From the NCBI GenBank assembly GCA_902521485.1, contig CABYRQ010000007.1, forward strand, positions 1 to 53,568: 53,568 nucleotides of DNA, given 5' to 3'. The translations under genes and the position numbers were made by a program. Below the pieces are notes generated by a model. It was given only the letters and a program-made list of their open reading frames with translations, did not search any database and was not told where the DNA came from. Shown piece after piece: positions 1 to 53,568 of this stretch. Origin of the DNA: an uncultured Alphaproteobacteria bacterium. Its GTDB lineage: Bacteria > Pseudomonadota > Alphaproteobacteria > HIMB59. How positions within the stretch are numbered: position 1 is the first letter of the stretch; the number at the start of each line of letters is the position of its first letter.

Positions 1-2
1 CC

Positions 3-371
3 AAGATTTCAGCTGGATTCCCATCCCCAGCTGATGATTATATAGAAAATAATCTAAGCTTATCAGAGCTACTGATCAAAAATCACCTATCAACTTTTCT
101 AATGAGAGCTAGTGGTGACTCCATGGTAGATGCTGGAATTAACGACGGTGACATATTGGTTGTGGATAGGAGCTTAGAAGCTAAAAGTAGAGATATAGTA
201 ATAGCTATATTCGAGGGAAATTTAACTGTCAAAAGACTAGTTATCAAGACAGATGGTTCTGCCATCTTAAAAGCTGAGAACTCATTATATAAAAATATAT
301 TAATATCAGAGTATGCAGAATTAGAGATATGGGGAGTTGTCACCAGCGCTATTCGTCAATTTATTAAATAA
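3..371 (+). CDS. umuD: UmuD, Pol V accessory protein (5' end cut by window)
   Basis: Self-cleaving LexA/UmuD-family protein; after RecA-stimulated cleavage, UmuD' joins UmuC to form translesion polymerase V. The reading frame is open from base 3, so the true start lies upstream of the window. An Ala-Gly-Phe-Pro-Ser-Pro segment at bases 12-29 matches the UmuD cleavage site (Ala-Gly here, Cys-Gly in E. coli). The serine nucleophile lies in SGDSM (Ser codon 120-122) and the lysine partner in the TVKRL segment near base 230. umuC follows three bases after the stop. An internal ATG at 102 sits inside the peptidase domain and is not the start. SOS regulation is expected but the promoter is outside the window. 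Confidence 0.9.
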   Translation, partial: KISAGFPSPADDYIENNLSLSELLIKNHLSTFLMRASGDSMVDAGINDGDILVVDRSLEAKSRDIVIAIFEGNLTVKRLVIKTDGSAILKAENSLYKNILISEYAELEIWGVVTSAIRQFIK

Positions 372-374
372 CCC

Positions 375-1649
375 ATGAATATAGTGGCCCTAGTAGATTG
401 TAATTCATTTTATGCCTCGTGTGAGACTATCTTTAAACCCGATCTAAGTAAAAAACCTATTGTAGTTCTATCAAACAACGATGGATGTGTCATAGCTAGA
501 AGTTCTGAAGCTAAGAAATTAGGAATTAAAATGGGAGTGCCTTTCTTTGAGATAAAGCAAATAATAAAAAAATACCCAGTGCATGTGTTTTCATCAAATT
601 ATAGTTTATATGGAAATATCTCATCTAGGGTAATGGGAGTATTAAAAGAGCATTGTGATAGATTAGAAGTTTATTCTATAGATGAAGCTTTTTTAATATT
701 AAATAAATATTCAGAGAGAAGTTTTGTTTCAAGAGCAGAAGGAATAAAAAAAATAATAAGGAAGTGGATAGGCATACCTGTAAGTATAGGAATAGCTAAC
801 AATAAAACCTTATCAAAAGTAGCAAACCATCTAGCTAAAAAAGATGAGTTAGGGTCCCAAGTGGTAGAAATTATAAATCAAAAACAAATAGAAATATCCC
901 TAAAGGTATTAGGGGTGGGTGATATTTGGGGAATAGGAGCTAGGATAGAGAAATTTCTTCAAAAAAATAGTATCTACACCGCATACGATCTATACAAAAC
1001 AGACCCAAGGTGGGTTAGGCAACACCTAGGAGTAGTGGGAGAGAGAACCTATAGAGAACTACATGGTGAAATATGTATACCAATAGTAGAGAGATCTGAG
1101 CCAAAAAAACAATGTCGAGTATCAAGATCTTTCGAAAATTATGTAACCAGTTTTCATGATTTAGAGAAAAGAATAATATCTTACGCAACTAGAGCCTCAG
1201 AAAAGATTAGATCTGATGGTTTGCAGGCAAAAAAAATTACTACATTTATTCGTTCAAATAAATTTAACAACAATAATAAACAATACCATGCAGCTCGGAC
1301 TTATGATTTTATATCTCCATCAAATGACTTATTTGAGACGATTAAATTTGCTGTAAAGGCACTAAAATCTATTTATCGACCAGAAATTAAATATAAAAAA
1401 GCAGGTGTTTTACTCTCAGACTTAACCCCAGAGGGAGAATACAATAGAGATTTATTTTTTCATCAATCAGAAGAGAGTATTTTAAAAAAAATTAGGGTAA
1501 ATAAGGTGTTTGATAATCTAAATAACAGATACGGAAGCGGGACTATTTGTGTTGCCAAAGAAAACTACGAAAAGTTTTACATAACTAGAAGACAAAACTT
1601 AAGTCCCGCATACACATCAAATTTTGATGATCTACCTAATGTAAATTAA
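375..1649 (+). CDS. umuC: UmuC, Y-family DNA polymerase V catalytic subunit
   Basis: Error-prone translesion polymerase acting with UmuD'2. It is 424 aa, the usual length. Palm-domain metal ligands are visible: Asp8 in the VDCNSFY block and Asp103-Glu104 in YSIDEAF; Tyr13 is the likely steric gate. NNDGCVIARS near residue 34 is the UmuC nucleotide-binding signature. The little-finger domain ends with the family-typical C-terminus (QNLSPAYTS...DDLP), so the gene looks intact. It starts three bases after umuD and is co-transcribed. Its last four bases overlap the end of the convergent trpB2. An intact umuDC pair is not common in very reduced marine genomes. Confidence 0.95.
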   Translation: MNIVALVDCNSFYASCETIFKPDLSKKPIVVLSNNDGCVIARSSEAKKLGIKMGVPFFEIKQIIKKYPVHVFSSNYSLYGNISSRVMGVLKEHCDRLEVYSIDEAFLILNKYSERSFVSRAEGIKKIIRKWIGIPVSIGIANNKTLSKVANHLAKKDELGSQVVEIINQKQIEISLKVLGVGDIWGIGARIEKFLQKNSIYTAYDLYKTDPRWVRQHLGVVGERTYRELHGEICIPIVERSEPKKQCRVSRSFENYVTSFHDLEKRIISYATRASEKIRSDGLQAKKITTFIRSNKFNNNNKQYHAARTYDFISPSNDLFETIKFAVKALKSIYRPEIKYKKAGVLLSDLTPEGEYNRDLFFHQSEESILKKIRVNKVFDNLNNRYGSGTICVAKENYEKFYITRRQNLSPAYTSNFDDLPNVN

Positions 1650-3007
1650 TTTACAGCAGGTATTGATGCCATAGACTCTTCAAAAGCTTCAGTATCGAAT
1701 TTATCTTCAGCAAGATTACCTGAAAAATAATCCATATATGCTTGCATATCAAAATGACCATGCCCACAAAGATTGAACAAAATAGCTTTTGATTTACCCT
1801 CGGCTTTACACTTAAGAGCCTCATCAACAGCACCTTTAATGGCGTGAGTGGCCTCAGGTGCAGGCATGATTCCCTCAGTTCTAGCAAATTGTATACCGGC
1901 TTCTAAGCACTCCTTTTGACCATAAGCTCGAGGTTCCATATGACCATTATGAACTAAATGCGATAGCATTGGGGACATTCCATGATATCTAAGTCCACCT
2001 ACATGAGTAGGAGATGGCATAAAATCAGAACCCAATGTATGCATCTTTAACAATGGTGCAGATTTTAGAGTATCACCAAAGTCATAGGAATACTTACCTT
2101 TTGTTAAAGAGGGACAAGAAGAAGGCTCAACTGCAATAGCATGAACATCTTGTTCTCCTCTGAATTTTTTCCCTAAAAAAGGATTACATAAACCTGAGAA
2201 ATTACTTCCTCCACCAGTACATCCAATAACAATATCAGGATAATCATTAGCCATTTCCATTTGTAGTAGTGCTTCTTGCCCAATAATAGACTGATGCATT
2301 AAGACATGGTTAAGGACACTACCTAATGCATATTTTGTATCATCATTTGTAGCAGCAACTTCTGCAGCCTCTGAAATAGCAATACCGAGTGAACCTGAAC
2401 TATTAGGATCCTTTTCAAGTATGGCTCTTCCCGAATTTGTTTCATTAGACGGACTAGCTACAACACTACCACCGTAACTTTCAATTATAGCTCTTCTATA
2501 AGGTTTTTGATCATAGCTTACTCTTACCATGAATACTTTTATTTCTATTCCAAATACTGCTCCTGCATAACTTAATGCTGTTCCCCATTGACCAGCACCA
2601 GTCTCAGTTGCTATCTTTTTTACGCCTGCCTCTTTATTGTAAAAAGCCTGAGCTAATGCAGTATTCGGTTTATGGCTACCTGAAGGACTTGCTCCTTCGT
2701 ATTTGTAATAAATTCTGGCTGGCGTATCTAATGCTTTCTCTAAAGCTCTTGCTCTTACCAGTGGTGTAGATCTCCAACGACTGTAAGCCTCTAAAACTGG
2801 CCCCGGTATATCAATATATCTCTCTTGAGTAACTTCTTGCATAATTAATTCCATTGGAAATAAAGGTGCTAAGTCATCTGGACCTATTGGCTGTTTTGTT
2901 CCTGGATTTAAGGGTGGGCTCATAGGCTCTTTTAAATCCGCTCCCAGGTTGTACCACTGTTTTGGCACATCACTGTCTTTTAGAAAAAATTTACTATCCT
3001 CACTCAT
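1646..3007 (-). CDS. trpB: Tryptophan synthase beta chain, TrpB2 type
   Basis: PLP enzyme that condenses indole (or a related acceptor) with serine to give tryptophan. It is 453 aa with the N-terminal extension typical of the TrpB2 branch rather than the ~400 aa TrpB1. The PLP lysine is Lys113 in SGSHKPN, the catalytic glutamate Glu135 in ATETGAGQWG, and the phosphate-binding loop is GGGSN at 265-269. No trpA or other trp gene is nearby; TrpB2 enzymes often act apart from TrpA, as indole-salvage or bifunctional enzymes. It is followed downstream by the convergent umuC with a 4-base overlap. The family assignment is firm; the exact role is inferred. Confidence 0.92.
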   Translation of the reverse strand: MSEDSKFFLKDSDVPKQWYNLGADLKEPMSPPLNPGTKQPIGPDDLAPLFPMELIMQEVTQERYIDIPGPVLEAYSRWRSTPLVRARALEKALDTPARIYYKYEGASPSGSHKPNTALAQAFYNKEAGVKKIATETGAGQWGTALSYAGAVFGIEIKVFMVRVSYDQKPYRRAIIESYGGSVVASPSNETNSGRAILEKDPNSSGSLGIAISEAAEVAATNDDTKYALGSVLNHVLMHQSIIGQEALLQMEMANDYPDIVIGCTGGGSNFSGLCNPFLGKKFRGEQDVHAIAVEPSSCPSLTKGKYSYDFGDTLKSAPLLKMHTLGSDFMPSPTHVGGLRYHGMSPMLSHLVHNGHMEPRAYGQKECLEAGIQFARTEGIMPAPEATHAIKGAVDEALKCKAEGKSKAILFNLCGHGHFDMQAYMDYFSGNLAEDKFDTEAFEESMASIPAVN

Positions 3008-3051
3008 AATGGAGAATTTTATTGTATTTGTTAGATAAAAAGTAGGATTAT

Positions 3052-3963
3052 TTATTCACTATAAAATCTATTTAAGGCTGCTTCTTTGTTAATTAAGGGT
3101 AAAAGTTGTGCTACGAGCACACCAATAAGTATTAAAAAACACCCAAAAATCTGAATATTTGTCAAAAATTGAGAAAGAATAACCCAAGCTGCTAACGATC
3201 CAAATACTCCTTCAAGAGAAAATGTAATTGCTGCTGTAGATGGTTTTACGTACCTTTGCCCAAAAACTTGTAGAGTATAAGCAATCCCACTTGACATTAC
3301 ACCTACATATAAAAGCTCAAAGATTTCTTTGGAAATTCCATCAATAGTAGGATTTTCAAAAATAAATATAAATGGCAAACTATAAAAAAAACATAATAGA
3401 AATTGAGATGACGCCAAAGTAAATGGTGCATTTATAATTTCAAAGTATTCATCAATTAAAATACAGTGTATTGCAAAAAATAAAGCACATACAATTACAA
3501 GTATATCAGCAAATTGTGCTTCAAAACTATTTTCAAGAGTTAAGTAATAGGAGCCTACAAGACATATTGATACAGATAGCCATATACTCCAGTGTATTCT
3601 CTTTTTTAAAAATAATCTCGATATAATAGGAACAAATGGAACATATAATATAGTTAAGAAAGCAGCATTTCCTACTTTAGTATACTGTAAAGCATATTGT
3701 TGAAGATAAGTTCCTAATAATAAACTTAAACCAGTTAAAAGAACTACGAATATAAATTTTTTTTTATTTTTAAGATTTTTAATTTTATTTATTTCATAAA
3801 AAGCAAAAGGTAAAACTATTATTCCACCAATTAAAAAACGCATATTTGTAAACGTCAGTGGACCAATAAATTCCATTCCTGTAGTTTGAGCCACAAATGC
3901 AGTACCCCAAATTATTGATGCTACTATGAGACATAATGTAGATAAGAAGTGTTTGGAGTTCAT
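3052..3963 (-). CDS. EamA/DMT-family inner-membrane transporter
   Basis: A 303 aa hydrophobic protein with about ten predicted membrane spans arranged as two EamA repeats, typical of drug/metabolite transporters (YdcZ/RhaT-like exporters of amino acids or metabolites). The opening stretch (SIIWGTAFVAQ near residue 16) is the usual start of the first repeat, and a second glycine-rich segment near residues 215-225 marks the later half. It lies 44 bases upstream of trpB2 on the same strand, so co-transcription is possible. The substrate cannot be read from sequence. Confidence 0.85.
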   Translation of the reverse strand: MNSKHFLSTLCLIVASIIWGTAFVAQTTGMEFIGPLTFTNMRFLIGGIIVLPFAFYEINKIKNLKNKKKFIFVVLLTGLSLLLGTYLQQYALQYTKVGNAAFLTILYVPFVPIISRLFLKKRIHWSIWLSVSICLVGSYYLTLENSFEAQFADILVIVCALFFAIHCILIDEYFEIINAPFTLASSQFLLCFFYSLPFIFIFENPTIDGISKEIFELLYVGVMSSGIAYTLQVFGQRYVKPSTAAITFSLEGVFGSLAAWVILSQFLTNIQIFGCFLILIGVLVAQLLPLINKEAALNRFYSE

Positions 3964-3970
3964 AAGAAAC

Positions 3971-4045
3971 TGGCTCCGCAGGTAGGATTCGAACCTACGA
4001 CCTGTCGGTTAACAGCCGAATGCTCTACCGCTGAGCTACTGCGGA
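3971..4045 (-). tRNA. tRNA-Asn (GTT)
   Basis: On the minus strand a full cloverleaf can be drawn. The acceptor stem TCCGCAG/CTGCGGA pairs perfectly, followed by discriminator G and an encoded CCA. The D arm is GCTC..GAGC, the anticodon loop CTGTTAA gives anticodon GTT, and the T arm is GTAGG-TTCGAAT-CCTAC. The outermost anticodon-stem pair is a T-C mismatch; a mismatch at this place is also seen in other alphaproteobacterial tRNA-Asn. It sits just upstream of the DMT transporter gene on the same strand. Confidence 0.97.
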
Positions 4046-4138
4046 ACGTTGCATCAAACTACAATAATTTTTTAATTTTTCAATTAGCATTTTTTTTCAA
4101 TTAAAAATAATTTTCAATGATATTAGGGTTTATTTGGA

Positions 4139-4144
4139 TATAAT
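4139..4144 (+). promoter_or_regulatory. Candidate -10 box of the DUF1289 operon
   Basis: A perfect TATAAT whose last base lies seven bases before the ATG at 4151. A conventional start site would fall on the initiation codon itself, giving a leaderless mRNA. No Shine-Dalgarno is seen and no good -35 stands at 16-18 bases. In such AT-rich DNA this is suggestive only. Confidence 0.35.
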
Positions 4145-4150
4145 AAAGAT

Positions 4151-4408
4151 ATGGAAAAGATAGTTTCACCTTGTATCTCAATATGCAAAACTGATCCATC
4201 TACTGGATATTGTTATGGTTGTGCCAGAACTTCTGAAGAAAAAGCGATATGGAAAGACGAAAATACTACAAATGAATGGAAAATAAATAATATTTCTGAG
4301 TTAAAAAATAGACTTTCTGGTTGGCAATTATCATCATTTGAAGAGTCATATGATTTTAAAATAAAAAACGGAATTTCTTTAGCAAAGCACAAAATGATGA
4401 ATAAATGA
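4151..4408 (+). CDS. DUF1289 small Cys-rich protein
   Basis: An 85 aa protein of the DUF1289 family, predicted cytoplasmic. Cys8, Cys12, Cys21 and Cys24 (SPCISICKTD..GYCYGCAR) form the family's four-cysteine motif, probably a metal or Fe-S site; the function is unknown. It is the first gene of a five-gene operon. Its ATG is preceded by TATAAT at 4139-4144 with no ribosome binding site, so it may be translated from a leaderless mRNA. Its stop overlaps the next start (ATGA, 4 bases). Confidence 0.85.
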   Translation: MEKIVSPCISICKTDPSTGYCYGCARTSEEKAIWKDENTTNEWKINNISELKNRLSGWQLSSFEESYDFKIKNGISLAKHKMMNK

Positions 4409-4827
4409 AAAAAATTAAAGGCTCGTGTCTTTGCAAGAAAATTACCTTTGAGATTAAAAATGAATGTAGATACTCAGTTTTTTGCCATTGCCAGATGTGC
4501 CAGGCTTCAAATGCTGAATTTAGTTCTTATACAAAAGTAAAAAAAGAAAATCTAAATTTTAAAAGTAAAAAAACTTTAAAATGGTTTGTTTCTAGTAAAC
4601 ATTATAAAAGAGGTTTTTGTTCAATTTGTGGAAGTTCTTTATTTTTTCAAAAAAAATCTTCAGATGATTATATTTCAATATCAACAGGTACCTTAAATAA
4701 AAATATACCTTCTATCGGCCATATTTTTTACAAATATAAAAAATCAAAAATTAATTTCTCTAAATTAAAAAAATTTCCTCAATCTGCCCAAGGATATTTT
4801 GATAAGTTTATTTACAGAATTAAATGA
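4405..4827 (+). CDS. GFA/CENP-V-type zinc-binding protein
   Basis: A 140 aa protein of the glutathione-dependent formaldehyde-activating enzyme (GFA, CENP-V) fold. Zinc ligands of the family are visible: Cys8 and Cys10 (GSCLCKKI), Cys27, Cys29 and Cys32 (FCHCQMC), and Cys72 and Cys75 (FCSICGS). Family members have been proposed to bind glutathione adducts, but most are uncharacterised, and formaldehyde activation should not be assumed. Start and stop overlap the neighbouring genes by four bases each (ATGA), implying translational coupling with DUF1289 and the hydrolase. Confidence 0.88.
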   Translation: MKKIKGSCLCKKITFEIKNECRYSVFCHCQMCQASNAEFSSYTKVKKENLNFKSKKTLKWFVSSKHYKRGFCSICGSSLFFQKKSSDDYISISTGTLNKNIPSIGHIFYKYKKSKINFSKLKKFPQSAQGYFDKFIYRIK

Positions 4828-5642
4828 ATTACTCATTAACAATCAAGATTATCTTAATATTACTATTTATATACCTTTTAATTATCTTTTATGTTTATAC
4901 AAAACAAAGATCTCTTCTTTATGTCCCTCAAATTGATAATTATGATGATGAATTACTAATCATTCCTGCGGAACAAGTATTTATTGAAAATAGCTCAAAT
5001 ATAAAATTAAGGTCAATTTTTTATAAACATCCATCTAATACTAAAACTACATTACTAATGTTTCATGGTAATGCTGGTCCTATTGAAAATAGATTTTATA
5101 AAATTAACAAGTTATCAAAATATGACCAAAATATTTTACTTATTTCTTGGAGATCATATAGCGGTAATGATGGTGAACCTACTGAGGATGGTTTATATGA
5201 TGACGCTAGAAGTGCTATAAAATGGCTTGAAGAAAAAAATATTTCTAAAAAGGACATCATTATTTATGGAGAATCTTTAGGAACTGCTGTTAGTATAGAA
5301 ATAGCCCAGAATAATAATTTTAAGGGTCTAATTCTGGAGGCGCCATTTACTTCAATGATTGATGCTGCTAAATTTCATTATCCATACCTTCCTGTTTCAA
5401 TCATGCTTAAAGATAAGTATTTAAGTGATAAAAAGATTAAAAACGTTGTTTCCCCAATATTAATAATGCACGCCACAGGGGATGATATTGTTCCATTTAG
5501 AATGGGTGAAAAAATGTACAAATTAGCAAATTCACCTAAAAGTAGTTATTTCGTTGATGAGAATGAACATTTAGTAACTTATGATGAAAGTTTAATGAAT
5601 AAGATGGATGAGTTTTATGAAACTATAATTAATGATGAATAA
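4824..5642 (+). CDS. Membrane-anchored alpha/beta hydrolase (BEM46/ABHD13-like)
   Basis: A 272 aa hydrolase with one N-terminal membrane span (about residues 5-25) and a soluble alpha/beta-hydrolase domain. The oxyanion segment is HGNAG at 81-85. The nucleophile elbow GESLG gives Ser151, followed by Asp220 (GDDIVPF) and His249 (NEHLV), a complete catalytic triad. Related proteins are esterases or thioesterases of unknown substrate. It is coupled to the GFA gene (4-base overlap) and to the acyl-CoA synthetase (11-base overlap), which suggests a lipid or acyl substrate; that is an inference. Confidence 0.88.
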   Translation: MNYSLTIKIILILLFIYLLIIFYVYTKQRSLLYVPQIDNYDDELLIIPAEQVFIENSSNIKLRSIFYKHPSNTKTTLLMFHGNAGPIENRFYKINKLSKYDQNILLISWRSYSGNDGEPTEDGLYDDARSAIKWLEEKNISKKDIIIYGESLGTAVSIEIAQNNNFKGLILEAPFTSMIDAAKFHYPYLPVSIMLKDKYLSDKKIKNVVSPILIMHATGDDIVPFRMGEKMYKLANSPKSSYFVDENEHLVTYDESLMNKMDEFYETIINDE

Positions 5643-7338
5643 ATTTAATAATCTTCCAGAACTATTTTATTTTCAAGCAGATAAGAACGAAAATAATCAA
5701 CACTTACTAAAACTCGACTCAAACAATCAAGTTGTCTCAATGAGCTGGTTAGGGACAAAAAATCTAACAAAGAAAATACACAATTTTTTAGCAAACAAAT
5801 ATTTAGGTGAATTAGAGAGAGTTTTATTGGTTTCAGAAAATAGACCTGAATGGATGGCCTCTGATATTGCTATAATGTCTAATAAACTTATTTGTGTCCC
5901 CAACTATACAACTTATACATCAAGAGATTTTGAGCATATTTTAAATGACTCTCAGCCTGTTGGTTTAATAGTTTCAAATAAAAATTTACTTCAGATTATC
6001 TTAACTGCCAGCGAAAAAGTTAAATATAATTTCAAATTTATCTTATGTTTTGATTATTTTGAAAATAATTCAATTTCAAATTTAGTATTTTTAAATGACT
6101 TAACAGATGACAATAATGATAATAACAGAGAAAAAATTAAAGAAATTAAGCGTACAGATCCAGCTTGCATTATTTACACGTCAGGTACACAAGGATTACC
6201 GAAAGGTGTTATTTTAAGTCATGGGGGCATATTAAGTAATTGTGAAGGAGCATATGAACTTCTTAAAACTATAAAGAGTCCAGATTTAACCTTTCTTACT
6301 TGGTTACCTTTATCTCATTCATATGAACATGCAGTTCAATTTGTTCAGATTATTTTAGAAGCAAAAGTATTTTATAATAAAAGTATTGAAACACTTCTGC
6401 CTACAGTAAAAATTGCACAACCCCATATAATGACTGCTGTTCCAAGATTTTATAATAATCTCCATGCAAAAATGAAGATTAATTTGAAAAATCAGTCTAA
6501 TTTTAAACAAAATTTATTTAATAAGACTATCCAGCTAGGAACAAAAAAATTTAAAAATATTAAATTAAGTTTTAGTGAAAATATAATTAATCTAATATTA
6601 GATAAATTAGTCAGAAAAAAAGTAAAAAATAATTTTGGTGGCAGATTAGAGGCTTTTATATCAGGTGGAGGACCTCTTGATAGTCAAGTAGGGGAGGCGC
6701 TTAATGCCCTTGGTTTAAAGACTTTACAAGGTTATGGCTTAACAGAAACCTCACCAGTTGTAAGCTGCAATTTATTAAATAAAGTAAAAGTTGATACAGT
6801 TGGTCCTATATTTCCTGGAGTTGAAGTTAAATTAGCAGAAGATGGTGAAATATTAGTTAAAGGGGAGAACCTTATGCTGGGCTATTGGAATAATAAAGAA
6901 GCTACTGAGCAAACAATAAAAGATGGTTGGCTTCATACAGGGGATATTGGTGAATTTGATGAGGACAATTATCTTAAAATTACAGATCGTAAAAAGGATA
7001 TAATAGTTTCTCTAGGAGGTGATAATATTGCACCATCTAAGATTGAAAATCTATTAACTTTATCTCCTGAGATAGAACAAGCCTGTGTCTTTGGTGAACA
7101 AAAGAATTATATTGCAGCATTATTAGTATTAAACTCAGAGAGTAAATCTAGTGATGAAGATATTCAAAGATATATTGATGAAGTAAATAAAGACTTAACT
7201 CAACCAGAAAAAATAAAAAAGTTTATCTTTATTGATGAGCCTTTTAGTATTGAAAATAACCTAATGACTCCCACAATGAAAGTTAGGAGACATGAAGTAC
7301 AAAAAAAATATCAAAATCAAATTGATCAATTATTTTAA
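5632..7338 (+). CDS. Long-chain fatty acyl-CoA synthetase (AMP-forming, FadD15-like)
   Basis: Activates a carboxylic acid, most likely a long-chain fatty acid, to its CoA thioester through an acyl-AMP. It is 568 aa. The P-loop-like AMP motif is IYTSGTQGLPKG at 181-192, the adenine motif is YGLTETSP, and GWLHTGDIG...ITDRKKDIIV carries the hinge between the domains. It belongs to the FadD15/ACSBG-like branch. Two adjacent ATGs (5632 and 5635) can serve as start. It overlaps the hydrolase gene by 11 bases and its stop shares a base with the next ATG (TAATG). Confidence 0.92.
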   Translation: MMNKFNNLPELFYFQADKNENNQHLLKLDSNNQVVSMSWLGTKNLTKKIHNFLANKYLGELERVLLVSENRPEWMASDIAIMSNKLICVPNYTTYTSRDFEHILNDSQPVGLIVSNKNLLQIILTASEKVKYNFKFILCFDYFENNSISNLVFLNDLTDDNNDNNREKIKEIKRTDPACIIYTSGTQGLPKGVILSHGGILSNCEGAYELLKTIKSPDLTFLTWLPLSHSYEHAVQFVQIILEAKVFYNKSIETLLPTVKIAQPHIMTAVPRFYNNLHAKMKINLKNQSNFKQNLFNKTIQLGTKKFKNIKLSFSENIINLILDKLVRKKVKNNFGGRLEAFISGGGPLDSQVGEALNALGLKTLQGYGLTETSPVVSCNLLNKVKVDTVGPIFPGVEVKLAEDGEILVKGENLMLGYWNNKEATEQTIKDGWLHTGDIGEFDEDNYLKITDRKKDIIVSLGGDNIAPSKIENLLTLSPEIEQACVFGEQKNYIAALLVLNSESKSSDEDIQRYIDEVNKDLTQPEKIKKFIFIDEPFSIENNLMTPTMKVRRHEVQKKYQNQIDQLF

Positions 7339-7838
7339 TGCAATTATTTGCAGCCATAGATTTTGAAACAGCCACAAGTGAGAGAACATCAGCATGTGCT
7401 GTAGGATATGTAATATTTAATAAAACTAAAATTATAAAAAAAGTCTCCCATTTAATAAGACCACCTAAACCTGAAGTTCATTTTACAGATATTCATGGTT
7501 TAACGTGGGATATGTTAAAGAAAGCTAAAACATTTGATAAAGTGTGGCGCCAAATTAAGAGTGAATTATCAGCTGTTGATTACTTTTTTGCACATAATGC
7601 TCCTTTTGATCGGTCTGTCCTGCACTCATGTTGTTATTTTTATAATATCGATCTACCTAAACAAGAATTTAAAGATACTGTTGCAATCGCAAGAAAATAT
7701 TGGGAATTTGAAAACAATAAACTAAATACAGTATGTAAAAATTTAAGAATTCCATTAAATCATCACGATGCATTATCAGATGCTAAAGGATGTGCTTTGA
7801 TAGCTATTGAGGCTTTTAAAAAAGGTTATTTTATTTAA
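7338..7838 (+). CDS. DEDDh 3'-5' exonuclease (DnaQ/PolC-epsilon-like)
   Basis: A 166 aa stand-alone exonuclease of the DnaQ family. Catalytic acidic residues are Asp8 and Glu10 (AIDFETA), Asp91 (HNAPFDRSVL) and Asp148, with the general base His143 (HDALSD), so all five DEDDh residues are in place. The polymerase domain is absent; such proteins trim DNA or RNA 3' ends. It is the last gene of the operon starting at 4151 (TAATG overlap upstream) and overlaps the convergent MFS gene by eight bases. Confidence 0.9.
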   Translation: MQLFAAIDFETATSERTSACAVGYVIFNKTKIIKKVSHLIRPPKPEVHFTDIHGLTWDMLKKAKTFDKVWRQIKSELSAVDYFFAHNAPFDRSVLHSCCYFYNIDLPKQEFKDTVAIARKYWEFENNKLNTVCKNLRIPLNHHDALSDAKGCALIAIEAFKKGYFI

Positions 7839-9024
7839 TTTTATTACCTATAAAGCTCATAGAAGAAAAAATAATTATTAAGGCAAGGCTCATATAGATC
7901 AAGGTGTTTATCGAATTTGTCTCATCCAATATCAATCCATATAAGAAAGGGGAGGCTGCTGAGGCCAAAACACCAAAAAATGTTAAAAGGGCCCTTATTG
8001 CTCCTAGGTTTTTGACTCCATACATTTCTGCCCACAAAGAATTAGACATATTTTCAGTAAAGCCATTTGATAATCCAAGACCTGCCATGTAAAGATATAA
8101 TACAAATATATGATTTGAAAATAACATCACAATAAATATTAAAGCCATGGGAATTAAGTGAAATGTGATTACACTCCTACCAGAAAATTTATCGACTAAC
8201 AGACCAGAAACTAATGAACCACCAATTCCACAGATTGCATAAAAAATAAAACTTTGTGCAATATCTAACATTGTCCAATTATTTAATTGCCCAATAAAAA
8301 CTTGATGAAATAAAAAACCAGTTACTGTAAATGACATAAATAATGTAAGAGGTAAATAAAGATAAAATTTAAGATCTGTTAAGACATCTCTTCTTCTCCA
8401 TGAAAATGAATTTTGATTATCTTCATTCTCAAACCCAGTTTCACTTTTAAAATTATTTTTATTTAATAGGTAGTATAAAAATACTCCGAAAAATATTATT
8501 ATAAATACAGATGAACTAAACCAGGTAATTCTCCAGCCAAAAGTTAATATTAAAATTACTACTACAAATGGATAGATCATCTCACCAAAAGAAAAACCAA
8601 ATCCAGATATAGCTAATGCTTTTCCTCTATTAGCTTTAAAGTATCTTGCCATGGTTGTCCTTGAAGTGTGTCCCATAAGCCCTTGTCCAAAAAGTCTTAA
8701 AAAATAAATTACAAAAAAAAGAAGAATTACATTAAACACAATACTTGCAAAAAAACATGTTATCGAAAGACCTAATACAATTGCTAAAGTATATTTTTTA
8801 AGAGAGACCGTATCTATAAGTTTACCAGCCCATATAATAGTTAACGCACTTAAAATTGTAGCTATTGAATACAGACTGCCAAATTGAGTATTACTTAAGT
8901 TAAATGTTTCTCTAAAATCTTCACTAAAAAGAGAGATAAAAAATGTTTGTCCAAATCCTGATGCGAATGCTATTAGAAAGCCAAATATTAATAAATTTGA
9001 ATTTTTAATTATAAAATTAATCAA
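7831..9024 (-). CDS. Major facilitator superfamily permease
   Basis: A 397 aa protein with about 12 hydrophobic spans in two halves joined by a polar loop near residues 190-210. This is the MFS arrangement, most like the oxalate/formate and metabolite branch. The loop between spans 2 and 3 contains an acidic-basic patch (WAGKLIDTVSLKK), a relaxed form of the MFS A-motif. The reading frame begins with TTG (bases 9022-9024) without a convincing ribosome binding site, so the start is uncertain. Substrate unknown. The end overlaps the exonuclease gene by eight bases. Confidence 0.88.
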   Translation of the reverse strand: MINFIIKNSNLLIFGFLIAFASGFGQTFFISLFSEDFRETFNLSNTQFGSLYSIATILSALTIIWAGKLIDTVSLKKYTLAIVLGLSITCFFASIVFNVILLFFVIYFLRLFGQGLMGHTSRTTMARYFKANRGKALAISGFGFSFGEMIYPFVVVILILTFGWRITWFSSSVFIIIFFGVFLYYLLNKNNFKSETGFENEDNQNSFSWRRRDVLTDLKFYLYLPLTLFMSFTVTGFLFHQVFIGQLNNWTMLDIAQSFIFYAICGIGGSLVSGLLVDKFSGRSVITFHLIPMALIFIVMLFSNHIFVLYLYMAGLGLSNGFTENMSNSLWAEMYGVKNLGAIRALLTFFGVLASAASPFLYGLILDETNSINTLIYMSLALIIIFSSMSFIGNKIK

Positions 9025-9063
9025 AACAAGAGGGATATTATGATTTAATGACTATATATCAAT

Positions 9064-9069
9064 TATAAT
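9064..9069 (+). promoter_or_regulatory. Candidate -10 box for the AhpD-like gene
   Basis: TATAAT upstream of a purine-rich AAAGGGA at about 9074-9080 that serves the GTG start at 9087. There is no clear -35. It lies in the 62-base space between the divergent MFS and AhpD-like genes. Confidence 0.3.
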
Positions 9070-9086
9070 AAAGAAAGGGACCACTG

Positions 9087-9494
9087 GTGAGCACAATTAA
9101 AAGAACTGATGATGATAATCATCCAATTATAAAGGAAGTCTATGAAGATATTAAACAATCAAGAAACACAACTTATATAGGTAATTTTTGGAAATATTTA
9201 GCATTCGACCCTCAATTACTAAAAAATGTTTGGAGTGATGTTAAAGATTTAATGGTTAAACAAACCATAATTCCAAATAAAACTAAAGAAATGATTTATA
9301 TGGCAGTCTCTATAACAAATAATTGCTCTTATTGCACACACTCACACACAGCTGCAGCAAAAAAACTTGGGATGACTGAAGACGAACATTCAGAATTTTT
9401 AAATATTGTAGCTCTTGCAGCAAAAACAAATCAACTGGTCAATAGTATACAAGTGCCAGTAGATGAAATATTTGATGAAGATATAGAAAAATAA
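9087..9494 (+). CDS. AhpD-like / carboxymuconolactone decarboxylase family protein
   Basis: A 135 aa all-helical protein of the CMD/AhpD family. The redox signature CxxCxxxH is intact (Cys80, Cys83, His87 in NCSYCTHSHT), as in alkylhydroperoxidase AhpD-type thiol peroxidases, so an antioxidant role is more likely than decarboxylase activity. The start is GTG at 9087, supported by AAAGGGA seven bases upstream; no in-frame ATG fits better. No AhpC gene is adjacent. A 33-codon membrane ORF follows after four bases. Confidence 0.87.
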   Translation: MSTIKRTDDDNHPIIKEVYEDIKQSRNTTYIGNFWKYLAFDPQLLKNVWSDVKDLMVKQTIIPNKTKEMIYMAVSITNNCSYCTHSHTAAAKKLGMTEDEHSEFLNIVALAAKTNQLVNSIQVPVDEIFDEDIEK

Positions 9495-9498
9495 TCCA

Positions 9499-9600
9499 AT
9501 GGAATTCTTAATATGGTTTTGGAATGCAGGTGAACTCCTGATGATTATAGGTATTGGGATAATTATAATTGGATTATTATTTTATAGAAAAAAAAAATAA
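9499..9600 (+). CDS. Small single-span membrane protein (33 aa)
   Basis: ATG at 9499, four bases after the AhpD-like stop, opens a 33-codon frame. The predicted protein starts MEFLIWFWNAGELL, followed by a run of about 15 Ile/Gly/Leu residues and a YRKKKK end. This is one clean membrane helix with a positive C-terminal tail. Spacing and direction suggest the same transcript. Coding is supported only by the sensible membrane topology and close spacing; no family is recognised, and Ile/Lys-rich frames arise easily in AT-rich DNA. Confidence 0.45.
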   Translation: MEFLIWFWNAGELLMIIGIGIIIIGLLFYRKKK

Positions 9601-9649
9601 ATCGTTAAGTTATTTATTTAATTATTTTATTTATGATCTCCAAAATTAT

Positions 9650-9655
9650 TATAAT
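9650..9655 (+). promoter_or_regulatory. Candidate -10 box for the 79-aa gene
   Basis: TATAAT ending eight bases before the ATG at 9664. A normal start site would lie at 9662, leaving a leader of about two bases. The -35 region is not recognisable. Low-complexity AT context weakens the case. Confidence 0.3.
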
Positions 9656-9663
9656 ATTAAATA

Positions 9664-9903
9664 ATGTATTACGATGATGATAATAATGACGATAATACGC
9701 TGTTAGGCAGACTTACAGAGCTAAATAGAGCCTTAAGTCAAATGATGAGAAACACCAGTGAAAGAAATATTGTTGAAAAGTTACATACTTACCAACTTGC
9801 TATAAAAAAAACTCTAAAAATTATGACTAAAAAACAGCTTAATACTATTTCCGAGTCCTCCAATGAATACGAAGATAGATTAGAACGAGGAGATTTTGAC
9901 TAA
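9664..9903 (+). CDS. Small hypothetical acidic/helical protein (79 aa)
   Basis: A 79 aa soluble protein I do not recognise. It opens with a very acidic stretch (MYYDDDNNDDN) and continues as a predicted helical region with Lys/Leu/Ile periodicity (about residues 12-60), then an acidic end (EYEDRLERGDFD). It is preceded by TATAAT at 9650-9655 and no clear Shine-Dalgarno. It converges on the GTP cyclohydrolase II gene with only two bases between stops. Mixed composition, unlike random AT-rich frames, supports it being coding. Confidence 0.6.
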   Translation: MYYDDDNNDDNTLLGRLTELNRALSQMMRNTSERNIVEKLHTYQLAIKKTLKIMTKKQLNTISESSNEYEDRLERGDFD

Positions 9904-9905
9904 AT

Positions 9906-11024
9906 TTAGTCTAAATTTTTAAAACCGTAACCTGTTTTTTTTACTCTTGTTTTAAAATAATTCTTATTAAATTTGTTAATTGTAGGTTTTGTATTTATTT
10001 GCTTGGCAATTTTAATACCAGCTTTTTTAAGAGAAGAGACTTTTGTAAAATTATTTGTGATAATATTGACTTTATTTACTTTTAATAACTTAAGTATCTT
10101 AGCGGCAATATTAAAATCTCTTTCATCATCTAAAAAACCTATGTTGTGATCAGCATCAATAGTATCCAAGCCTTTTGACTGAAGAGAATATGCCCTCATT
10201 TTATTGGCTAGTCCTATACCTCTCCCTTCTTGATCTAAATAAAGGATAATACCTCCTTTATTTTTAACCATATAGTTTAAAGAGTTATTTAATTGTTCTC
10301 CGCAATCGCATTTTCTAGAGTGAAATATATCCCCAGTAAAACAAGCTGAGTGAATTCTAAGGTTTGTTGGTTGTTTTAAATTTTTTGGTTTAATTATGAT
10401 CGCGATATGTCTTCTAGCACCAATATATGACTTAAAAATATTAAAAGTAGTAGATGCAACATTTGGTAAAGGCACATTTGCACTTGAAACTAATCTGATA
10501 CTATTAGTTATAAATTTATTCTGATTTTTTAACTCTTTATGGTTAAATCTTAATAGACCAAGTTGTAATATTAGATTATCAATATTTTTATAATATTTAG
10601 AATTAATTTTTTTAAATATAAGTGATGGTATTACCTTCGCATTTTTAGCTATATCTAAACAGACATTATGGAAGTCTTTACTTTTGATATAAGGCTCATC
10701 TTTAAATAATATTTTATTTTGATCAGATAAAGGATTAATGAATAAACTTAATAAAGATTTGTTTGATATTTTTTCATTTATTTTTAAATAAATATTTGTT
10801 GATATTTTATTTTCAAATATTGATTTTGCTTTTTGTTTTGTGATTAAAAGATATTTGTCTTTTTGTAGGTATTGATTGAATTGATTTAGAATTTTATTGT
10901 CCGAATGTTCAATATTAAAGAACATCCAATAATTTTTATTTTCTTTGATAACTATTGGTCTTCCAGTTCTAAGCTCATTAATAGCTCTATCAATAAATGT
11001 GCCAAAATTTGATTTTAAACTCAT
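9906..11024 (-). CDS. ribA: GTP cyclohydrolase II with degenerate N-terminal domain
   Basis: Opens the GTP imidazole ring with loss of formate and pyrophosphate, giving 2,5-diamino-6-ribosylamino-pyrimidinone phosphate. The C-terminal half (about 175-372) is a full RibA domain: zinc ligands Cys228, Cys239 and Cys241 (ACFTGD...RKCDCGEQL), the QEGRGIGL motif at 265-272 and Asp300/Arg302 in DERDF. The N-terminal ~170 residues sit where RibB is fused in RibBA, but the DHBP-synthase signature (DDEDRENEGD-like) is missing, so that half is probably not catalytic. It stands divergent to a RibD-type reductase with 41 bases between starts, beside pterin-type genes. The product may feed riboflavin or a separate pathway. 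Confidence 0.88.
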   Translation of the reverse strand: MSLKSNFGTFIDRAINELRTGRPIVIKENKNYWMFFNIEHSDNKILNQFNQYLQKDKYLLITKQKAKSIFENKISTNIYLKINEKISNKSLLSLFINPLSDQNKILFKDEPYIKSKDFHNVCLDIAKNAKVIPSLIFKKINSKYYKNIDNLILQLGLLRFNHKELKNQNKFITNSIRLVSSANVPLPNVASTTFNIFKSYIGARRHIAIIIKPKNLKQPTNLRIHSACFTGDIFHSRKCDCGEQLNNSLNYMVKNKGGIILYLDQEGRGIGLANKMRAYSLQSKGLDTIDADHNIGFLDDERDFNIAAKILKLLKVNKVNIITNNFTKVSSLKKAGIKIAKQINTKPTINKFNKNYFKTRVKKTGYGFKNLD

Positions 11025-11065
11025 AGACTATATATATACTCAATAGTACTTGATACAGATGAAAA

Positions 11066-11896
11066 ATGATAACAAAGCATAATATTTCTTTACTATTTGA
11101 ATTTGTAAAAAAACAAAAAAAATCAAATATCTTAAGAATTGATTTAATTAACAAATCGTTTGTACTTAGTCAACATTCTAAAACTAATCATATTTTAATT
11201 GATAAAAATGGCGTTAATTTTAATTGTAAGATTGAAAAAAAAATAAATGAAATAGCACAAATTTTATTACCAATATTGATGATAAAAAAAAAATTTTATA
11301 TCGGTCAAATTGGACAAAGCTTAGACGGTAAAATTGCACTTTTAAACGGTAATTCTCATTACATTAATGATAAAAATAGTATTTCATACCTTCATAGTCT
11401 TCGTTCAGTGTGTGATGCAGTCATAGTTGGTGTAAATACAATAAAAAAAGATAATCCCTTGCTCACTACAAGAGCAATTAAGGGCTCAAATCCTCAGAGG
11501 ATAATTATAGATCCATCTCTAAAATTAACAAATAACTATCAAATATTTAAAGATGGTTTTTCAAATATCATATTTACACACTCTAATATAAAAAAGAATT
11601 TAAATAATACACAAATTTATAAATTACCTGAAAGAAATTTCACAAATCTTATATACAAACATATAAATAATTTAGGTTTTAAGTTCGTATTAGTAGAAGG
11701 TGGTTCTAAAACTATATCTAAATTTCTTGAGAATAAATTATTAGATATTATGCAATTTATAATAGCACCTACAATTATTGGTTCTGGTATTAATTCTATA
11801 AATATAAAACCTATAACAAATTTAAAAAAAGTTATTAGAACAAAAAATAAAATTTATAAATTTGGGGATGAAATGATAGTAAGTTTAGAGTTTTAA
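11066..11896 (+). CDS. RibD C-terminal-type pyrimidine reductase
   Basis: NADPH-dependent reductase of the RibD_C/DHFR-like fold, which in riboflavin synthesis reduces the ribosyl side chain of the GTP cyclohydrolase II product. The reductase core covers about residues 77-275: GQSLDGKIA at 83-91, VIVGVNTIKKDNPLLTTR at 119-136, and the VEGG glycine-rich loop near residue 210. The N-terminal 75 residues are not a cytidine-deaminase domain (no HAE or PCxxxC motif), so this is not full RibD. Divergent from GTP cyclohydrolase II and overlapping the convergent methyltransferase by 12 bases, it looks like a dedicated member of this cluster. Confidence 0.85.
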   Translation: MITKHNISLLFEFVKKQKKSNILRIDLINKSFVLSQHSKTNHILIDKNGVNFNCKIEKKINEIAQILLPILMIKKKFYIGQIGQSLDGKIALLNGNSHYINDKNSISYLHSLRSVCDAVIVGVNTIKKDNPLLTTRAIKGSNPQRIIIDPSLKLTNNYQIFKDGFSNIIFTHSNIKKNLNNTQIYKLPERNFTNLIYKHINNLGFKFVLVEGGSKTISKFLENKLLDIMQFIIAPTIIGSGINSINIKPITNLKKVIRTKNKIYKFGDEMIVSLEF

Positions 11897-12673
11897 AGCT
11901 AAAAAATCTTTATTTCTTAAAAATAATTTTGATTTATTTTTTTTAATATTCTCCCTTCTAAAATCTAGCCATCTATCTAATGATATCTTATTTTTTTCAA
12001 GTATATTTTCACAAAAATCTAAAAACATATTTTGAAATTTTTTATTCTTTGATACATCCCAACTCGAGTCAAAAACAAATGTTTTGTGTGACTTAGTAAA
12101 CATTTTATTAATTATTTGACTACAGTTTTTACCAACTGCTTTTTGCCCAATACCTTTATCTGACTCCTGATCTTTATTAAATAAACTTAAAACGTATTGG
12201 TCATTTTTATGTTTTGGGAAAAATTTAAAAAATCCATCATAATTAATTGAAAAATATATAACTTTTGTATTTAGATTTTGTTTTTTAAATTCTAAATACC
12301 AATTTTTTGGCATTATATCTAAATACGCAGATCCTGTAATAATATCGTATTTTTTGAATTCAAAATTTTTAATATTCTTGATTAAATCAAATTTTTTATA
12401 ATTTATATTTATAATTTTATTCTTATTATTTGTTATTTTCTTAAATTCTTTAATTGACTCAAATGATATGTCTATCATATCCCATGATTGCCTTTTTTTA
12501 AGTTTAGGGTACATATATCTATAGTTGGAACCTGTTCCACAACCTAAATCAGCGATAGACAATATTTCGTAGTCTTGAAAATATTTATTTATTTTTTCTA
12601 TAATTTTTCTATTTCTTGAAACTTTATCAATTTTCTCTCGAAGAAATAGCCAATCATTATTAAATTTATGCAT
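11885..12673 (-). CDS. Class I SAM-dependent methyltransferase
   Basis: A 262 aa cytoplasmic methyltransferase. The SAM-binding motif I is ADLGCGTGSN (41-50), followed by an acidic strand end (WDMIDI) that would hold the ribose hydroxyls. The N-terminal WLFLREKID...RNRK block resembles a WLxLREPxD segment I associate with uncharacterised alphaproteobacterial methyltransferases from similar gene neighbourhoods. It overlaps the glycosyltransferase gene by eight bases and the convergent reductase by 12. The acceptor is unknown; context suggests a pterin- or pyrimidine-derived small molecule. Confidence 0.82.
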   Translation of the reverse strand: MHKFNNDWLFLREKIDKVSRNRKIIEKINKYFQDYEILSIADLGCGTGSNYRYMYPKLKKRQSWDMIDISFESIKEFKKITNNKNKIININYKKFDLIKNIKNFEFKKYDIITGSAYLDIMPKNWYLEFKKQNLNTKVIYFSINYDGFFKFFPKHKNDQYVLSLFNKDQESDKGIGQKAVGKNCSQIINKMFTKSHKTFVFDSSWDVSKNKKFQNMFLDFCENILEKNKISLDRWLDFRRENIKKNKSKLFLRNKDFLALKL

Positions 12674-13709
12674 TTTTTATTATCTTGATAAAAAGATCCC
12701 CAGATTGTGTTGGTGTTAAAAATTTTCTCTTATTTTGTGATAATTTTTTTGATAAATCTGAATTATATGCATTTTTAGTAATTAATTTTGATAAACTTTT
12801 TTCTTTGAAATTATTTAAGTAGATTATTCCATCCTTTTTTAGAGTACTCATAATTGTTTTAGTTTTATATGTAATAATCATTTTTTTGAGTTGTAGGGCA
12901 TTAGCAAGTGACATACCAAAACCTTCATATTTACTTACTGAGACATAGAAGTCACACTTAGAATATAGTTTTGATAATAAATTAGTCGATACATTACTAT
13001 GAAACTTAACTTTTTTACTTAATCTATAATCACTTATAATTTTTAGTAATCTATTATAGTACTTACTCTCTCTAGTTATATCTCCTACAATATTTAATTT
13101 TATTTTATCCATGTATCTTAATTCGTTTAACAGATAATGATAATTTTTTCTCTCAATAATACTTCCTACAGATAGTAAATTTATATTTTTATCCCTTTTA
13201 TATTTATATTTTCTTAATTTTTCTATTCCAGGTTCTACAACTTGAATTTTATACTTATTAATTTTAAATTTTTCAAAAATAAGTTGTTTTGTGTCATTTG
13301 AAGTGACAATTATTTTTTTCGTTTTCTTATATAATTTTTTAGCGTTCTTAAGAAAAAATTGACTTTGATTGCCATTAAATTCTAGATAAAGAGGGTGGTG
13401 TATAAGAGCTATTACTACAAATCTATCTAAACAGTTTATTATACTATCAATACACTCAAAAACTAACCCATCAATAATTAGTACTGCATTATCAGGTAAT
13501 TTTTCTAAAGTTTTTTTTAGATTTTTTAAGTCATTTTCTTTAGGAAAGGGAAAGCTGTCAGCTAGTTTGATAGCATTTAAATTAAATTTAATTTTTTTTG
13601 CTCTTCTTAATATATTCTTTTCATAAATGTAACCGCCTGTTTTGGTATTAATATCACCTGGATAAATAAAATAATAAGATTTATTGTGTATTACTGATCT
13701 CTTGTTCAT
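12666..13709 (-). CDS. Glycosyltransferase family 4 (GT-B fold)
   Basis: A 347 aa retaining glycosyltransferase of the GT4/group-1 type. The N-terminal Rossmann half begins YYFIYPGDINTKTGG, where the Thr-Gly-Gly loop fits the donor/acceptor cleft. The C-terminal half contains the glycosyltransferase hallmark SKYEGFGMSLANAL with the expected E-x7-E-like region. No membrane span is seen. It starts inside the end of the PTPS-like gene (29-base overlap) and overlaps the methyltransferase by eight bases, so it is translationally coupled. No other sugar-polymer genes are nearby, which favours glycosylation of a small molecule over a polysaccharide role. Confidence 0.85.
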   Translation of the reverse strand: MNKRSVIHNKSYYFIYPGDINTKTGGYIYEKNILRRAKKIKFNLNAIKLADSFPFPKENDLKNLKKTLEKLPDNAVLIIDGLVFECIDSIINCLDRFVVIALIHHPLYLEFNGNQSQFFLKNAKKLYKKTKKIIVTSNDTKQLIFEKFKINKYKIQVVEPGIEKLRKYKYKRDKNINLLSVGSIIERKNYHYLLNELRYMDKIKLNIVGDITRESKYYNRLLKIISDYRLSKKVKFHSNVSTNLLSKLYSKCDFYVSVSKYEGFGMSLANALQLKKMIITYKTKTIMSTLKKDGIIYLNNFKEKSLSKLITKNAYNSDLSKKLSQNKRKFLTPTQSGDLFIKIIKNA

Positions 13710-14088
13710 AAGAAGCCCAAGCTACATTTGACTCAGTTAAAATAATTTTAATTTTATGCAACTTGTTAAAATCTTCTATGTAATCTTTTTGTAATTTAGT
13801 GCATATTCTATCAAAAATATCTTTTGCAAGAAATTCCGTAGAGGTAATTATATTTTTAAATTCTTCAACTTCGTCTAAATTTTTATAACTATAAAATTTT
13901 AATACGTCAGAGAGAATTTCTGTTACAACCCCGAGATCCATAATAATGTTATATTTGTTAATCTCTTTTGCATAAAACTCAGCATCAACTATGTAGGTCG
14001 CTCCATGCATATTCTGTGCTGGTCCAAAAACCTCACCCGGGAGAGAATGTGCAATTAAAATATTATTTCGAACAGTAATTGAATACAT
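13681..14088 (-). CDS. 6-pyruvoyl-tetrahydropterin synthase / QueD-family homologue with altered active site
   Basis: A 135 aa T-fold protein of the PTPS/QueD family, recognisable by its length, the early His14, the HGATY block (normally HGHxY) at 28-32, STEFLAKDIF (normally PTxEN) at 83-92 and the C-terminal TESNVAWASYE with Glu119. Several expected catalytic residues are missing. The third zinc His of HGH is Ala30, no Cys stands between His14 and His28, and the Asp-His pair appears as Asp72-Glu73. It may therefore catalyse another reaction or only bind a pterin. It ends 29 bases inside the glycosyltransferase gene and starts one base after the MDR gene. Confidence 0.82.
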   Translation of the reverse strand: MYSITVRNNILIAHSLPGEVFGPAQNMHGATYIVDAEFYAKEINKYNIIMDLGVVTEILSDVLKFYSYKNLDEVEEFKNIITSTEFLAKDIFDRICTKLQKDYIEDFNKLHKIKIILTESNVAWASYEQEISNTQ

Positions 14089-14089
14089 T

Positions 14090-15052
14090 TTAATACTTTA
14101 TAGCATGCATTATGCTTTCTGGATTATTTAATATTGAAATATAATCTTTCTCTAGATCCTTAAAGTCACTTTCAGTGTTTATTAATTTAAGAAGTTGGTT
14201 ATTAGATAAAGCATTAATTGCTAAATTCAATCTCTTTTTATAATCATATTTTTTAGATAAATACTTTGGAATATTTGAAACTTGAGAACCAATAATTTTT
14301 AATCTCTTTGAGTGAAAATTACCTCCTAAATTTATATGACCTTTTCTATTTCCATACCAACTAGCCTCAATAAATTTTCCCTCTAAATTTAATTTTTTTA
14401 GTGATAGGTTTAGTACATCGTAATTAGAAGTTGTATTAATTATAACATCTAAGTCTTTAATTTTTTTAAAATTAATAAATTTTAGTCCTAAAATATTAGC
14501 AAATTTCTTCTTTTTAATATTTATGTCAGTAATAAAGACATTTTTAAATTTTAGTAATTTATAATAGTAGGCAGTTAAAATACCAACAGAGCCCATCCCT
14601 ACTATCAATATTTTGTTATTTAATTTTGCTTGAGTATCCCAAAAGATATTAATAGCTGTTTCCATATTTGCTGTTAGTAAATATTTTCGAATATCACCAT
14701 TACCTTTCAAAATATTCACATTATTTATATTAATCTTAAATAGTGACTGATGAGGGTAAAGGCAGAATGTATTTTTATTTAAATATTTTTTTGGTCCTTC
14801 AACTATTTTACCAACATTAATGTAACCGTACTTAATTGGAAAAGAAAAAGATCCCTCTTGAAAAGGAGATTTCATTATATCGAATTGATCTTTGCTAATA
14901 TTACCAGATGCTACTAATCTCTCAGTACCTTTACTAATTCCTGAATAAAGAGTTTTTACAAGAACAGTTTTAGAATTTTTTTTATAGCTTAGTATTTTTT
15001 TCTTAATAATTGCTTTATTTTCACTCTTAAGCCATAGAGAATAAGTTTCCAT
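14090..15052 (-). CDS. MDR-superfamily dehydrogenase lacking the catalytic zinc Cys
   Basis: A 320 aa medium-chain dehydrogenase/reductase with an NAD(P)-binding GMGSVG loop at 152-157 and a Rossmann half after it. Where zinc alcohol dehydrogenases have GxCxxD/H, this protein has SGISKGTE at 37-44, as in BchC-like members, so a catalytic zinc is unlikely. NMETAINIFWDT (129-140) is also typical of that branch. I chose the ATG at 15050-15052 (METYSLWL) over an in-frame GTG at 15079, which would leave two bases to the divergent creatininase gene. It leads the PTPS-glycosyltransferase-methyltransferase operon. Confidence 0.82.
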   Translation of the reverse strand: METYSLWLKSENKAIIKKKILSYKKNSKTVLVKTLYSGISKGTERLVASGNISKDQFDIMKSPFQEGSFSFPIKYGYINVGKIVEGPKKYLNKNTFCLYPHQSLFKININNVNILKGNGDIRKYLLTANMETAINIFWDTQAKLNNKILIVGMGSVGILTAYYYKLLKFKNVFITDINIKKKKFANILGLKFINFKKIKDLDVIINTTSNYDVLNLSLKKLNLEGKFIEASWYGNRKGHINLGGNFHSKRLKIIGSQVSNIPKYLSKKYDYKKRLNLAINALSNNQLLKLINTESDFKDLEKDYISILNNPESIMHAIKY

Positions 15053-15081
15053 AATAATTATATAAATGTTAAATATCACTT

Positions 15082-15840
15082 ATGCTATCAAAGTTTTGGT
15101 CAGATTTAACATCAGCAGATATTAGTAAATTAGGTAAAAATAAAATACTTATTCTCCCATTTTCATCTGTAGAACAACATGGAGAACACCTTCCATCAGG
15201 TACTGATAAATTTATATTAGATGGAATTTTAAATAATTTTGTTAAGAAATATCCCAAAATTAATAAATATTTAATTCTACCAAATATCTCTATAGGTTCA
15301 GCAAGTGAGCATAATAGCTTTGAGGGCACTCTATCTTCGAACTCTACAAATTATATTGATTATATTATCAGCATAGTTGGTGAGTTATGTATTCGTAGAT
15401 ATAAAAAATTTATCTTTTTAAATAGTCATGGCGGACAAATTAGTCACTTAGATATAGCTGCTAAAGAAATTAAAAGTAGATATAAAGCTGTCGATATTGT
15501 TAAGGCACATTATTTTTTATTTAAAGGTTTTGAAAAAATTATTCCAAAAAAGGAATTACTTTATGGATATCATGGAGGTGAATTTGAAACATCAATAATG
15601 CTCCACCTTTATCCAGAATTGATAAAATTAAATAAAATTAAAAGAAGCAAACTCTCATCTGACTTTGAATCTAAAAAAATAATTTCTTATGAAAGAACAA
15701 TTAAAAGAGCTTGGAATACAAAAGATTTGTCCAAGACAGGTATAATTGGCAATCCTACAAAATCCTCTGCAGATAAAGGAAAAAGAATTCTAGATCTTAC
15801 ATCAAGAACCTTAAAAAAAATAATTGATGAAATGAAGTAG
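15082..15840 (+). CDS. Creatininase-family metal amidohydrolase (MftE/ArfB-like)
   Basis: A 252 aa creatininase-fold hydrolase with the complete metal site: Glu31 and His33 (VEQHGEHLP), Asp42 (GTDKF), His116 (NSHGG) and Glu167 (GYHGGEFETS). Family members include creatininase, archaeal ArfB, which deformylates a GTP-derived formylamino-pyrimidine, and the mycofactocin peptidase MftE. Beside GTP cyclohydrolase II and pterin-type genes, an amide or formamide of a pyrimidine is the most attractive substrate, but this is inferred. Its start is 29 bases from the divergent MDR gene, and its stop directly abuts the 3' end of the opposite-strand tRNA-Cys. Confidence 0.85.
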   Translation: MLSKFWSDLTSADISKLGKNKILILPFSSVEQHGEHLPSGTDKFILDGILNNFVKKYPKINKYLILPNISIGSASEHNSFEGTLSSNSTNYIDYIISIVGELCIRRYKKFIFLNSHGGQISHLDIAAKEIKSRYKAVDIVKAHYFLFKGFEKIIPKKELLYGYHGGEFETSIMLHLYPELIKLNKIKRSKLSSDFESKKIISYERTIKRAWNTKDLSKTGIIGNPTKSSADKGKRILDLTSRTLKKIIDEMK

Positions 15841-15914
15841 TGGAGGCCCACCCCGGAATCGAACCGAGCTACAAGGATTTGCAGTCCTCTGCATAACCAA
15901 TCTGCCAGCGGGCC
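15841..15914 (-). tRNA. tRNA-Cys (GCA)
   Basis: Minus-strand cloverleaf: acceptor GGCCCGC/GTGGGCC (one G-T pair), discriminator T and encoded CCA, anticodon loop CTGCAAA with GCA, T arm CTCGG-TTCGATT-CCGGG. The CCA end begins on the base after the creatininase stop codon, so the two convergent genes leave no intergenic base. Confidence 0.96.
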
Positions 15915-15935
15915 ATAAAACTTAGCATAACACTT

Positions 15936-16634
15936 TTATTGATATTTGTAATCGGGATTAGTGCCAGATGTGTATTCTATACCATCAATTACTACTTTTG
16001 GCCAAGTACCAATTCCAATAAGTTTGGGTCTTGACTCCAGATAATCTAAAATACCTTGAATCTTTTCAAAATCGCTCATAAATTTTTTTAACTTTGGAAA
16101 GTTATCTAAAATTTTATCATCTAATAGCAATGCTAATGAAACATGATGATAAACATTAAAATCACAATAAAATGCTCTTTCTCCTAAAAAAAAATTACCT
16201 TCATATTTACTTAGTAACTTTTCAAAATTTGTAAAAGCTTTGGGTAAAATTTCATCTAAAAGATTTTTTTTATTCTTTAAGTGCATTTCACCAACCCAAA
16301 CATTTATAGTTGGATTTAAAGGAAAAAATAAATCATGGGCAGACTCAAATATAGAGTCAGCATATGCCACCATTTCCTCATTATGAGGGATATTGTTTGT
16401 AAGTTTAGCTATATATCTTGAGATAGTATTGCTTTGCCATATTTCAATTTTCTCATCTATAACAAGCAAAGGTAATTTATGAAAAATCACCTCTTTTTTG
16501 ACATCACTCCATGGTTTTTTAAAATAATCCCATGCCATTTCATATGAATATTCGATACCCGCAGTATGTAGCATCATCCTTGGAGCCTCACATAAAGCTC
16601 TAAGATTGAAATAGATTAACTGTAGTTTAGACAT
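15936..16634 (-). CDS. Glutathione S-transferase-like protein
   Basis: A 232 aa protein with the two-domain GST layout. An N-terminal thioredoxin-like half starts KLQLIYFNLRALCEAPRMML, with Tyr8 placed as the sigma/mu-class catalytic tyrosine. A HKLPLLVID cis-proline strand and a WQSNTISRYIA glutathione-binding helix follow, then an all-helical C-terminal half. It resembles sigma-type GSTs. Substrate unknown; detoxification or a glutathione-dependent catabolic step is possible. It is divergent from the glutamine-synthetase-like gene with 39 bases between starts and sits next to tRNA-Cys. Confidence 0.82.
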   Translation of the reverse strand: MSKLQLIYFNLRALCEAPRMMLHTAGIEYSYEMAWDYFKKPWSDVKKEVIFHKLPLLVIDEKIEIWQSNTISRYIAKLTNNIPHNEEMVAYADSIFESAHDLFFPLNPTINVWVGEMHLKNKKNLLDEILPKAFTNFEKLLSKYEGNFFLGERAFYCDFNVYHHVSLALLLDDKILDNFPKLKKFMSDFEKIQGILDYLESRPKLIGIGTWPKVVIDGIEYTSGTNPDYKYQ

Positions 16635-16673
16635 AAAGTTTATATTAATATTTTTATATTATAAATATTTGTC

Positions 16674-18059
16674 ATGAAAACTAAAAATTATTTATCTGAA
16701 GCACAAAATTTTCTGAAGAGAAATACACGAGTAAAATCATTCGATATTGTAATGCATGATTGTAATGGTGTAGGTCGTGGAAAAATAATTAGAAGAAATG
16801 AGTTATTAAATTTGTATAAGTCAGGTAGGCAATTTCCTCTTTCATTACTTGGAATGGATATTACAGGTGAGGATACACCTGAAACAGGATTGATTTTAGA
16901 GCAAGGTGATGGTGACATTAAAGCGTGGCCTATACCATCATCACTTAAGTTATTGCATAACAGCAAACCACCAAGAGGTGAGTTATTCATGAACATGTAT
17001 AATATTGATGGAAAAAAACTGTTAACAGATCCAAGAAATGTTTTGGAAAATAAAATTCAAGATTTTAAAAAAAAAGGAATTAATTTCTATGCAGCATTTG
17101 AGCTAGAATTTTTTCTTGTTTCAAATGAATTGGATGAGTATGGAAAACTCAAACCAGCAAAATCTATACTTGGAAAAAGATCATCAATTAAAAAGACAGA
17201 TGTATATTCAGTAGATCATCTACATGGTATGTTACCTTTAATTGATGATATTTATGAAGCTACAAAACTTGCAAAAATAGATGCTGAAACTATTATTTCA
17301 GAGTACGCACCCGGTCAATACGAATTAACATTAAAACATCAAAAATCATTACTAAAAGCTGCTGATGATATTTTAAGGCTAAAAAGAATTATAAGAGCAC
17401 AAGCAAGAAAACATGGAGTCACTGCATGCTTTATGGCAAAACCTATGGAAAATATCTCTGGTTCTGGAATGCATTTTCATATTTCACTTTATGATCAAAA
17501 AGAAAAAAATATTTTTGCCGAAAGAAATAATGAAAAAATAAATAAAAATCTTAATTATGCACTTGGGGGTCTTTCAAAAACCATGGGTGAAAGTATGTTG
17601 ATATTCGCACCAAACGCTAATAGTTGGAGGAGGTTTGTTTCAGGGTCTTATGCACCAACAAAGCCAAATTGGGGAATAGATAACAGATCAGTTGCTTTTC
17701 GAATACCAAGTAGTAATAAAAATAATAGAAGGATAGAACATAGAGTCTCAGGAGTTGATGCAAACCCATATTTAGTAGCTTTAACTATAATTTCAGCAAT
17801 TGAATTAGGAATTCAAAATAAAATTTCTCCAGATAAACAAACAACCGGAAATGCTTATTTAAAGAAAAATAATCAAAAATACAAAATTCCTTCTGACTGG
17901 AATTCATCAATTATGCTATCTAAGAAATCCTCTTTTTTAAAACAAACTTTAGGCCCAGAATTACATAAGGCGTTTATAGCCATTAAGGAAATGGAATATC
18001 ATAAATTTGCTAGTACTATATCAGAACTAGATATTGATTTATATTTAGATGCTATTTAA
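16674..18059 (+). CDS. Glutamine-synthetase-like gamma-glutamyl ligase (PuuA/GlnA3 type)
   Basis: A 461 aa member of the glutamine synthetase superfamily, which activates the gamma-carboxyl of glutamate with ATP and joins it to an amine. Visible blocks are HDCNGVGRGKI near residue 28 (typical of the PuuA-type branch), the metal-binding FELEFFL near 144, GSGMHFHISLYD near 263 and the ATP/glutamate-binding FVSGSYAPTKPNWGIDNRS near 320. No adenylylation-loop tyrosine of GlnA type is evident. It is probably not the main ammonium-assimilating GS; gamma-glutamylation of a polyamine, methylamine or ethanolamine is more likely. Divergent from the GST, it overlaps the convergent PanB-like gene by eight bases. 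Confidence 0.87.
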   Translation: MKTKNYLSEAQNFLKRNTRVKSFDIVMHDCNGVGRGKIIRRNELLNLYKSGRQFPLSLLGMDITGEDTPETGLILEQGDGDIKAWPIPSSLKLLHNSKPPRGELFMNMYNIDGKKLLTDPRNVLENKIQDFKKKGINFYAAFELEFFLVSNELDEYGKLKPAKSILGKRSSIKKTDVYSVDHLHGMLPLIDDIYEATKLAKIDAETIISEYAPGQYELTLKHQKSLLKAADDILRLKRIIRAQARKHGVTACFMAKPMENISGSGMHFHISLYDQKEKNIFAERNNEKINKNLNYALGGLSKTMGESMLIFAPNANSWRRFVSGSYAPTKPNWGIDNRSVAFRIPSSNKNNRRIEHRVSGVDANPYLVALTIISAIELGIQNKISPDKQTTGNAYLKKNNQKYKIPSDWNSSIMLSKKSSFLKQTLGPELHKAFIAIKEMEYHKFASTISELDIDLYLDAI

Positions 18060-18837
18060 CTTTATCTAGAAAATCATTAAGCTCTTTTTCTTCCATTTTA
18101 ATAAGATGTTTATCTTCAGGGTATACACCACTATTAAATTCATCAACAAACATCTTAAAACCTTTTATTCTTAATTCTTGTAATTCTCTCTCTTTAATTT
18201 CTAAATCTACATATTTTTTTGCATGTCGAGGATAATGACCAACGTTTGTACCAAGTATATCATTACAAAATAAATATTGTGTATCACACACATCACCACA
18301 ACCCATACCCATAGTTATCATTTTAGTATTCTTTGTTATAAATTCTGCAAGCTCAACTGGTACCACCTCAACTTCTACGCAAGCCGCTCCAGCATTTTCG
18401 AGATCTTTTACTTTTTGATATACTTTAAAAGCTTCGTATGATGTTTTTCCTACAGCTCTGTAATTAGTCCATGTTGCAATATTTGGGACTAATCCAACGT
18501 GTGCAGTTACAGGTATTCCCTCTTTTGCCATAGCTTCAATAAAGTTAATTGAGTGTGAACAATAAATAGCATCTGCTCCCATTTCCATTATTTCAAAACC
18601 TTTTTTTATTGCCTCTTGAGGAGAACTCACCAACCCATGTTTAAGACCAACAGATAAAAATGCTGTTGGAGCAACTTTTCTTACATCCTTGAAATGATGA
18701 TCGGGTTCACAGGAAATTATTTCAATTCCTGCTTTATAGGCAGCTTCTGCCTCTTTTGCTGTATCTATATGAGTTTGAGGCCACTTCTTTTTCCCTTTTT
18801 GACTCCATAAATCAAAAACGGTAGTTCTTTCAGCCAT
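18052..18837 (-). CDS. PanB-like (ketopantoate hydroxymethyltransferase superfamily) protein
   Basis: A 261 aa TIM-barrel protein related to PanB. The shared part is the middle: GIPVTAHVGLVPN (107-119), the RAVGKT segment and VEVEVVPVELAEFIT around Glu157, then a MGMGCGDVCDTQYLF block. The PanB metal and substrate motifs in the first half are changed: SCEPDHH (42-48) stands where VGDS is expected, and IYCSHS (91-96) where KLEGG is expected. It therefore probably acts on another oxo-acid, like other PanB/phosphoenolpyruvate-mutase relatives. It overlaps the desaturase gene by eight bases in one operon. Confidence 0.78.
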   Translation of the reverse strand: MAERTTVFDLWSQKGKKKWPQTHIDTAKEAEAAYKAGIEIISCEPDHHFKDVRKVAPTAFLSVGLKHGLVSSPQEAIKKGFEIMEMGADAIYCSHSINFIEAMAKEGIPVTAHVGLVPNIATWTNYRAVGKTSYEAFKVYQKVKDLENAGAACVEVEVVPVELAEFITKNTKMITMGMGCGDVCDTQYLFCNDILGTNVGHYPRHAKKYVDLEIKERELQELRIKGFKMFVDEFNSGVYPEDKHLIKMEEKELNDFLDKVK

Positions 18838-19822
18838 TGTTATTAGATGGAACGGCTACTTGTAATTCATATGAAGGGTTTTTTGCTTGTTTTAAAATAG
18901 TAGGGATGATTTCAGAGTATGCTCCCCATAAACCTTTTTTTGCAGGAGGCATCTGATCTTTAACTAATTGGTGCAGTTTAGGCAAGTTATGCGAAGGCAC
19001 AGTTGGGAACATATGGTGTTCAATATGATATTCCATCTGCCAATATAAAAAACTGAAGATCGGGTTTAAATGCATTGTTCTAGTACTATATCTGTGATCT
19101 TTAATATTATCTTTTAACCCAGTGTGTTGAGTTAATCCAAAAAGTCTTTTGAGTGTTATCCCATAAAAGTTTGGAAGTAAAAAATATAAAACCGGTAACC
19201 AAGACTGAAAAGCAATTGACATTAAGATTAATAAAATCCAAATTCCAACATGTAATCTTGAAGAGTTTATGCATTTTTGATATTCTCTTTCAGGAATTAC
19301 TTGTTTCATTACTTCTGTTTTTTTGCCTAAAGCATGAAGAATAGTCTCGTATTGAGTTGTTTTTTTAAAATTAATTATGTCAAAGAAAGGTATGAATAAA
19401 CTGAAAAAGTAAAAAACATCAGTTGGTCTTCTAATTGCTATTTCAAAATCAAGAGGATCATCAAAGTAAGTATAACCATGATGACGAAAATGTGACCATC
19501 TCCATCTTACTGGTTCAAATCCATTCATATAACTTCCAATTTGATAAAAAAAGTTATTCCAATAGTTCGTTTTAAAAGCTGTTTTATGTCCTGTTTCGTG
19601 CCAAATAGGATCTGCGCAATTCCATATATTTCCATAAATTAAAAAAAATAATAAAGACCACCAAGTCCCCCATGTCATATAAGCTAAAACACCGAATACA
19701 ATTAAAGACCCAAAGAAAATAAACATGTGTTTAAAACCTTGATAATCCGACTTCTTAAGAAGCTTTACAAACTCTTCTTTATCAACGTCACAATGATGCC
19801 ATTTGTCTAAGTCAACTTTCAT
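18830..19822 (-). CDS. Membrane fatty acid desaturase / hydroxylase
   Basis: A 330 aa integral membrane di-iron enzyme. The three histidine boxes are HETGH at 75-79, HFRHH at 111-115 and HIEHH at 266-270, the pattern of acyl-lipid or acyl-CoA desaturases and some hydroxylases. Hydrophobic pairs near 33-65, 137-151 and 192-225 give about four to six spans, with the boxes on the cytoplasmic side. An additional QHTGL at 232-236 may contribute a ligand. It is co-directional with, and overlaps, the PanB-like gene. Lipid desaturation is the likely role; the substrate is unknown. Confidence 0.87.
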   Translation of the reverse strand: MKVDLDKWHHCDVDKEEFVKLLKKSDYQGFKHMFIFFGSLIVFGVLAYMTWGTWWSLLFFLIYGNIWNCADPIWHETGHKTAFKTNYWNNFFYQIGSYMNGFEPVRWRWSHFRHHGYTYFDDPLDFEIAIRRPTDVFYFFSLFIPFFDIINFKKTTQYETILHALGKKTEVMKQVIPEREYQKCINSSRLHVGIWILLILMSIAFQSWLPVLYFLLPNFYGITLKRLFGLTQHTGLKDNIKDHRYSTRTMHLNPIFSFLYWQMEYHIEHHMFPTVPSHNLPKLHQLVKDQMPPAKKGLWGAYSEIIPTILKQAKNPSYELQVAVPSNNNG

Positions 19823-19863
19823 TTACAAAAAAATATCATAAACTAAAAAAAAAATAAATAAGG

Positions 19864-20286
19864 TCAGACAAATGATCCTATTGCACCAGCTATGGCAAGA
19901 ATCAAGCCTAATCTAGACAAAGACCCAGAATTTTTGATATATTTTTGATTGGGGGATAGTCTTTTTCTAGCTGATACATATAAATGCATATTTATAAATA
20001 TTGCTGTTATTAAAATTAAGCTAGCTCCAAATAGTTTCATATGAAAAGCCCAACCTAAATTAAATGAGCCGTATATTGCCAGTAGCAAAATAATTCCAGT
20101 AACCCACATTGTGATGATAGCTAATAAAGATAAAAATGCTAAAACCATAAAACCTTTCGCCAAATGAGGCTCAGGTACTTTACCTTCTTTTTTATATATA
20201 GATTGTATAACAGCACTACCAATACCTCCTCCTCCAGCAATAAACAGAGATATAAGATGAAGAAACTTACAAATGTATATAATCAT
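19864..20286 (-). CDS. Small four-span membrane protein (DUF2269/CopD-like)
   Basis: A 140 aa hydrophobic protein with four predicted helices at about 4-26, 46-70, 82-101 and 120-139. The first helix carries a histidine (LHLISLFIAGGGGIGS), and His82 and His96 are near other helices. This fits small heme- or metal-binding membrane proteins of the DUF2269/CopD type, though the assignment is tentative. It is 41 bases upstream of the desaturase gene on the same strand, so it may supply electrons or simply share a transcript. It is divergent from the carnitine dehydrogenase gene. Confidence 0.65.
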   Translation of the reverse strand: MIIYICKFLHLISLFIAGGGGIGSAVIQSIYKKEGKVPEPHLAKGFMVLAFLSLLAIITMWVTGIILLLAIYGSFNLGWAFHMKLFGASLILITAIFINMHLYVSARKRLSPNQKYIKNSGSLSRLGLILAIAGAIGSFV

Positions 20287-20337
20287 AGAAAAAAAATATC
20301 ATAATTTAATATTTATGAGTTAATATATTTTTAAAAG

Positions 20338-21309
20338 TTGATAAAAAAAAAGATTGTCACGATAGTTGGTGCTGGCGTCATTGGCGCTGGATGGGCTGCT
20401 AGAATGCTAGCATGTGGTCTAATAGTTAATGCTTATGACCCAAGTGTTAAGGCAAGAAAGCAACTATTATCAAATACAAAAACAGCTTTAAAGAGCCTTC
20501 AAAGATTAGGTTTAAATAAAAATGCAAAACTTTGTAATTTGAAAATTTATTCTGATCTCAGAGAGTCTCTTCATTCAACCACCTTTGTCCAAGAAAATGC
20601 TCCAGAGAATGAAAAATTAAAGAAGAAACTTCTCAAAGATATAGATAAATTATTGCCAAAAAATATAATTATTGCTTCTAGTTCATCAGGACTTTTGCCT
20701 ACAAGAATTCAATCTTTATGTAATTATCCAGAAAGAGTTTGTATAGGACATCCATTTAACCCTGTATATTTATTACCTCTTGTCGAGTTGGTATCAGGAA
20801 AGCAAACAAAGAAAAACACAATTACCAGAGCTAAGAAGTTTTACGAGGGAATAGGAATGAAGCCTTTGATTGTAAAAAAAGAAATTGAGGGTTATATATC
20901 TGATCGCTTACAGGAAGCTCTTTGGAGAGAGGCACTTCACATAATTAAAGATGGTATTGCTTCAACTCAAGATGTTGACGATGCGATTGTTTATGGACCT
21001 GGATTACGATGGTCTTTTATGGGTGTTTGTCTAACTTTTCATCTTGCAGGAGGGCAAACTGGTATGAAACACATGTTAGAGCAGTTTGGACCTGCTCTTA
21101 AATTACCTTGGACTAAATTAAAGGCGCCAAAACTTGATGCAAAGCTAAAAAAATTAATGATTTCAGGCACAAAAAAACAGGCAGGAAAATACACTATTAA
21201 AGATCTAGAGGTGCAAAGAGATATTTTTTTGATTGAAATCATGAAAACTTTGAATAAATATCAAAGAAATAATTTTCCTAATTGGAATAAAACATTTAAT
21301 AAATTTTAA
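20338..21309 (+). CDS. lcdH: L-carnitine 3-dehydrogenase
   Basis: Oxidises L-carnitine to 3-dehydrocarnitine with NAD+. It is a 323 aa member of the 3-hydroxyacyl-CoA dehydrogenase family, with the dinucleotide-binding loop GAGVIGAG at 11-18, SSSGLLPTRIQ near 121, and GHPFNPVYLLPLVELVSG near 140, which closely matches carnitine dehydrogenases. The start is TTG at 20338; the nearest ATG upstream (20315) is in another frame and stops after two codons. The next gene, a gamma-butyrobetaine hydroxylase homologue, begins one base after its stop, which strengthens the carnitine assignment. Confidence 0.87.
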   Translation: MIKKKIVTIVGAGVIGAGWAARMLACGLIVNAYDPSVKARKQLLSNTKTALKSLQRLGLNKNAKLCNLKIYSDLRESLHSTTFVQENAPENEKLKKKLLKDIDKLLPKNIIIASSSSGLLPTRIQSLCNYPERVCIGHPFNPVYLLPLVELVSGKQTKKNTITRAKKFYEGIGMKPLIVKKEIEGYISDRLQEALWREALHIIKDGIASTQDVDDAIVYGPGLRWSFMGVCLTFHLAGGQTGMKHMLEQFGPALKLPWTKLKAPKLDAKLKKLMISGTKKQAGKYTIKDLEVQRDIFLIEIMKTLNKYQRNNFPNWNKTFNKF

Positions 21310-21310
21310 T

Positions 21311-22453
21311 ATGAGCGAAAATCTTTCAATTAAAACAATCGATAAAAATAACAAGTCTATTTTGGTCGATTGGAGTGATGGTTTTAAAAGTAAATATAAT
21401 TTCTTATGGTTGAGAGATAATTGTCCCTCTGAAGTGCATCCAACAGCTCGTGAACGAACCTTTAATTTGCTTGATGTATCTGAAGATATTCACCCTAAAA
21501 ATTACTCTCTAAATAGTGAAGGTAATCTTGAGATTGAATGGAGTGAGGGAGGACATAAAAGTGTTTATGAGAGAGATTGGTTGAGACATAATTGTTATTC
21601 TTTAAAACACAGTCGAGAGTACGTTTCACCATATAGGATTTGGGATAAATCCATGCAAGATAGATTTTCTGATATTCAAATAGATTACAGCGAAATAATT
21701 AGTAGTGATGATGGTTTAAAAAAGTGGTTACAGCAACTACATTTTTTTGGTATTTCAATTGTAAAAAATGCTCCAACAGATGTAAATTCTGGTTTTGATA
21801 TCCTGAAAAATATAAGTCACACTCGAGAAACTTTTTTTAAAACACCATTCGAGGTCATTGATATACCTAACCCTAATAATTCAGCTTATACTGCTGCAGG
21901 TCTAAGAAATCATATTGATTTACCATATTATGAGATAGCTCCAGGATATCAGTTTCTTCACTGCTTAATAAATAATGCTACTGGGGGTGAGTCAGTTGCT
22001 GTAGATGGTTTTAAGGTAATTGATTATTTAAAAAATAATCACCCAAATGATTATGACGTACTACTTAATACGTCTGTAAAATTTGTAAATAGAGACTACA
22101 CAACTAATACAATTAGAGTAATGCATAAACCTATAATAACTCTTGATCACAATAATGATTATAATGATATTAGGTTCAGCGTTGCCTATATGGGAGTTAT
22201 GGACTGCCATCCTGATCAAATGGATCATTTTTACTCAGCATACAGAAAGCTTTTAAGCTTACTTCATGACCAGAGATTTGAAATTAACTTTCGTATGCAA
22301 GCCGGAGATATTTTTAGTTTTAATAATCGAAGAGTGTTACATGGTAGAAAAGAATATGATGCCAATTCTGGAGAAAGGCACCTTCAAGGTTATTATATGG
22401 ATAGAGATGAAATCTTGGGTCGCTTAAATTATATTGAAAATTTAAATCCTTAA
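21311..22453 (+). CDS. Gamma-butyrobetaine hydroxylase-family dioxygenase
   Basis: Fe(II)/2-oxoglutarate dioxygenase expected to hydroxylate gamma-butyrobetaine to L-carnitine. It is 380 aa, with the N-terminal DUF971-like zinc domain (about 10-95, FLWLRDNC with Cys38 and His82) and the TauD-type double-stranded beta-helix. Iron ligands His201 and Asp203 lie in NHIDLPYYE, with the distal His in VLHGRKEYD. The N-terminal cysteine cluster is thinner than in canonical members (only Cys38 plus His43 and His82). With the carnitine dehydrogenase one base upstream, it suggests use of gamma-butyrobetaine as a nutrient. A trimethyllysine dioxygenase role is a less likely alternative. Confidence 0.85.
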   Translation: MSENLSIKTIDKNNKSILVDWSDGFKSKYNFLWLRDNCPSEVHPTARERTFNLLDVSEDIHPKNYSLNSEGNLEIEWSEGGHKSVYERDWLRHNCYSLKHSREYVSPYRIWDKSMQDRFSDIQIDYSEIISSDDGLKKWLQQLHFFGISIVKNAPTDVNSGFDILKNISHTRETFFKTPFEVIDIPNPNNSAYTAAGLRNHIDLPYYEIAPGYQFLHCLINNATGGESVAVDGFKVIDYLKNNHPNDYDVLLNTSVKFVNRDYTTNTIRVMHKPIITLDHNNDYNDIRFSVAYMGVMDCHPDQMDHFYSAYRKLLSLLHDQRFEINFRMQAGDIFSFNNRRVLHGRKEYDANSGERHLQGYYMDRDEILGRLNYIENLNP

Positions 22454-22718
22454 ATTTAATAAAAATTAAAATAAAAAATTCAAGAGTTGTTCAAAGATTA
22501 CAGCAGTATAAATACAAAAAATTTATTAGGATTAGTTATGTCAAAGGGTAATAGAAGCAATAGATAATGAGAAAAAATTAGTTAAGTAATGTCTTAAATT
22601 ACTTACTTTGGTGGCTTCATCTTTTTAACCTCCATCCTTAAACCTATCCTCTAGGTGATTCTATCTTATCAAATAAATTGGATTTTGTATTTTTTAATTT
22701 GTGAATATTATGAAAACT
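22454..22718. other. 265-base intergenic region with broken mini-ORF
   Basis: This is the largest gene-free stretch in the window, very AT-rich. It contains a nine-codon ORF on the plus strand (22538-22567, MSKGNRSNR then TAA TGA) preceded by AGGA, and a small hairpin at 22583-22605. The mini-ORF resembles the start of a tiny basic protein common in alphaproteobacteria (MxKGxxRSNRExxKPK) interrupted by a frameshift. No strong promoter or known riboswitch is visible. Confidence 0.5.
22583..22605. terminator. Short hairpin downstream of the carnitine genes
   Basis: TAAGTAAT (22583-22590) pairs perfectly with ATTACTTA (22598-22605) around a 7-base loop. There is no following T-run on the plus strand (CTTTGG), so classic intrinsic termination is doubtful. 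It lies between two convergent genes and could mark RNA 3' ends on either strand. An 8-bp all-AT-rich stem could also be chance. Confidence 0.25.
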
Positions 22719-23297
22719 TTATTTTACACAATGTTCATTGTCCCAAAATTTATTAACTTTTGGCATTATTAATGGCAGTTTAGCAATAACAGTAGGTCCA
22801 AATTTTTCTATATCTCCAGTTGCAAGAACGTAATTACCCATATTAATTTCGTTGAAAACTTTAATGTAGTATGAACCTGGTTCGTAAGTTACTGTGCTTT
22901 TAAAATCTTCACCAATTTGTGGTCCTATCCAATACCATTTTTTACCATAGGGCTCATACCATTCCCACCACTCAAAATTTTGACCATCAACTTCCTCGAT
23001 GACACTTAACTCAAGGTCTTTACCTTCTAAAATACTAAATGAGAACTTTCTAAATGTATTACAATCATCAATTTTTGGAACAGTAATACCAACATAAAAA
23101 TTAAATTTCTGATCAGAATTTATTAAGTAATAATGTGGATCACCATTTAATTTAGAGTATATTGCTTTTGATATTTCTGGTTTTTCTATTAGATATGCCT
23201 CATTAGGTTTATTTGGGTTTGAGTCATTAATTACAGGTTGATGAGCATAGGATAATGAACAAAAGGTAATTAAAATAAAAACACTAAAAAATTTCAT
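22719..23297 (-). CDS. Secreted Trp-rich protein of unknown function
   Basis: A 192 aa protein with a clear Sec signal peptide: a hydrophobic core from about residue 3 and probable cleavage after Ala18 (SLSYA/HQP). The mature part has a Trp/Tyr-dense patch at 109-125 (EWWEWYEPYGKKWYWIG). It then has a beta-rich segment ending GSYYIKVFNEINMGNYVLATG, which resembles jelly-roll adhesion or pre-peptidase C-terminal domains. Cys79 and Cys190 may form a disulfide. It is probably periplasmic. I do not recognise a named family. It is monocistronic and divergent from the pcm-like gene. Confidence 0.75.
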   Translation of the reverse strand: MKFFSVFILITFCSLSYAHQPVINDSNPNKPNEAYLIEKPEISKAIYSKLNGDPHYYLINSDQKFNFYVGITVPKIDDCNTFRKFSFSILEGKDLELSVIEEVDGQNFEWWEWYEPYGKKWYWIGPQIGEDFKSTVTYEPGSYYIKVFNEINMGNYVLATGDIEKFGPTVIAKLPLIMPKVNKFWDNEHCVK

Positions 23298-23379
23298 AGT
23301 TTAATTTACACTATTATTTTATATGAGGCGAATATGATCTATGAAAAACAATTAATTTTGTTATAAATCAAACTTTATC

Positions 23380-24042
23380 ATGAATTTTGAACAAGCAAGA
23401 TCAAATATGGTTCTTAATCAACTAAGAGCTAATCGTATTAAAAACTCGTCTTTAATTGAAAAAATTGAATTATTTCCAAGAGAAAACTTATATCCAAAAC
23501 CTTATAAACATTTAGCTTATTCTGATAAAATTATATTTTTAGATGATGGTCGCTTTATTCTACCTCCTTTAACATCATTTCATTTATTACAAGCTTTGGG
23601 AGAGATTGATGATGAGAGTATTTTAGAAATTGGTTCTGGATTTGGTACATCAACATCTATTATAAATAAATTTTCCTCTAATATTGAATGTATAGAGTCT
23701 TCTATGCAAATGACTGAAGTTTTCAAAAATAGTATTAAAGAAGGTTTGTTCAATGCCTCTATATTAGATTTAACGATAGAGGAATTCTTCAATAACAAAA
23801 AGCCAAATATTAAAAAATACCAAAAGATAATTATTAATGGTTCACTTGATGAAGAGCCCATAAATATAATTAAAAATGCATCAGATAATGCAGAAATAGT
23901 TTGTATAATTGATAACCAAGATTTTAAACATAAAATTGTTAAATATATAAAAGTAGGAGGCAAATCGAATAAGTTTGTTATAGATGAAGCTTCTTCATCA
24001 TATATTTATAAATATGTTCAATCCGAACCATTTGTTTTTTAG
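23380..24042 (+). CDS. Protein-L-isoaspartate methyltransferase-like protein
   Basis: A 220 aa class I methyltransferase of the Pcm family. The start (MNFEQARSNMVLNQLRANRI) matches the alphaproteobacterial Pcm-like proteins usually encoded upstream of tolC. The conserved LPPLTSFHLLQAL segment (61-73) corresponds to the family's helix before motif I, and motif I is ILEIGSGFGT (81-90). The substrate-binding end is shortened. Whether it repairs isoaspartate or has another acceptor is uncertain, since this branch is diverged. Three bases separate its stop from valS. Confidence 0.8.
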   Translation: MNFEQARSNMVLNQLRANRIKNSSLIEKIELFPRENLYPKPYKHLAYSDKIIFLDDGRFILPPLTSFHLLQALGEIDDESILEIGSGFGTSTSIINKFSSNIECIESSMQMTEVFKNSIKEGLFNASILDLTIEEFFNNKKPNIKKYQKIIINGSLDEEPINIIKNASDNAEIVCIIDNQDFKHKIVKYIKVGGKSNKFVIDEASSSYIYKYVQSEPFVF

Positions 24043-24045
24043 CAA

Positions 24046-26643
24046 ATGGATGAATTTCAAAATAAAAAAGAATATGAAAATGAAATCTATCAGCTTTGGT
24101 TAGATAAAGAATGTTTTAAACCTAAATACGATTTTAATAAAAACTTTTCTATTTGTATACCTCCCCCAAATGTAACAGGGTCGCTGCATATGGGACATGC
24201 TCTTAATAACACTATTCAAGATATTTTAACAAGATATCACCGTATGAATGGCTTTAATACTCTATGGCAACCAGGAACAGACCATGCAGGCATAGCGACA
24301 CAAATGGTTGTGGAAAGAAACTTAGCTGAGAAAAATATTTATCGTAAAGATCTCACAAGAGAAGAGTTCATTGAAAAGATATGGGAGTGGAAAGAATATT
24401 CGGGTTCCACAATCATAAATCAATTAAAAAGGCTTGGTAGTTCATGTGATTGGTCAAGGGAAAGATTTACGATGGATGACGGATTGTCATCTGCAGTTAG
24501 AAAGGTTTTTGTTAAATTATATACAGAGGGGTTGATATATAAAGATCAAGCTCTTGTTAATTGGGATACCAAATTTAAAACAGCTATTTCTGATTTAGAA
24601 GTTGTTCCTACAGATGTAAGCACCCAAATTTACTATATAAAATATCCAAGCTCTAATTCTGAGAGTATAACTGTTGCAACAGTTAGGCCAGAAACAATTT
24701 TTGGTGATGTTGCTATAGCAGTTAACCCCAATGACAGTAGATATACTTCATTAAAAAAAGAAACTTTTACTATTCCTTTAACATCAAGATCTATTCCACT
24801 TATATTTGATGAATATTCTGATCCGGAAATGGGAAGTGGTGCAGTTAAAATTACCCCAGCACACGATTTTAACGATTTTGAAATCGGTAAAAGACACAAC
24901 TTAGAGCTATTAAATATTCTAAACGAGGACGGATCATTGAACAAAAATTGTCCAAAAGAATTTCAGGGTTTAGATCGATTTGAGGCAAGAAAAAAAGTTG
25001 TTCAATTGCTAAAAGAAAAAGGTTTTTTAGAAAAAATTGAAGATTATAAAACTACAATACCATATGGTGATCGCTCGAACACTGTTGTCGAACCTTTTTT
25101 AACTCATCAGTGGTTTTGTAATGCTGAAGAATTAGCAAAACAGGCAATGAAAGTTGTCAAAGACGGTGATACAAAATTTTTTCCCTCAAATTGGGAGAAA
25201 ACATACTTTCAATGGATGGAAAATATAAGACCATGGTGTATTTCTCGACAAATATGGTGGGGACATCAAATTCCAGTTTGGTATGGTCCTGATGGAAAAG
25301 AATTTTGTGCAGAAACTGAAGAAGAAGCTAAAAATTTAGCTGTAGACTTTTATAAAGCGGATAAAATAATTTTAAAAAGAGATCAAGACGTTTTAGACAC
25401 CTGGTTCTCCTCAGCTCTTTGGCCTTTCTCTACATTGGGGTGGCCCAAAAAAGAACAAACATTAGATACATTTTATCCTAATTCTGTACTAGTTACGGGT
25501 TTTGATATCATCTTTTTCTGGGTTGCCCGCATGATGATGATGGGTAATAAATTTATGTCAGAAACACCTTTTAAAACTGTTTATGTTCATGCTCTTGTTC
25601 GTGATGAAAAAGGTCAAAAAATGTCAAAATCAAAAGGTAATGTCATAGATCCTTTAGAAATAATTGACAAGTATGGTGCAGATACACTTCGCTTTACTCT
25701 AACATCATTAAATACACCTGGAAGGGATGTAAGGTTAAGTGAGCAACGCATAGCTGGTTATAGAAACTTCGTTACTAAAATCACTAATGCCTATAAGTTT
25801 GCTGAATTTAAAGGAATTTATCCATTTACAGATAATGGCAAAGTTAACCCTAACCATATTTTTAATATTTGGATTATAAATGAGTTTCAAGAGTTATATA
25901 AAAAAGTTCAAGAAAATTATGAGAAATACTATTTTCATGAAGTAGCTAATCAACTATATCATTTTACATGGCATACTTTTTGTGACTGGTATATTGAACT
26001 TTCTAAAAATCTTTTAGACGACAATCAATTTAAAGATGAAACCAAACAAACTTTTCATTTAGTATTTAATTCTTTATTGCAACTTTTACATCCAGTGATT
26101 CCTTTTATCACTGAAAAATTGTGGGGTAAAAATAATAAAGATATCTTGATGAGTCATCAGTGGGACTATGTTGATCTAAAAACAGAGAGTGATCATGTAT
26201 CTAAAACAAAATTATTTATTGATTTTATAGAGGAATACAGGTCAATAGAAAAACTTTTTGAAATCAAAAAAGAAGATACTGTAGAAATTTTTTCTAAAAA
26301 CCAATTAATTCAAACAATTTTAGAAGATAATAAAAAAACATTTGAATTTTTAACAAGAAAAAAACTTTCATCATCTCATAAAGACAATAGTGTTACTTTA
26401 CCTTTTAAAGAGTTTGATTTTGAAATTTCCACTAGCCAAATTGATAAATCTAAAATCAAAGAAAAACTTCAAGAAAATAAAAGCTCTTTGGAAAAAGAAA
26501 AAAATACGATTGATAAAAATTTATCAAATGAAAATTTTGTATCAAAAGCTCCAAAAGATCTCATTGATCAAAATAAAGAGAGACAAGGTTTAATTAATAT
26601 GGAATTGTCTAAAATTGATAGTATATTAATTAATATTCAATAA
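24046..26643 (+). CDS. valS: Valyl-tRNA synthetase
   Basis: Charges tRNA-Val. This class I enzyme is 865 aa, slightly shorter than E. coli (951 aa), as usual in reduced genomes. The HIGH motif is HMGH at 48-51 (NVTGSLHMGHALN) and KMSKS is at about 525-529. The editing (CP1) domain lies between them, the anticodon-binding domain at about 620-760, and a C-terminal coiled coil rich in Lys/Glu at about 800-865. It begins three bases after the pcm-like gene, and its TAA shares a base with the ilvD ATG (TAATG). Confidence 0.98.
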   Translation: MDEFQNKKEYENEIYQLWLDKECFKPKYDFNKNFSICIPPPNVTGSLHMGHALNNTIQDILTRYHRMNGFNTLWQPGTDHAGIATQMVVERNLAEKNIYRKDLTREEFIEKIWEWKEYSGSTIINQLKRLGSSCDWSRERFTMDDGLSSAVRKVFVKLYTEGLIYKDQALVNWDTKFKTAISDLEVVPTDVSTQIYYIKYPSSNSESITVATVRPETIFGDVAIAVNPNDSRYTSLKKETFTIPLTSRSIPLIFDEYSDPEMGSGAVKITPAHDFNDFEIGKRHNLELLNILNEDGSLNKNCPKEFQGLDRFEARKKVVQLLKEKGFLEKIEDYKTTIPYGDRSNTVVEPFLTHQWFCNAEELAKQAMKVVKDGDTKFFPSNWEKTYFQWMENIRPWCISRQIWWGHQIPVWYGPDGKEFCAETEEEAKNLAVDFYKADKIILKRDQDVLDTWFSSALWPFSTLGWPKKEQTLDTFYPNSVLVTGFDIIFFWVARMMMMGNKFMSETPFKTVYVHALVRDEKGQKMSKSKGNVIDPLEIIDKYGADTLRFTLTSLNTPGRDVRLSEQRIAGYRNFVTKITNAYKFAEFKGIYPFTDNGKVNPNHIFNIWIINEFQELYKKVQENYEKYYFHEVANQLYHFTWHTFCDWYIELSKNLLDDNQFKDETKQTFHLVFNSLLQLLHPVIPFITEKLWGKNNKDILMSHQWDYVDLKTESDHVSKTKLFIDFIEEYRSIEKLFEIKKEDTVEIFSKNQLIQTILEDNKKTFEFLTRKKLSSSHKDNSVTLPFKEFDFEISTSQIDKSKIKEKLQENKSSLEKEKNTIDKNLSNENFVSKAPKDLIDQNKERQGLINMELSKIDSILINIQ

Positions 26644-28355
26644 TGGTTGATAAAAGCAAATTACCAAGTAGACATGTTTCTGTAGGTCCTAAAAGTGCAC
26701 CACATAGAGCTTTTTATTATGCTATGGGCATTACCGAAGAACAGATTAAACAACCTTTTGTCGGTGTAGTAACCACATGGAATGAGTCTGCCCCTTGCAA
26801 TATTTCACTTTCTCGCCAAGCTCAATCAGCCAAAAAAGGTGTGTGGGATGCAAAAGGTACACCAAGAGAATTTACCACCATTACTGTTACTGATGGTATT
26901 GCTATGGGTCATGAGGGAATGAAATCTTCTTTAACTAGTAGGGAGATTATAGCTGACTCAACTGAACTTTCTGTAAGAGGGCACTGTTATGATGCCTTAG
27001 TTGGATTGGCAGGGTGTGATAAATCTCTGCCAGGTTTAATGATGGCAATGCTAAGACTTAATGTGCCATCTGTATTTATGTACGGTGGATCTATATTACC
27101 AGGTGTTTATAAGGATAAGGACGTAACTATAGTAGATGTTTTTGAGGCTGTTGGAAAACATTCAACAGGAAAGATTTCAGACAAAGAACTCCATGAAATT
27201 GAGTGTGTTGCCTGTCCATCTGCTGGATCCTGTGGCGGACAGTTTACCGCAAATACTATGGCATGCGTTTCAGAGACTATTGGTTTAGCTCTTCCAGGTT
27301 CTGCTATGACACCAGCTCCTTATGAAAGTAGAGATAAATACGCTTATGAAAGTGGAAAAGTAGTTATGCAATTAATTGAAAAAAACTTGAGACCTAGGGA
27401 TATTGTTACAAAACAATCACTAATAAATGCGGCTGTGGTTGTTTCAGCATCAGGTGGATCAACCAACGCAGGTTTACATCTACCTGCTATGGCTCATGAA
27501 GCTGGTATTGAATTTACTTTGGAAGATGTCTGTAATATTTTCCAATCAACACCTTATATAGGTAATTTAGCTCCGGGGGGAAAATATGTAGCTAAAGATT
27601 TATATGAAGTTGGTGGCGTTCCTGTTCTAATTAAAGCACTCATTGATGGCGGGTTGATTGATGGATCATGCATGACAGTTACTGGAAAAACGTTAGCTGA
27701 AAATGTAAAAGATGTGGAGTTACCAAAAAATCAAGATGTTGTTTATCCTGTTAGTAGCCCAATTACCAAAACAGGTGGCGTGGTAGGTTTGAAAGGTTCA
27801 CTTGCTCCAGATGGTGCGATCGTAAAAATAGCTGGACTTAAAAAATTACAGTTCAAAGGAAAGGCAATTTGTTTTGATAGAGAAGAACATGCTCTAGACG
27901 CTGTCTTAAATGGTAAAATTAAACCTGGTCATGTTGTGATTATCAGATACGAGGGTCCAAAAGGAGGGCCAGGTATGAGAGAAATGCTATCTACCACTAG
28001 TGCCCTTTATGGACAAGATCTTGGCGAAGAGGTAGCTTTAATTACTGACGGAAGGTTCTCTGGAGGCACACGAGGTTTTTGTATCGGCCATGTAGGTCCA
28101 GAGGCTTATGATTGTGGACCTATAGCGTTAGTTGAAGATGGTGATGAAATAGAAATTGATGCAGAGAAAAATTTACTAAATTTGAATGTAGACGAAAAAA
28201 CTTTATCCGATAGAAAAACTAAATGGGTTAATAAAGAACCAGAGTTTATGTCAGGTACTCTATGGAAATACATGAAAACTGTTGGACCTGCAAACCTAGG
28301 GGCAGTTACACACCCTGGTGGTAAATTAGAAAAAAAGACTTATTCAGATATTTAA
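26643..28355 (+). CDS. ilvD: Dihydroxy-acid dehydratase
   Basis: Fe-S dehydratase of branched-chain amino acid synthesis; it converts 2,3-dihydroxy-isovalerate and -methylvalerate to the 2-oxo acids. It is 570 aa, full length for the IlvD/Edd family. Cluster-binding cysteines are in GLAGCDKSLPG near 120 and CPSAGSCGGQFTANTMAC near 190, and the C-terminal half has GRFSGGTRGFCIGHVGPEA. It is coupled to valS through TAATG, pairing valine synthesis with valine charging on one transcript. Its last 12 bases overlap the convergent xthA. Confidence 0.97.
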   Translation: MVDKSKLPSRHVSVGPKSAPHRAFYYAMGITEEQIKQPFVGVVTTWNESAPCNISLSRQAQSAKKGVWDAKGTPREFTTITVTDGIAMGHEGMKSSLTSREIIADSTELSVRGHCYDALVGLAGCDKSLPGLMMAMLRLNVPSVFMYGGSILPGVYKDKDVTIVDVFEAVGKHSTGKISDKELHEIECVACPSAGSCGGQFTANTMACVSETIGLALPGSAMTPAPYESRDKYAYESGKVVMQLIEKNLRPRDIVTKQSLINAAVVVSASGGSTNAGLHLPAMAHEAGIEFTLEDVCNIFQSTPYIGNLAPGGKYVAKDLYEVGGVPVLIKALIDGGLIDGSCMTVTGKTLAENVKDVELPKNQDVVYPVSSPITKTGGVVGLKGSLAPDGAIVKIAGLKKLQFKGKAICFDREEHALDAVLNGKIKPGHVVIIRYEGPKGGPGMREMLSTTSALYGQDLGEEVALITDGRFSGGTRGFCIGHVGPEAYDCGPIALVEDGDEIEIDAEKNLLNLNVDEKTLSDRKTKWVNKEPEFMSGTLWKYMKTVGPANLGAVTHPGGKLEKKTYSDI

Positions 28356-29111
28356 ATCTATAAGAATAGGGCAATGATCAGAGGGTCTATCCATATCACG
28401 GTATTCTTTTAATACTTTTAGTTTCATTATTTTACTTTTCAAAAATGGAGATAAAAGAAAGAAATCTATTCTTATTCCTTCCTCTTTTCCAAATTTATAA
28501 GTTTTATAATCAAAAAAAGTATAACTTTGTTTTTTTGGAGTAGTCTTAAAAACATCAATTAGATCTAAATTTATTAACTTATAGAATTCTTTTCTGGATT
28601 GAGGTTGTGCTAGAGCATCATTTTTATATTTTTTAATATCATGAGCATCTTCATCATCTGGAATAACATTAAAATCTCCCATTAATAAAACTTCATATTC
28701 TTTTTTAAGTATTTCTATTTCTTTATAAAGTAATTTCATCCATTCAAGCTTATTTGTAAATTTGTCTGTATCTATAGGATTTCCATTAGGGAAATAACAA
28801 TTGAGGATTGCTAAATTTTTATCTTTTATAATAACTGTATTGTTTCTTGCTTGTGTCATATTTAACTTCTTTATAGGATTTTCATTTAATACAATCTCTC
28901 TTTTACAAGAAACGCTTACCCCATTATAGCTTTTTTGAGTTTCAGCCACTGTTTTCAATGAAAATTGATTAAAAAAATTTTCTACGTATTCTTTATCTAA
29001 TATCTTCAGTTCTTGTAAGCAAATTATATCTGGAGTTTCTGTTTTTATTATTTTTTCTATAAGTGGTTCTCGAGCTCTTAAAGAATTTACATTCCAACTA
29101 ATTATTTTCAC
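28344..29111 (-). CDS. xthA: Exodeoxyribonuclease III (AP endonuclease)
   Basis: Base-excision repair nuclease that cuts at abasic sites and removes 3' blocks. It is a 255 aa member of the ExoIII branch of the EEP superfamily, with ISWNVNSLRAR at the N-terminus, CLQELK carrying the metal-binding Glu, LMGDFNVIPDDEDAHD with the catalytic Asp and Asn, and RPSDHCPI with the final Asp-His pair. The start is GTG (29109-29111), two bases after the erpA stop, so the two genes form an operon. It is intact and of normal length. Confidence 0.95.
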   Translation of the reverse strand: MKIISWNVNSLRAREPLIEKIIKTETPDIICLQELKILDKEYVENFFNQFSLKTVAETQKSYNGVSVSCKREIVLNENPIKKLNMTQARNNTVIIKDKNLAILNCYFPNGNPIDTDKFTNKLEWMKLLYKEIEILKKEYEVLLMGDFNVIPDDEDAHDIKKYKNDALAQPQSRKEFYKLINLDLIDVFKTTPKKQSYTFFDYKTYKFGKEEGIRIDFFLLSPFLKSKIMKLKVLKEYRDMDRPSDHCPILIDLNI

Positions 29112-29113
29112 AA

Positions 29114-29440
29114 TTAAACGCTAAATGATGTGCCACAGCCACAAGAATTTTTAGCATTAGGGTTTGAAATAGAGAAACTAGAGCCAATCAATTCATCTTT
29201 ATAATCTAATTCAGACTCATTTATGAAAGTCATAGAATTTTTATCGATCAGAATTTGTAAATCTTTAAAGTTAAATACATGATCTTTGGTTTCATTAATT
29301 ACATTTTCACTTTTAAATACGTACTGGAATCCAGAACATCCACCACCTTTGACTCTGATTCTAAAATATTTCATATTTTGATCTTTCAGAACTTCTTGAA
29401 TTTTATTTATAGCTTTATCTGTTATATTAATACTTCCCAT
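29114..29440 (-). CDS. erpA: A-type iron-sulfur carrier (ErpA/IscA family)
   Basis: Delivers Fe-S clusters to target enzymes. This 108 aa protein has the three A-type cysteines Cys35 (GGGCSGFQY), Cys100 and Cys102 (SCGCGTSFSV). Its place next to dgt and xthA is the standard alphaproteobacterial locus of erpA. Its ATG (CAT at 29438-29440 on the plus strand) directly abuts the divergent dgt ATG, so its promoter must lie inside the dgt coding region. Fe-S dehydratase IlvD is encoded nearby. Confidence 0.93.
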   Translation of the reverse strand: MGSINITDKAINKIQEVLKDQNMKYFRIRVKGGGCSGFQYVFKSENVINETKDHVFNFKDLQILIDKNSMTFINESELDYKDELIGSSFSISNPNAKNSCGCGTSFSV

Positions 29441-30550
29441 ATGTTCAGTAATTTATCAGCTTTACCAGAAAATTCAAAAGGAAGACTTTACGATGAAATA
29501 AATGATCATCGATCGCTTTACGAGAGAGATAGAGACAGAATTTATCATTCAACAGCCTTTAGAAAACTAAAAGATAAAACACAAGTATTTATGTTTGAAA
29601 AAGGTGACTATTATAGAAATAGACTAACACATACTCTTGAGGTATCTCAAATAGCAAGATCTATAAGTAGAAAATTGTCTTTAAATGAAGATCTCACAGA
29701 ATGTATAGCGCTATCTCATGATTTAGGTCATAGTCCTTTTGGTCATGTAGGCGAAGAAATAATTACTCAAGAATTAGATGCAAATTTTAACCATAATTAT
29801 CAATCTTTTAGACAAATTACATTATTAGAAAAGAGATATATAAATTTTGATGGTTTAAATTTAACTTGGGAAACAATAGATGGCTTAATAAAGCATAATG
29901 GAAAAATACAAGAAACAAATAGAAACTACGACTTATCAAAAAATTTTAAATTTGATTTAAATAAAAATCCCTCATTAGAGGCTCAAATCGCATCCTTGTC
30001 TGATGACATAGCTTACATAGCTCATGATTTCGATGATGCTTTAAGATCAGGTATTCTGACAATATCAAGTTTAGCTGAAAATAAAGAGCAATTTAATTTT
30101 ATAGATTTTTCATACATTGCAAACTTAGATAAAAGTATTGCAAGAAATTACTTTTCAAGGTCCATTATGAACTACTTAATTTTAGATCTTCTAAACGAAA
30201 CTGAAAATACTCTTTCTAATAACTCACAAATACGATCAATTGAAGATGTTATAATAAACACAAATTTTTTGGTTAAGTTTAGTCCTCCAGTATTAGATAA
30301 AGTAAAATTTCTTAAAAATTTTCTATTCGAATTTTTTTACACATCTGATTTTGTATATAAAAATAGAACACAAGCTGAAAAAATTTTAGTATCTATAATA
30401 AAATTATTAAATAATGATACCTCTATGCTTCCATCTAAATGGAAAGAAAAATTACAATCTGATACAGATAAGCAACAAATTATAGTCGATTATGTATGTG
30501 GTATGACAGATCAGTATGCTATAAATTTCTATAAAAAATATGTTACATAA
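29441..30550 (+). CDS. dgt: dGTPase-like deoxyguanosine triphosphohydrolase
   Basis: HD-domain enzyme that removes triphosphate from dNTPs. I place the start at ATG 29441 (MFSNLSALPENSKGRLY), giving 369 aa; an upstream extension to 29279 is hydrophobic, unrelated to the family, and antisense to erpA. Metal-binding residues are His64 (NRLTHTLEV), His93-Asp94 in LSHDLGHSPFGH, and the later SLSDDIAYIAHDFDDAL Asp. No base separates it from the divergent erpA start (CATATG). It overlaps argS by 11 bases. Confidence 0.93.
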   Translation: MFSNLSALPENSKGRLYDEINDHRSLYERDRDRIYHSTAFRKLKDKTQVFMFEKGDYYRNRLTHTLEVSQIARSISRKLSLNEDLTECIALSHDLGHSPFGHVGEEIITQELDANFNHNYQSFRQITLLEKRYINFDGLNLTWETIDGLIKHNGKIQETNRNYDLSKNFKFDLNKNPSLEAQIASLSDDIAYIAHDFDDALRSGILTISSLAENKEQFNFIDFSYIANLDKSIARNYFSRSIMNYLILDLLNETENTLSNNSQIRSIEDVIINTNFLVKFSPPVLDKVKFLKNFLFEFFYTSDFVYKNRTQAEKILVSIIKLLNNDTSMLPSKWKEKLQSDTDKQQIIVDYVCGMTDQYAINFYKKYVT

Positions 30551-32189
30551 TTTAAAAAAATCTCTTTTTGAAATATTAATTAAAATTGATAAGAACGTTA
30601 GTATTTATTTTGAAGATGTTGAAGTTGAAACACTTTTTGACCAAAAAGGCGATTTTACAACTAATGCTGCTCTAAAATTTTCAAAAATATTTGGAAAAAA
30701 TCCAAATCAATTAGCAGACATTATTTTAAAGGGTATAAATTTAAATAATTTTGAAAAAGTAGAAATTGCTGGACCTGGTTTTATAAATTTTTTTCTTAAG
30801 GATGAAAGTTTTAATCCTCAATTATTCAATTATGAAAAAGAATTTACAGAAAATGAAAAGGTAAATATCGAATTTGTATCTGCAAATCCAACAGGCCCAT
30901 TACACTTAGCACATGGAAGAGGTGCAGTTGTTGGGGATATTTTATCTAATTTATTTGAGTATTTTGGACATCCTGTAACTCGTGAATATTATGTAAATAA
31001 CACAGGTAATCAAATTAATGAATTTCTATCTTCAATACTTTATTCGATTTCACATACATATAATCTAAACCTTAATGAAAAACAATTTTACAAAGGTGAT
31101 TACATTAATGATATAGCAAAGAACTGTTACGAAAAATTTAAACCAATATTTGATAATAAGCTAAGTTCTGATGAGAAAAACAATATAGTAAATTATGCTA
31201 TAGAAAATCTTGTCAATCAGACGCTTCAAACACTTGGCACAGCAGGGATTAAATTTGATCAAATTTCATATGAAACAACTATTATGGATAAGGGTTATCT
31301 CCCGTTAATTCTTGAAAAATTTAAGCAAAAAGATCTAATATATGAAGGTCAATTAAATGCCCCTAAAGATTTTACGGGCACTTTAAAAGATAATCAGCTA
31401 ACAATATTTAAATCAACTCTTTTTGATGATGATGAAGATAGAGCGTTAACTAAAAATGATGGCACTCCCACTTATTTTGCAAATGATATTGCTTATCATG
31501 AAGATAAATTTCAAAGAGGATTTAATAAATTAATAAATATATGGGGCGCAGATCATTTAGGATATCTCAAAAGATTGTCATCAGCGATAACTTCTTTACA
31601 TCCAAAAATTGATTTTTCAGTTGTTTTTTGTCAAATTGTCAATTTAAAACGCGATAATAAAATACAAAAACTCTCAAAAAGAGAGGGTAACATTTTTGAA
31701 CTAAAAAATTTAATAGATGAAATAGGAATTGATAATTTTAGATATTTTATGTCTTACAGAAAAAATGATACTCACATGGATTTAGACATAGATTTAATTA
31801 AGAGAGAGAATAAGGAAAATCCTATTTATTATATTCAGTATTCTTATGCTAGAACACAATCCATTTTAAATAAGGTAAATAAAGTTGTTGATACACCCGT
31901 TATAATTACTTCAGAATTAAAAAACTTATATAAAAAATTATTGGAGTGGGATAATGTGGTAAAATCTGCATATTTAAAAAAAGAAGTTCACTTAATAGCA
32001 CATTACTTAGAGAGTTTGTCTTCATATTTCCATACATTATGGTCCTCTTCAAAAAATAAACCATCAGTAAAATTTTTAGATAATGAAAATAATATTTCCT
32101 CTAATCTAATTAAGTTATTACATAATTATCAAAGTGTCTTAGACGAAGGGTTAAAAATTTTAGGCATTAAGCCTAAATTACAAATGTGA
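30540..32189 (+). CDS. argS: Arginyl-tRNA synthetase
   Basis: Charges tRNA-Arg. This class I enzyme is 549 aa, a little below the usual 570-590. The N-terminal Arg-tRNA recognition (Add1) domain covers about 1-90. The HIGH-type motif is HLAHG at 122-126 within SANPTGPLHLAHGRGA. The KMSKS region is replaced by KLSKREGN, as is common in ArgS, and DALR anticodon-binding sequence fills the last ~120 residues. It starts 11 bases inside dgt, and its stop overlaps a GTG-started 48-codon gene (GTGA). Confidence 0.97.
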   Translation: MLHNLKKSLFEILIKIDKNVSIYFEDVEVETLFDQKGDFTTNAALKFSKIFGKNPNQLADIILKGINLNNFEKVEIAGPGFINFFLKDESFNPQLFNYEKEFTENEKVNIEFVSANPTGPLHLAHGRGAVVGDILSNLFEYFGHPVTREYYVNNTGNQINEFLSSILYSISHTYNLNLNEKQFYKGDYINDIAKNCYEKFKPIFDNKLSSDEKNNIVNYAIENLVNQTLQTLGTAGIKFDQISYETTIMDKGYLPLILEKFKQKDLIYEGQLNAPKDFTGTLKDNQLTIFKSTLFDDDEDRALTKNDGTPTYFANDIAYHEDKFQRGFNKLINIWGADHLGYLKRLSSAITSLHPKIDFSVVFCQIVNLKRDNKIQKLSKREGNIFELKNLIDEIGIDNFRYFMSYRKNDTHMDLDIDLIKRENKENPIYYIQYSYARTQSILNKVNKVVDTPVIITSELKNLYKKLLEWDNVVKSAYLKKEVHLIAHYLESLSSYFHTLWSSSKNKPSVKFLDNENNISSNLIKLLHNYQSVLDEGLKILGIKPKLQM

Positions 32190-32332
32190 AAAATCTAAAA
32201 ATAGTAATAATTATTTTTTTTTTAATTCTGATTTTATTATTTTCTTATCTTTTTTTTGATAATTACTTGAAGTATATTTTTTTTGATAATTTTATAACTA
32301 TTACTGCTGATGAATTTGATTTTATAAAATGA
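32186..32332 (+). CDS. 48-aa membrane protein in the SPOR-gene position
   Basis: A GTG at 32186 overlapping the argS stop (ATGTGA) opens 48 codons ending in a TGA that overlaps the nagZ ATG (ATGA). The predicted protein begins MKNLKIVIIIFFLILILLF, a single membrane span after a short positive segment, and ends in a short polar tail (NFITITADEFDFIK). Both ends are translationally coupled, which is hard to explain if it is not translated. Many alphaproteobacteria carry a SPOR-domain membrane protein exactly between argS and nagZ; this looks like that gene shortened to its anchor. Confidence 0.68.
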   Translation: MKNLKIVIIIFFLILILLFSYLFFDNYLKYIFFDNFITITADEFDFIK

Positions 32333-33345
32333 ACTTTCCTATAATTATATCCATTAAAAGTATTTCTTTATCTAAACAAGAAAAAAATTTTATTTCGAAG
32401 ATAAAACCTTTTGGGGTAATAATTTTTACAAGAAATATCAGTAATATTCCTCAATTATCAAAGTTAAATGAGTCAATTAAATTACTAAGTAAAAATACAT
32501 TAATATTTATTGATCAAGAGGGTGGCATCGTAAATAGATTTAAAAAATTTAAAGAATTTAATTTTTTAGATAATTTTGAGCTTTATAAAATTTATTTAAG
32601 ATACCCTTCTTTATCAAAACAGTTAGTTTTTTTGAAATCCTTCATAACATCGTATTATCTAAAAAAACTAAATTTTGATATTAACACTGTTCCAGTCCTA
32701 GATTTACCAATTAAAAATACAATCTTAATGATTAAAAAAAGAACTTTTGGACCAAATATTAATGTCAATATAATTTTGCAGAAAATATTAATAGATAATT
32801 TAAGTTACTTTGGACTAATTCCAATAATGAAACATATCCCGGGTCATGGTGTAACAAATAAAGACTCACATTTAACCTTGCCAATAACAAAATTAAGTAA
32901 ATCTTCTCTTCAAGACCACATTAAAATATTTAAATATTTTAATAAAATACCTTTAGCAATGACTGCACATATTAAATATCTGTCGTGGGATAAAAATAAC
33001 ATCGCTACTTTTTCAAGTTATATTATTGATAATATCATTAGAAAAAAAATTGGGTTCAAAGGTTTAATTATATCTGATGATCTAGAAATGAATGCTAATA
33101 TTTATAATATAAAGGATGCTATTAAGTTAGCTAACTTATCTAAATTAGATGTTATTTTAGATTGTAGCTCTGATTTGGATAAATATAGTAGAATTGTAAA
33201 TTCGTTTAATATTTCAAATAATTATATAAATGTTTATAAATCCAATAAACTTCAGCAATATAAGAAAAAATTAGACTTTAAATCTATTAATATTAATCAC
33301 TATCATGAATTGTATAATCAATTGTTAAAAATTAATGGATTCTAA
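32329..33345 (+). CDS. nagZ: Beta-N-acetylhexosaminidase
   Basis: Glycoside hydrolase family 3 enzyme that removes N-acetylglucosamine from muropeptides during cell-wall recycling; cytoplasmic. It is 338 aa, as usual. Family motifs are IDQEGGIVNRF (61-71), KHIPGHGVTNKDSH with the catalytic-loop His and Asp, and the nucleophile Asp in GLIISDDLEMNA. It overlaps the 48-aa gene by four bases and scpA by 11. The sequence is Ile/Lys/Asn-rich like its neighbours, with no sign of decay. Confidence 0.93.
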   Translation: MNFPIIISIKSISLSKQEKNFISKIKPFGVIIFTRNISNIPQLSKLNESIKLLSKNTLIFIDQEGGIVNRFKKFKEFNFLDNFELYKIYLRYPSLSKQLVFLKSFITSYYLKKLNFDINTVPVLDLPIKNTILMIKKRTFGPNINVNIILQKILIDNLSYFGLIPIMKHIPGHGVTNKDSHLTLPITKLSKSSLQDHIKIFKYFNKIPLAMTAHIKYLSWDKNNIATFSSYIIDNIIRKKIGFKGLIISDDLEMNANIYNIKDAIKLANLSKLDVILDCSSDLDKYSRIVNSFNISNNYINVYKSNKLQQYKKKLDFKSININHYHELYNQLLKINGF

Positions 33346-34069
33346 CCTAAATATAGATATTAAAGACTACAATGGACCTTTAGATGTTCTTTTAGAACTT
33401 GTTCATAAAAATAAATTTGATTTAAAAAATCTACCAATACTTAGTCTTTGTAACCAATATATTGCTTTTATTGTAGATTTAAAAAAGGTTAGTATAGAGA
33501 TAGCATCAGAATATTTACTAATGGCTGCTATAATGGTTTTTTTAAAATCCAAATTCCTTGTAAATAAAGACAAAGAAGAGGATGTTAAAAAAGTAACAAG
33601 ATTTCTTACAAATCGATTAACGATATTAGAACTTGTAAATAAAAATAGTATTCAGTTATTCGAGCTTCCTAAATTCAAACAGGAATTCTTTCCAAATACA
33701 CAAAAACATAAATTAAAAATTGAAAAAAACTTTGTAATTAAAGACAAGCTCATTGATCTTTTAAAAGCTTATGCAAATATTCATAAAAGAAATCAACAAT
33801 ATACTTTAAAGTTTAGCTCTACTAAATTATTTACGATCAAGGATGGTCAAAACGTAATTTCTAAGGAAATTCTATCTAACCAAGATTGGTTCACATTGAA
33901 GAGTTTACTACCTGATAATTTAAAATCGGATATTTTGAATAAATCATTTTTTTCTAGCACATTTAATGCCAGCCTTCACATGGCAAAAGAAGATAAAAAT
34001 GAAGAAAAAAAAATAGTAATTAAGCAATCTTTGCCATTTTCTGATATATACTTAAAAAAAGATGAGTGA
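33335..34069 (+). CDS. scpA: Segregation and condensation protein A (kleisin)
   Basis: Kleisin subunit that bridges SMC heads in chromosome condensation with ScpB. It is 244 aa. The N-terminal helical domain has the family block YNGPLDVLLELVHKNKFDL near residue 9, followed by YLLMAAIMVFLKSKFLV near 65 (SMC coiled-coil binding). The C-terminal winged helix is expected at about 170-244. Overlaps with nagZ (11 bases) and scpB (8 bases) place it in the conserved cluster. Confidence 0.93.
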   Translation: MDSNLNIDIKDYNGPLDVLLELVHKNKFDLKNLPILSLCNQYIAFIVDLKKVSIEIASEYLLMAAIMVFLKSKFLVNKDKEEDVKKVTRFLTNRLTILELVNKNSIQLFELPKFKQEFFPNTQKHKLKIEKNFVIKDKLIDLLKAYANIHKRNQQYTLKFSSTKLFTIKDGQNVISKEILSNQDWFTLKSLLPDNLKSDILNKSFFSSTFNASLHMAKEDKNEEKKIVIKQSLPFSDIYLKKDE

Positions 34070-34712
34070 AACTTCACAAAAAATTGAAGCTTTAATATTT
34101 GCATCAAGTAAGCCAGTTTCAGAAAATGAAATTAAAAAAAGACTAGATATTCATGAGGATATTTCTGAAGTCATGTCTAATTTAGAGACTGCTTATCAAC
34201 ATAGAGGTATAAATTTAAAAAAAATATCAAATAAATGGATTTTCTTAACAAACACAGAAGTCAGTGAGATTTTTCATGAAAAAAAAGAAATACAAAAAAG
34301 ACTTTCAAAACAAGCAATAGAGACATTAGCAATAGTTGTTTATCATCAACCTATAACAAAATCAGAAATCGAAAGTATTAGAGGTGTTGTTATAGGGCAG
34401 GGAATATTTGATCAATTAATGGAGTTTGGCTGGATAGCACCAGGAGGTCGAAAAGAAGTCCCAGGTAGACCTATTCTATGGGGCACTACTGAGGACTTTC
34501 TTTTACATTTTGGTTTAGGCACCCTAGATAATCTTCCTGGTATAGAGGAAATGAAAAACTCTGGAATATTGGATGAAAATTTTGCTTCAATGAATATCCA
34601 AGAGGTTTCAGATGATCTAAATAAGGATGAAGCCTTCATAGATGATGAGGATCAAGCAGAAACTCTTGATGAGTTCTCAAAAAGCCAATTGACTCAAAAT
34701 AATGATACTTGA
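34062..34712 (+). CDS. scpB: Segregation and condensation protein B
   Basis: Partner of ScpA and SMC. It is a 216 aa protein with two winged-helix domains at about 1-75 and 80-160. The family signature AIETLAIVVYHQPITKSEIE lies near 85, followed by IRGVVIG and GRPILWGTT. An acidic tail (160-216) follows. It overlaps scpA by eight bases and the ABC ATPase gene by 11. Confidence 0.94.
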   Translation: MSETSQKIEALIFASSKPVSENEIKKRLDIHEDISEVMSNLETAYQHRGINLKKISNKWIFLTNTEVSEIFHEKKEIQKRLSKQAIETLAIVVYHQPITKSEIESIRGVVIGQGIFDQLMEFGWIAPGGRKEVPGRPILWGTTEDFLLHFGLGTLDNLPGIEEMKNSGILDENFASMNIQEVSDDLNKDEAFIDDEDQAETLDEFSKSQLTQNNDT

Positions 34713-35748
34713 TGTAAAAGATCTTCACCACTCTTTCGGTGAGGTGAATGCTATAAATAAACTAAGTTTTTCAATTGAGCACAATTCGATTGTTTCTATT
34801 TTGGGTCCCTCCGGCTGCGGAAAAACTACTTTAATTCGATTAATAGCTGGTTTGGAAGAAATTCAAAAGGGACAAATATCTTTTGAGGGTAAATTAGTTG
34901 CAAACGAAAAATTTAATACTCCCCCTGAGCAAAGATCAATCTCTTACGTTTTCCAAGATTTTGCATTATTCCCTCACATGAATGTAAAAGAAAATATTAG
35001 TTTTGCAGCAAACTCTAAAGTGAATAAAAAACAGTTGATTGATCAAGTTATACAATTAGCAAAAGTTGAAAATTTTCTTGATAAATTTCCGCATGCTCTC
35101 AGTGGAGGAGAGCAGCAAAGAGTAGCATTAGCAAGGTCAATAGCTGTTCAACCACGACTATTACTTTTAGATGAACCTTTTTCTGATTTAGATACTAATT
35201 TAAAAAAGGAAATTATTGATGACACGCTTCACTTAATAAATAGCTTGGACTCCTCTGCTATTGTTGTAACACACAATGCCGAAGAAGCTATGTTTCTCAG
35301 CAATGTTATTGTTGTTATGGAAAATGGAAGAATAGTTCAGATAGGAAAACCTCGTGAAATCTACTTTAATCCTTCTAATGTTTATGTTGCCTCTTTGTTT
35401 GGAGAGGTTAATATTTTTCAGACGAAAGTTCTAAATAATAAATGCGAAACCCCTTTAGGCCTACTAGATACAAAAAACTTTAAAGATAACCAACAAGTTA
35501 ATGTAGTAGTTAGACCTGAGGCTATTAAATTGAATGTTGAAAAATCTCCTTTGACAAGTCCTAACTCTGGAGTTGTAGTTGACTCTAAATTTTTAGGAAA
35601 TAGTGCTATAATTCATATGACAGTTAATGATAGAAATAATAATAAACATCACATTCATAGCAAATTGATTGGAGAATTTTTGCCTGCTCCTGCAAGTTCA
35701 GTATCTTTTTCTTTAGATCTTAATCACGTATTCATTTTCCCTAGATAA
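34702..35748 (+). CDS. Orphan ABC importer ATPase (FbpC/PotA-like)
   Basis: A 348 aa nucleotide-binding subunit of the iron(III)/spermidine/sulfate importer type. The Walker A is GPSGCGKT (35-42), the Q-loop FQDFALFPHMNV with Gln85, the signature LSGGEQQR (133-140) and Walker B LLLLDEPF (153-160). The C-terminal ~110 residues form a TOBE-like substrate/regulatory domain typical of FbpC and PotA. No permease or binding-protein gene is adjacent; it is inserted between scpB (11-base overlap) and tatA, so its partners must be elsewhere. Confidence 0.88.
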   Translation: MILDVKDLHHSFGEVNAINKLSFSIEHNSIVSILGPSGCGKTTLIRLIAGLEEIQKGQISFEGKLVANEKFNTPPEQRSISYVFQDFALFPHMNVKENISFAANSKVNKKQLIDQVIQLAKVENFLDKFPHALSGGEQQRVALARSIAVQPRLLLLDEPFSDLDTNLKKEIIDDTLHLINSLDSSAIVVTHNAEEAMFLSNVIVVMENGRIVQIGKPREIYFNPSNVYVASLFGEVNIFQTKVLNNKCETPLGLLDTKNFKDNQQVNVVVRPEAIKLNVEKSPLTSPNSGVVVDSKFLGNSAIIHMTVNDRNNNKHHIHSKLIGEFLPAPASSVSFSLDLNHVFIFPR

Positions 35749-35776
35749 GATATCAATAATATAGTAAAGTTTATTA

Positions 35777-35971
35777 ATGGGTGCTTTTAGCATATGGCAT
35801 TGGATAATTGTTTTAATTATTGTTCTTTTATTGTTTGGTAAAGGAAAAATACCCACTTTGATGGCAGATATGGCAAAAGGTATTAAGTCATTCAAGAGCA
35901 ATATGGCCGAGGATGATAAACCAACTAATCCAGATAAAGACGATCAAGACAATCAAAATAAGGACCAGTAA
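35777..35971 (+). CDS. tatA: Twin-arginine translocase subunit TatA
   Basis: Pore-forming subunit of the Tat system for folded proteins. It is 64 aa, with a short N-terminal hydrophobic helix (5-20, starting GAFSIWHWI), then FGKGKIP at the hinge, an amphipathic helix at about 24-40 and a charged tail. TATAGT at 35760-35765 may be its -10 box. Its last base is shared with the tatB start (TAATG), and the tatABC order is standard. Confidence 0.95.
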
Positions 35972-36273
35972 TGTTTTCTTTAGGTTGGATGGAGATATCC
36001 ATCATCCTAATTATTACAGTAATAGTTGTAGGCCCCAAAGAAATTCCAACTGTTATTAAATTTTTAAAAAGTATAACTTCAGGTTTGGGAAAACTCTCTA
36101 GAGAATTTAAATCAACTGTAAATGAGATATCACACATAGAGGAAGTAAAAGATATCAAAAAGGAAATTTTAGACACTAAAGAGTCAATAGTAAAAGAGGG
36201 AAAAGAATTAGACGAATTTATCGAAAAAAGTAATGATCAAATTATGAAAGATGAAAATAATGACCGAAGCTGA
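35971..36273 (+). CDS. tatB: Twin-arginine translocase subunit TatB
   Basis: Works with TatC in binding twin-arginine signal peptides. It is 100 aa: one hydrophobic N-terminal helix (FSLGWMEISIILIITVIVV) with the TatB-type Glu8, a GPKEIP hinge at 21-26, and an extended amphipathic/charged helix to the end. The TatB assignment rests on Glu8, the longer helical tail and the position between tatA and tatC. It overlaps tatC by 14 bases from the chosen start. Confidence 0.93.
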   Translation: MFSLGWMEISIILIITVIVVGPKEIPTVIKFLKSITSGLGKLSREFKSTVNEISHIEEVKDIKKEILDTKESIVKEGKELDEFIEKSNDQIMKDENNDRS

Positions 36274-37012
36274 TAGCTCTATGAATTTCTTCGATCATAT
36301 AAAAGAACTAAGACAAAAACTTTTATATGTCATTATTTTCTTTATTGTTGCATTTATAGTTTCTTTTTATTTTTCTCAATCAATATTTGAATTTCTTGCT
36401 AAACCTCTCACATCAATTTTGGGAGAAGATAATGGATTGATTTATACAGCCTTACAAGAGGCTTTTTTAACGAATGTTAAAGTAGCTTTTTTTACAGCAG
36501 CTTTTATTTCTTTCCCATTTTTATCAATACAGATTTGGTCTTTTGTTTCACCAGGATTACTTAAGAAAGAAAAACAAATTTCATTACCAACTTTAGTAGC
36601 TATCCCTTTTTTATTTATCCTAGGTGCAGCTGTTGTTTACTATGTTATATCACCGGTAGCATGGAAGTTTTTTTTAAGTTTTCAAACTTCTCAAGCAGAC
36701 GGTATCAATATTACACTTCAAGCTAAAATGAATGAATATTTGTCCCTGATGATGACATTTATTTTTGCTTTTGGATTAGCTTTTCAATTACCGGTTATTT
36801 TGCTATTACTTGTGAAATTTGGCATTCTTACTATCGCTCAATTAGTTTCTTTTAGAAAATATGCAATTGTTTTATCATTTGTATTTGCTGCAATTGTAAC
36901 ACCACCTGATCCATTCTCACAAATTTCTCTAGCGTTACCGATAATAATTTTGTATGAAATATCTATTCTTGTTTCTAAATTTATGGCTAAGCGTCATAAT
37001 AAAAAAGAATGA
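36260..37012 (+). CDS. tatC: Twin-arginine translocase subunit TatC
   Basis: Six-span membrane receptor for twin-arginine signals. I choose the ATG at 36260 (MTEADSSMNFFDHIKELRQKL), because the FFDHIKELR block is close to the N-terminus in TatC; an ATG three codons upstream (36251) is equally open. The length is 250 aa. Conserved features include HIKELRQKL, the span after SFPFLSIQIWSFVSPGLLKKEK, and AIVTPPDPFSQ near the end. It completes a tatABC operon followed by serS after 21 bases. Confidence 0.95.
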   Translation: MTEADSSMNFFDHIKELRQKLLYVIIFFIVAFIVSFYFSQSIFEFLAKPLTSILGEDNGLIYTALQEAFLTNVKVAFFTAAFISFPFLSIQIWSFVSPGLLKKEKQISLPTLVAIPFLFILGAAVVYYVISPVAWKFFLSFQTSQADGINITLQAKMNEYLSLMMTFIFAFGLAFQLPVILLLLVKFGILTIAQLVSFRKYAIVLSFVFAAIVTPPDPFSQISLALPIIILYEISILVSKFMAKRHNKKE

Positions 37013-37033
37013 AAATATTATTAAAAGATAGTT

Positions 37034-38293
37034 ATGCACGATATTAATTTTATAAGAGATAATCCAGATTTATTTGATGAATTGTTAAATAAGAGATTTA
37101 TTGATCCAAAGTCTAATGAAATTATCTTACTTGATAAAAAAAAAAGAGATATATTAACTAAATCTCAAGAACTACGAGCAGAAAGAAAGAATTTATCATC
37201 TTCTTTTGCAAATCTTAATGACGGTGATAAAGCCGAATTACAAAAAAAAGTACAATTAATTAAAAATAAAATTGATGAATTAGAAAATGATATTTCAATA
37301 ATAGATGAACAATTAAAAAACAATTTATCTAGTTTGCCAAACCTTCCACATAATGATGTACCTGTTGGAAAGGACGAAAATTCAAATAAATTGATTAAAC
37401 AAGTTGGAAAAATTCCCTCTTTTAGTTTTACACCAAAGTCTCATTATGAACTTGGAGAAAACTTGGAAATGATTGATTTTGAGCAAGCTGGGAAAGTCTC
37501 AGGTACTAGGTTTGTGTATTTAAAGAAAAAAATTGCCCGATTAGAGAGAGCTATAGCTAATTTTATGTTGGATAAACACACAAATGAATTTGACTATATA
37601 GAAATTAATCCTCCTAATTTAGTTAGAGACGCTGCAGCTTATGGAACTGGACAATTGCCAAAATTTTCAGAAGATTTATTCAAAACTAACACAAAACATT
37701 GGTTAATACCAACAGCAGAGGTCCCTTTAACTAATTTAGTATTTGATACAATCGTATCTGATAAGAATTTACCCTTGAGGTACACAGCTTGGACTCCATG
37801 TTATAGATCTGAAGCTGGAGCAGCTGGAAGAGATACAAGGGGAATGATAAGACAGCATCAATTTTCTAAAGTCGAATTAGTTAGCATAACTAAAGAGGAT
37901 GAGTCGGAAAAAGAGTTAGAAAGAATGTTAAGTTGTGCAACTTCAATACTAGATGATTTAAAAATTCCTTACCAAGTTATTTTATTATCTTCTGGTGATA
38001 TGGGTTTTTCTGCAGAAAAAACTTATGATATTGAAGTGTGGTTACCTGGTGAGGGAAAATATAGAGAAATATCTTCTTGTAGTAATTGTAATTCTTTTCA
38101 AGCTAGGAGAATGAATGCTCGTTACAAAGACTCAGATCAAAATAAATTTGTTCACACTTTAAATGGATCTGGTCTAGCAGTGGGGAGGACATTAATAGCA
38201 ATTTTGGAAAACTATCAAAATGAGGATGGTAGTATTAGTATTCCACAGGTCCTGAAACCGTATATGGGTAATTTAGATAAAATCTCTAAATAA
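37034..38293 (+). CDS. serS: Seryl-tRNA synthetase
   Basis: Charges tRNA-Ser and tRNA-Sec. This class II enzyme is 419 aa, normal length. The N-terminal coiled-coil tRNA-binding arm spans about 25-105 (Lys/Glu-rich). Motif 2 is FRSEAGAAGRDTRG-like near 255-268, and motif 3 is NGSGLAVGRTLIAILENYQ near 378-396. surE, which usually follows serS in alphaproteobacteria, is missing here. Its last eight bases overlap the convergent ATPase gene. Confidence 0.98.
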   Translation: MHDINFIRDNPDLFDELLNKRFIDPKSNEIILLDKKKRDILTKSQELRAERKNLSSSFANLNDGDKAELQKKVQLIKNKIDELENDISIIDEQLKNNLSSLPNLPHNDVPVGKDENSNKLIKQVGKIPSFSFTPKSHYELGENLEMIDFEQAGKVSGTRFVYLKKKIARLERAIANFMLDKHTNEFDYIEINPPNLVRDAAAYGTGQLPKFSEDLFKTNTKHWLIPTAEVPLTNLVFDTIVSDKNLPLRYTAWTPCYRSEAGAAGRDTRGMIRQHQFSKVELVSITKEDESEKELERMLSCATSILDDLKIPYQVILLSSGDMGFSAEKTYDIEVWLPGEGKYREISSCSNCNSFQARRMNARYKDSDQNKFVHTLNGSGLAVGRTLIAILENYQNEDGSISIPQVLKPYMGNLDKISK

Positions 38294-39044
38294 TTATATT
38301 CTTACTAGAACAATAGTATTTAAAAAATTGGTAAGCAGACCTACCTGTTCTATTTCCTCTTGAAAAGATCCATTTGAGTGCACTATTTTCAATTTCATTA
38401 TCAAATTCTACTTTATAAAATTTACAATAATTTTTAATTATTAAGATAAAGTCTTTCTTACTTAAGTTATGAAAACTAATCCATAATCCAAATCGATCAG
38501 ATAAAGATAATTTTTCTTCAATCCCTTCATCTTGAGATATTGCAGATGATCTCTCATTATCTAACATATCTCTCTTCATTAGATGCCTTCTGTTACTTGT
38601 GACATATATTAGAAATTCGTAGTTTGAGTTGTAAAAAGACCCTTCAAGAAAAGATTTAAATTGAATATATCTTCTATCATTTTGTTCAAATGATAGATCG
38701 TCAATAAATATTATGATTTTTTTATCAAATTTATAATTTAAAAAAATATTTGGTAAATCTGATAAATCTTCACTATTAATTTCTAATGTTTCAAATTTAT
38801 CATATTTATATGCATAATTTTTTAATATACCTCTTATAATACTACTTTTGCCACTTCCGCGCACACCCCATAAAAGACCATGATTAAACGCTAAATCTTC
38901 TAAAAAGTTTTTTGTATTTTCCTCTATTTTTTTTATTTGTTGATCAACACCGTACAAAAGCTTTAAATCAAGGACTTTATTGAATGGTATTTTATCTAAA
39001 GAACTTTTTGATCTATTCCAGCAGAGTAAATATTTATTTTTCAA
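38286..39044 (-). CDS. DUF815 AAA+-type ATPase
   Basis: A 252 aa P-loop ATPase of the DUF815 family; function unknown. Walker A is GVRGSGKSS at 60-68 and Walker B is KIIIFIDDLSFE near 110-120. A sensor-1-like YVTSNRRHL near 150 and a Dxx-RFGLWISF segment near 185 also fit the family. The usual neighbour in alphaproteobacteria is yajC-secDF, as seen here. The frame starts with TTG at 39042-39044; no in-frame ATG is close by. It is divergent from yajC with 69 bases between starts. Confidence 0.85.
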   Translation of the reverse strand: MKNKYLLCWNRSKSSLDKIPFNKVLDLKLLYGVDQQIKKIEENTKNFLEDLAFNHGLLWGVRGSGKSSIIRGILKNYAYKYDKFETLEINSEDLSDLPNIFLNYKFDKKIIIFIDDLSFEQNDRRYIQFKSFLEGSFYNSNYEFLIYVTSNRRHLMKRDMLDNERSSAISQDEGIEEKLSLSDRFGLWISFHNLSKKDFILIIKNYCKFYKVEFDNEIENSALKWIFSRGNRTGRSAYQFFKYYCSSKNIII

Positions 39045-39113
39045 TTTTATGTTGACTTCATTGATGATTGTGAGATTTTAGTGCTTATTTTATTAATTTA
39101 AAGGATTTAAATC

Positions 39114-39377
39114 ATGGAACAACTTGCAGGAATTTTACCACTTATATTAATTTTTGTCGTTTTCTACTTTTTACTAATTAGGCCCCAACAAAAGAAATTA
39201 AAAGATCACAAAAATATGATCGCAAATTTAAAAAAAGGTGATCGAGTCGTGACCCAAGGCGGAATTATAGGCAACATCCATTATGTAAATGATGATGGTA
39301 CTCTTTCTGTAGAAATAGCAGATAACGTTCAAGTCAAAGTAGCTAAGGGTATGATAGCTGATATAGCAGCTAAATAG
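39114..39377 (+). CDS. yajC: Preprotein translocase accessory subunit YajC
   Basis: Small inner-membrane partner of SecDF. It is 87 aa: one N-terminal membrane span (about 4-23), FYFLLIRPQQKKLKDHKNM directly after it, and the beta-rich cytosolic domain with LKKGDRVVTQGGIIG. AAGGA at 39101-39105, eight bases before the ATG, is a good ribosome binding site. It leads yajC-secD-secF; a TTGACT at 39052 may be part of its promoter. Confidence 0.96.
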   Translation: MEQLAGILPLILIFVVFYFLLIRPQQKKLKDHKNMIANLKKGDRVVTQGGIIGNIHYVNDDGTLSVEIADNVQVKVAKGMIADIAAK

Positions 39378-39399
39378 CTTAATAAACTAAATCAACATA

Positions 39400-40857
39400 A
39401 TGATTATTTTTAAACAGTGGAGATTATGGGTATCTTTATTACTGTTAATAGGAAGCTATTTCTTTATTAAACCTAATTTTGAAAGTCAAACATCTGATAG
39501 CAAAATTAATTTTGGATTAGATATTCAGGGAGGGTTTTCATATTTACTAGAATTGAATGAGGAGGAATATCTTAACAATCTTTTAGTTAAAATATCTCAA
39601 TATATTGAAAATACTTATTCTATTTCATCTGATATAGATAATGGAGAAATTGTAATATCTAAAAACCAAAATTTAGATGCTCTTACAAATATTGTTATAC
39701 AAAATTTAGGTTTAGAAATTAATGAAAAATCAGATAAGGAAAATAGTTATATTTTTTCTAAACAAAGTTTTAATAAATCATTGTCAGATATGACTTTAAA
39801 TGCAGTAGAAATTGTAAGGTCAAGAGTTGATTTTCTTGGTAATAAAGAATTATCTATACAAAAAGTAGGATTAAATAAAATTTTATTAGAAATACCTGGT
39901 GATTTGGATAATAACGTCAAAGAAGTAATCTCTAAAACAGCTAAATTAACATTGCACCTAGAAAAAAATAATATAGTTGGTTCTAAGACTTTCATAAATG
40001 AAGAAACTGGTGAACAAGTAAGAGTTCAAGAAATTCCAAATATAACTGGTGACTTTATTCAAGATGCGTCACTTCAATATAATCAAAATGAACCAGTCGT
40101 TGCTTTTTCTTTTAACAAAGAAGGTTCAGATCTTTTTGCGAAAATGACTTCTGAAAATGTTGGTTCTAGATTTGCAATAGTTCTTGACGGTTCTTTAATT
40201 ACTGCTCCTGTTATAAGAGAGTCAATTACTGGCGGTAGTGGTCAAATATCTGGAGGTTTTACAAATGAAACTGCTAATAATCTTGCAATCATTTTAAAGT
40301 CTGGATCTTTACCAACTCAAATAAAAATAATTCAAGAAAAACAAATAGGCCCGACTCTTGGACAAGAAGGCGTAGAGAAAGGAGTTATAGCATCAATAAT
40401 TGCTCTTATAGCTATTACTCTTTTTATGATTATTTATTATAAAATTTCAGGATTATTTACAGTTATTACAATTATTAGTTGTCTGTCTTTACTTTTTGCA
40501 ATGATGTCCTTATTAAACACAACATTAACTCTACCTGGTGTTATTGGAATAGTATTAACAATAGGAATGTGTGTAGATGCAAATGTTTTAATATTTGAAA
40601 GAATTCGAGAAAATTTTAAACATAATATCGAAGATCCTAAAAATCATGGTTTCAATTCTGCTTATGTAACTATTCTTGACTCTAATTTAACAACATTATT
40701 CGCAGCTATTTTTTTATTTGCTTTTGGTTTTGGGCCTATTAGAGGTTTCTCAATTTCATTAATTATTGGAATTATATCCTCTCTAATAGTTACTTACATA
40801 ATATTAAAATTATTTATTAATATCACTTCAATAAAATACCTTGGACTTCAAAGATGA
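39400..40857 (+). CDS. secD: Protein translocase subunit SecD
   Basis: Uses proton-motive force to complete protein export with SecF and YajC. It is 485 aa, shorter than the 615 aa E. coli form but usual for alphaproteobacteria. There is one N-terminal span, then FGLDIQGGFSYLLEL at about 38-52 (the D1 motif), a periplasmic domain to about 320, and five C-terminal spans with VLTIGMCVDANVLIFERIRE. It overlaps secF by four bases (ATGA). Confidence 0.97.
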   Translation: MIIFKQWRLWVSLLLLIGSYFFIKPNFESQTSDSKINFGLDIQGGFSYLLELNEEEYLNNLLVKISQYIENTYSISSDIDNGEIVISKNQNLDALTNIVIQNLGLEINEKSDKENSYIFSKQSFNKSLSDMTLNAVEIVRSRVDFLGNKELSIQKVGLNKILLEIPGDLDNNVKEVISKTAKLTLHLEKNNIVGSKTFINEETGEQVRVQEIPNITGDFIQDASLQYNQNEPVVAFSFNKEGSDLFAKMTSENVGSRFAIVLDGSLITAPVIRESITGGSGQISGGFTNETANNLAIILKSGSLPTQIKIIQEKQIGPTLGQEGVEKGVIASIIALIAITLFMIIYYKISGLFTVITIISCLSLLFAMMSLLNTTLTLPGVIGIVLTIGMCVDANVLIFERIRENFKHNIEDPKNHGFNSAYVTILDSNLTTLFAAIFLFAFGFGPIRGFSISLIIGIISSLIVTYIILKLFINITSIKYLGLQR

Positions 40858-41726
40858 TTAATTTTTACTCTTTTAAAAATAAATCATATTTAGTCTCCCT
40901 TACTCTTATAATACTAACAATTATAATTATTTTTTTTAAAGGATTGAATTTAGGAATTGATTTTAAAGGTGGATTGAACTTTGAGGTAAAATCAAACTTA
41001 ACAACTAATCAGCTTAATGAATACTTTGATTTTATAGACTCTGACAGAGAAGTCTTAATTAAAAGAGAGGTTGGCAGTGATGTTTTCAGTATCAGAATAG
41101 AGTCAGGTGATAATAATCCTGTTTTTATTGAAGAAATAAAAAATCTAATTGATCAAAACCCAGATATTGAAATATTACTCTCTGAGTATATAGAACCAAC
41201 TTTTAGTGAAGAACTTATAAAAAATTCTATTTATGCTTTAGCATCTTCTTTGTTGGTAATAGCTGTTTATGTTTGGATAAGGTTTGATTGGCAGTTTGCA
41301 GCATCAGGTATATTCGCATTATTACATGACGTTTTTGTAGCTATAGGCTTTATGTCATTATTTAATATTGAATTTAATTTAACAATGATTGCAGCTTTGC
41401 TACTAATTGCAGGTTACAGCATAAACGATACTATAGTTCTATTTGATCGACTTAGAGGTTTAACTTCAAACGAGGAAAATAAAGATAATTTTGAAACTAA
41501 TGTTAACAACTCAATTAAATTAAATCTTCGAAGAACTATATTGACAAGTTTCACAACTATTTTGGCATTATTATGTCTAGTTTTTCTTGCACCTGTTAAT
41601 TTAACTGAAATGCCAATAGTTTTTATTTTTGGGGTCTTGATTGGAACTTTTTCCTCTTTATTTCTTGTGCTTGGAATAGTGGGGGATTTAAATTATGAAG
41701 CAGTGCTTAAAGCAAGAGACTCTTGA
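40854..41726 (+). CDS. secF: Protein translocase subunit SecF
   Basis: Partner of SecD. This 290 aa RND-type membrane protein has an N-terminal span followed by GIDFKGGLNFEV (D1-like) near residue 34 and a small periplasmic domain. Five spans follow, with AGYSINDTIVLFDRLR near 190 and LRRTILTSFTTILAL near 225. The stop lies 34 bases inside the convergent uvrA, the longest gene overlap in the window. Confidence 0.97.
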   Translation: MINFYSFKNKSYLVSLTLIILTIIIIFFKGLNLGIDFKGGLNFEVKSNLTTNQLNEYFDFIDSDREVLIKREVGSDVFSIRIESGDNNPVFIEEIKNLIDQNPDIEILLSEYIEPTFSEELIKNSIYALASSLLVIAVYVWIRFDWQFAASGIFALLHDVFVAIGFMSLFNIEFNLTMIAALLLIAGYSINDTIVLFDRLRGLTSNEENKDNFETNVNNSIKLNLRRTILTSFTTILALLCLVFLAPVNLTEMPIVFIFGVLIGTFSSLFLVLGIVGDLNYEAVLKARDS

Positions 41727-44494
41727 TATTTTCTTAAATAAATACCTGTTTGATTATTTTTATTCTTAATTAGATCCTTTGGTTTACCTTCAAATAAAAT
41801 ATTCCCACCTTTTTCTCCACCCTCAGGTCCTAAATCTATAATCCAATCACTCGTGTTAATAACATCTAAGTTGTGTTCTATTACAATTACAGTATTTCCG
41901 TAAGACACTAATTTATGAAGTATCTCTAAAAGTTTCTTTATATCATCAAAGTGAAGTCCAGTTGTAGGTTCGTCTAAAATATAAAGTGTTTTTCCAGTTT
42001 GACGTTTCGATAATTCTTTAGAAAGTTTAATCCTTTGGGCTTCTCCACCAGATAGTGTTGTTGCTGATTGACCAATAGAAATATACCCTAAACCAACATC
42101 TTTTAGTGTTTTAAGCTTTGAATATACTTGTGGATTATTAATAAAAAATTCTTCAGCATCATCTACTGTCATTGATAATATATCATTAATATTTTTTTTA
42201 TTATATTGAATACTTAATGTTTCCTTATTATATCTTTTTCCGTTACAAACTTCACATTTAACATATACAGGTGCTAAAAAATGCATTTCAATTTTTTTTA
42301 ATCCATCACCCTCACAACTCTCACACCTACCTCCTTTAACATTAAATGAAAATCTACCAGGTTTAAAACCTTTAACTTTAGCTTCTGGTAAATTTGCAAA
42401 CCATTCTCTTATAGGCGTAAAAAGCCCAACATAAGTAGCTGGGTTTGATCTAGGTGTTCTTCCAATCGGTGATTGATCGATATTTATAACTTTATCAATA
42501 TTTTCTATACCTTTAATGTCCTCATAAGGGAGTGTTTTTATAATTTTTTCATAAATTCTGTTATTAGTAGCTCCATACAAAGTTTCATTAATTAATGTTG
42601 ACTTTCCACTTCCAGAAACACCAGTAATAGTTATAAACTTACTTAAAGGAAATTTTACACTCACATCTTTTAAATTATTCCCATTTGCCTTTTTAATTTC
42701 AATAAATTGTTTTGATGGATTTTTATTAAGAGTGGGTGGATACCTACCAATTAAACCCCTTATATAGCTACTAGTTAAACTATCTTTACTATTTAGTATT
42801 TTGTTGAATTCTCCGTTAGCTACAATAGATCCACCATTGATACCCGCATGCTTACCGATATCAACTACATAATCTGCCTCTCTTATAATATCCTCATCAT
42901 GCTCAACGACTATTATTGTGTTACCTAAATCTCTTAAATTCTTGAGAGTATTTATAAGTTTTTGATTATCTCTTTGATGAAGTCCTATTGAAGGTTCATC
43001 TAATACATATGTAACTCCAGTTAAACCAGACCCAATTTGACTTGCTAATCGAATTCTTTGAGACTCTCCACCAGATAGAGTAGAACTTTTTCTCGATAAA
43101 CTTAGGTAATTCAAACCAACTTCATTTAAAAAATTTAATCGAGAAAAGATTTCTTTTTTTAATGGTGCTGCAATTAGTTTTTCCTGATCATTTAATTCAT
43201 TTTCAAATTCATTAATCCACTTCAAAGAATTAGCTATGCTTAGAGAAGTAAAGTCAGAAATAGTTATATTATTAATCTTAACACATAGTGCTTTTTCATT
43301 AAGTCTTTTTCCATTACAGTCATTACAAGTTTTTGAGTTTCTAAATTTTTCAAGTTCCCATTGCCTCCACCAACTTGAAGAGCCATCATAGATATCGTCC
43401 ATAATATTTATTAAACCATCAAATTGTCTTCCACCAAAAAGAACCTCATTTTGAAAAGATTTAGGTATTTTAGACCAAATAACATTTTCTAATTTTTTTG
43501 CATTAAACATTTTTTTTAGCTTTGGAAATATTCTTGATTTTGATCTTTCTGACCAAAAATTTATTGCTCCATCATTAAATGATAAATTTTTATCTGGTAT
43601 CAATATATCTTCATCAAATGTATCTATCTCACCAAGACCGTCACATGTTTTACAAGCCCCATATGGATTATTAAAACTAAATAATCTGGGTTCTATCTCA
43701 TCAATACTAAATCCGCTTACGGGACACATAAATTTATCAGACAATGTAATTATTTCATTATCATCAATATTAAATACCTCTACACTTCCTTCACTTTCTT
43801 TTAAACTAATTTCAATACTATTTGCTAATCTATCTCTATTATCTTTTGACGGTATTATTCTATCAATTACAACACTTATAGAATGTTTAAAGTTTTTGCT
43901 TAATTCAGGTAGTTCTTCTTTTTGATAAAGTTTATTATTAATCAAAAATCTCTCGTAACCTTTTTTAAAATATTCCTCAAAGAGTTTTCTATACTCTCCT
44001 TTTCTCCCTTTAATTAATGGAGACATAATCATTATTTTTTTTGAATTAAATTTTAAATTAACTTCATCTATCATTTCTGAGCTAGTTAAGCCTTTGATTG
44101 GTTTTCCAGTTGCGGGTGAGTAGGGGACACCAACTCTTGAGAATAGAACTCTTAGATAATCATAAATTTCAGTTACTGTTCCTACTGTTGATCTGGGGTT
44201 TTTCGAAGTTGTTTTTTGATCGATTGAAATAGCAGGAGATAAACCTTCTATTTTATCAACCTTTGGTTTATCCATCATATCTAAAAACTGACGGGCATAA
44301 GCACTTAGTGATTCGATATACTTTCTCTGTCCTTCTGCATAAATTGTATCGAAGGCTAATGTTGATTTGCCAGATCCACTCACACCAGTTATTACAACGA
44401 GTTTGTTTTTTGGTAAATTTAAATTTATATTTTTTAAATTATGTTCATGGGCATTATGAACAATAATGTGAGTAAGTGGTGAATGTTTATCCAT
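41693..44494 (-). CDS. uvrA: UvrABC excinuclease subunit A
   Basis: Damage-sensing ATPase of nucleotide excision repair. With the ATG at 44494 (MDKHSPLTHIIVHNAHEHNL) it is 933 aa; a TTG five codons upstream (44509) is also open but less likely. It has two ABC modules: Walker A GVSGSGKST in the first (about residue 35) and second (about 625), and two LSGGE signatures. Zinc modules are visible as CKTCDGLG...CNDCNGKR and CESCEGDG...CEVCNGKR. It is intact and divergent from ssb. Confidence 0.97.
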   Translation of the reverse strand: MDKHSPLTHIIVHNAHEHNLKNINLNLPKNKLVVITGVSGSGKSTLAFDTIYAEGQRKYIESLSAYARQFLDMMDKPKVDKIEGLSPAISIDQKTTSKNPRSTVGTVTEIYDYLRVLFSRVGVPYSPATGKPIKGLTSSEMIDEVNLKFNSKKIMIMSPLIKGRKGEYRKLFEEYFKKGYERFLINNKLYQKEELPELSKNFKHSISVVIDRIIPSKDNRDRLANSIEISLKESEGSVEVFNIDDNEIITLSDKFMCPVSGFSIDEIEPRLFSFNNPYGACKTCDGLGEIDTFDEDILIPDKNLSFNDGAINFWSERSKSRIFPKLKKMFNAKKLENVIWSKIPKSFQNEVLFGGRQFDGLINIMDDIYDGSSSWWRQWELEKFRNSKTCNDCNGKRLNEKALCVKINNITISDFTSLSIANSLKWINEFENELNDQEKLIAAPLKKEIFSRLNFLNEVGLNYLSLSRKSSTLSGGESQRIRLASQIGSGLTGVTYVLDEPSIGLHQRDNQKLINTLKNLRDLGNTIIVVEHDEDIIREADYVVDIGKHAGINGGSIVANGEFNKILNSKDSLTSSYIRGLIGRYPPTLNKNPSKQFIEIKKANGNNLKDVSVKFPLSKFITITGVSGSGKSTLINETLYGATNNRIYEKIIKTLPYEDIKGIENIDKVINIDQSPIGRTPRSNPATYVGLFTPIREWFANLPEAKVKGFKPGRFSFNVKGGRCESCEGDGLKKIEMHFLAPVYVKCEVCNGKRYNKETLSIQYNKKNINDILSMTVDDAEEFFINNPQVYSKLKTLKDVGLGYISIGQSATTLSGGEAQRIKLSKELSKRQTGKTLYILDEPTTGLHFDDIKKLLEILHKLVSYGNTVIVIEHNLDVINTSDWIIDLGPEGGEKGGNILFEGKPKDLIKNKNNQTGIYLRKYQESLALSTAS

Positions 44495-44558
44495 TAAATT
44501 AGATATCAATTAAAGGGCTTTTAATATATATTAATATTACCTTTTAATAAAAATATTC

Positions 44559-45029
44559 ATGGCTGGATCAGTAAATAAAGTAATTCTTTTAGGTAACTTA
44601 GGCAAAGATCCTGATATTAGAGCTACAACAGCTGGATCGAGACTTGCGAGTTTTTCAATCGCTACCTCTACGAAATACCGAAACAAAGATACTCAACAGT
44701 TAGAGGATAAGACTGAATGGCACAGAGTTGTTGTTTTTAATGATAAGTTAGCTGATATTTGTGAAAAATATTTAAGGAAAGGTTCAAAGATATACATAGA
44801 AGGTCAACTTCAAACAAGGAAATGGACTGATAATAATGGTGTTGATAAATACACCACTGAAGTAGTTATTCCAAATTATTCTGGAGTATTAACGATGTTA
44901 GATACTCGTTCTCAATCATCTGTTAGTGATGAAAATAATAGTAATCAATTAGACTCAGCAGCAGATGAAGCAATGGGTGGTTCAGAAACATCTACAGCTG
45001 AACAACTCGATGATGACATTCCTTTTTAA
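44559..45029 (+). CDS. ssb: Single-stranded DNA-binding protein
   Basis: Coats single-stranded DNA during replication and repair. It is 156 aa: an OB-fold domain at about 1-110 ([18 protein letters not shown]), a flexible Ser/Asn/Asp-rich linker, and the conserved acidic tip DDDIPF that binds partner proteins. The uvrA<>ssb-gyrA arrangement is standard in alphaproteobacteria. Eight bases separate it from the gyrA start codon. Confidence 0.98.
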
Positions 45030-45037
45030 AAAAATCA

Positions 45038-47704
45038 TTGGCTAAAAAGAAAAAAACTAAAGCAAAACAGTTAGATGTTTTGGATACTAAAATATATCCA
45101 AACATAGATATTACAGATGAATTAGAAAAAAGTTATTTAGATTATGCTATGAGTGTCATAGTCTCTAGAGCTTTACCCGACGTTAGGGATGGATTAAAAC
45201 CAGTTCACAGAAGAATACTTTACTCTATGTATGAGTCCTCGTACCATCACAACAAACCTTATAAAAAATCTGCAAGAATAGTTGGAGATGTTATGGGTAA
45301 ATATCACCCTCATGGTGACTCTGCAATATATGAGTCTATGGTTAGAATGGCACAAGATTTTACAATGCGTCTCCCCTTAATAGATGGCCAGGGAAATTAT
45401 GGTTCTATGGACGGAGATCCTGCTGCAGCTATGCGTTATACCGAAGCTAGATTAGATAAAATCTCATCTTTTATGTTAGAAGAATTAGAGTATGAAACAG
45501 TTCAACTTAGAGCAAATTACGATGAGACATTAACAGAACCAAAAGTTTTACCATCAAGATTTCCAAATATTTTTGTAAATGGTGCCAGTGGTATTGCAGT
45601 AGGAATGGCAACAAATATTCCTCCTCATAATCTTGGTGAAATTATAGACGCCACTTTACTTCTAGTAGATGAACCAGATACAACTTCTAAACAACTTCAT
45701 AAGATCGTTAAAGGGCCAGATTTTCCAACTGGAGGAATTATATCTGGTACTGCTGGTCTAAGCTCAATGTATGAAACAGGTAGGGGAAGCGTTACAGTCT
45801 TATCTAAACTTCATGAAGAAAAAATTAAGACTAGAAATGCAATTATAATTACAGAAATTCCTTACTTGCAAAATAAGTCAAAACTTTTAGAGCGTATTGC
45901 TGACGTAGTTAACAATAAAACGATAGAGGGTATAAACGATATTCGTGATGAGTCGAATAAAGAGGGCGTTAGAATTGTAGTTGAATTAAAATCATCTGCT
46001 GTACCTGAAATAATAAAAAATCAGCTATTTCAATATACTCCCTTAAAAACTTCATTCAGTAGTAATATGCTTGCATTGAAAGAGACAAAGCCTTTAACGC
46101 TTAATTTAAAAGATGGCCTCACTTATTTTATTAATTTTAGAAAAGATGTTATTACAAAAAGAACTGTATATAAACTTAACAAAGCGAGAGAAAAAGCTAA
46201 CATTTTAATTGGATTATCAATTGCTGTTAATAATATTGATGCAGTAATTAACCTTATTAAAAAATCTAAAACTCCTTCAGAGGCTAAAGAAAAATTATTA
46301 TCAACAAAATGGACAGTAAAATCTAATGTTACTCAATACATTAAGTTAATAAACCCCTCTTTTAAGCTATCAGGATCTAAGATACTGTTAGATGAGGAAC
46401 AAGCTAAGGCTATTCTGGAATTAAGACTTCAAAAGTTAACAGCTTTAGAAAGAGACGATTTATTCAACAATTTAAAATCACTTGTAGAAGACATAAATAC
46501 ATATCTCAAAATATTAAATTCAGATAAGCAATTATTAAAAGTATTAAAAAGTGAATTGACAGAAATAAAAGATAATTTTTCTACAGATCGAAAAACTGAA
46601 ATTCAAAAACATGATATTGAAGACATAGATACAGAAGATCTAATAATCGAAGAAGATGTTGTAGTCACAGTTTCCCATCAAGGTTATATAAAAAGAGTTT
46701 TAAAATCCTCTTACAAAGTTCAAAAAAGAGGTGGTAAAGGTAAAAAAGCTATGACTACACGAGATGAAGATTTTCTTGAACAAGTATTTGCAGCCACTAC
46801 TCGTGATACAATATTATTTTTTACTTCAGTTGGAAAAGTTTATTCTATGAAAGCCTATGAATTACCTGCTGGCACACCTACATCGAGGGGAAAAGCAATA
46901 GTCAATCTTATTCCAATAACAAAAAACGAAAAAATTTCTTCTATTCTTACATTGCCAAAAGATATTGATGATTTTGAGAATTATAATTTAGTTTTTGCTA
47001 CTAGCCTTGGGAACATTAGAAAAAATAAACTAAAAGATGTTGCAATGAGTGGTTCAAGAAAATTATCTAGAACAGGTAAAACTGCCATTAAACTTAAAAC
47101 AGGAGATAGGTTAATTGGTGTAATTTCTGTTATAGAAAATGATGATGTACAGCTTGCAACAACAAATGGTAAATCAATCAGATTTGCTACAAAAGATTTA
47201 AGAGAGTTTTCAGGATTAGGTTCTGCTGGTGTAAGGGGGATTAAACTAGCTAAAGATGACAAAGTTGTATCTGTATGCAGTTTACTTCATAATAAAATAT
47301 CTATAGATGTAAGAGAGTCCTATTTAAAAGCAAAAAATGAGGCTAAAAAAGATATATCAAAAATAAACAATAAATTTAAAGAACTTGCAAATACAGAAGA
47401 ATATCTCTTATCAATTACTGAAAATGGTTATGGTAAGTTAAGTTCTGCTTATGAATACAGAATTACTAATAGAGGTGGATCGGGAGTTACTAATATTACT
47501 GTTACCCCTAAAAATGGAAGAGTTATTCAATCATTAAAAGTAAATTTGGATGATAATATAGCTTTAATTTCAGATACTGGTAAATTATTAAGGTGTAATG
47601 TTGGAGATAACATCAGAGTAGTTGGAAGAGTTTCCCAAGGTGTCTCTGTATTTAAAGTAGATGCAAATGAAAAAATTGTCTCTGTAGCAAGGTTAGAAGA
47701 TTAA
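45038..47704 (+). CDS. gyrA: DNA gyrase subunit A
   Basis: DNA-breaking subunit of gyrase. It is 888 aa, starting at TTG 45038 ([10 protein letters not shown]); no ATG fits better. The active-site tyrosine is Tyr134 in [10 protein letters not shown]. The quinolone-resistance region [10 protein letters not shown] (90-99) has Ser at the Ser83 site and Glu at the Asp87 site, probably natural variation. The C-terminal pinwheel domain contains the GyrA box as QKRGGKG. It is followed one base later by coaD. Confidence 0.98.
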
Positions 47705-47705
47705 A

Positions 47706-48194
47706 ATGTCAAAAATTGGTATATATCCTGGTTCATTCGATCCAATCACTTATGGACATCTCGATATTATTCAAAGGAGTTTAAGTGTAGTTGATGAATT
47801 AGTTATAGCTGTTTCAAATAATAAGTCTAAAAATCACCTAATATCTATTGATGATAGATTAAATTTAATCAATCAATCAATCTCATCTCTTCCTGAAAAA
47901 GATTTATCAAAAATTAAAGTAGAAAAATTTGATAATTTACTAGTACACTATGTAAAATCAAAAAATGCTTCATTAATTATTCGAGGTTTAAGAGCTGTTT
48001 CAGATTTTGAATATGAGTTTTTAATGACTGGAATGAATAGATCAATCGATAAAGATATTGAAACTATTTTTTTAATGTCTTCAGAAAAATATCATTTTAT
48101 ATCATCAAGATTTATAAAAGAAATACACAAGTTGGGTGGGGATATTTCCAAAAGTGTACCAAAACCAGTCCTTGATTTCTTGGCAAAAATTTGA
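47706..48194 (+). CDS. coaD: Phosphopantetheine adenylyltransferase
   Basis: Fourth step of coenzyme A synthesis: transfers AMP from ATP to 4'-phosphopantetheine. It is a 162 aa nucleotidyltransferase with the TxGH motif in YPGSFDPITYGHLDI (about 7-21), IIRGLRAVSDFEYE near 88, and the C-terminal SSRFIKEIHKLGGDIS block. It begins one base after gyrA, its common neighbour, and is followed by tRNA-Lys. Confidence 0.97.
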   Translation: MSKIGIYPGSFDPITYGHLDIIQRSLSVVDELVIAVSNNKSKNHLISIDDRLNLINQSISSLPEKDLSKIKVEKFDNLLVHYVKSKNASLIIRGLRAVSDFEYEFLMTGMNRSIDKDIETIFLMSSEKYHFISSRFIKEIHKLGGDISKSVPKPVLDFLAKI

Positions 48195-48216
48195 AATGTT
48201 CACAATTATTCTACAC

Positions 48217-48292
48217 GGGCCCATAGCTCAGCCGGTAGAGCACCTGACTTTTAATCAGGGTGTCGCAGGTTCGAATCCTGCTGGGCTCACCA
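48217..48292 (+). tRNA. tRNA-Lys (TTT)
   Basis: Acceptor GGGCCCA/TGGGCTC (one G-T pair), discriminator A and encoded CCA. The D arm is GCTC..GAGC, the anticodon loop CTTTTAA gives TTT, and the T arm is GCAGG-TTCGAAT-CCTGC. All stems pair well. The ytoQ start codon follows nine bases after the CCA. Confidence 0.97.
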
Positions 48293-48301
48293 CTTAAAAC
48301 T

Positions 48302-48754
48302 ATGATTAAAGTTTATTTAGCTGGAGAAATTCACACTAATTGGCGTGAAGATTTAATTCAATTGTGTAATTCTGCTAATTTGAAGACTCAATTTTTTTCT
48401 CCTGTCACCAATCATGAAAATTCTGATAATTGTGGCGTAGAAATATTAGGACATGAAGATAAAAATTTTTGGAAAGATAATAAAGGTGCCAATATTAATT
48501 CTATTCGTACAAAAAAAGCTATAAAGGATAGCGATGTAGTAGTTGTAAAATTTGGTGAAAAATACAAACAATGGAATGCTGCTTTTGATGCTGGATATGC
48601 TTCAGCTCTAAATAAATCAATTATTATTATACATAGTGATGATCATCAACATGCTTTAAAAGAGGTAGATGCAGCAGCTTCTGCTGTAGTGTCTAATAAT
48701 GAACAAGTAGTTCGTATTTTAAAATATGTCCAAGATGGATCTCTTGAGAAATAA
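48302..48754 (+). CDS. ytoQ: YtoQ-family protein
   Basis: A 150 aa protein of the YtoQ family, a nucleoside-2-deoxyribosyltransferase-like fold of unknown activity. Recognisable blocks are VYLAGEIHTNWRED at the N-terminus, SPVTNHENSDNCG near 45, and VVVKFGEKYKQWNAAFDAGYA near 80. The ATG at 48302 is the correct start; an in-frame extension to 48260 would be read from inside tRNA-Lys and does not match the family. It lies between tRNA-Lys and the aldehyde dehydrogenase. Confidence 0.85.
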   Translation: MIKVYLAGEIHTNWREDLIQLCNSANLKTQFFSPVTNHENSDNCGVEILGHEDKNFWKDNKGANINSIRTKKAIKDSDVVVVKFGEKYKQWNAAFDAGYASALNKSIIIIHSDDHQHALKEVDAAASAVVSNNEQVVRILKYVQDGSLEK

Positions 48755-48772
48755 ATATGTAAATATAATAAA

Positions 48773-48801
48773 TCGACCAACTGTTTATTTATGGTTATAA
48801 T
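48773..48801 (+). promoter_or_regulatory. Candidate promoter of the aldehyde dehydrogenase gene
   Basis: TCGACC (48773-48778, four of six bases match TTGACA), 17-base spacer, perfect TATAAT (48796-48801). A start site seven bases on would fall at 48808, one base before the ATG at 48809, implying an essentially leaderless mRNA. This is the best full promoter I see in the window. Confidence 0.5.
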
Positions 48802-48808
48802 CTGAAAT

Positions 48809-50239
48809 ATGCTTGATAAAAGAAAATTTTATATAAATGGTGAATGGGTATCTCCATCAAAAAACTCAGATTTTAATGTAATTAATCCAGCTACAGAAGA
48901 ACCTTATGTAACTATATCTTTAGGTAATGAAGATGACACTAACAAGGCTGTAGTGGCGGCAAAAAATGCTTTTACTTCATGGAAAAATACCTCTGTAGAG
49001 GAAAGAATAACTTTACTTGAAAAACTCTTAAAGATTTACAAGAGAAGATTTCATGAGATGACCCAAGCCATTTCAACTGAACTTGGTGCTCCCTTAGACT
49101 GGGCTTCATCTGCACAAACAGCCTCTGGAGAGTCACATATTGAAGATTTCATATTGAGATTAAAAAAATTTGAATTTGAAACAAAATTTGATGAAAGTTC
49201 TGATAATTATATAGTTTATGAACCTATTGGTGTGTGTGGCCTTATCACACCATGGAATTGGCCTATCAACCAAATAGCTCTTAAAGTAATACCAGCTTTT
49301 GCCACTGGCTGTACCATGATTTTAAAACCATCTGAAATGGCACCTCTGTCTGGTTTGTTATTTGCTGAAATGATACATGAAGCAGGTTTTCCTGCTGGTG
49401 TTTTTAATTTAGTAAATGGAGATGGGGCAGGTGTTGGATCTCAAATATCGAGTCATCCTGACATAGACATGGTTTCATTTACTGGCTCTACTAGAGCAGG
49501 TAAATTAATTTCAAAAAGTGCAGCTGACACAATTAAAAGAGTTTGTTTAGAGCTTGGTGGTAAGGGAGGTAATATTATTTTTGCTGATGCATATCCCAAT
49601 GCTGTTAGAGATGGTGTAAGGAATATAATGAGCAATTCTGGTCAATCATGTGATGCACCTACACGAATGTTAGTTGAAAAATCAATTTATGAAAAAGCTG
49701 TTGAGGAAGCTGCAGATGAAGCTAAAAAGATAGGCGTAGATTTACCATCTAAATCAGGAGATCATATAGGACCTGTAATTAATAAATCTCAATTTGAGAA
49801 AATACAGTCGTTAATTCAAAGTGGTATTGACGAAGGTGCAACACTTGTAGCTGGTGGAGCGGGTAGACCATCAAATCTTGAAAAAGGTTATTATGTAAAA
49901 CCAACTGTATTTACAAATGTTAGTAATGATATGAGAATAGCTAAAGAGGAAATATTTGGTCCAGTGCTATCTATTATTCCTTTTGAGTCTGAAGAAGAGG
50001 CAATTTCAATAACTAATGATACACCATATGGATTAGGTAATTTTTTACAAACTGAGAATAAAGAGAGAGCCAGAAGAGTTTCAAAACAATTAAGGGCTGG
50101 TGTGGTTCAAATCAATGGAAATGCTCCTGAAGCTGGAACACCTTTTGGAGGCTACAACCAATCTGGTAATGGACGAGAGGGTGGAACGTGGGGTCTGCAT
50201 GAATATTTGGAAGTTAAAGCAATTAGTGGTTGGAAATAG
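48809..50239 (+). CDS. Aldehyde dehydrogenase family protein
   Basis: NAD(P)-dependent oxidation of an aldehyde to its acid. It is 476 aa, family-typical. Catalytic Cys281 lies in SNSGQSCDAPTRM, Glu248 in LELGGKGGN, and Asn150 in TPWNWP, so the active site is complete. Gly-Ser-Thr in SFTGSTRAG binds the cofactor. It is probably the first gene of an operon with the VOC and homocysteine-methyltransferase-family genes, preceded by a good promoter and no leader. The substrate is unknown; it may be the aldehyde produced by the neighbouring catabolic enzymes. Confidence 0.93.
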   Translation: MLDKRKFYINGEWVSPSKNSDFNVINPATEEPYVTISLGNEDDTNKAVVAAKNAFTSWKNTSVEERITLLEKLLKIYKRRFHEMTQAISTELGAPLDWASSAQTASGESHIEDFILRLKKFEFETKFDESSDNYIVYEPIGVCGLITPWNWPINQIALKVIPAFATGCTMILKPSEMAPLSGLLFAEMIHEAGFPAGVFNLVNGDGAGVGSQISSHPDIDMVSFTGSTRAGKLISKSAADTIKRVCLELGGKGGNIIFADAYPNAVRDGVRNIMSNSGQSCDAPTRMLVEKSIYEKAVEEAADEAKKIGVDLPSKSGDHIGPVINKSQFEKIQSLIQSGIDEGATLVAGGAGRPSNLEKGYYVKPTVFTNVSNDMRIAKEEIFGPVLSIIPFESEEEAISITNDTPYGLGNFLQTENKERARRVSKQLRAGVVQINGNAPEAGTPFGGYNQSGNGREGGTWGLHEYLEVKAISGWK

Positions 50240-50620
50240 ATGATAGGATTTGTCATGGTTGGAACAAACGATCTTGATAAAGCTACTGGGTTTTATGATA
50301 CCCTTCTTGATATTATTGATTTAAAGAGAGTTGAAAAAACTGATACTTATGGCTCCTACGCCCCTAAATCAAATCCCGAAGCAGTAGAATTTTATGTTAC
50401 AACTCCTTTCAATGAAGAAAAAGCAACAGTTGGTAACGGAACTCAAATTTCTTTTTATATAAATAATAAAGAAGCTGTCGATTTATTTCATTCTACTGCA
50501 ATAAGTTTAGGTGCAAAAGATGAAGGCGCCCCAGGTGAGAGATATGAAGGTGAGTATTATTCTTACATCAGAGATTTAGATGGCAACAAAATTTGTGGTT
50601 ACACTTACCTTAATAAATAG
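50240..50620 (+). CDS. VOC-family (glyoxalase/dioxygenase-like) protein
   Basis: A 126 aa vicinal-oxygen-chelate protein with two beta-alpha-beta-beta-beta units: MIGFVMVGTNDLDKATGFYDTLL at the start and GERYEGEYYSYIRDLDGNKICGY at the end. The first metal position is not a His (MVGTN in place of the usual H), so metal binding is uncertain. It starts on the base after the aldehyde dehydrogenase stop. The role is unknown; lyase, isomerase or binding functions are all possible. Confidence 0.82.
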   Translation: MIGFVMVGTNDLDKATGFYDTLLDIIDLKRVEKTDTYGSYAPKSNPEAVEFYVTTPFNEEKATVGNGTQISFYINNKEAVDLFHSTAISLGAKDEGAPGERYEGEYYSYIRDLDGNKICGYTYLNK

Positions 50621-50637
50621 AGATTAATTTTATTTTT

Positions 50638-51558
50638 ATGTCTTATTCTGATATTGAAAATAAATTGAACTCAGGAAAAATTATTATTCTTGACGGTGGG
50701 ATGGGTGCTGAGCTTGAAAAACTTGGAGCATCTATGGATAATAATCTTTGGTCTGGTAGATGTTCTGTAGATAATCCTGAAATCGTATACAAAGCCCATC
50801 AAAATTTTATTCAATCAGGCTCAGATATAATTACGACTAATACTTACGCTAGTACTCCAATTTCAATGAAAGAATATGGCTATGAAAACCATATTGAAGA
50901 ATGGAATAAAGCGAGTGTAAAAATAGCTAAAAATGTTATTGATAATTCTAATTCTAATGTATGTGTAGCTGGTTCGGTTTCTACGTATGGTAGTTGGGAT
51001 AGAATTGAACCAAAATTCTTAAAACCAGGTTTTTTAAAACAATTAAGTATTTTATCTGAAGCAGGTGTTGATTTAATTATCCTTGAAGCGATGACTTCAT
51101 CGACAAGAACCATAGAGGCATTATTAGATTGTTCTAATAAATTTGATATATCAATATGGCTTTCAATATCGTGTGCATTGAACAGAGATAGAAATCAACT
51201 TATGCTTGGATATCAAGAAAGTATAAGTAATTCTGAAGCATTCTTTTACGATGATTTTGAAAATTCTATTAATGAATTTAAAAAAATTCATGATGGTCCT
51301 ATATTAATAGCTCATTCCGATATAAAGGTGATAAATCAAGGAATTCAAATAATCAAAAGTAATTATAATGGTGTTATTGGGGCATATCCGAATAATGGTT
51401 TTTTTAAAAAACCACATTGGAATGTGGTAGAGAGTATTTCTCCACAAGAGTATTATGAAGAAGCTAAATTATGGGTTGAAAGTGGAGCACAAATTATAGG
51501 TGGTTGCTGTGGAGTCAGCCCTAGTCATATTAAAGCATTATCAGTTTTAAAGAATTAA
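50638..51558 (+). CDS. Homocysteine S-methyltransferase-family protein (His-Cys-Cys variant)
   Basis: A 306 aa TIM-barrel of the MmuM/BHMT/MetH-N type, which moves methyl groups from methylated sulfur or nitrogen donors to a zinc-bound thiol. The start has ILDGGMGAELEKLG (17-30), and the paired zinc cysteines are Cys290 and Cys291 in IIGGCCGVSP. The first zinc Cys of the family (GxNCT) is His226 here (LIAHSD, codon 51313-51315). The downstream, opposite-strand homologue shows the same change. Activity on homocysteine is therefore uncertain. It may belong with the aldehyde dehydrogenase and VOC genes upstream. Confidence 0.82.
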   Translation: MSYSDIENKLNSGKIIILDGGMGAELEKLGASMDNNLWSGRCSVDNPEIVYKAHQNFIQSGSDIITTNTYASTPISMKEYGYENHIEEWNKASVKIAKNVIDNSNSNVCVAGSVSTYGSWDRIEPKFLKPGFLKQLSILSEAGVDLIILEAMTSSTRTIEALLDCSNKFDISIWLSISCALNRDRNQLMLGYQESISNSEAFFYDDFENSINEFKKIHDGPILIAHSDIKVINQGIQIIKSNYNGVIGAYPNNGFFKKPHWNVVESISPQEYYEEAKLWVESGAQIIGGCCGVSPSHIKALSVLKN

Positions 51559-51561
51559 TTT

Positions 51562-52686
51562 TTAAGTTAATTCTGTTTCTCTGTAAGAAAATGTATCTTC
51601 AATTAACAATTTAGTATCAATATTTATACCTAAACCTTCATTGTCCTCTATTTTAACAAATCCATCTTTTATTTCATAGTTTTGATTACTAAATCTTAAT
51701 GAGTATGGAATATATTCAGGAAAAAATTCTGCCATTTCTGTATTTGTAAAACTCATACATACATGTACCATCGCAGATGCTGCAATTGACATAGAATTCC
51801 AGCAATGAGGAGAAACTGTAACTTTTTTTTCATGAGATAATTTGATTATTTTTATCATATCAATAATTCCCCCAACACCTGAAATATCTGGATTGAAAAT
51901 ATCAACTGCATCCAAAGCTAAAGTTTCAATAAAATGATTTAATCCACATTGCTTTTCACCTGAAACAATTCTCAAACTTGTTTTCTCTTTAATATCTTTA
52001 AGTGCTCTTGTTGCTTCACCATCAACTGGTTCTTCAAACCAATAAGGTCTAAATTCCTCAACAAGTGAAGCTAGTTTTAATGATATATTTGTATCTTTAG
52101 GGCAGGCTAGATCTAACATAAGAGGTATTTTATAGCCTAAAACATCTCTAATTTTTGAAACACATTTTGCTGCTTGTTCAACAGTTCTATTTTGAAGTGG
52201 ATATATTTTAATTCCTCCATAACCATCGCTTAGTGTTTCTATACATCTTGATGATAAATTTTCATCATTTTTAAAATCCTCACTCCATATTGTTGCATAA
52301 ACAGGAACTTTTTCTCTATAATCCTTTGATAATATTTTATAAAGAGGTTTTTTTTCTTTCTTCCCCTCTATATCCCAAAGACTCATTTCTATAGCACTTG
52401 TTGCAGCGGAAAAGTCAATTCCACGATGTCCATCAGCTATTAAATTTGACTCTGTATAAAATCTATCTGGTGTTATTTCTTTTACATGAGATAAAGAGCT
52501 CATTAAATTATGAATAATTTCAACAATACCTTTTTCTCTTGCAGGTAATGAAAAAGCCTCACCCCAGCCCTCAAAACCATCAGAGTTAGTTAATTTTAAA
52601 AATATAAATGGTTTTATTTGCGACCATCCATCTTCAGTTTGTTTTGAATTAGTTATCCATGTCTCCACTTTTCTTATGAATGTCAT
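51562..52686 (-). CDS. Enolase-superfamily enzyme (mandelate racemase/muconate lactonising type)
   Basis: A 374 aa acid-sugar dehydratase- or racemase-like protein with a capping domain (about 1-125) and a barrel. Metal ligands are Asp192 (MLDLACP), Glu218 (WFEEPVDGEA) and Glu244 (VSGEKQCG); His294 (VSPHCWNS) and Lys160 (GGIKIYP) are candidate bases. The second residue of the usual KxK is Tyr162. Three bases separate its ATG from the stop of the upstream homocysteine-methyltransferase-type gene, so the two share a transcript. The substrate is not predictable. Confidence 0.87.
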   Translation of the reverse strand: MTFIRKVETWITNSKQTEDGWSQIKPFIFLKLTNSDGFEGWGEAFSLPAREKGIVEIIHNLMSSLSHVKEITPDRFYTESNLIADGHRGIDFSAATSAIEMSLWDIEGKKEKKPLYKILSKDYREKVPVYATIWSEDFKNDENLSSRCIETLSDGYGGIKIYPLQNRTVEQAAKCVSKIRDVLGYKIPLMLDLACPKDTNISLKLASLVEEFRPYWFEEPVDGEATRALKDIKEKTSLRIVSGEKQCGLNHFIETLALDAVDIFNPDISGVGGIIDMIKIIKLSHEKKVTVSPHCWNSMSIAASAMVHVCMSFTNTEMAEFFPEYIPYSLRFSNQNYEIKDGFVKIEDNEGLGINIDTKLLIEDTFSYRETELT

Positions 52687-52689
52687 TAT

Positions 52690-53568
52690 TTAAAATCTTT
52701 CAATTAATTTCTTTAAATGATTGTCACTTACACCACAGCATCCACCAATGATTTGTATTTGATCATCAATAAATTCTAGGCAAGAATTTGCAAATTCATC
52801 TTCATTACATGTAGCAATAGCTTCATGTGTACTTGTATCGAATTTATGTATTTCTGGATAATACATCATAGGGCCACTCCAATGATCTTTTATAATTTTC
52901 AATCCACCATAGCTATCTTGAAACCACGTGTGCATAATACCATAAACATCTCCACCAATATTTGTTAGTGTTTTTATAATATCTTCAAATAAAATTATAT
53001 CATCTTCAGGTAAAAATTTCGGTTGTTCTTGATATATCTTTTCATCATAAATTAGTGATTTTTCTTTTTCAGCTCTAAAATTTCTTCCAACTATCGTATT
53101 ATCATATTTACTTACACAACAACTTAATCCAACCCATACGGGTAAACCAGTTTGTAAAGCAGCATTCAATAATAATTGTGAATGGTCTATGTCTAATAAC
53201 ATTTCTAATATTAAAATATCTACACCAGAATTTTTTAAAGTGTTAGCTGCCTCTATATAATTCTCTTCTTCTTGTTTAAATGACGGAATAAACCTTGGAT
53301 CAGGTACAAATTCATTTTCCTTTAAAGCAAAAAAATTGGAGAGACTTCCAGCTATAGCAACTTGATTTTCCTTATTACAGTTTTTTAATGCTTTTCTTGC
53401 TAATTCGACAGATCCAGTTAAAAATTCTATAGTTTCATTTTCACGATTTAAACTTTGTAAAACGTGTCTACTGGTTGCAAAAGTGTTAGCGGTAATGATA
53501 TCACATCCAGCATTAATGAAGTTTTCATGAACTTTTACAACAATATCAGGAGATGTAATTGTTGATAA
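52690..53568 (-). CDS. Second homocysteine S-methyltransferase-family protein (N-terminus cut)
   Basis: The frame is open to the window edge, so the 5' end is missing; 292 codons are visible. The barrel opens with NFINAGCDIITANTFATS, typical of the family's early strands. The zinc pair CysCys is in IIGGCCGVSDNH near the end. Where GVNCT is expected it has GIMHT (His codon 52930-52932), the same Cys-to-His change as the gene at 50638. It is co-directional with the enolase-superfamily gene. An internal ATG at 53202 is not the true start. Confidence 0.82.
   Translation of the reverse strand, partial: LSTITSPDIVVKVHENFINAGCDIITANTFATSRHVLQSLNRENETIEFLTGSVELARKALKNCNKENQVAIAGSLSNFFALKENEFVPDPRFIPSFKQEEENYIEAANTLKNSGVDILILEMLLDIDHSQLLLNAALQTGLPVWVGLSCCVSKYDNTIVGRNFRAEKEKSLIYDEKIYQEQPKFLPEDDIILFEDIIKTLTNIGGDVYGIMHTWFQDSYGGLKIIKDHWSGPMMYYPEIHKFDTSTHEAIATCNEDEFANSCLEFIDDQIQIIGGCCGVSDNHLKKLIERF

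Follow-up and report, generated by a model that had tools for sequence, protein, structure and literature searches.

The window, meaning the whole stretch of 53,568 nucleotides analysed here, comes from an uncultured alphaproteobacterium and holds a seven-gene cluster at positions 9906–15840. A preliminary description made from the sequence alone had placed seven enzyme families side by side in this interval, and ORF calls with Pfam and NCBIfam scans recovered them all (7/7):

9906..11024, minus strand: RibA-type GTP cyclohydrolase II, 372 aa (PF00925, 162 bits)
11066..11896, plus strand: RibD-C-type pyrimidine reductase (PF01872, 100 bits)
11885..12673, minus strand: class-I SAM-dependent methyltransferase, MT (PF13649, weak, 29 bits)
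12666..13709, minus strand: GT4-family glycosyltransferase (PF00534, 81 bits)
13681..14088, minus strand: PTPS-IV protein, PTPS-like, with FGPAQxxHGAT (PF01242, 74 bits)
14090..15079, minus strand: MDR-superfamily dehydrogenase, distantly BchC-like (TIGR01202, 51 bits, below the cut-off of 291)
15082..15840, plus strand: creatininase-family amidohydrolase, candidate formylaminopyrimidine deformylase (PF02633, 180 bits)

RibA, MT, GT4, PTPS-IV and MDR share the minus strand, with the reductase and creatininase on the plus strand, and the genes from MDR through PTPS-IV and GT4 to MT overlap or abut. The PF00925 and PF01872 matches agree with the earlier view of the first two families as GTP and pyrimidine entry enzymes. 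The MDR protein matched no Pfam family at E 0.001 and no solved relative by sequence; its fold is indicated by a predicted model (mean pLDDT 94) that Foldseek matched to polyol and sugar dehydrogenases. Its ORF opens with GTG, and we read an ATG 27 bases inward as a likelier start. The AlphaFold model of the MT (mean pLDDT 93.9) matches methyltransferases, and structure searches with the MDR and MT models returned family-level matches only.

Versions of the cluster are seen in Alpha-, Beta- and Gammaproteobacteria, Actinomycetota and Acidobacteria. We assembled 175 PTPS-IV loci: 28 class-level genomes seeded with the MDR protein, the window, 6 plasmid loci, and further sets of 80 and 60. The seeded set comprised 29 genomes, of which L055, being without PTPS-IV, was excluded; the plasmid loci are 6 of 20 matching records, with two further records uncounted; the 80 are the best 80 of at least 590 loci; and the 60 were hand-picked from three match lists (3, 37 and 20 loci), long contigs being preferred. 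In the list that supplied 3 loci, 10 of 52 matches exceeded 100 bits, and the remainder were taken as QueD-like and left unused. An MDR gene lies near PTPS-IV in 174/175 loci, GT4 in 171/175 and MT in 163/175, followed by RibA (104/175), the reductase (101/175) and the creatininase (77/175), with at least one of these last three at 150/175; all such counts are of loci and not of events, because the set holds near-duplicates (L052 and L094 are alike in score) and many loci from one genus. GT4 and MT are fused in 15 ORFs among the first 116 loci. The preliminary description had expected a similar neighbourhood in other alphaproteobacteria and proposed a co-occurrence search; the families recur together far beyond that class.

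We rejected chance adjacency of the genes in view of their recurrence together. Of 240 class genomes searched, 30 (own genome included) have an MDR relative, and in 28 of these a PTPS-like gene lies inside a 3–4 kb locus. An even draw of the window's phylum yielded a PTPS-IV gene in 27/398 genomes, with MDR (27/27) and GT4 (25/27) within about 1.5 kb. The gene set is also present in 94/249 and 76/249 genomes of two actinobacterial orders, each chosen since it holds a carrier. Class and phylum of the searched genome samples are deduced, since one genome of the class sample gives scores identical to those of L094, a Rhodospirillaceae genome; the group labels of the loci are our own assignment, based on record titles and on the search that supplied each locus.

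Beyond the core, 20 neighbour proteins from part of the recurring families were scanned with Pfam, and ten further actinobacterial neighbours yielded one identification, a methyltransferase. A permease/adaptor pair recurs in 5 loci and is annotated as RND efflux in L069. A recurring ORF family lies beside MDR in 25 loci, antisense to a CDP-alcohol phosphotransferase gene in only 4/25. Another ORF family beside MDR (96 loci) was dropped as a partner, being antisense to that gene in 94/96.

The PTPS-like protein had been described as a PTPS/QueD homologue. It is a PF01242 member, and in that sense the assignment stands, but it belongs to the named PTPS-IV subgroup and the QueD/PTPS catalytic residues are gone. 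The window protein reads FGPAQ, the membership signature of PTPS-IV (COG0720); F21, G22, P23 and A24 are present in 29/29 class-level sequences and Q25 in 27/29. Glu119, which we take to be the T-fold base anchor, is likewise kept in 29/29. In the same 29 sequences the CxxxHGH motif of QueD is replaced by AxxxHGA, removing the catalytic Cys as well as the second His of the HGH triplet (a zinc histidine), and with Ala in place of that His neither the biopterin (PTPS-II) nor the folate (PTPS-III) motif, CxxxxxHGH or ExxHGH, is present. Because these residues are lost, the usual pterin side-chain chemistry cannot be assumed, and by its sequence the protein may be a pterin binder only. An ordinary QueD/PTPS enzyme in a queuosine, tetrahydropterin or deazapurine pathway, which PF01242 membership and the automatic annotation as 6-carboxytetrahydropterin synthase would favour, is therefore very improbable: the motif loss led us to reject QueD and biopterin chemistry, the QueD model TIGR03367 gives 41 bits where its cut-off is 89, and GTP cyclohydrolase I, QueC, QueE and a sepiapterin-reductase-like protein were not found among the scanned neighbours.

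The PTPS-IV subgroup is thus not new here. Its best solved relative for the window protein is SCO6650 of Streptomyces coelicolor (PDB 3d7j, E 5.9e-34), which carries the same FGPAQ signature. That signature is published, in an AGeNNT analysis of 561 PTPS-IV sequences whose neighbours include PF00925, there labelled FolE2, and PF01872 (PMC5445326). As far as its PTPS-IV section goes, that paper puts forward no pathway and is silent on the dehydrogenase, GT4, methyltransferase and creatininase and on the CDP-alcohol and flippase-like partners (PMC5445326). Elsewhere PTPS-IV is said, as an unpublished result, to serve archaeal F420 (PMC5041015); the neighbour proteins scanned with Pfam included no F420 genes (Fo synthase, Cof).

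At the entry to the pathway, the window RibA has the three zinc cysteines and the catalytic Tyr of GTP cyclohydrolase II (E. coli 54, 65, 67 and 105), with HSxCxTGD...CDCG and RAY aligned to 2bz0. The N-terminal half of the cluster RibA proteins resembles DHBP synthase (hhalign probability 96%) with the DxExREN loop missing, and by this comparison is a degenerate DHBP-synthase-like domain in the window protein. A Pfam scan found no deaminase domain in the window reductase. Among solved structures it ranks nearest to the reductase domains of bifunctional RibD (2hxv, 9no2); stand-alone 2,5-diamino-6-ribosylaminopyrimidinone 5'-phosphate reductases, 6p8c among them, come next. A deaminase-free reductase and the Glu119 of PTPS-IV fit a retained 2-amino group.

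Riboflavin is tied to the cluster more closely than the preliminary description assumed. It had suggested looking for separate rib genes, and the own genome has a ribD-ribE-ribBX-ribH operon on another contig, with a full-length RibD, but the cyclohydrolase half of RibBX is without zinc cysteines. The cluster RibA is the sole strong GTP cyclohydrolase II match in 9/10 cluster-bearing genus genomes (86–94% complete), so it probably feeds riboflavin too in the window's genus, where it appears to stand in for the housekeeping enzyme. Having only one copy each of the ribA and ribD-like genes had been named as grounds for giving up the idea; judged by strong matches, that holds for RibA in these nine genomes, but not for RibD in the own genome, given the separate operon. 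The same operon, which keeps the deaminase-reductase and the lumazine and riboflavin synthases in a unit away from the cluster, is among the grounds on which we rejected a riboflavin-only reading.

It is extremely improbable that RibA and the reductase are merely housekeeping riboflavin genes adjoining an unrelated five-gene operon: such genes would account for the lone strong RibA match in most genus genomes examined, but both families recur with PTPS-IV across phyla at the frequencies given above, the own genome carries a further full-length RibD, and both RibA types are present in six sister-family genomes, the second being an extra 198-aa GTP cyclohydrolase II elsewhere. That separate enzyme also weighs against the cluster making or modifying a flavin, with RibA and the reductase raising riboflavin supply and GT4, MT and MDR decorating flavin or lumazine. 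The sole strong RibA in the genus favours this proposal, but RibB, RibH, RibE and flavokinase were not found among the 20 scanned neighbours, and the reductase is without the deaminase that lumazine synthesis requires. We know of no role for PTPS homologues in flavin synthesis, and overall we consider a flavin product quite unlikely.

A creatininase-fold enzyme that deformylates a GTP-derived pyrimidine was part of the original proposal, and it has a bacterial precedent in BrbF of Sinorhizobium meliloti, a creatininase-family formamidase described as acting on such an intermediate (PMC9478397). BrbF and archaeal ArfB share the fold family and proposed substrate of the cluster enzyme; BrbF, however, works in riboflavin synthesis (PMC9478397), whereas the cluster creatininase sits with PTPS-IV, GT4 and MT. 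The window protein combines PF02633 with the metal-site residues of the BrbF/ArfB family. E31, H33, D42, H116 and E169 are invariant in 6/6 cluster creatininases. We presume that these five are the metal ligands. The window protein did not match the ArfB model at E 0.001, and weak matches to it (20–38 bits, cut-off 180) came from four of the five further copies compared; the cluster creatininases score better against the mycofactocin MftE model, at 105–147 bits, below its cut-off of 172.

The GTP cyclohydrolase II paralogue SCO6655 reportedly halts at the formylated product because Met replaces its Tyr. Met also occupies that position in the cluster RibA of the named Streptomyces loci that have RibA (L131, L134, L135), whereas the window RibA keeps Tyr. 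In Actinomycetota a creatininase is present in 46/49 loci with a Tyr-less RibA versus 0/19 with a Tyr RibA, an association that fits a deformylase role, although it does not amount to many independent tests because the RibA tree maps Tyr loss to one event. Proteobacteria and Acidobacteria keep the Tyr in 35/35 loci, and 26 of those 35 have a creatininase as well, so the simple rule that the enzyme is needed only where RibA has lost Tyr fails there. In a FastTree phylogeny (midpoint root), proteobacterial and acidobacterial cluster copies fall in a separate clade from the actinobacterial ones, which adjoin non-cluster actinobacterial paralogues; we therefore infer two recruitments of the creatininase. 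A ribityl product is uncertain for the Tyr-less actinobacterial loci, because 47/49 are without a clustered reductase; ten actinobacterial genomes have 7–28 RibD_C-family matches each, in the cluster or elsewhere.

The preliminary description had envisaged a methylated, glycosylated product. The conserved MT and GT4 fit this, but lipid-type partners found outside the window were unforeseen. An intact CDP-alcohol phosphotransferase flanks the core at 138 of the 175 loci and a flippase-like protein at 115, suggesting a lipid-linked product in many lineages. The motif DGxxAR(x8)GxxxDxxxD, searched with slight variation allowed in spacing and two residues, is present in 138/138 of these CDP-alcohol proteins. 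The CDP-alcohol gene lies 1–2 kb upstream, beside MDR, in 117/138, and the flippase-like gene 2–3 kb downstream, after MT, in 102/115. Representatives of both families matched no solved relative by sequence at E 0.1. Both genes are absent from the window's cluster, and the 36 alphaproteobacterial loci have the first in only 14 and the second in only 2. Phosphatidylinositol mannoside assembly uses a CDP-alcohol synthase together with the GT4 enzyme PimA. By analogy, the PTPS-IV loci may likewise join their GT4 to a CDP-alcohol phosphotransferase in a single membrane route, with the difference that a GTP-derived head group is proposed here.

Other envelope-type neighbours are GT2, FkbM and sulfatase-like proteins, the last a weak label (one representative below the PF00884 cut-off, two unmatched, one record so annotated). 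Together with the CDP-alcohol and flippase-like genes they would suit a locus for envelope glycolipids whose PTPS-IV, RibA and reductase have been co-opted for other substrates, with no GTP-derived chemistry. We hold this to be unlikely, as RibA keeps its zinc residues and, except in one actinobacterial clade, its catalytic residues, seems to have taken over from the housekeeping enzyme in the genus, and is linked by its type to the creatininase in Actinomycetota.

We think it rather probable that the window cluster is one lineage's version of a widespread route, which we name the PTPS-IV pathway, from GTP to a methylated, glycosylated pterin-like compound that is perhaps lipid-linked in many lineages. 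The comparison shows the gene content, conservation and residue patterns; each chemical step and the lipid link are deduced from these. The route would begin as riboflavin synthesis does: RibA would open GTP, giving either a formylaminopyrimidine or, without that stop, 2,5-diamino-6-ribosylamino-pyrimidinone phosphate, and the creatininase-family enzyme would strip the formyl group where RibA stops short. The reductase would convert the ribosyl to a ribityl chain with the 2-amino group retained, PTPS-IV and the MDR dehydrogenase would build a pterin-like (2-amino-4-oxo) compound, and MT and GT4, working as a coupled pair, would attach a methyl group and a sugar. In many lineages the CDP-alcohol phosphotransferase would put the product into a phospholipid and the flippase-like protein would move it across the membrane. 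More tentatively, and with clear doubt, the product could be a new class of membrane lipid common to Proteobacteria, Actinomycetota and Acidobacteria, in which a phospholipid would carry a methylated, glycosylated GTP-derived pterin-like head group and, once flipped to the outer leaflet, would act there as a membrane-bound molecule for redox chemistry or light absorption.

The preliminary description was largely right, its interpretation being supported in part. It could match the cluster to no described pathway, and our search of the openly available literature likewise turned up none for the cluster as a whole; the pathway is apparently both widespread and undescribed. The earlier claim of a GTP-derived product gains from the entry families and their co-occurrence, while we found no demonstrated product in the literature. 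Added here are the association of creatininase with Tyr loss in Actinomycetota, the lipid-type partners, and the cluster RibA as the usual sole intact GTP cyclohydrolase II found in the genus. If the proposal is true, a GTP-derived natural product or lipid would take its place beside the flavin, folate, biopterin, deazapurine and F420 families, and orphan proteins such as SCO6650, whose structure is solved, would gain a pathway. Carriers include culturable genera, and the dual role proposed for RibA suggests that a riboflavin enzyme may be common to two pathways in small-genome bacteria.

All seven genes claimed in the preliminary description were found among the window's open reading frames as described: a GTP cyclohydrolase II (RibA), a RibD-C-type reductase, a methyltransferase (MT), a GT4 glycosyltransferase, a PTPS-IV protein, an MDR dehydrogenase and a creatininase. 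Pfam assigns six of the seven proteins to families; the exception is the MDR protein, which Pfam left unmatched at E 0.001 and whose match to BchC is weak. Its AlphaFold model (mean pLDDT 94; built without the first 12 residues, counted from the GTG start) adopts an MDR fold, near sugar/polyol dehydrogenases by Foldseek. The MDR, PTPS, GT4 and MT genes abut in a single minus-strand run, the creatininase frame starts 2 bases from the MDR frame in opposite orientation, and a 41-base gap separates the divergent reductase and RibA genes. The cluster is bordered by a tRNA gene:

15841-15914, tRNA-Cys, directly after the creatininase gene

This tRNA also adjoins the cluster in two same-genus loci (L213 and L215) and lies about 1 kb off in another (L214).

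The cluster is almost certainly a conserved unit. Searched with the MDR as seed, 240 genomes of the class gave 30 with a relative, our own included, and 28 of these 30 hold the PTPS gene inside a 3-4 kb locus; the gene occurs in 38/60 close relatives and in 10/17 of the better genomes. A PTPS alignment scan confirmed at least 590 loci in named genomes, the best 80 of which were retained and span Alpha-, Beta- and Gammaproteobacteria, Actinomycetota and Acidobacteria. Plasmid-borne copies, of the whole cluster or of the core, occur in Palleronia, Thiodictyon, Microbacterium, Agrobacterium, Methylosinus and Neorhizobium, and a Streptomyces anthocyanicus plasmid (L064) has the PTPS-IV gene alone, the other six being unmatched in 20 kb. 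An even draw across the phylum yielded the PTPS gene in 27 of 398 genomes (4 of the 27 were already in the first sample), adjoined by MDR in all 27 and by GT4 in 25. Co-occurrence, expected at the outset for alphaproteobacteria, extends over several phyla: among 175 loci with a PTPS-IV gene, MDR is present in 174, GT4 in 171 and MT in 163, and GT4 and MT are fused as a single protein in 15 ORFs. RibA (104), reductase (101) and creatininase (77) are represented by at least one gene in 150 loci, and 28 loci have all seven. Four actinobacterial loci (L119, L120, L132 and L142) hold the MDR-PTPS-GT4 core, with GT4 overlapping MT in L132; RibA, reductase and creatininase were unmatched within these loci, and entry genes may lie elsewhere.

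In all 29 class-level PTPS sequences, the QueD motif CxxxHGH has become AxxxHGA, inside FGPA[Q]xxHGAT. The closest solved structure is SCO6650 (3d7j), whose authors reportedly found neither zinc nor PTPS activity. Judged from this and the motif change, the protein's probable role is to bind a base of pterin- or pyrimidine-like type, without QueD chemistry. Two papers describe this signature for PTPS-IV (PMC5445326; PMC5041015); the former labels PF00925 'GTP cyclohydrolase I / FolE2', unlike the Pfam name, GTP cyclohydrolase II.

Separation from riboflavin synthesis held only in part. Our genome does group ribD-ribE-ribBX-ribH on another contig, in a run reading nrdR-ribD-ribE-ribBX-ribH-nusB, with RibBX placed as follows:

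G000 contig C2, locus L063 7567-8640, RibBX, DHBP synthase half with active-site loop

However, the cyclohydrolase half of this RibBX lacks the zinc cysteines, and the cluster RibA is the single GTP cyclohydrolase II seen in the genome (79% complete). It is likewise the sole strong match in 9/10 of the genus's genomes that bear the cluster (86-94% complete); G263 has a second. Three genomes without the PTPS gene (G030, G252 and G254) carry a different stand-alone RibA; in near-complete, same-genus G030 it lies in another setting (L211, contig of 1,410,127 bases). In six sister-family genomes that carry the PTPS gene (G161, G277, G279-G282), the cluster RibA coexists with a separate enzyme of 198 aa. 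G283 has no PTPS match, yet encodes a RibA equal in size to the cluster's close to the beginning of a contig. Additional copies could be hidden in incomplete genomes. On the simplest reading, the cluster RibA, with or without creatininase, supplies the normal riboflavin precursor in the genus, and the branch point would therefore be at that precursor.

Entry differs among lineages. Wherever a cluster RibA is present in Proteobacteria and Acidobacteria (35 loci), the residue aligned with E. coli Tyr105 is Tyr. Actinomycetota fall into two types: 19 loci with a Tyr RibA, a reductase and no creatininase, and 49 with His, Met, Leu, Gln or Asn, where creatininase is present in 46 and the reductase missing in 47. 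The association of creatininase with RibA type gives Fisher P 4.6e-14 with shared descent ignored; the RibA tree shows one change of the Tyr and five of creatininase. The three Tyr-less loci without creatininase (L332, L335 and L336) are all Leu-type, L336 having a weak 58-bit match, and creatininase occurs in none of the 12 loci without nearby RibA among 60 hand-picked loci. A Met variant, SCO6655, reportedly goes no further than the formylated pyrimidine. Removal of this formyl group is the known activity of a bacterial enzyme of the creatininase family, Sinorhizobium BrbF (PMC9478397). Creatininase therefore most likely completes the RibA reaction in Actinomycetota. Against such a role, Tyr RibA and creatininase stand together in 26/35 proteobacterial and acidobacterial loci, the cluster creatininases get higher scores from the MftE model than from ArfB (under both cut-offs), and the two creatininase clades appear to have been recruited independently.

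Of the 175 loci, 138 encode a CDP-alcohol phosphotransferase bearing its motif (Actinomycetota 83/91, Gamma 26/31, Beta 10/12, Alpha 14/36, Acidobacteria 3/3, unplaced 2/2), and 115 encode a flippase-like LPG_synthase_TM protein (Actinomycetota 87, Gamma 24, Alpha 2, Beta 1, unplaced 1, Acidobacteria 0). We tie both to the cluster because their positions peak sharply: the former adjoins MDR in 117/138 matches and the latter follows MT in 102/115. Such partners suggest that many lineages link the product to the membrane; neither gene lies in the window's own cluster. Other recurring neighbours are a weakly sulfatase-like family (44), YceI (34) and cytochrome b561 (9). Families of 1060 and 400 aa also recur nearby (L069, L091, L098, L101 and L105), annotated in L069 as an RND efflux permease and adaptor.

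The central proposal, a methylated, glycosylated GTP-derived compound, stands, modified by a PTPS-IV protein without the QueD motif, the tie to riboflavin and the lipid-type partners. Entry through a GTP-derived pyrimidine is likely; a lipid-linked product is possible, if tentative, and a pterin-like one is plausible, the case for it being evenly balanced.
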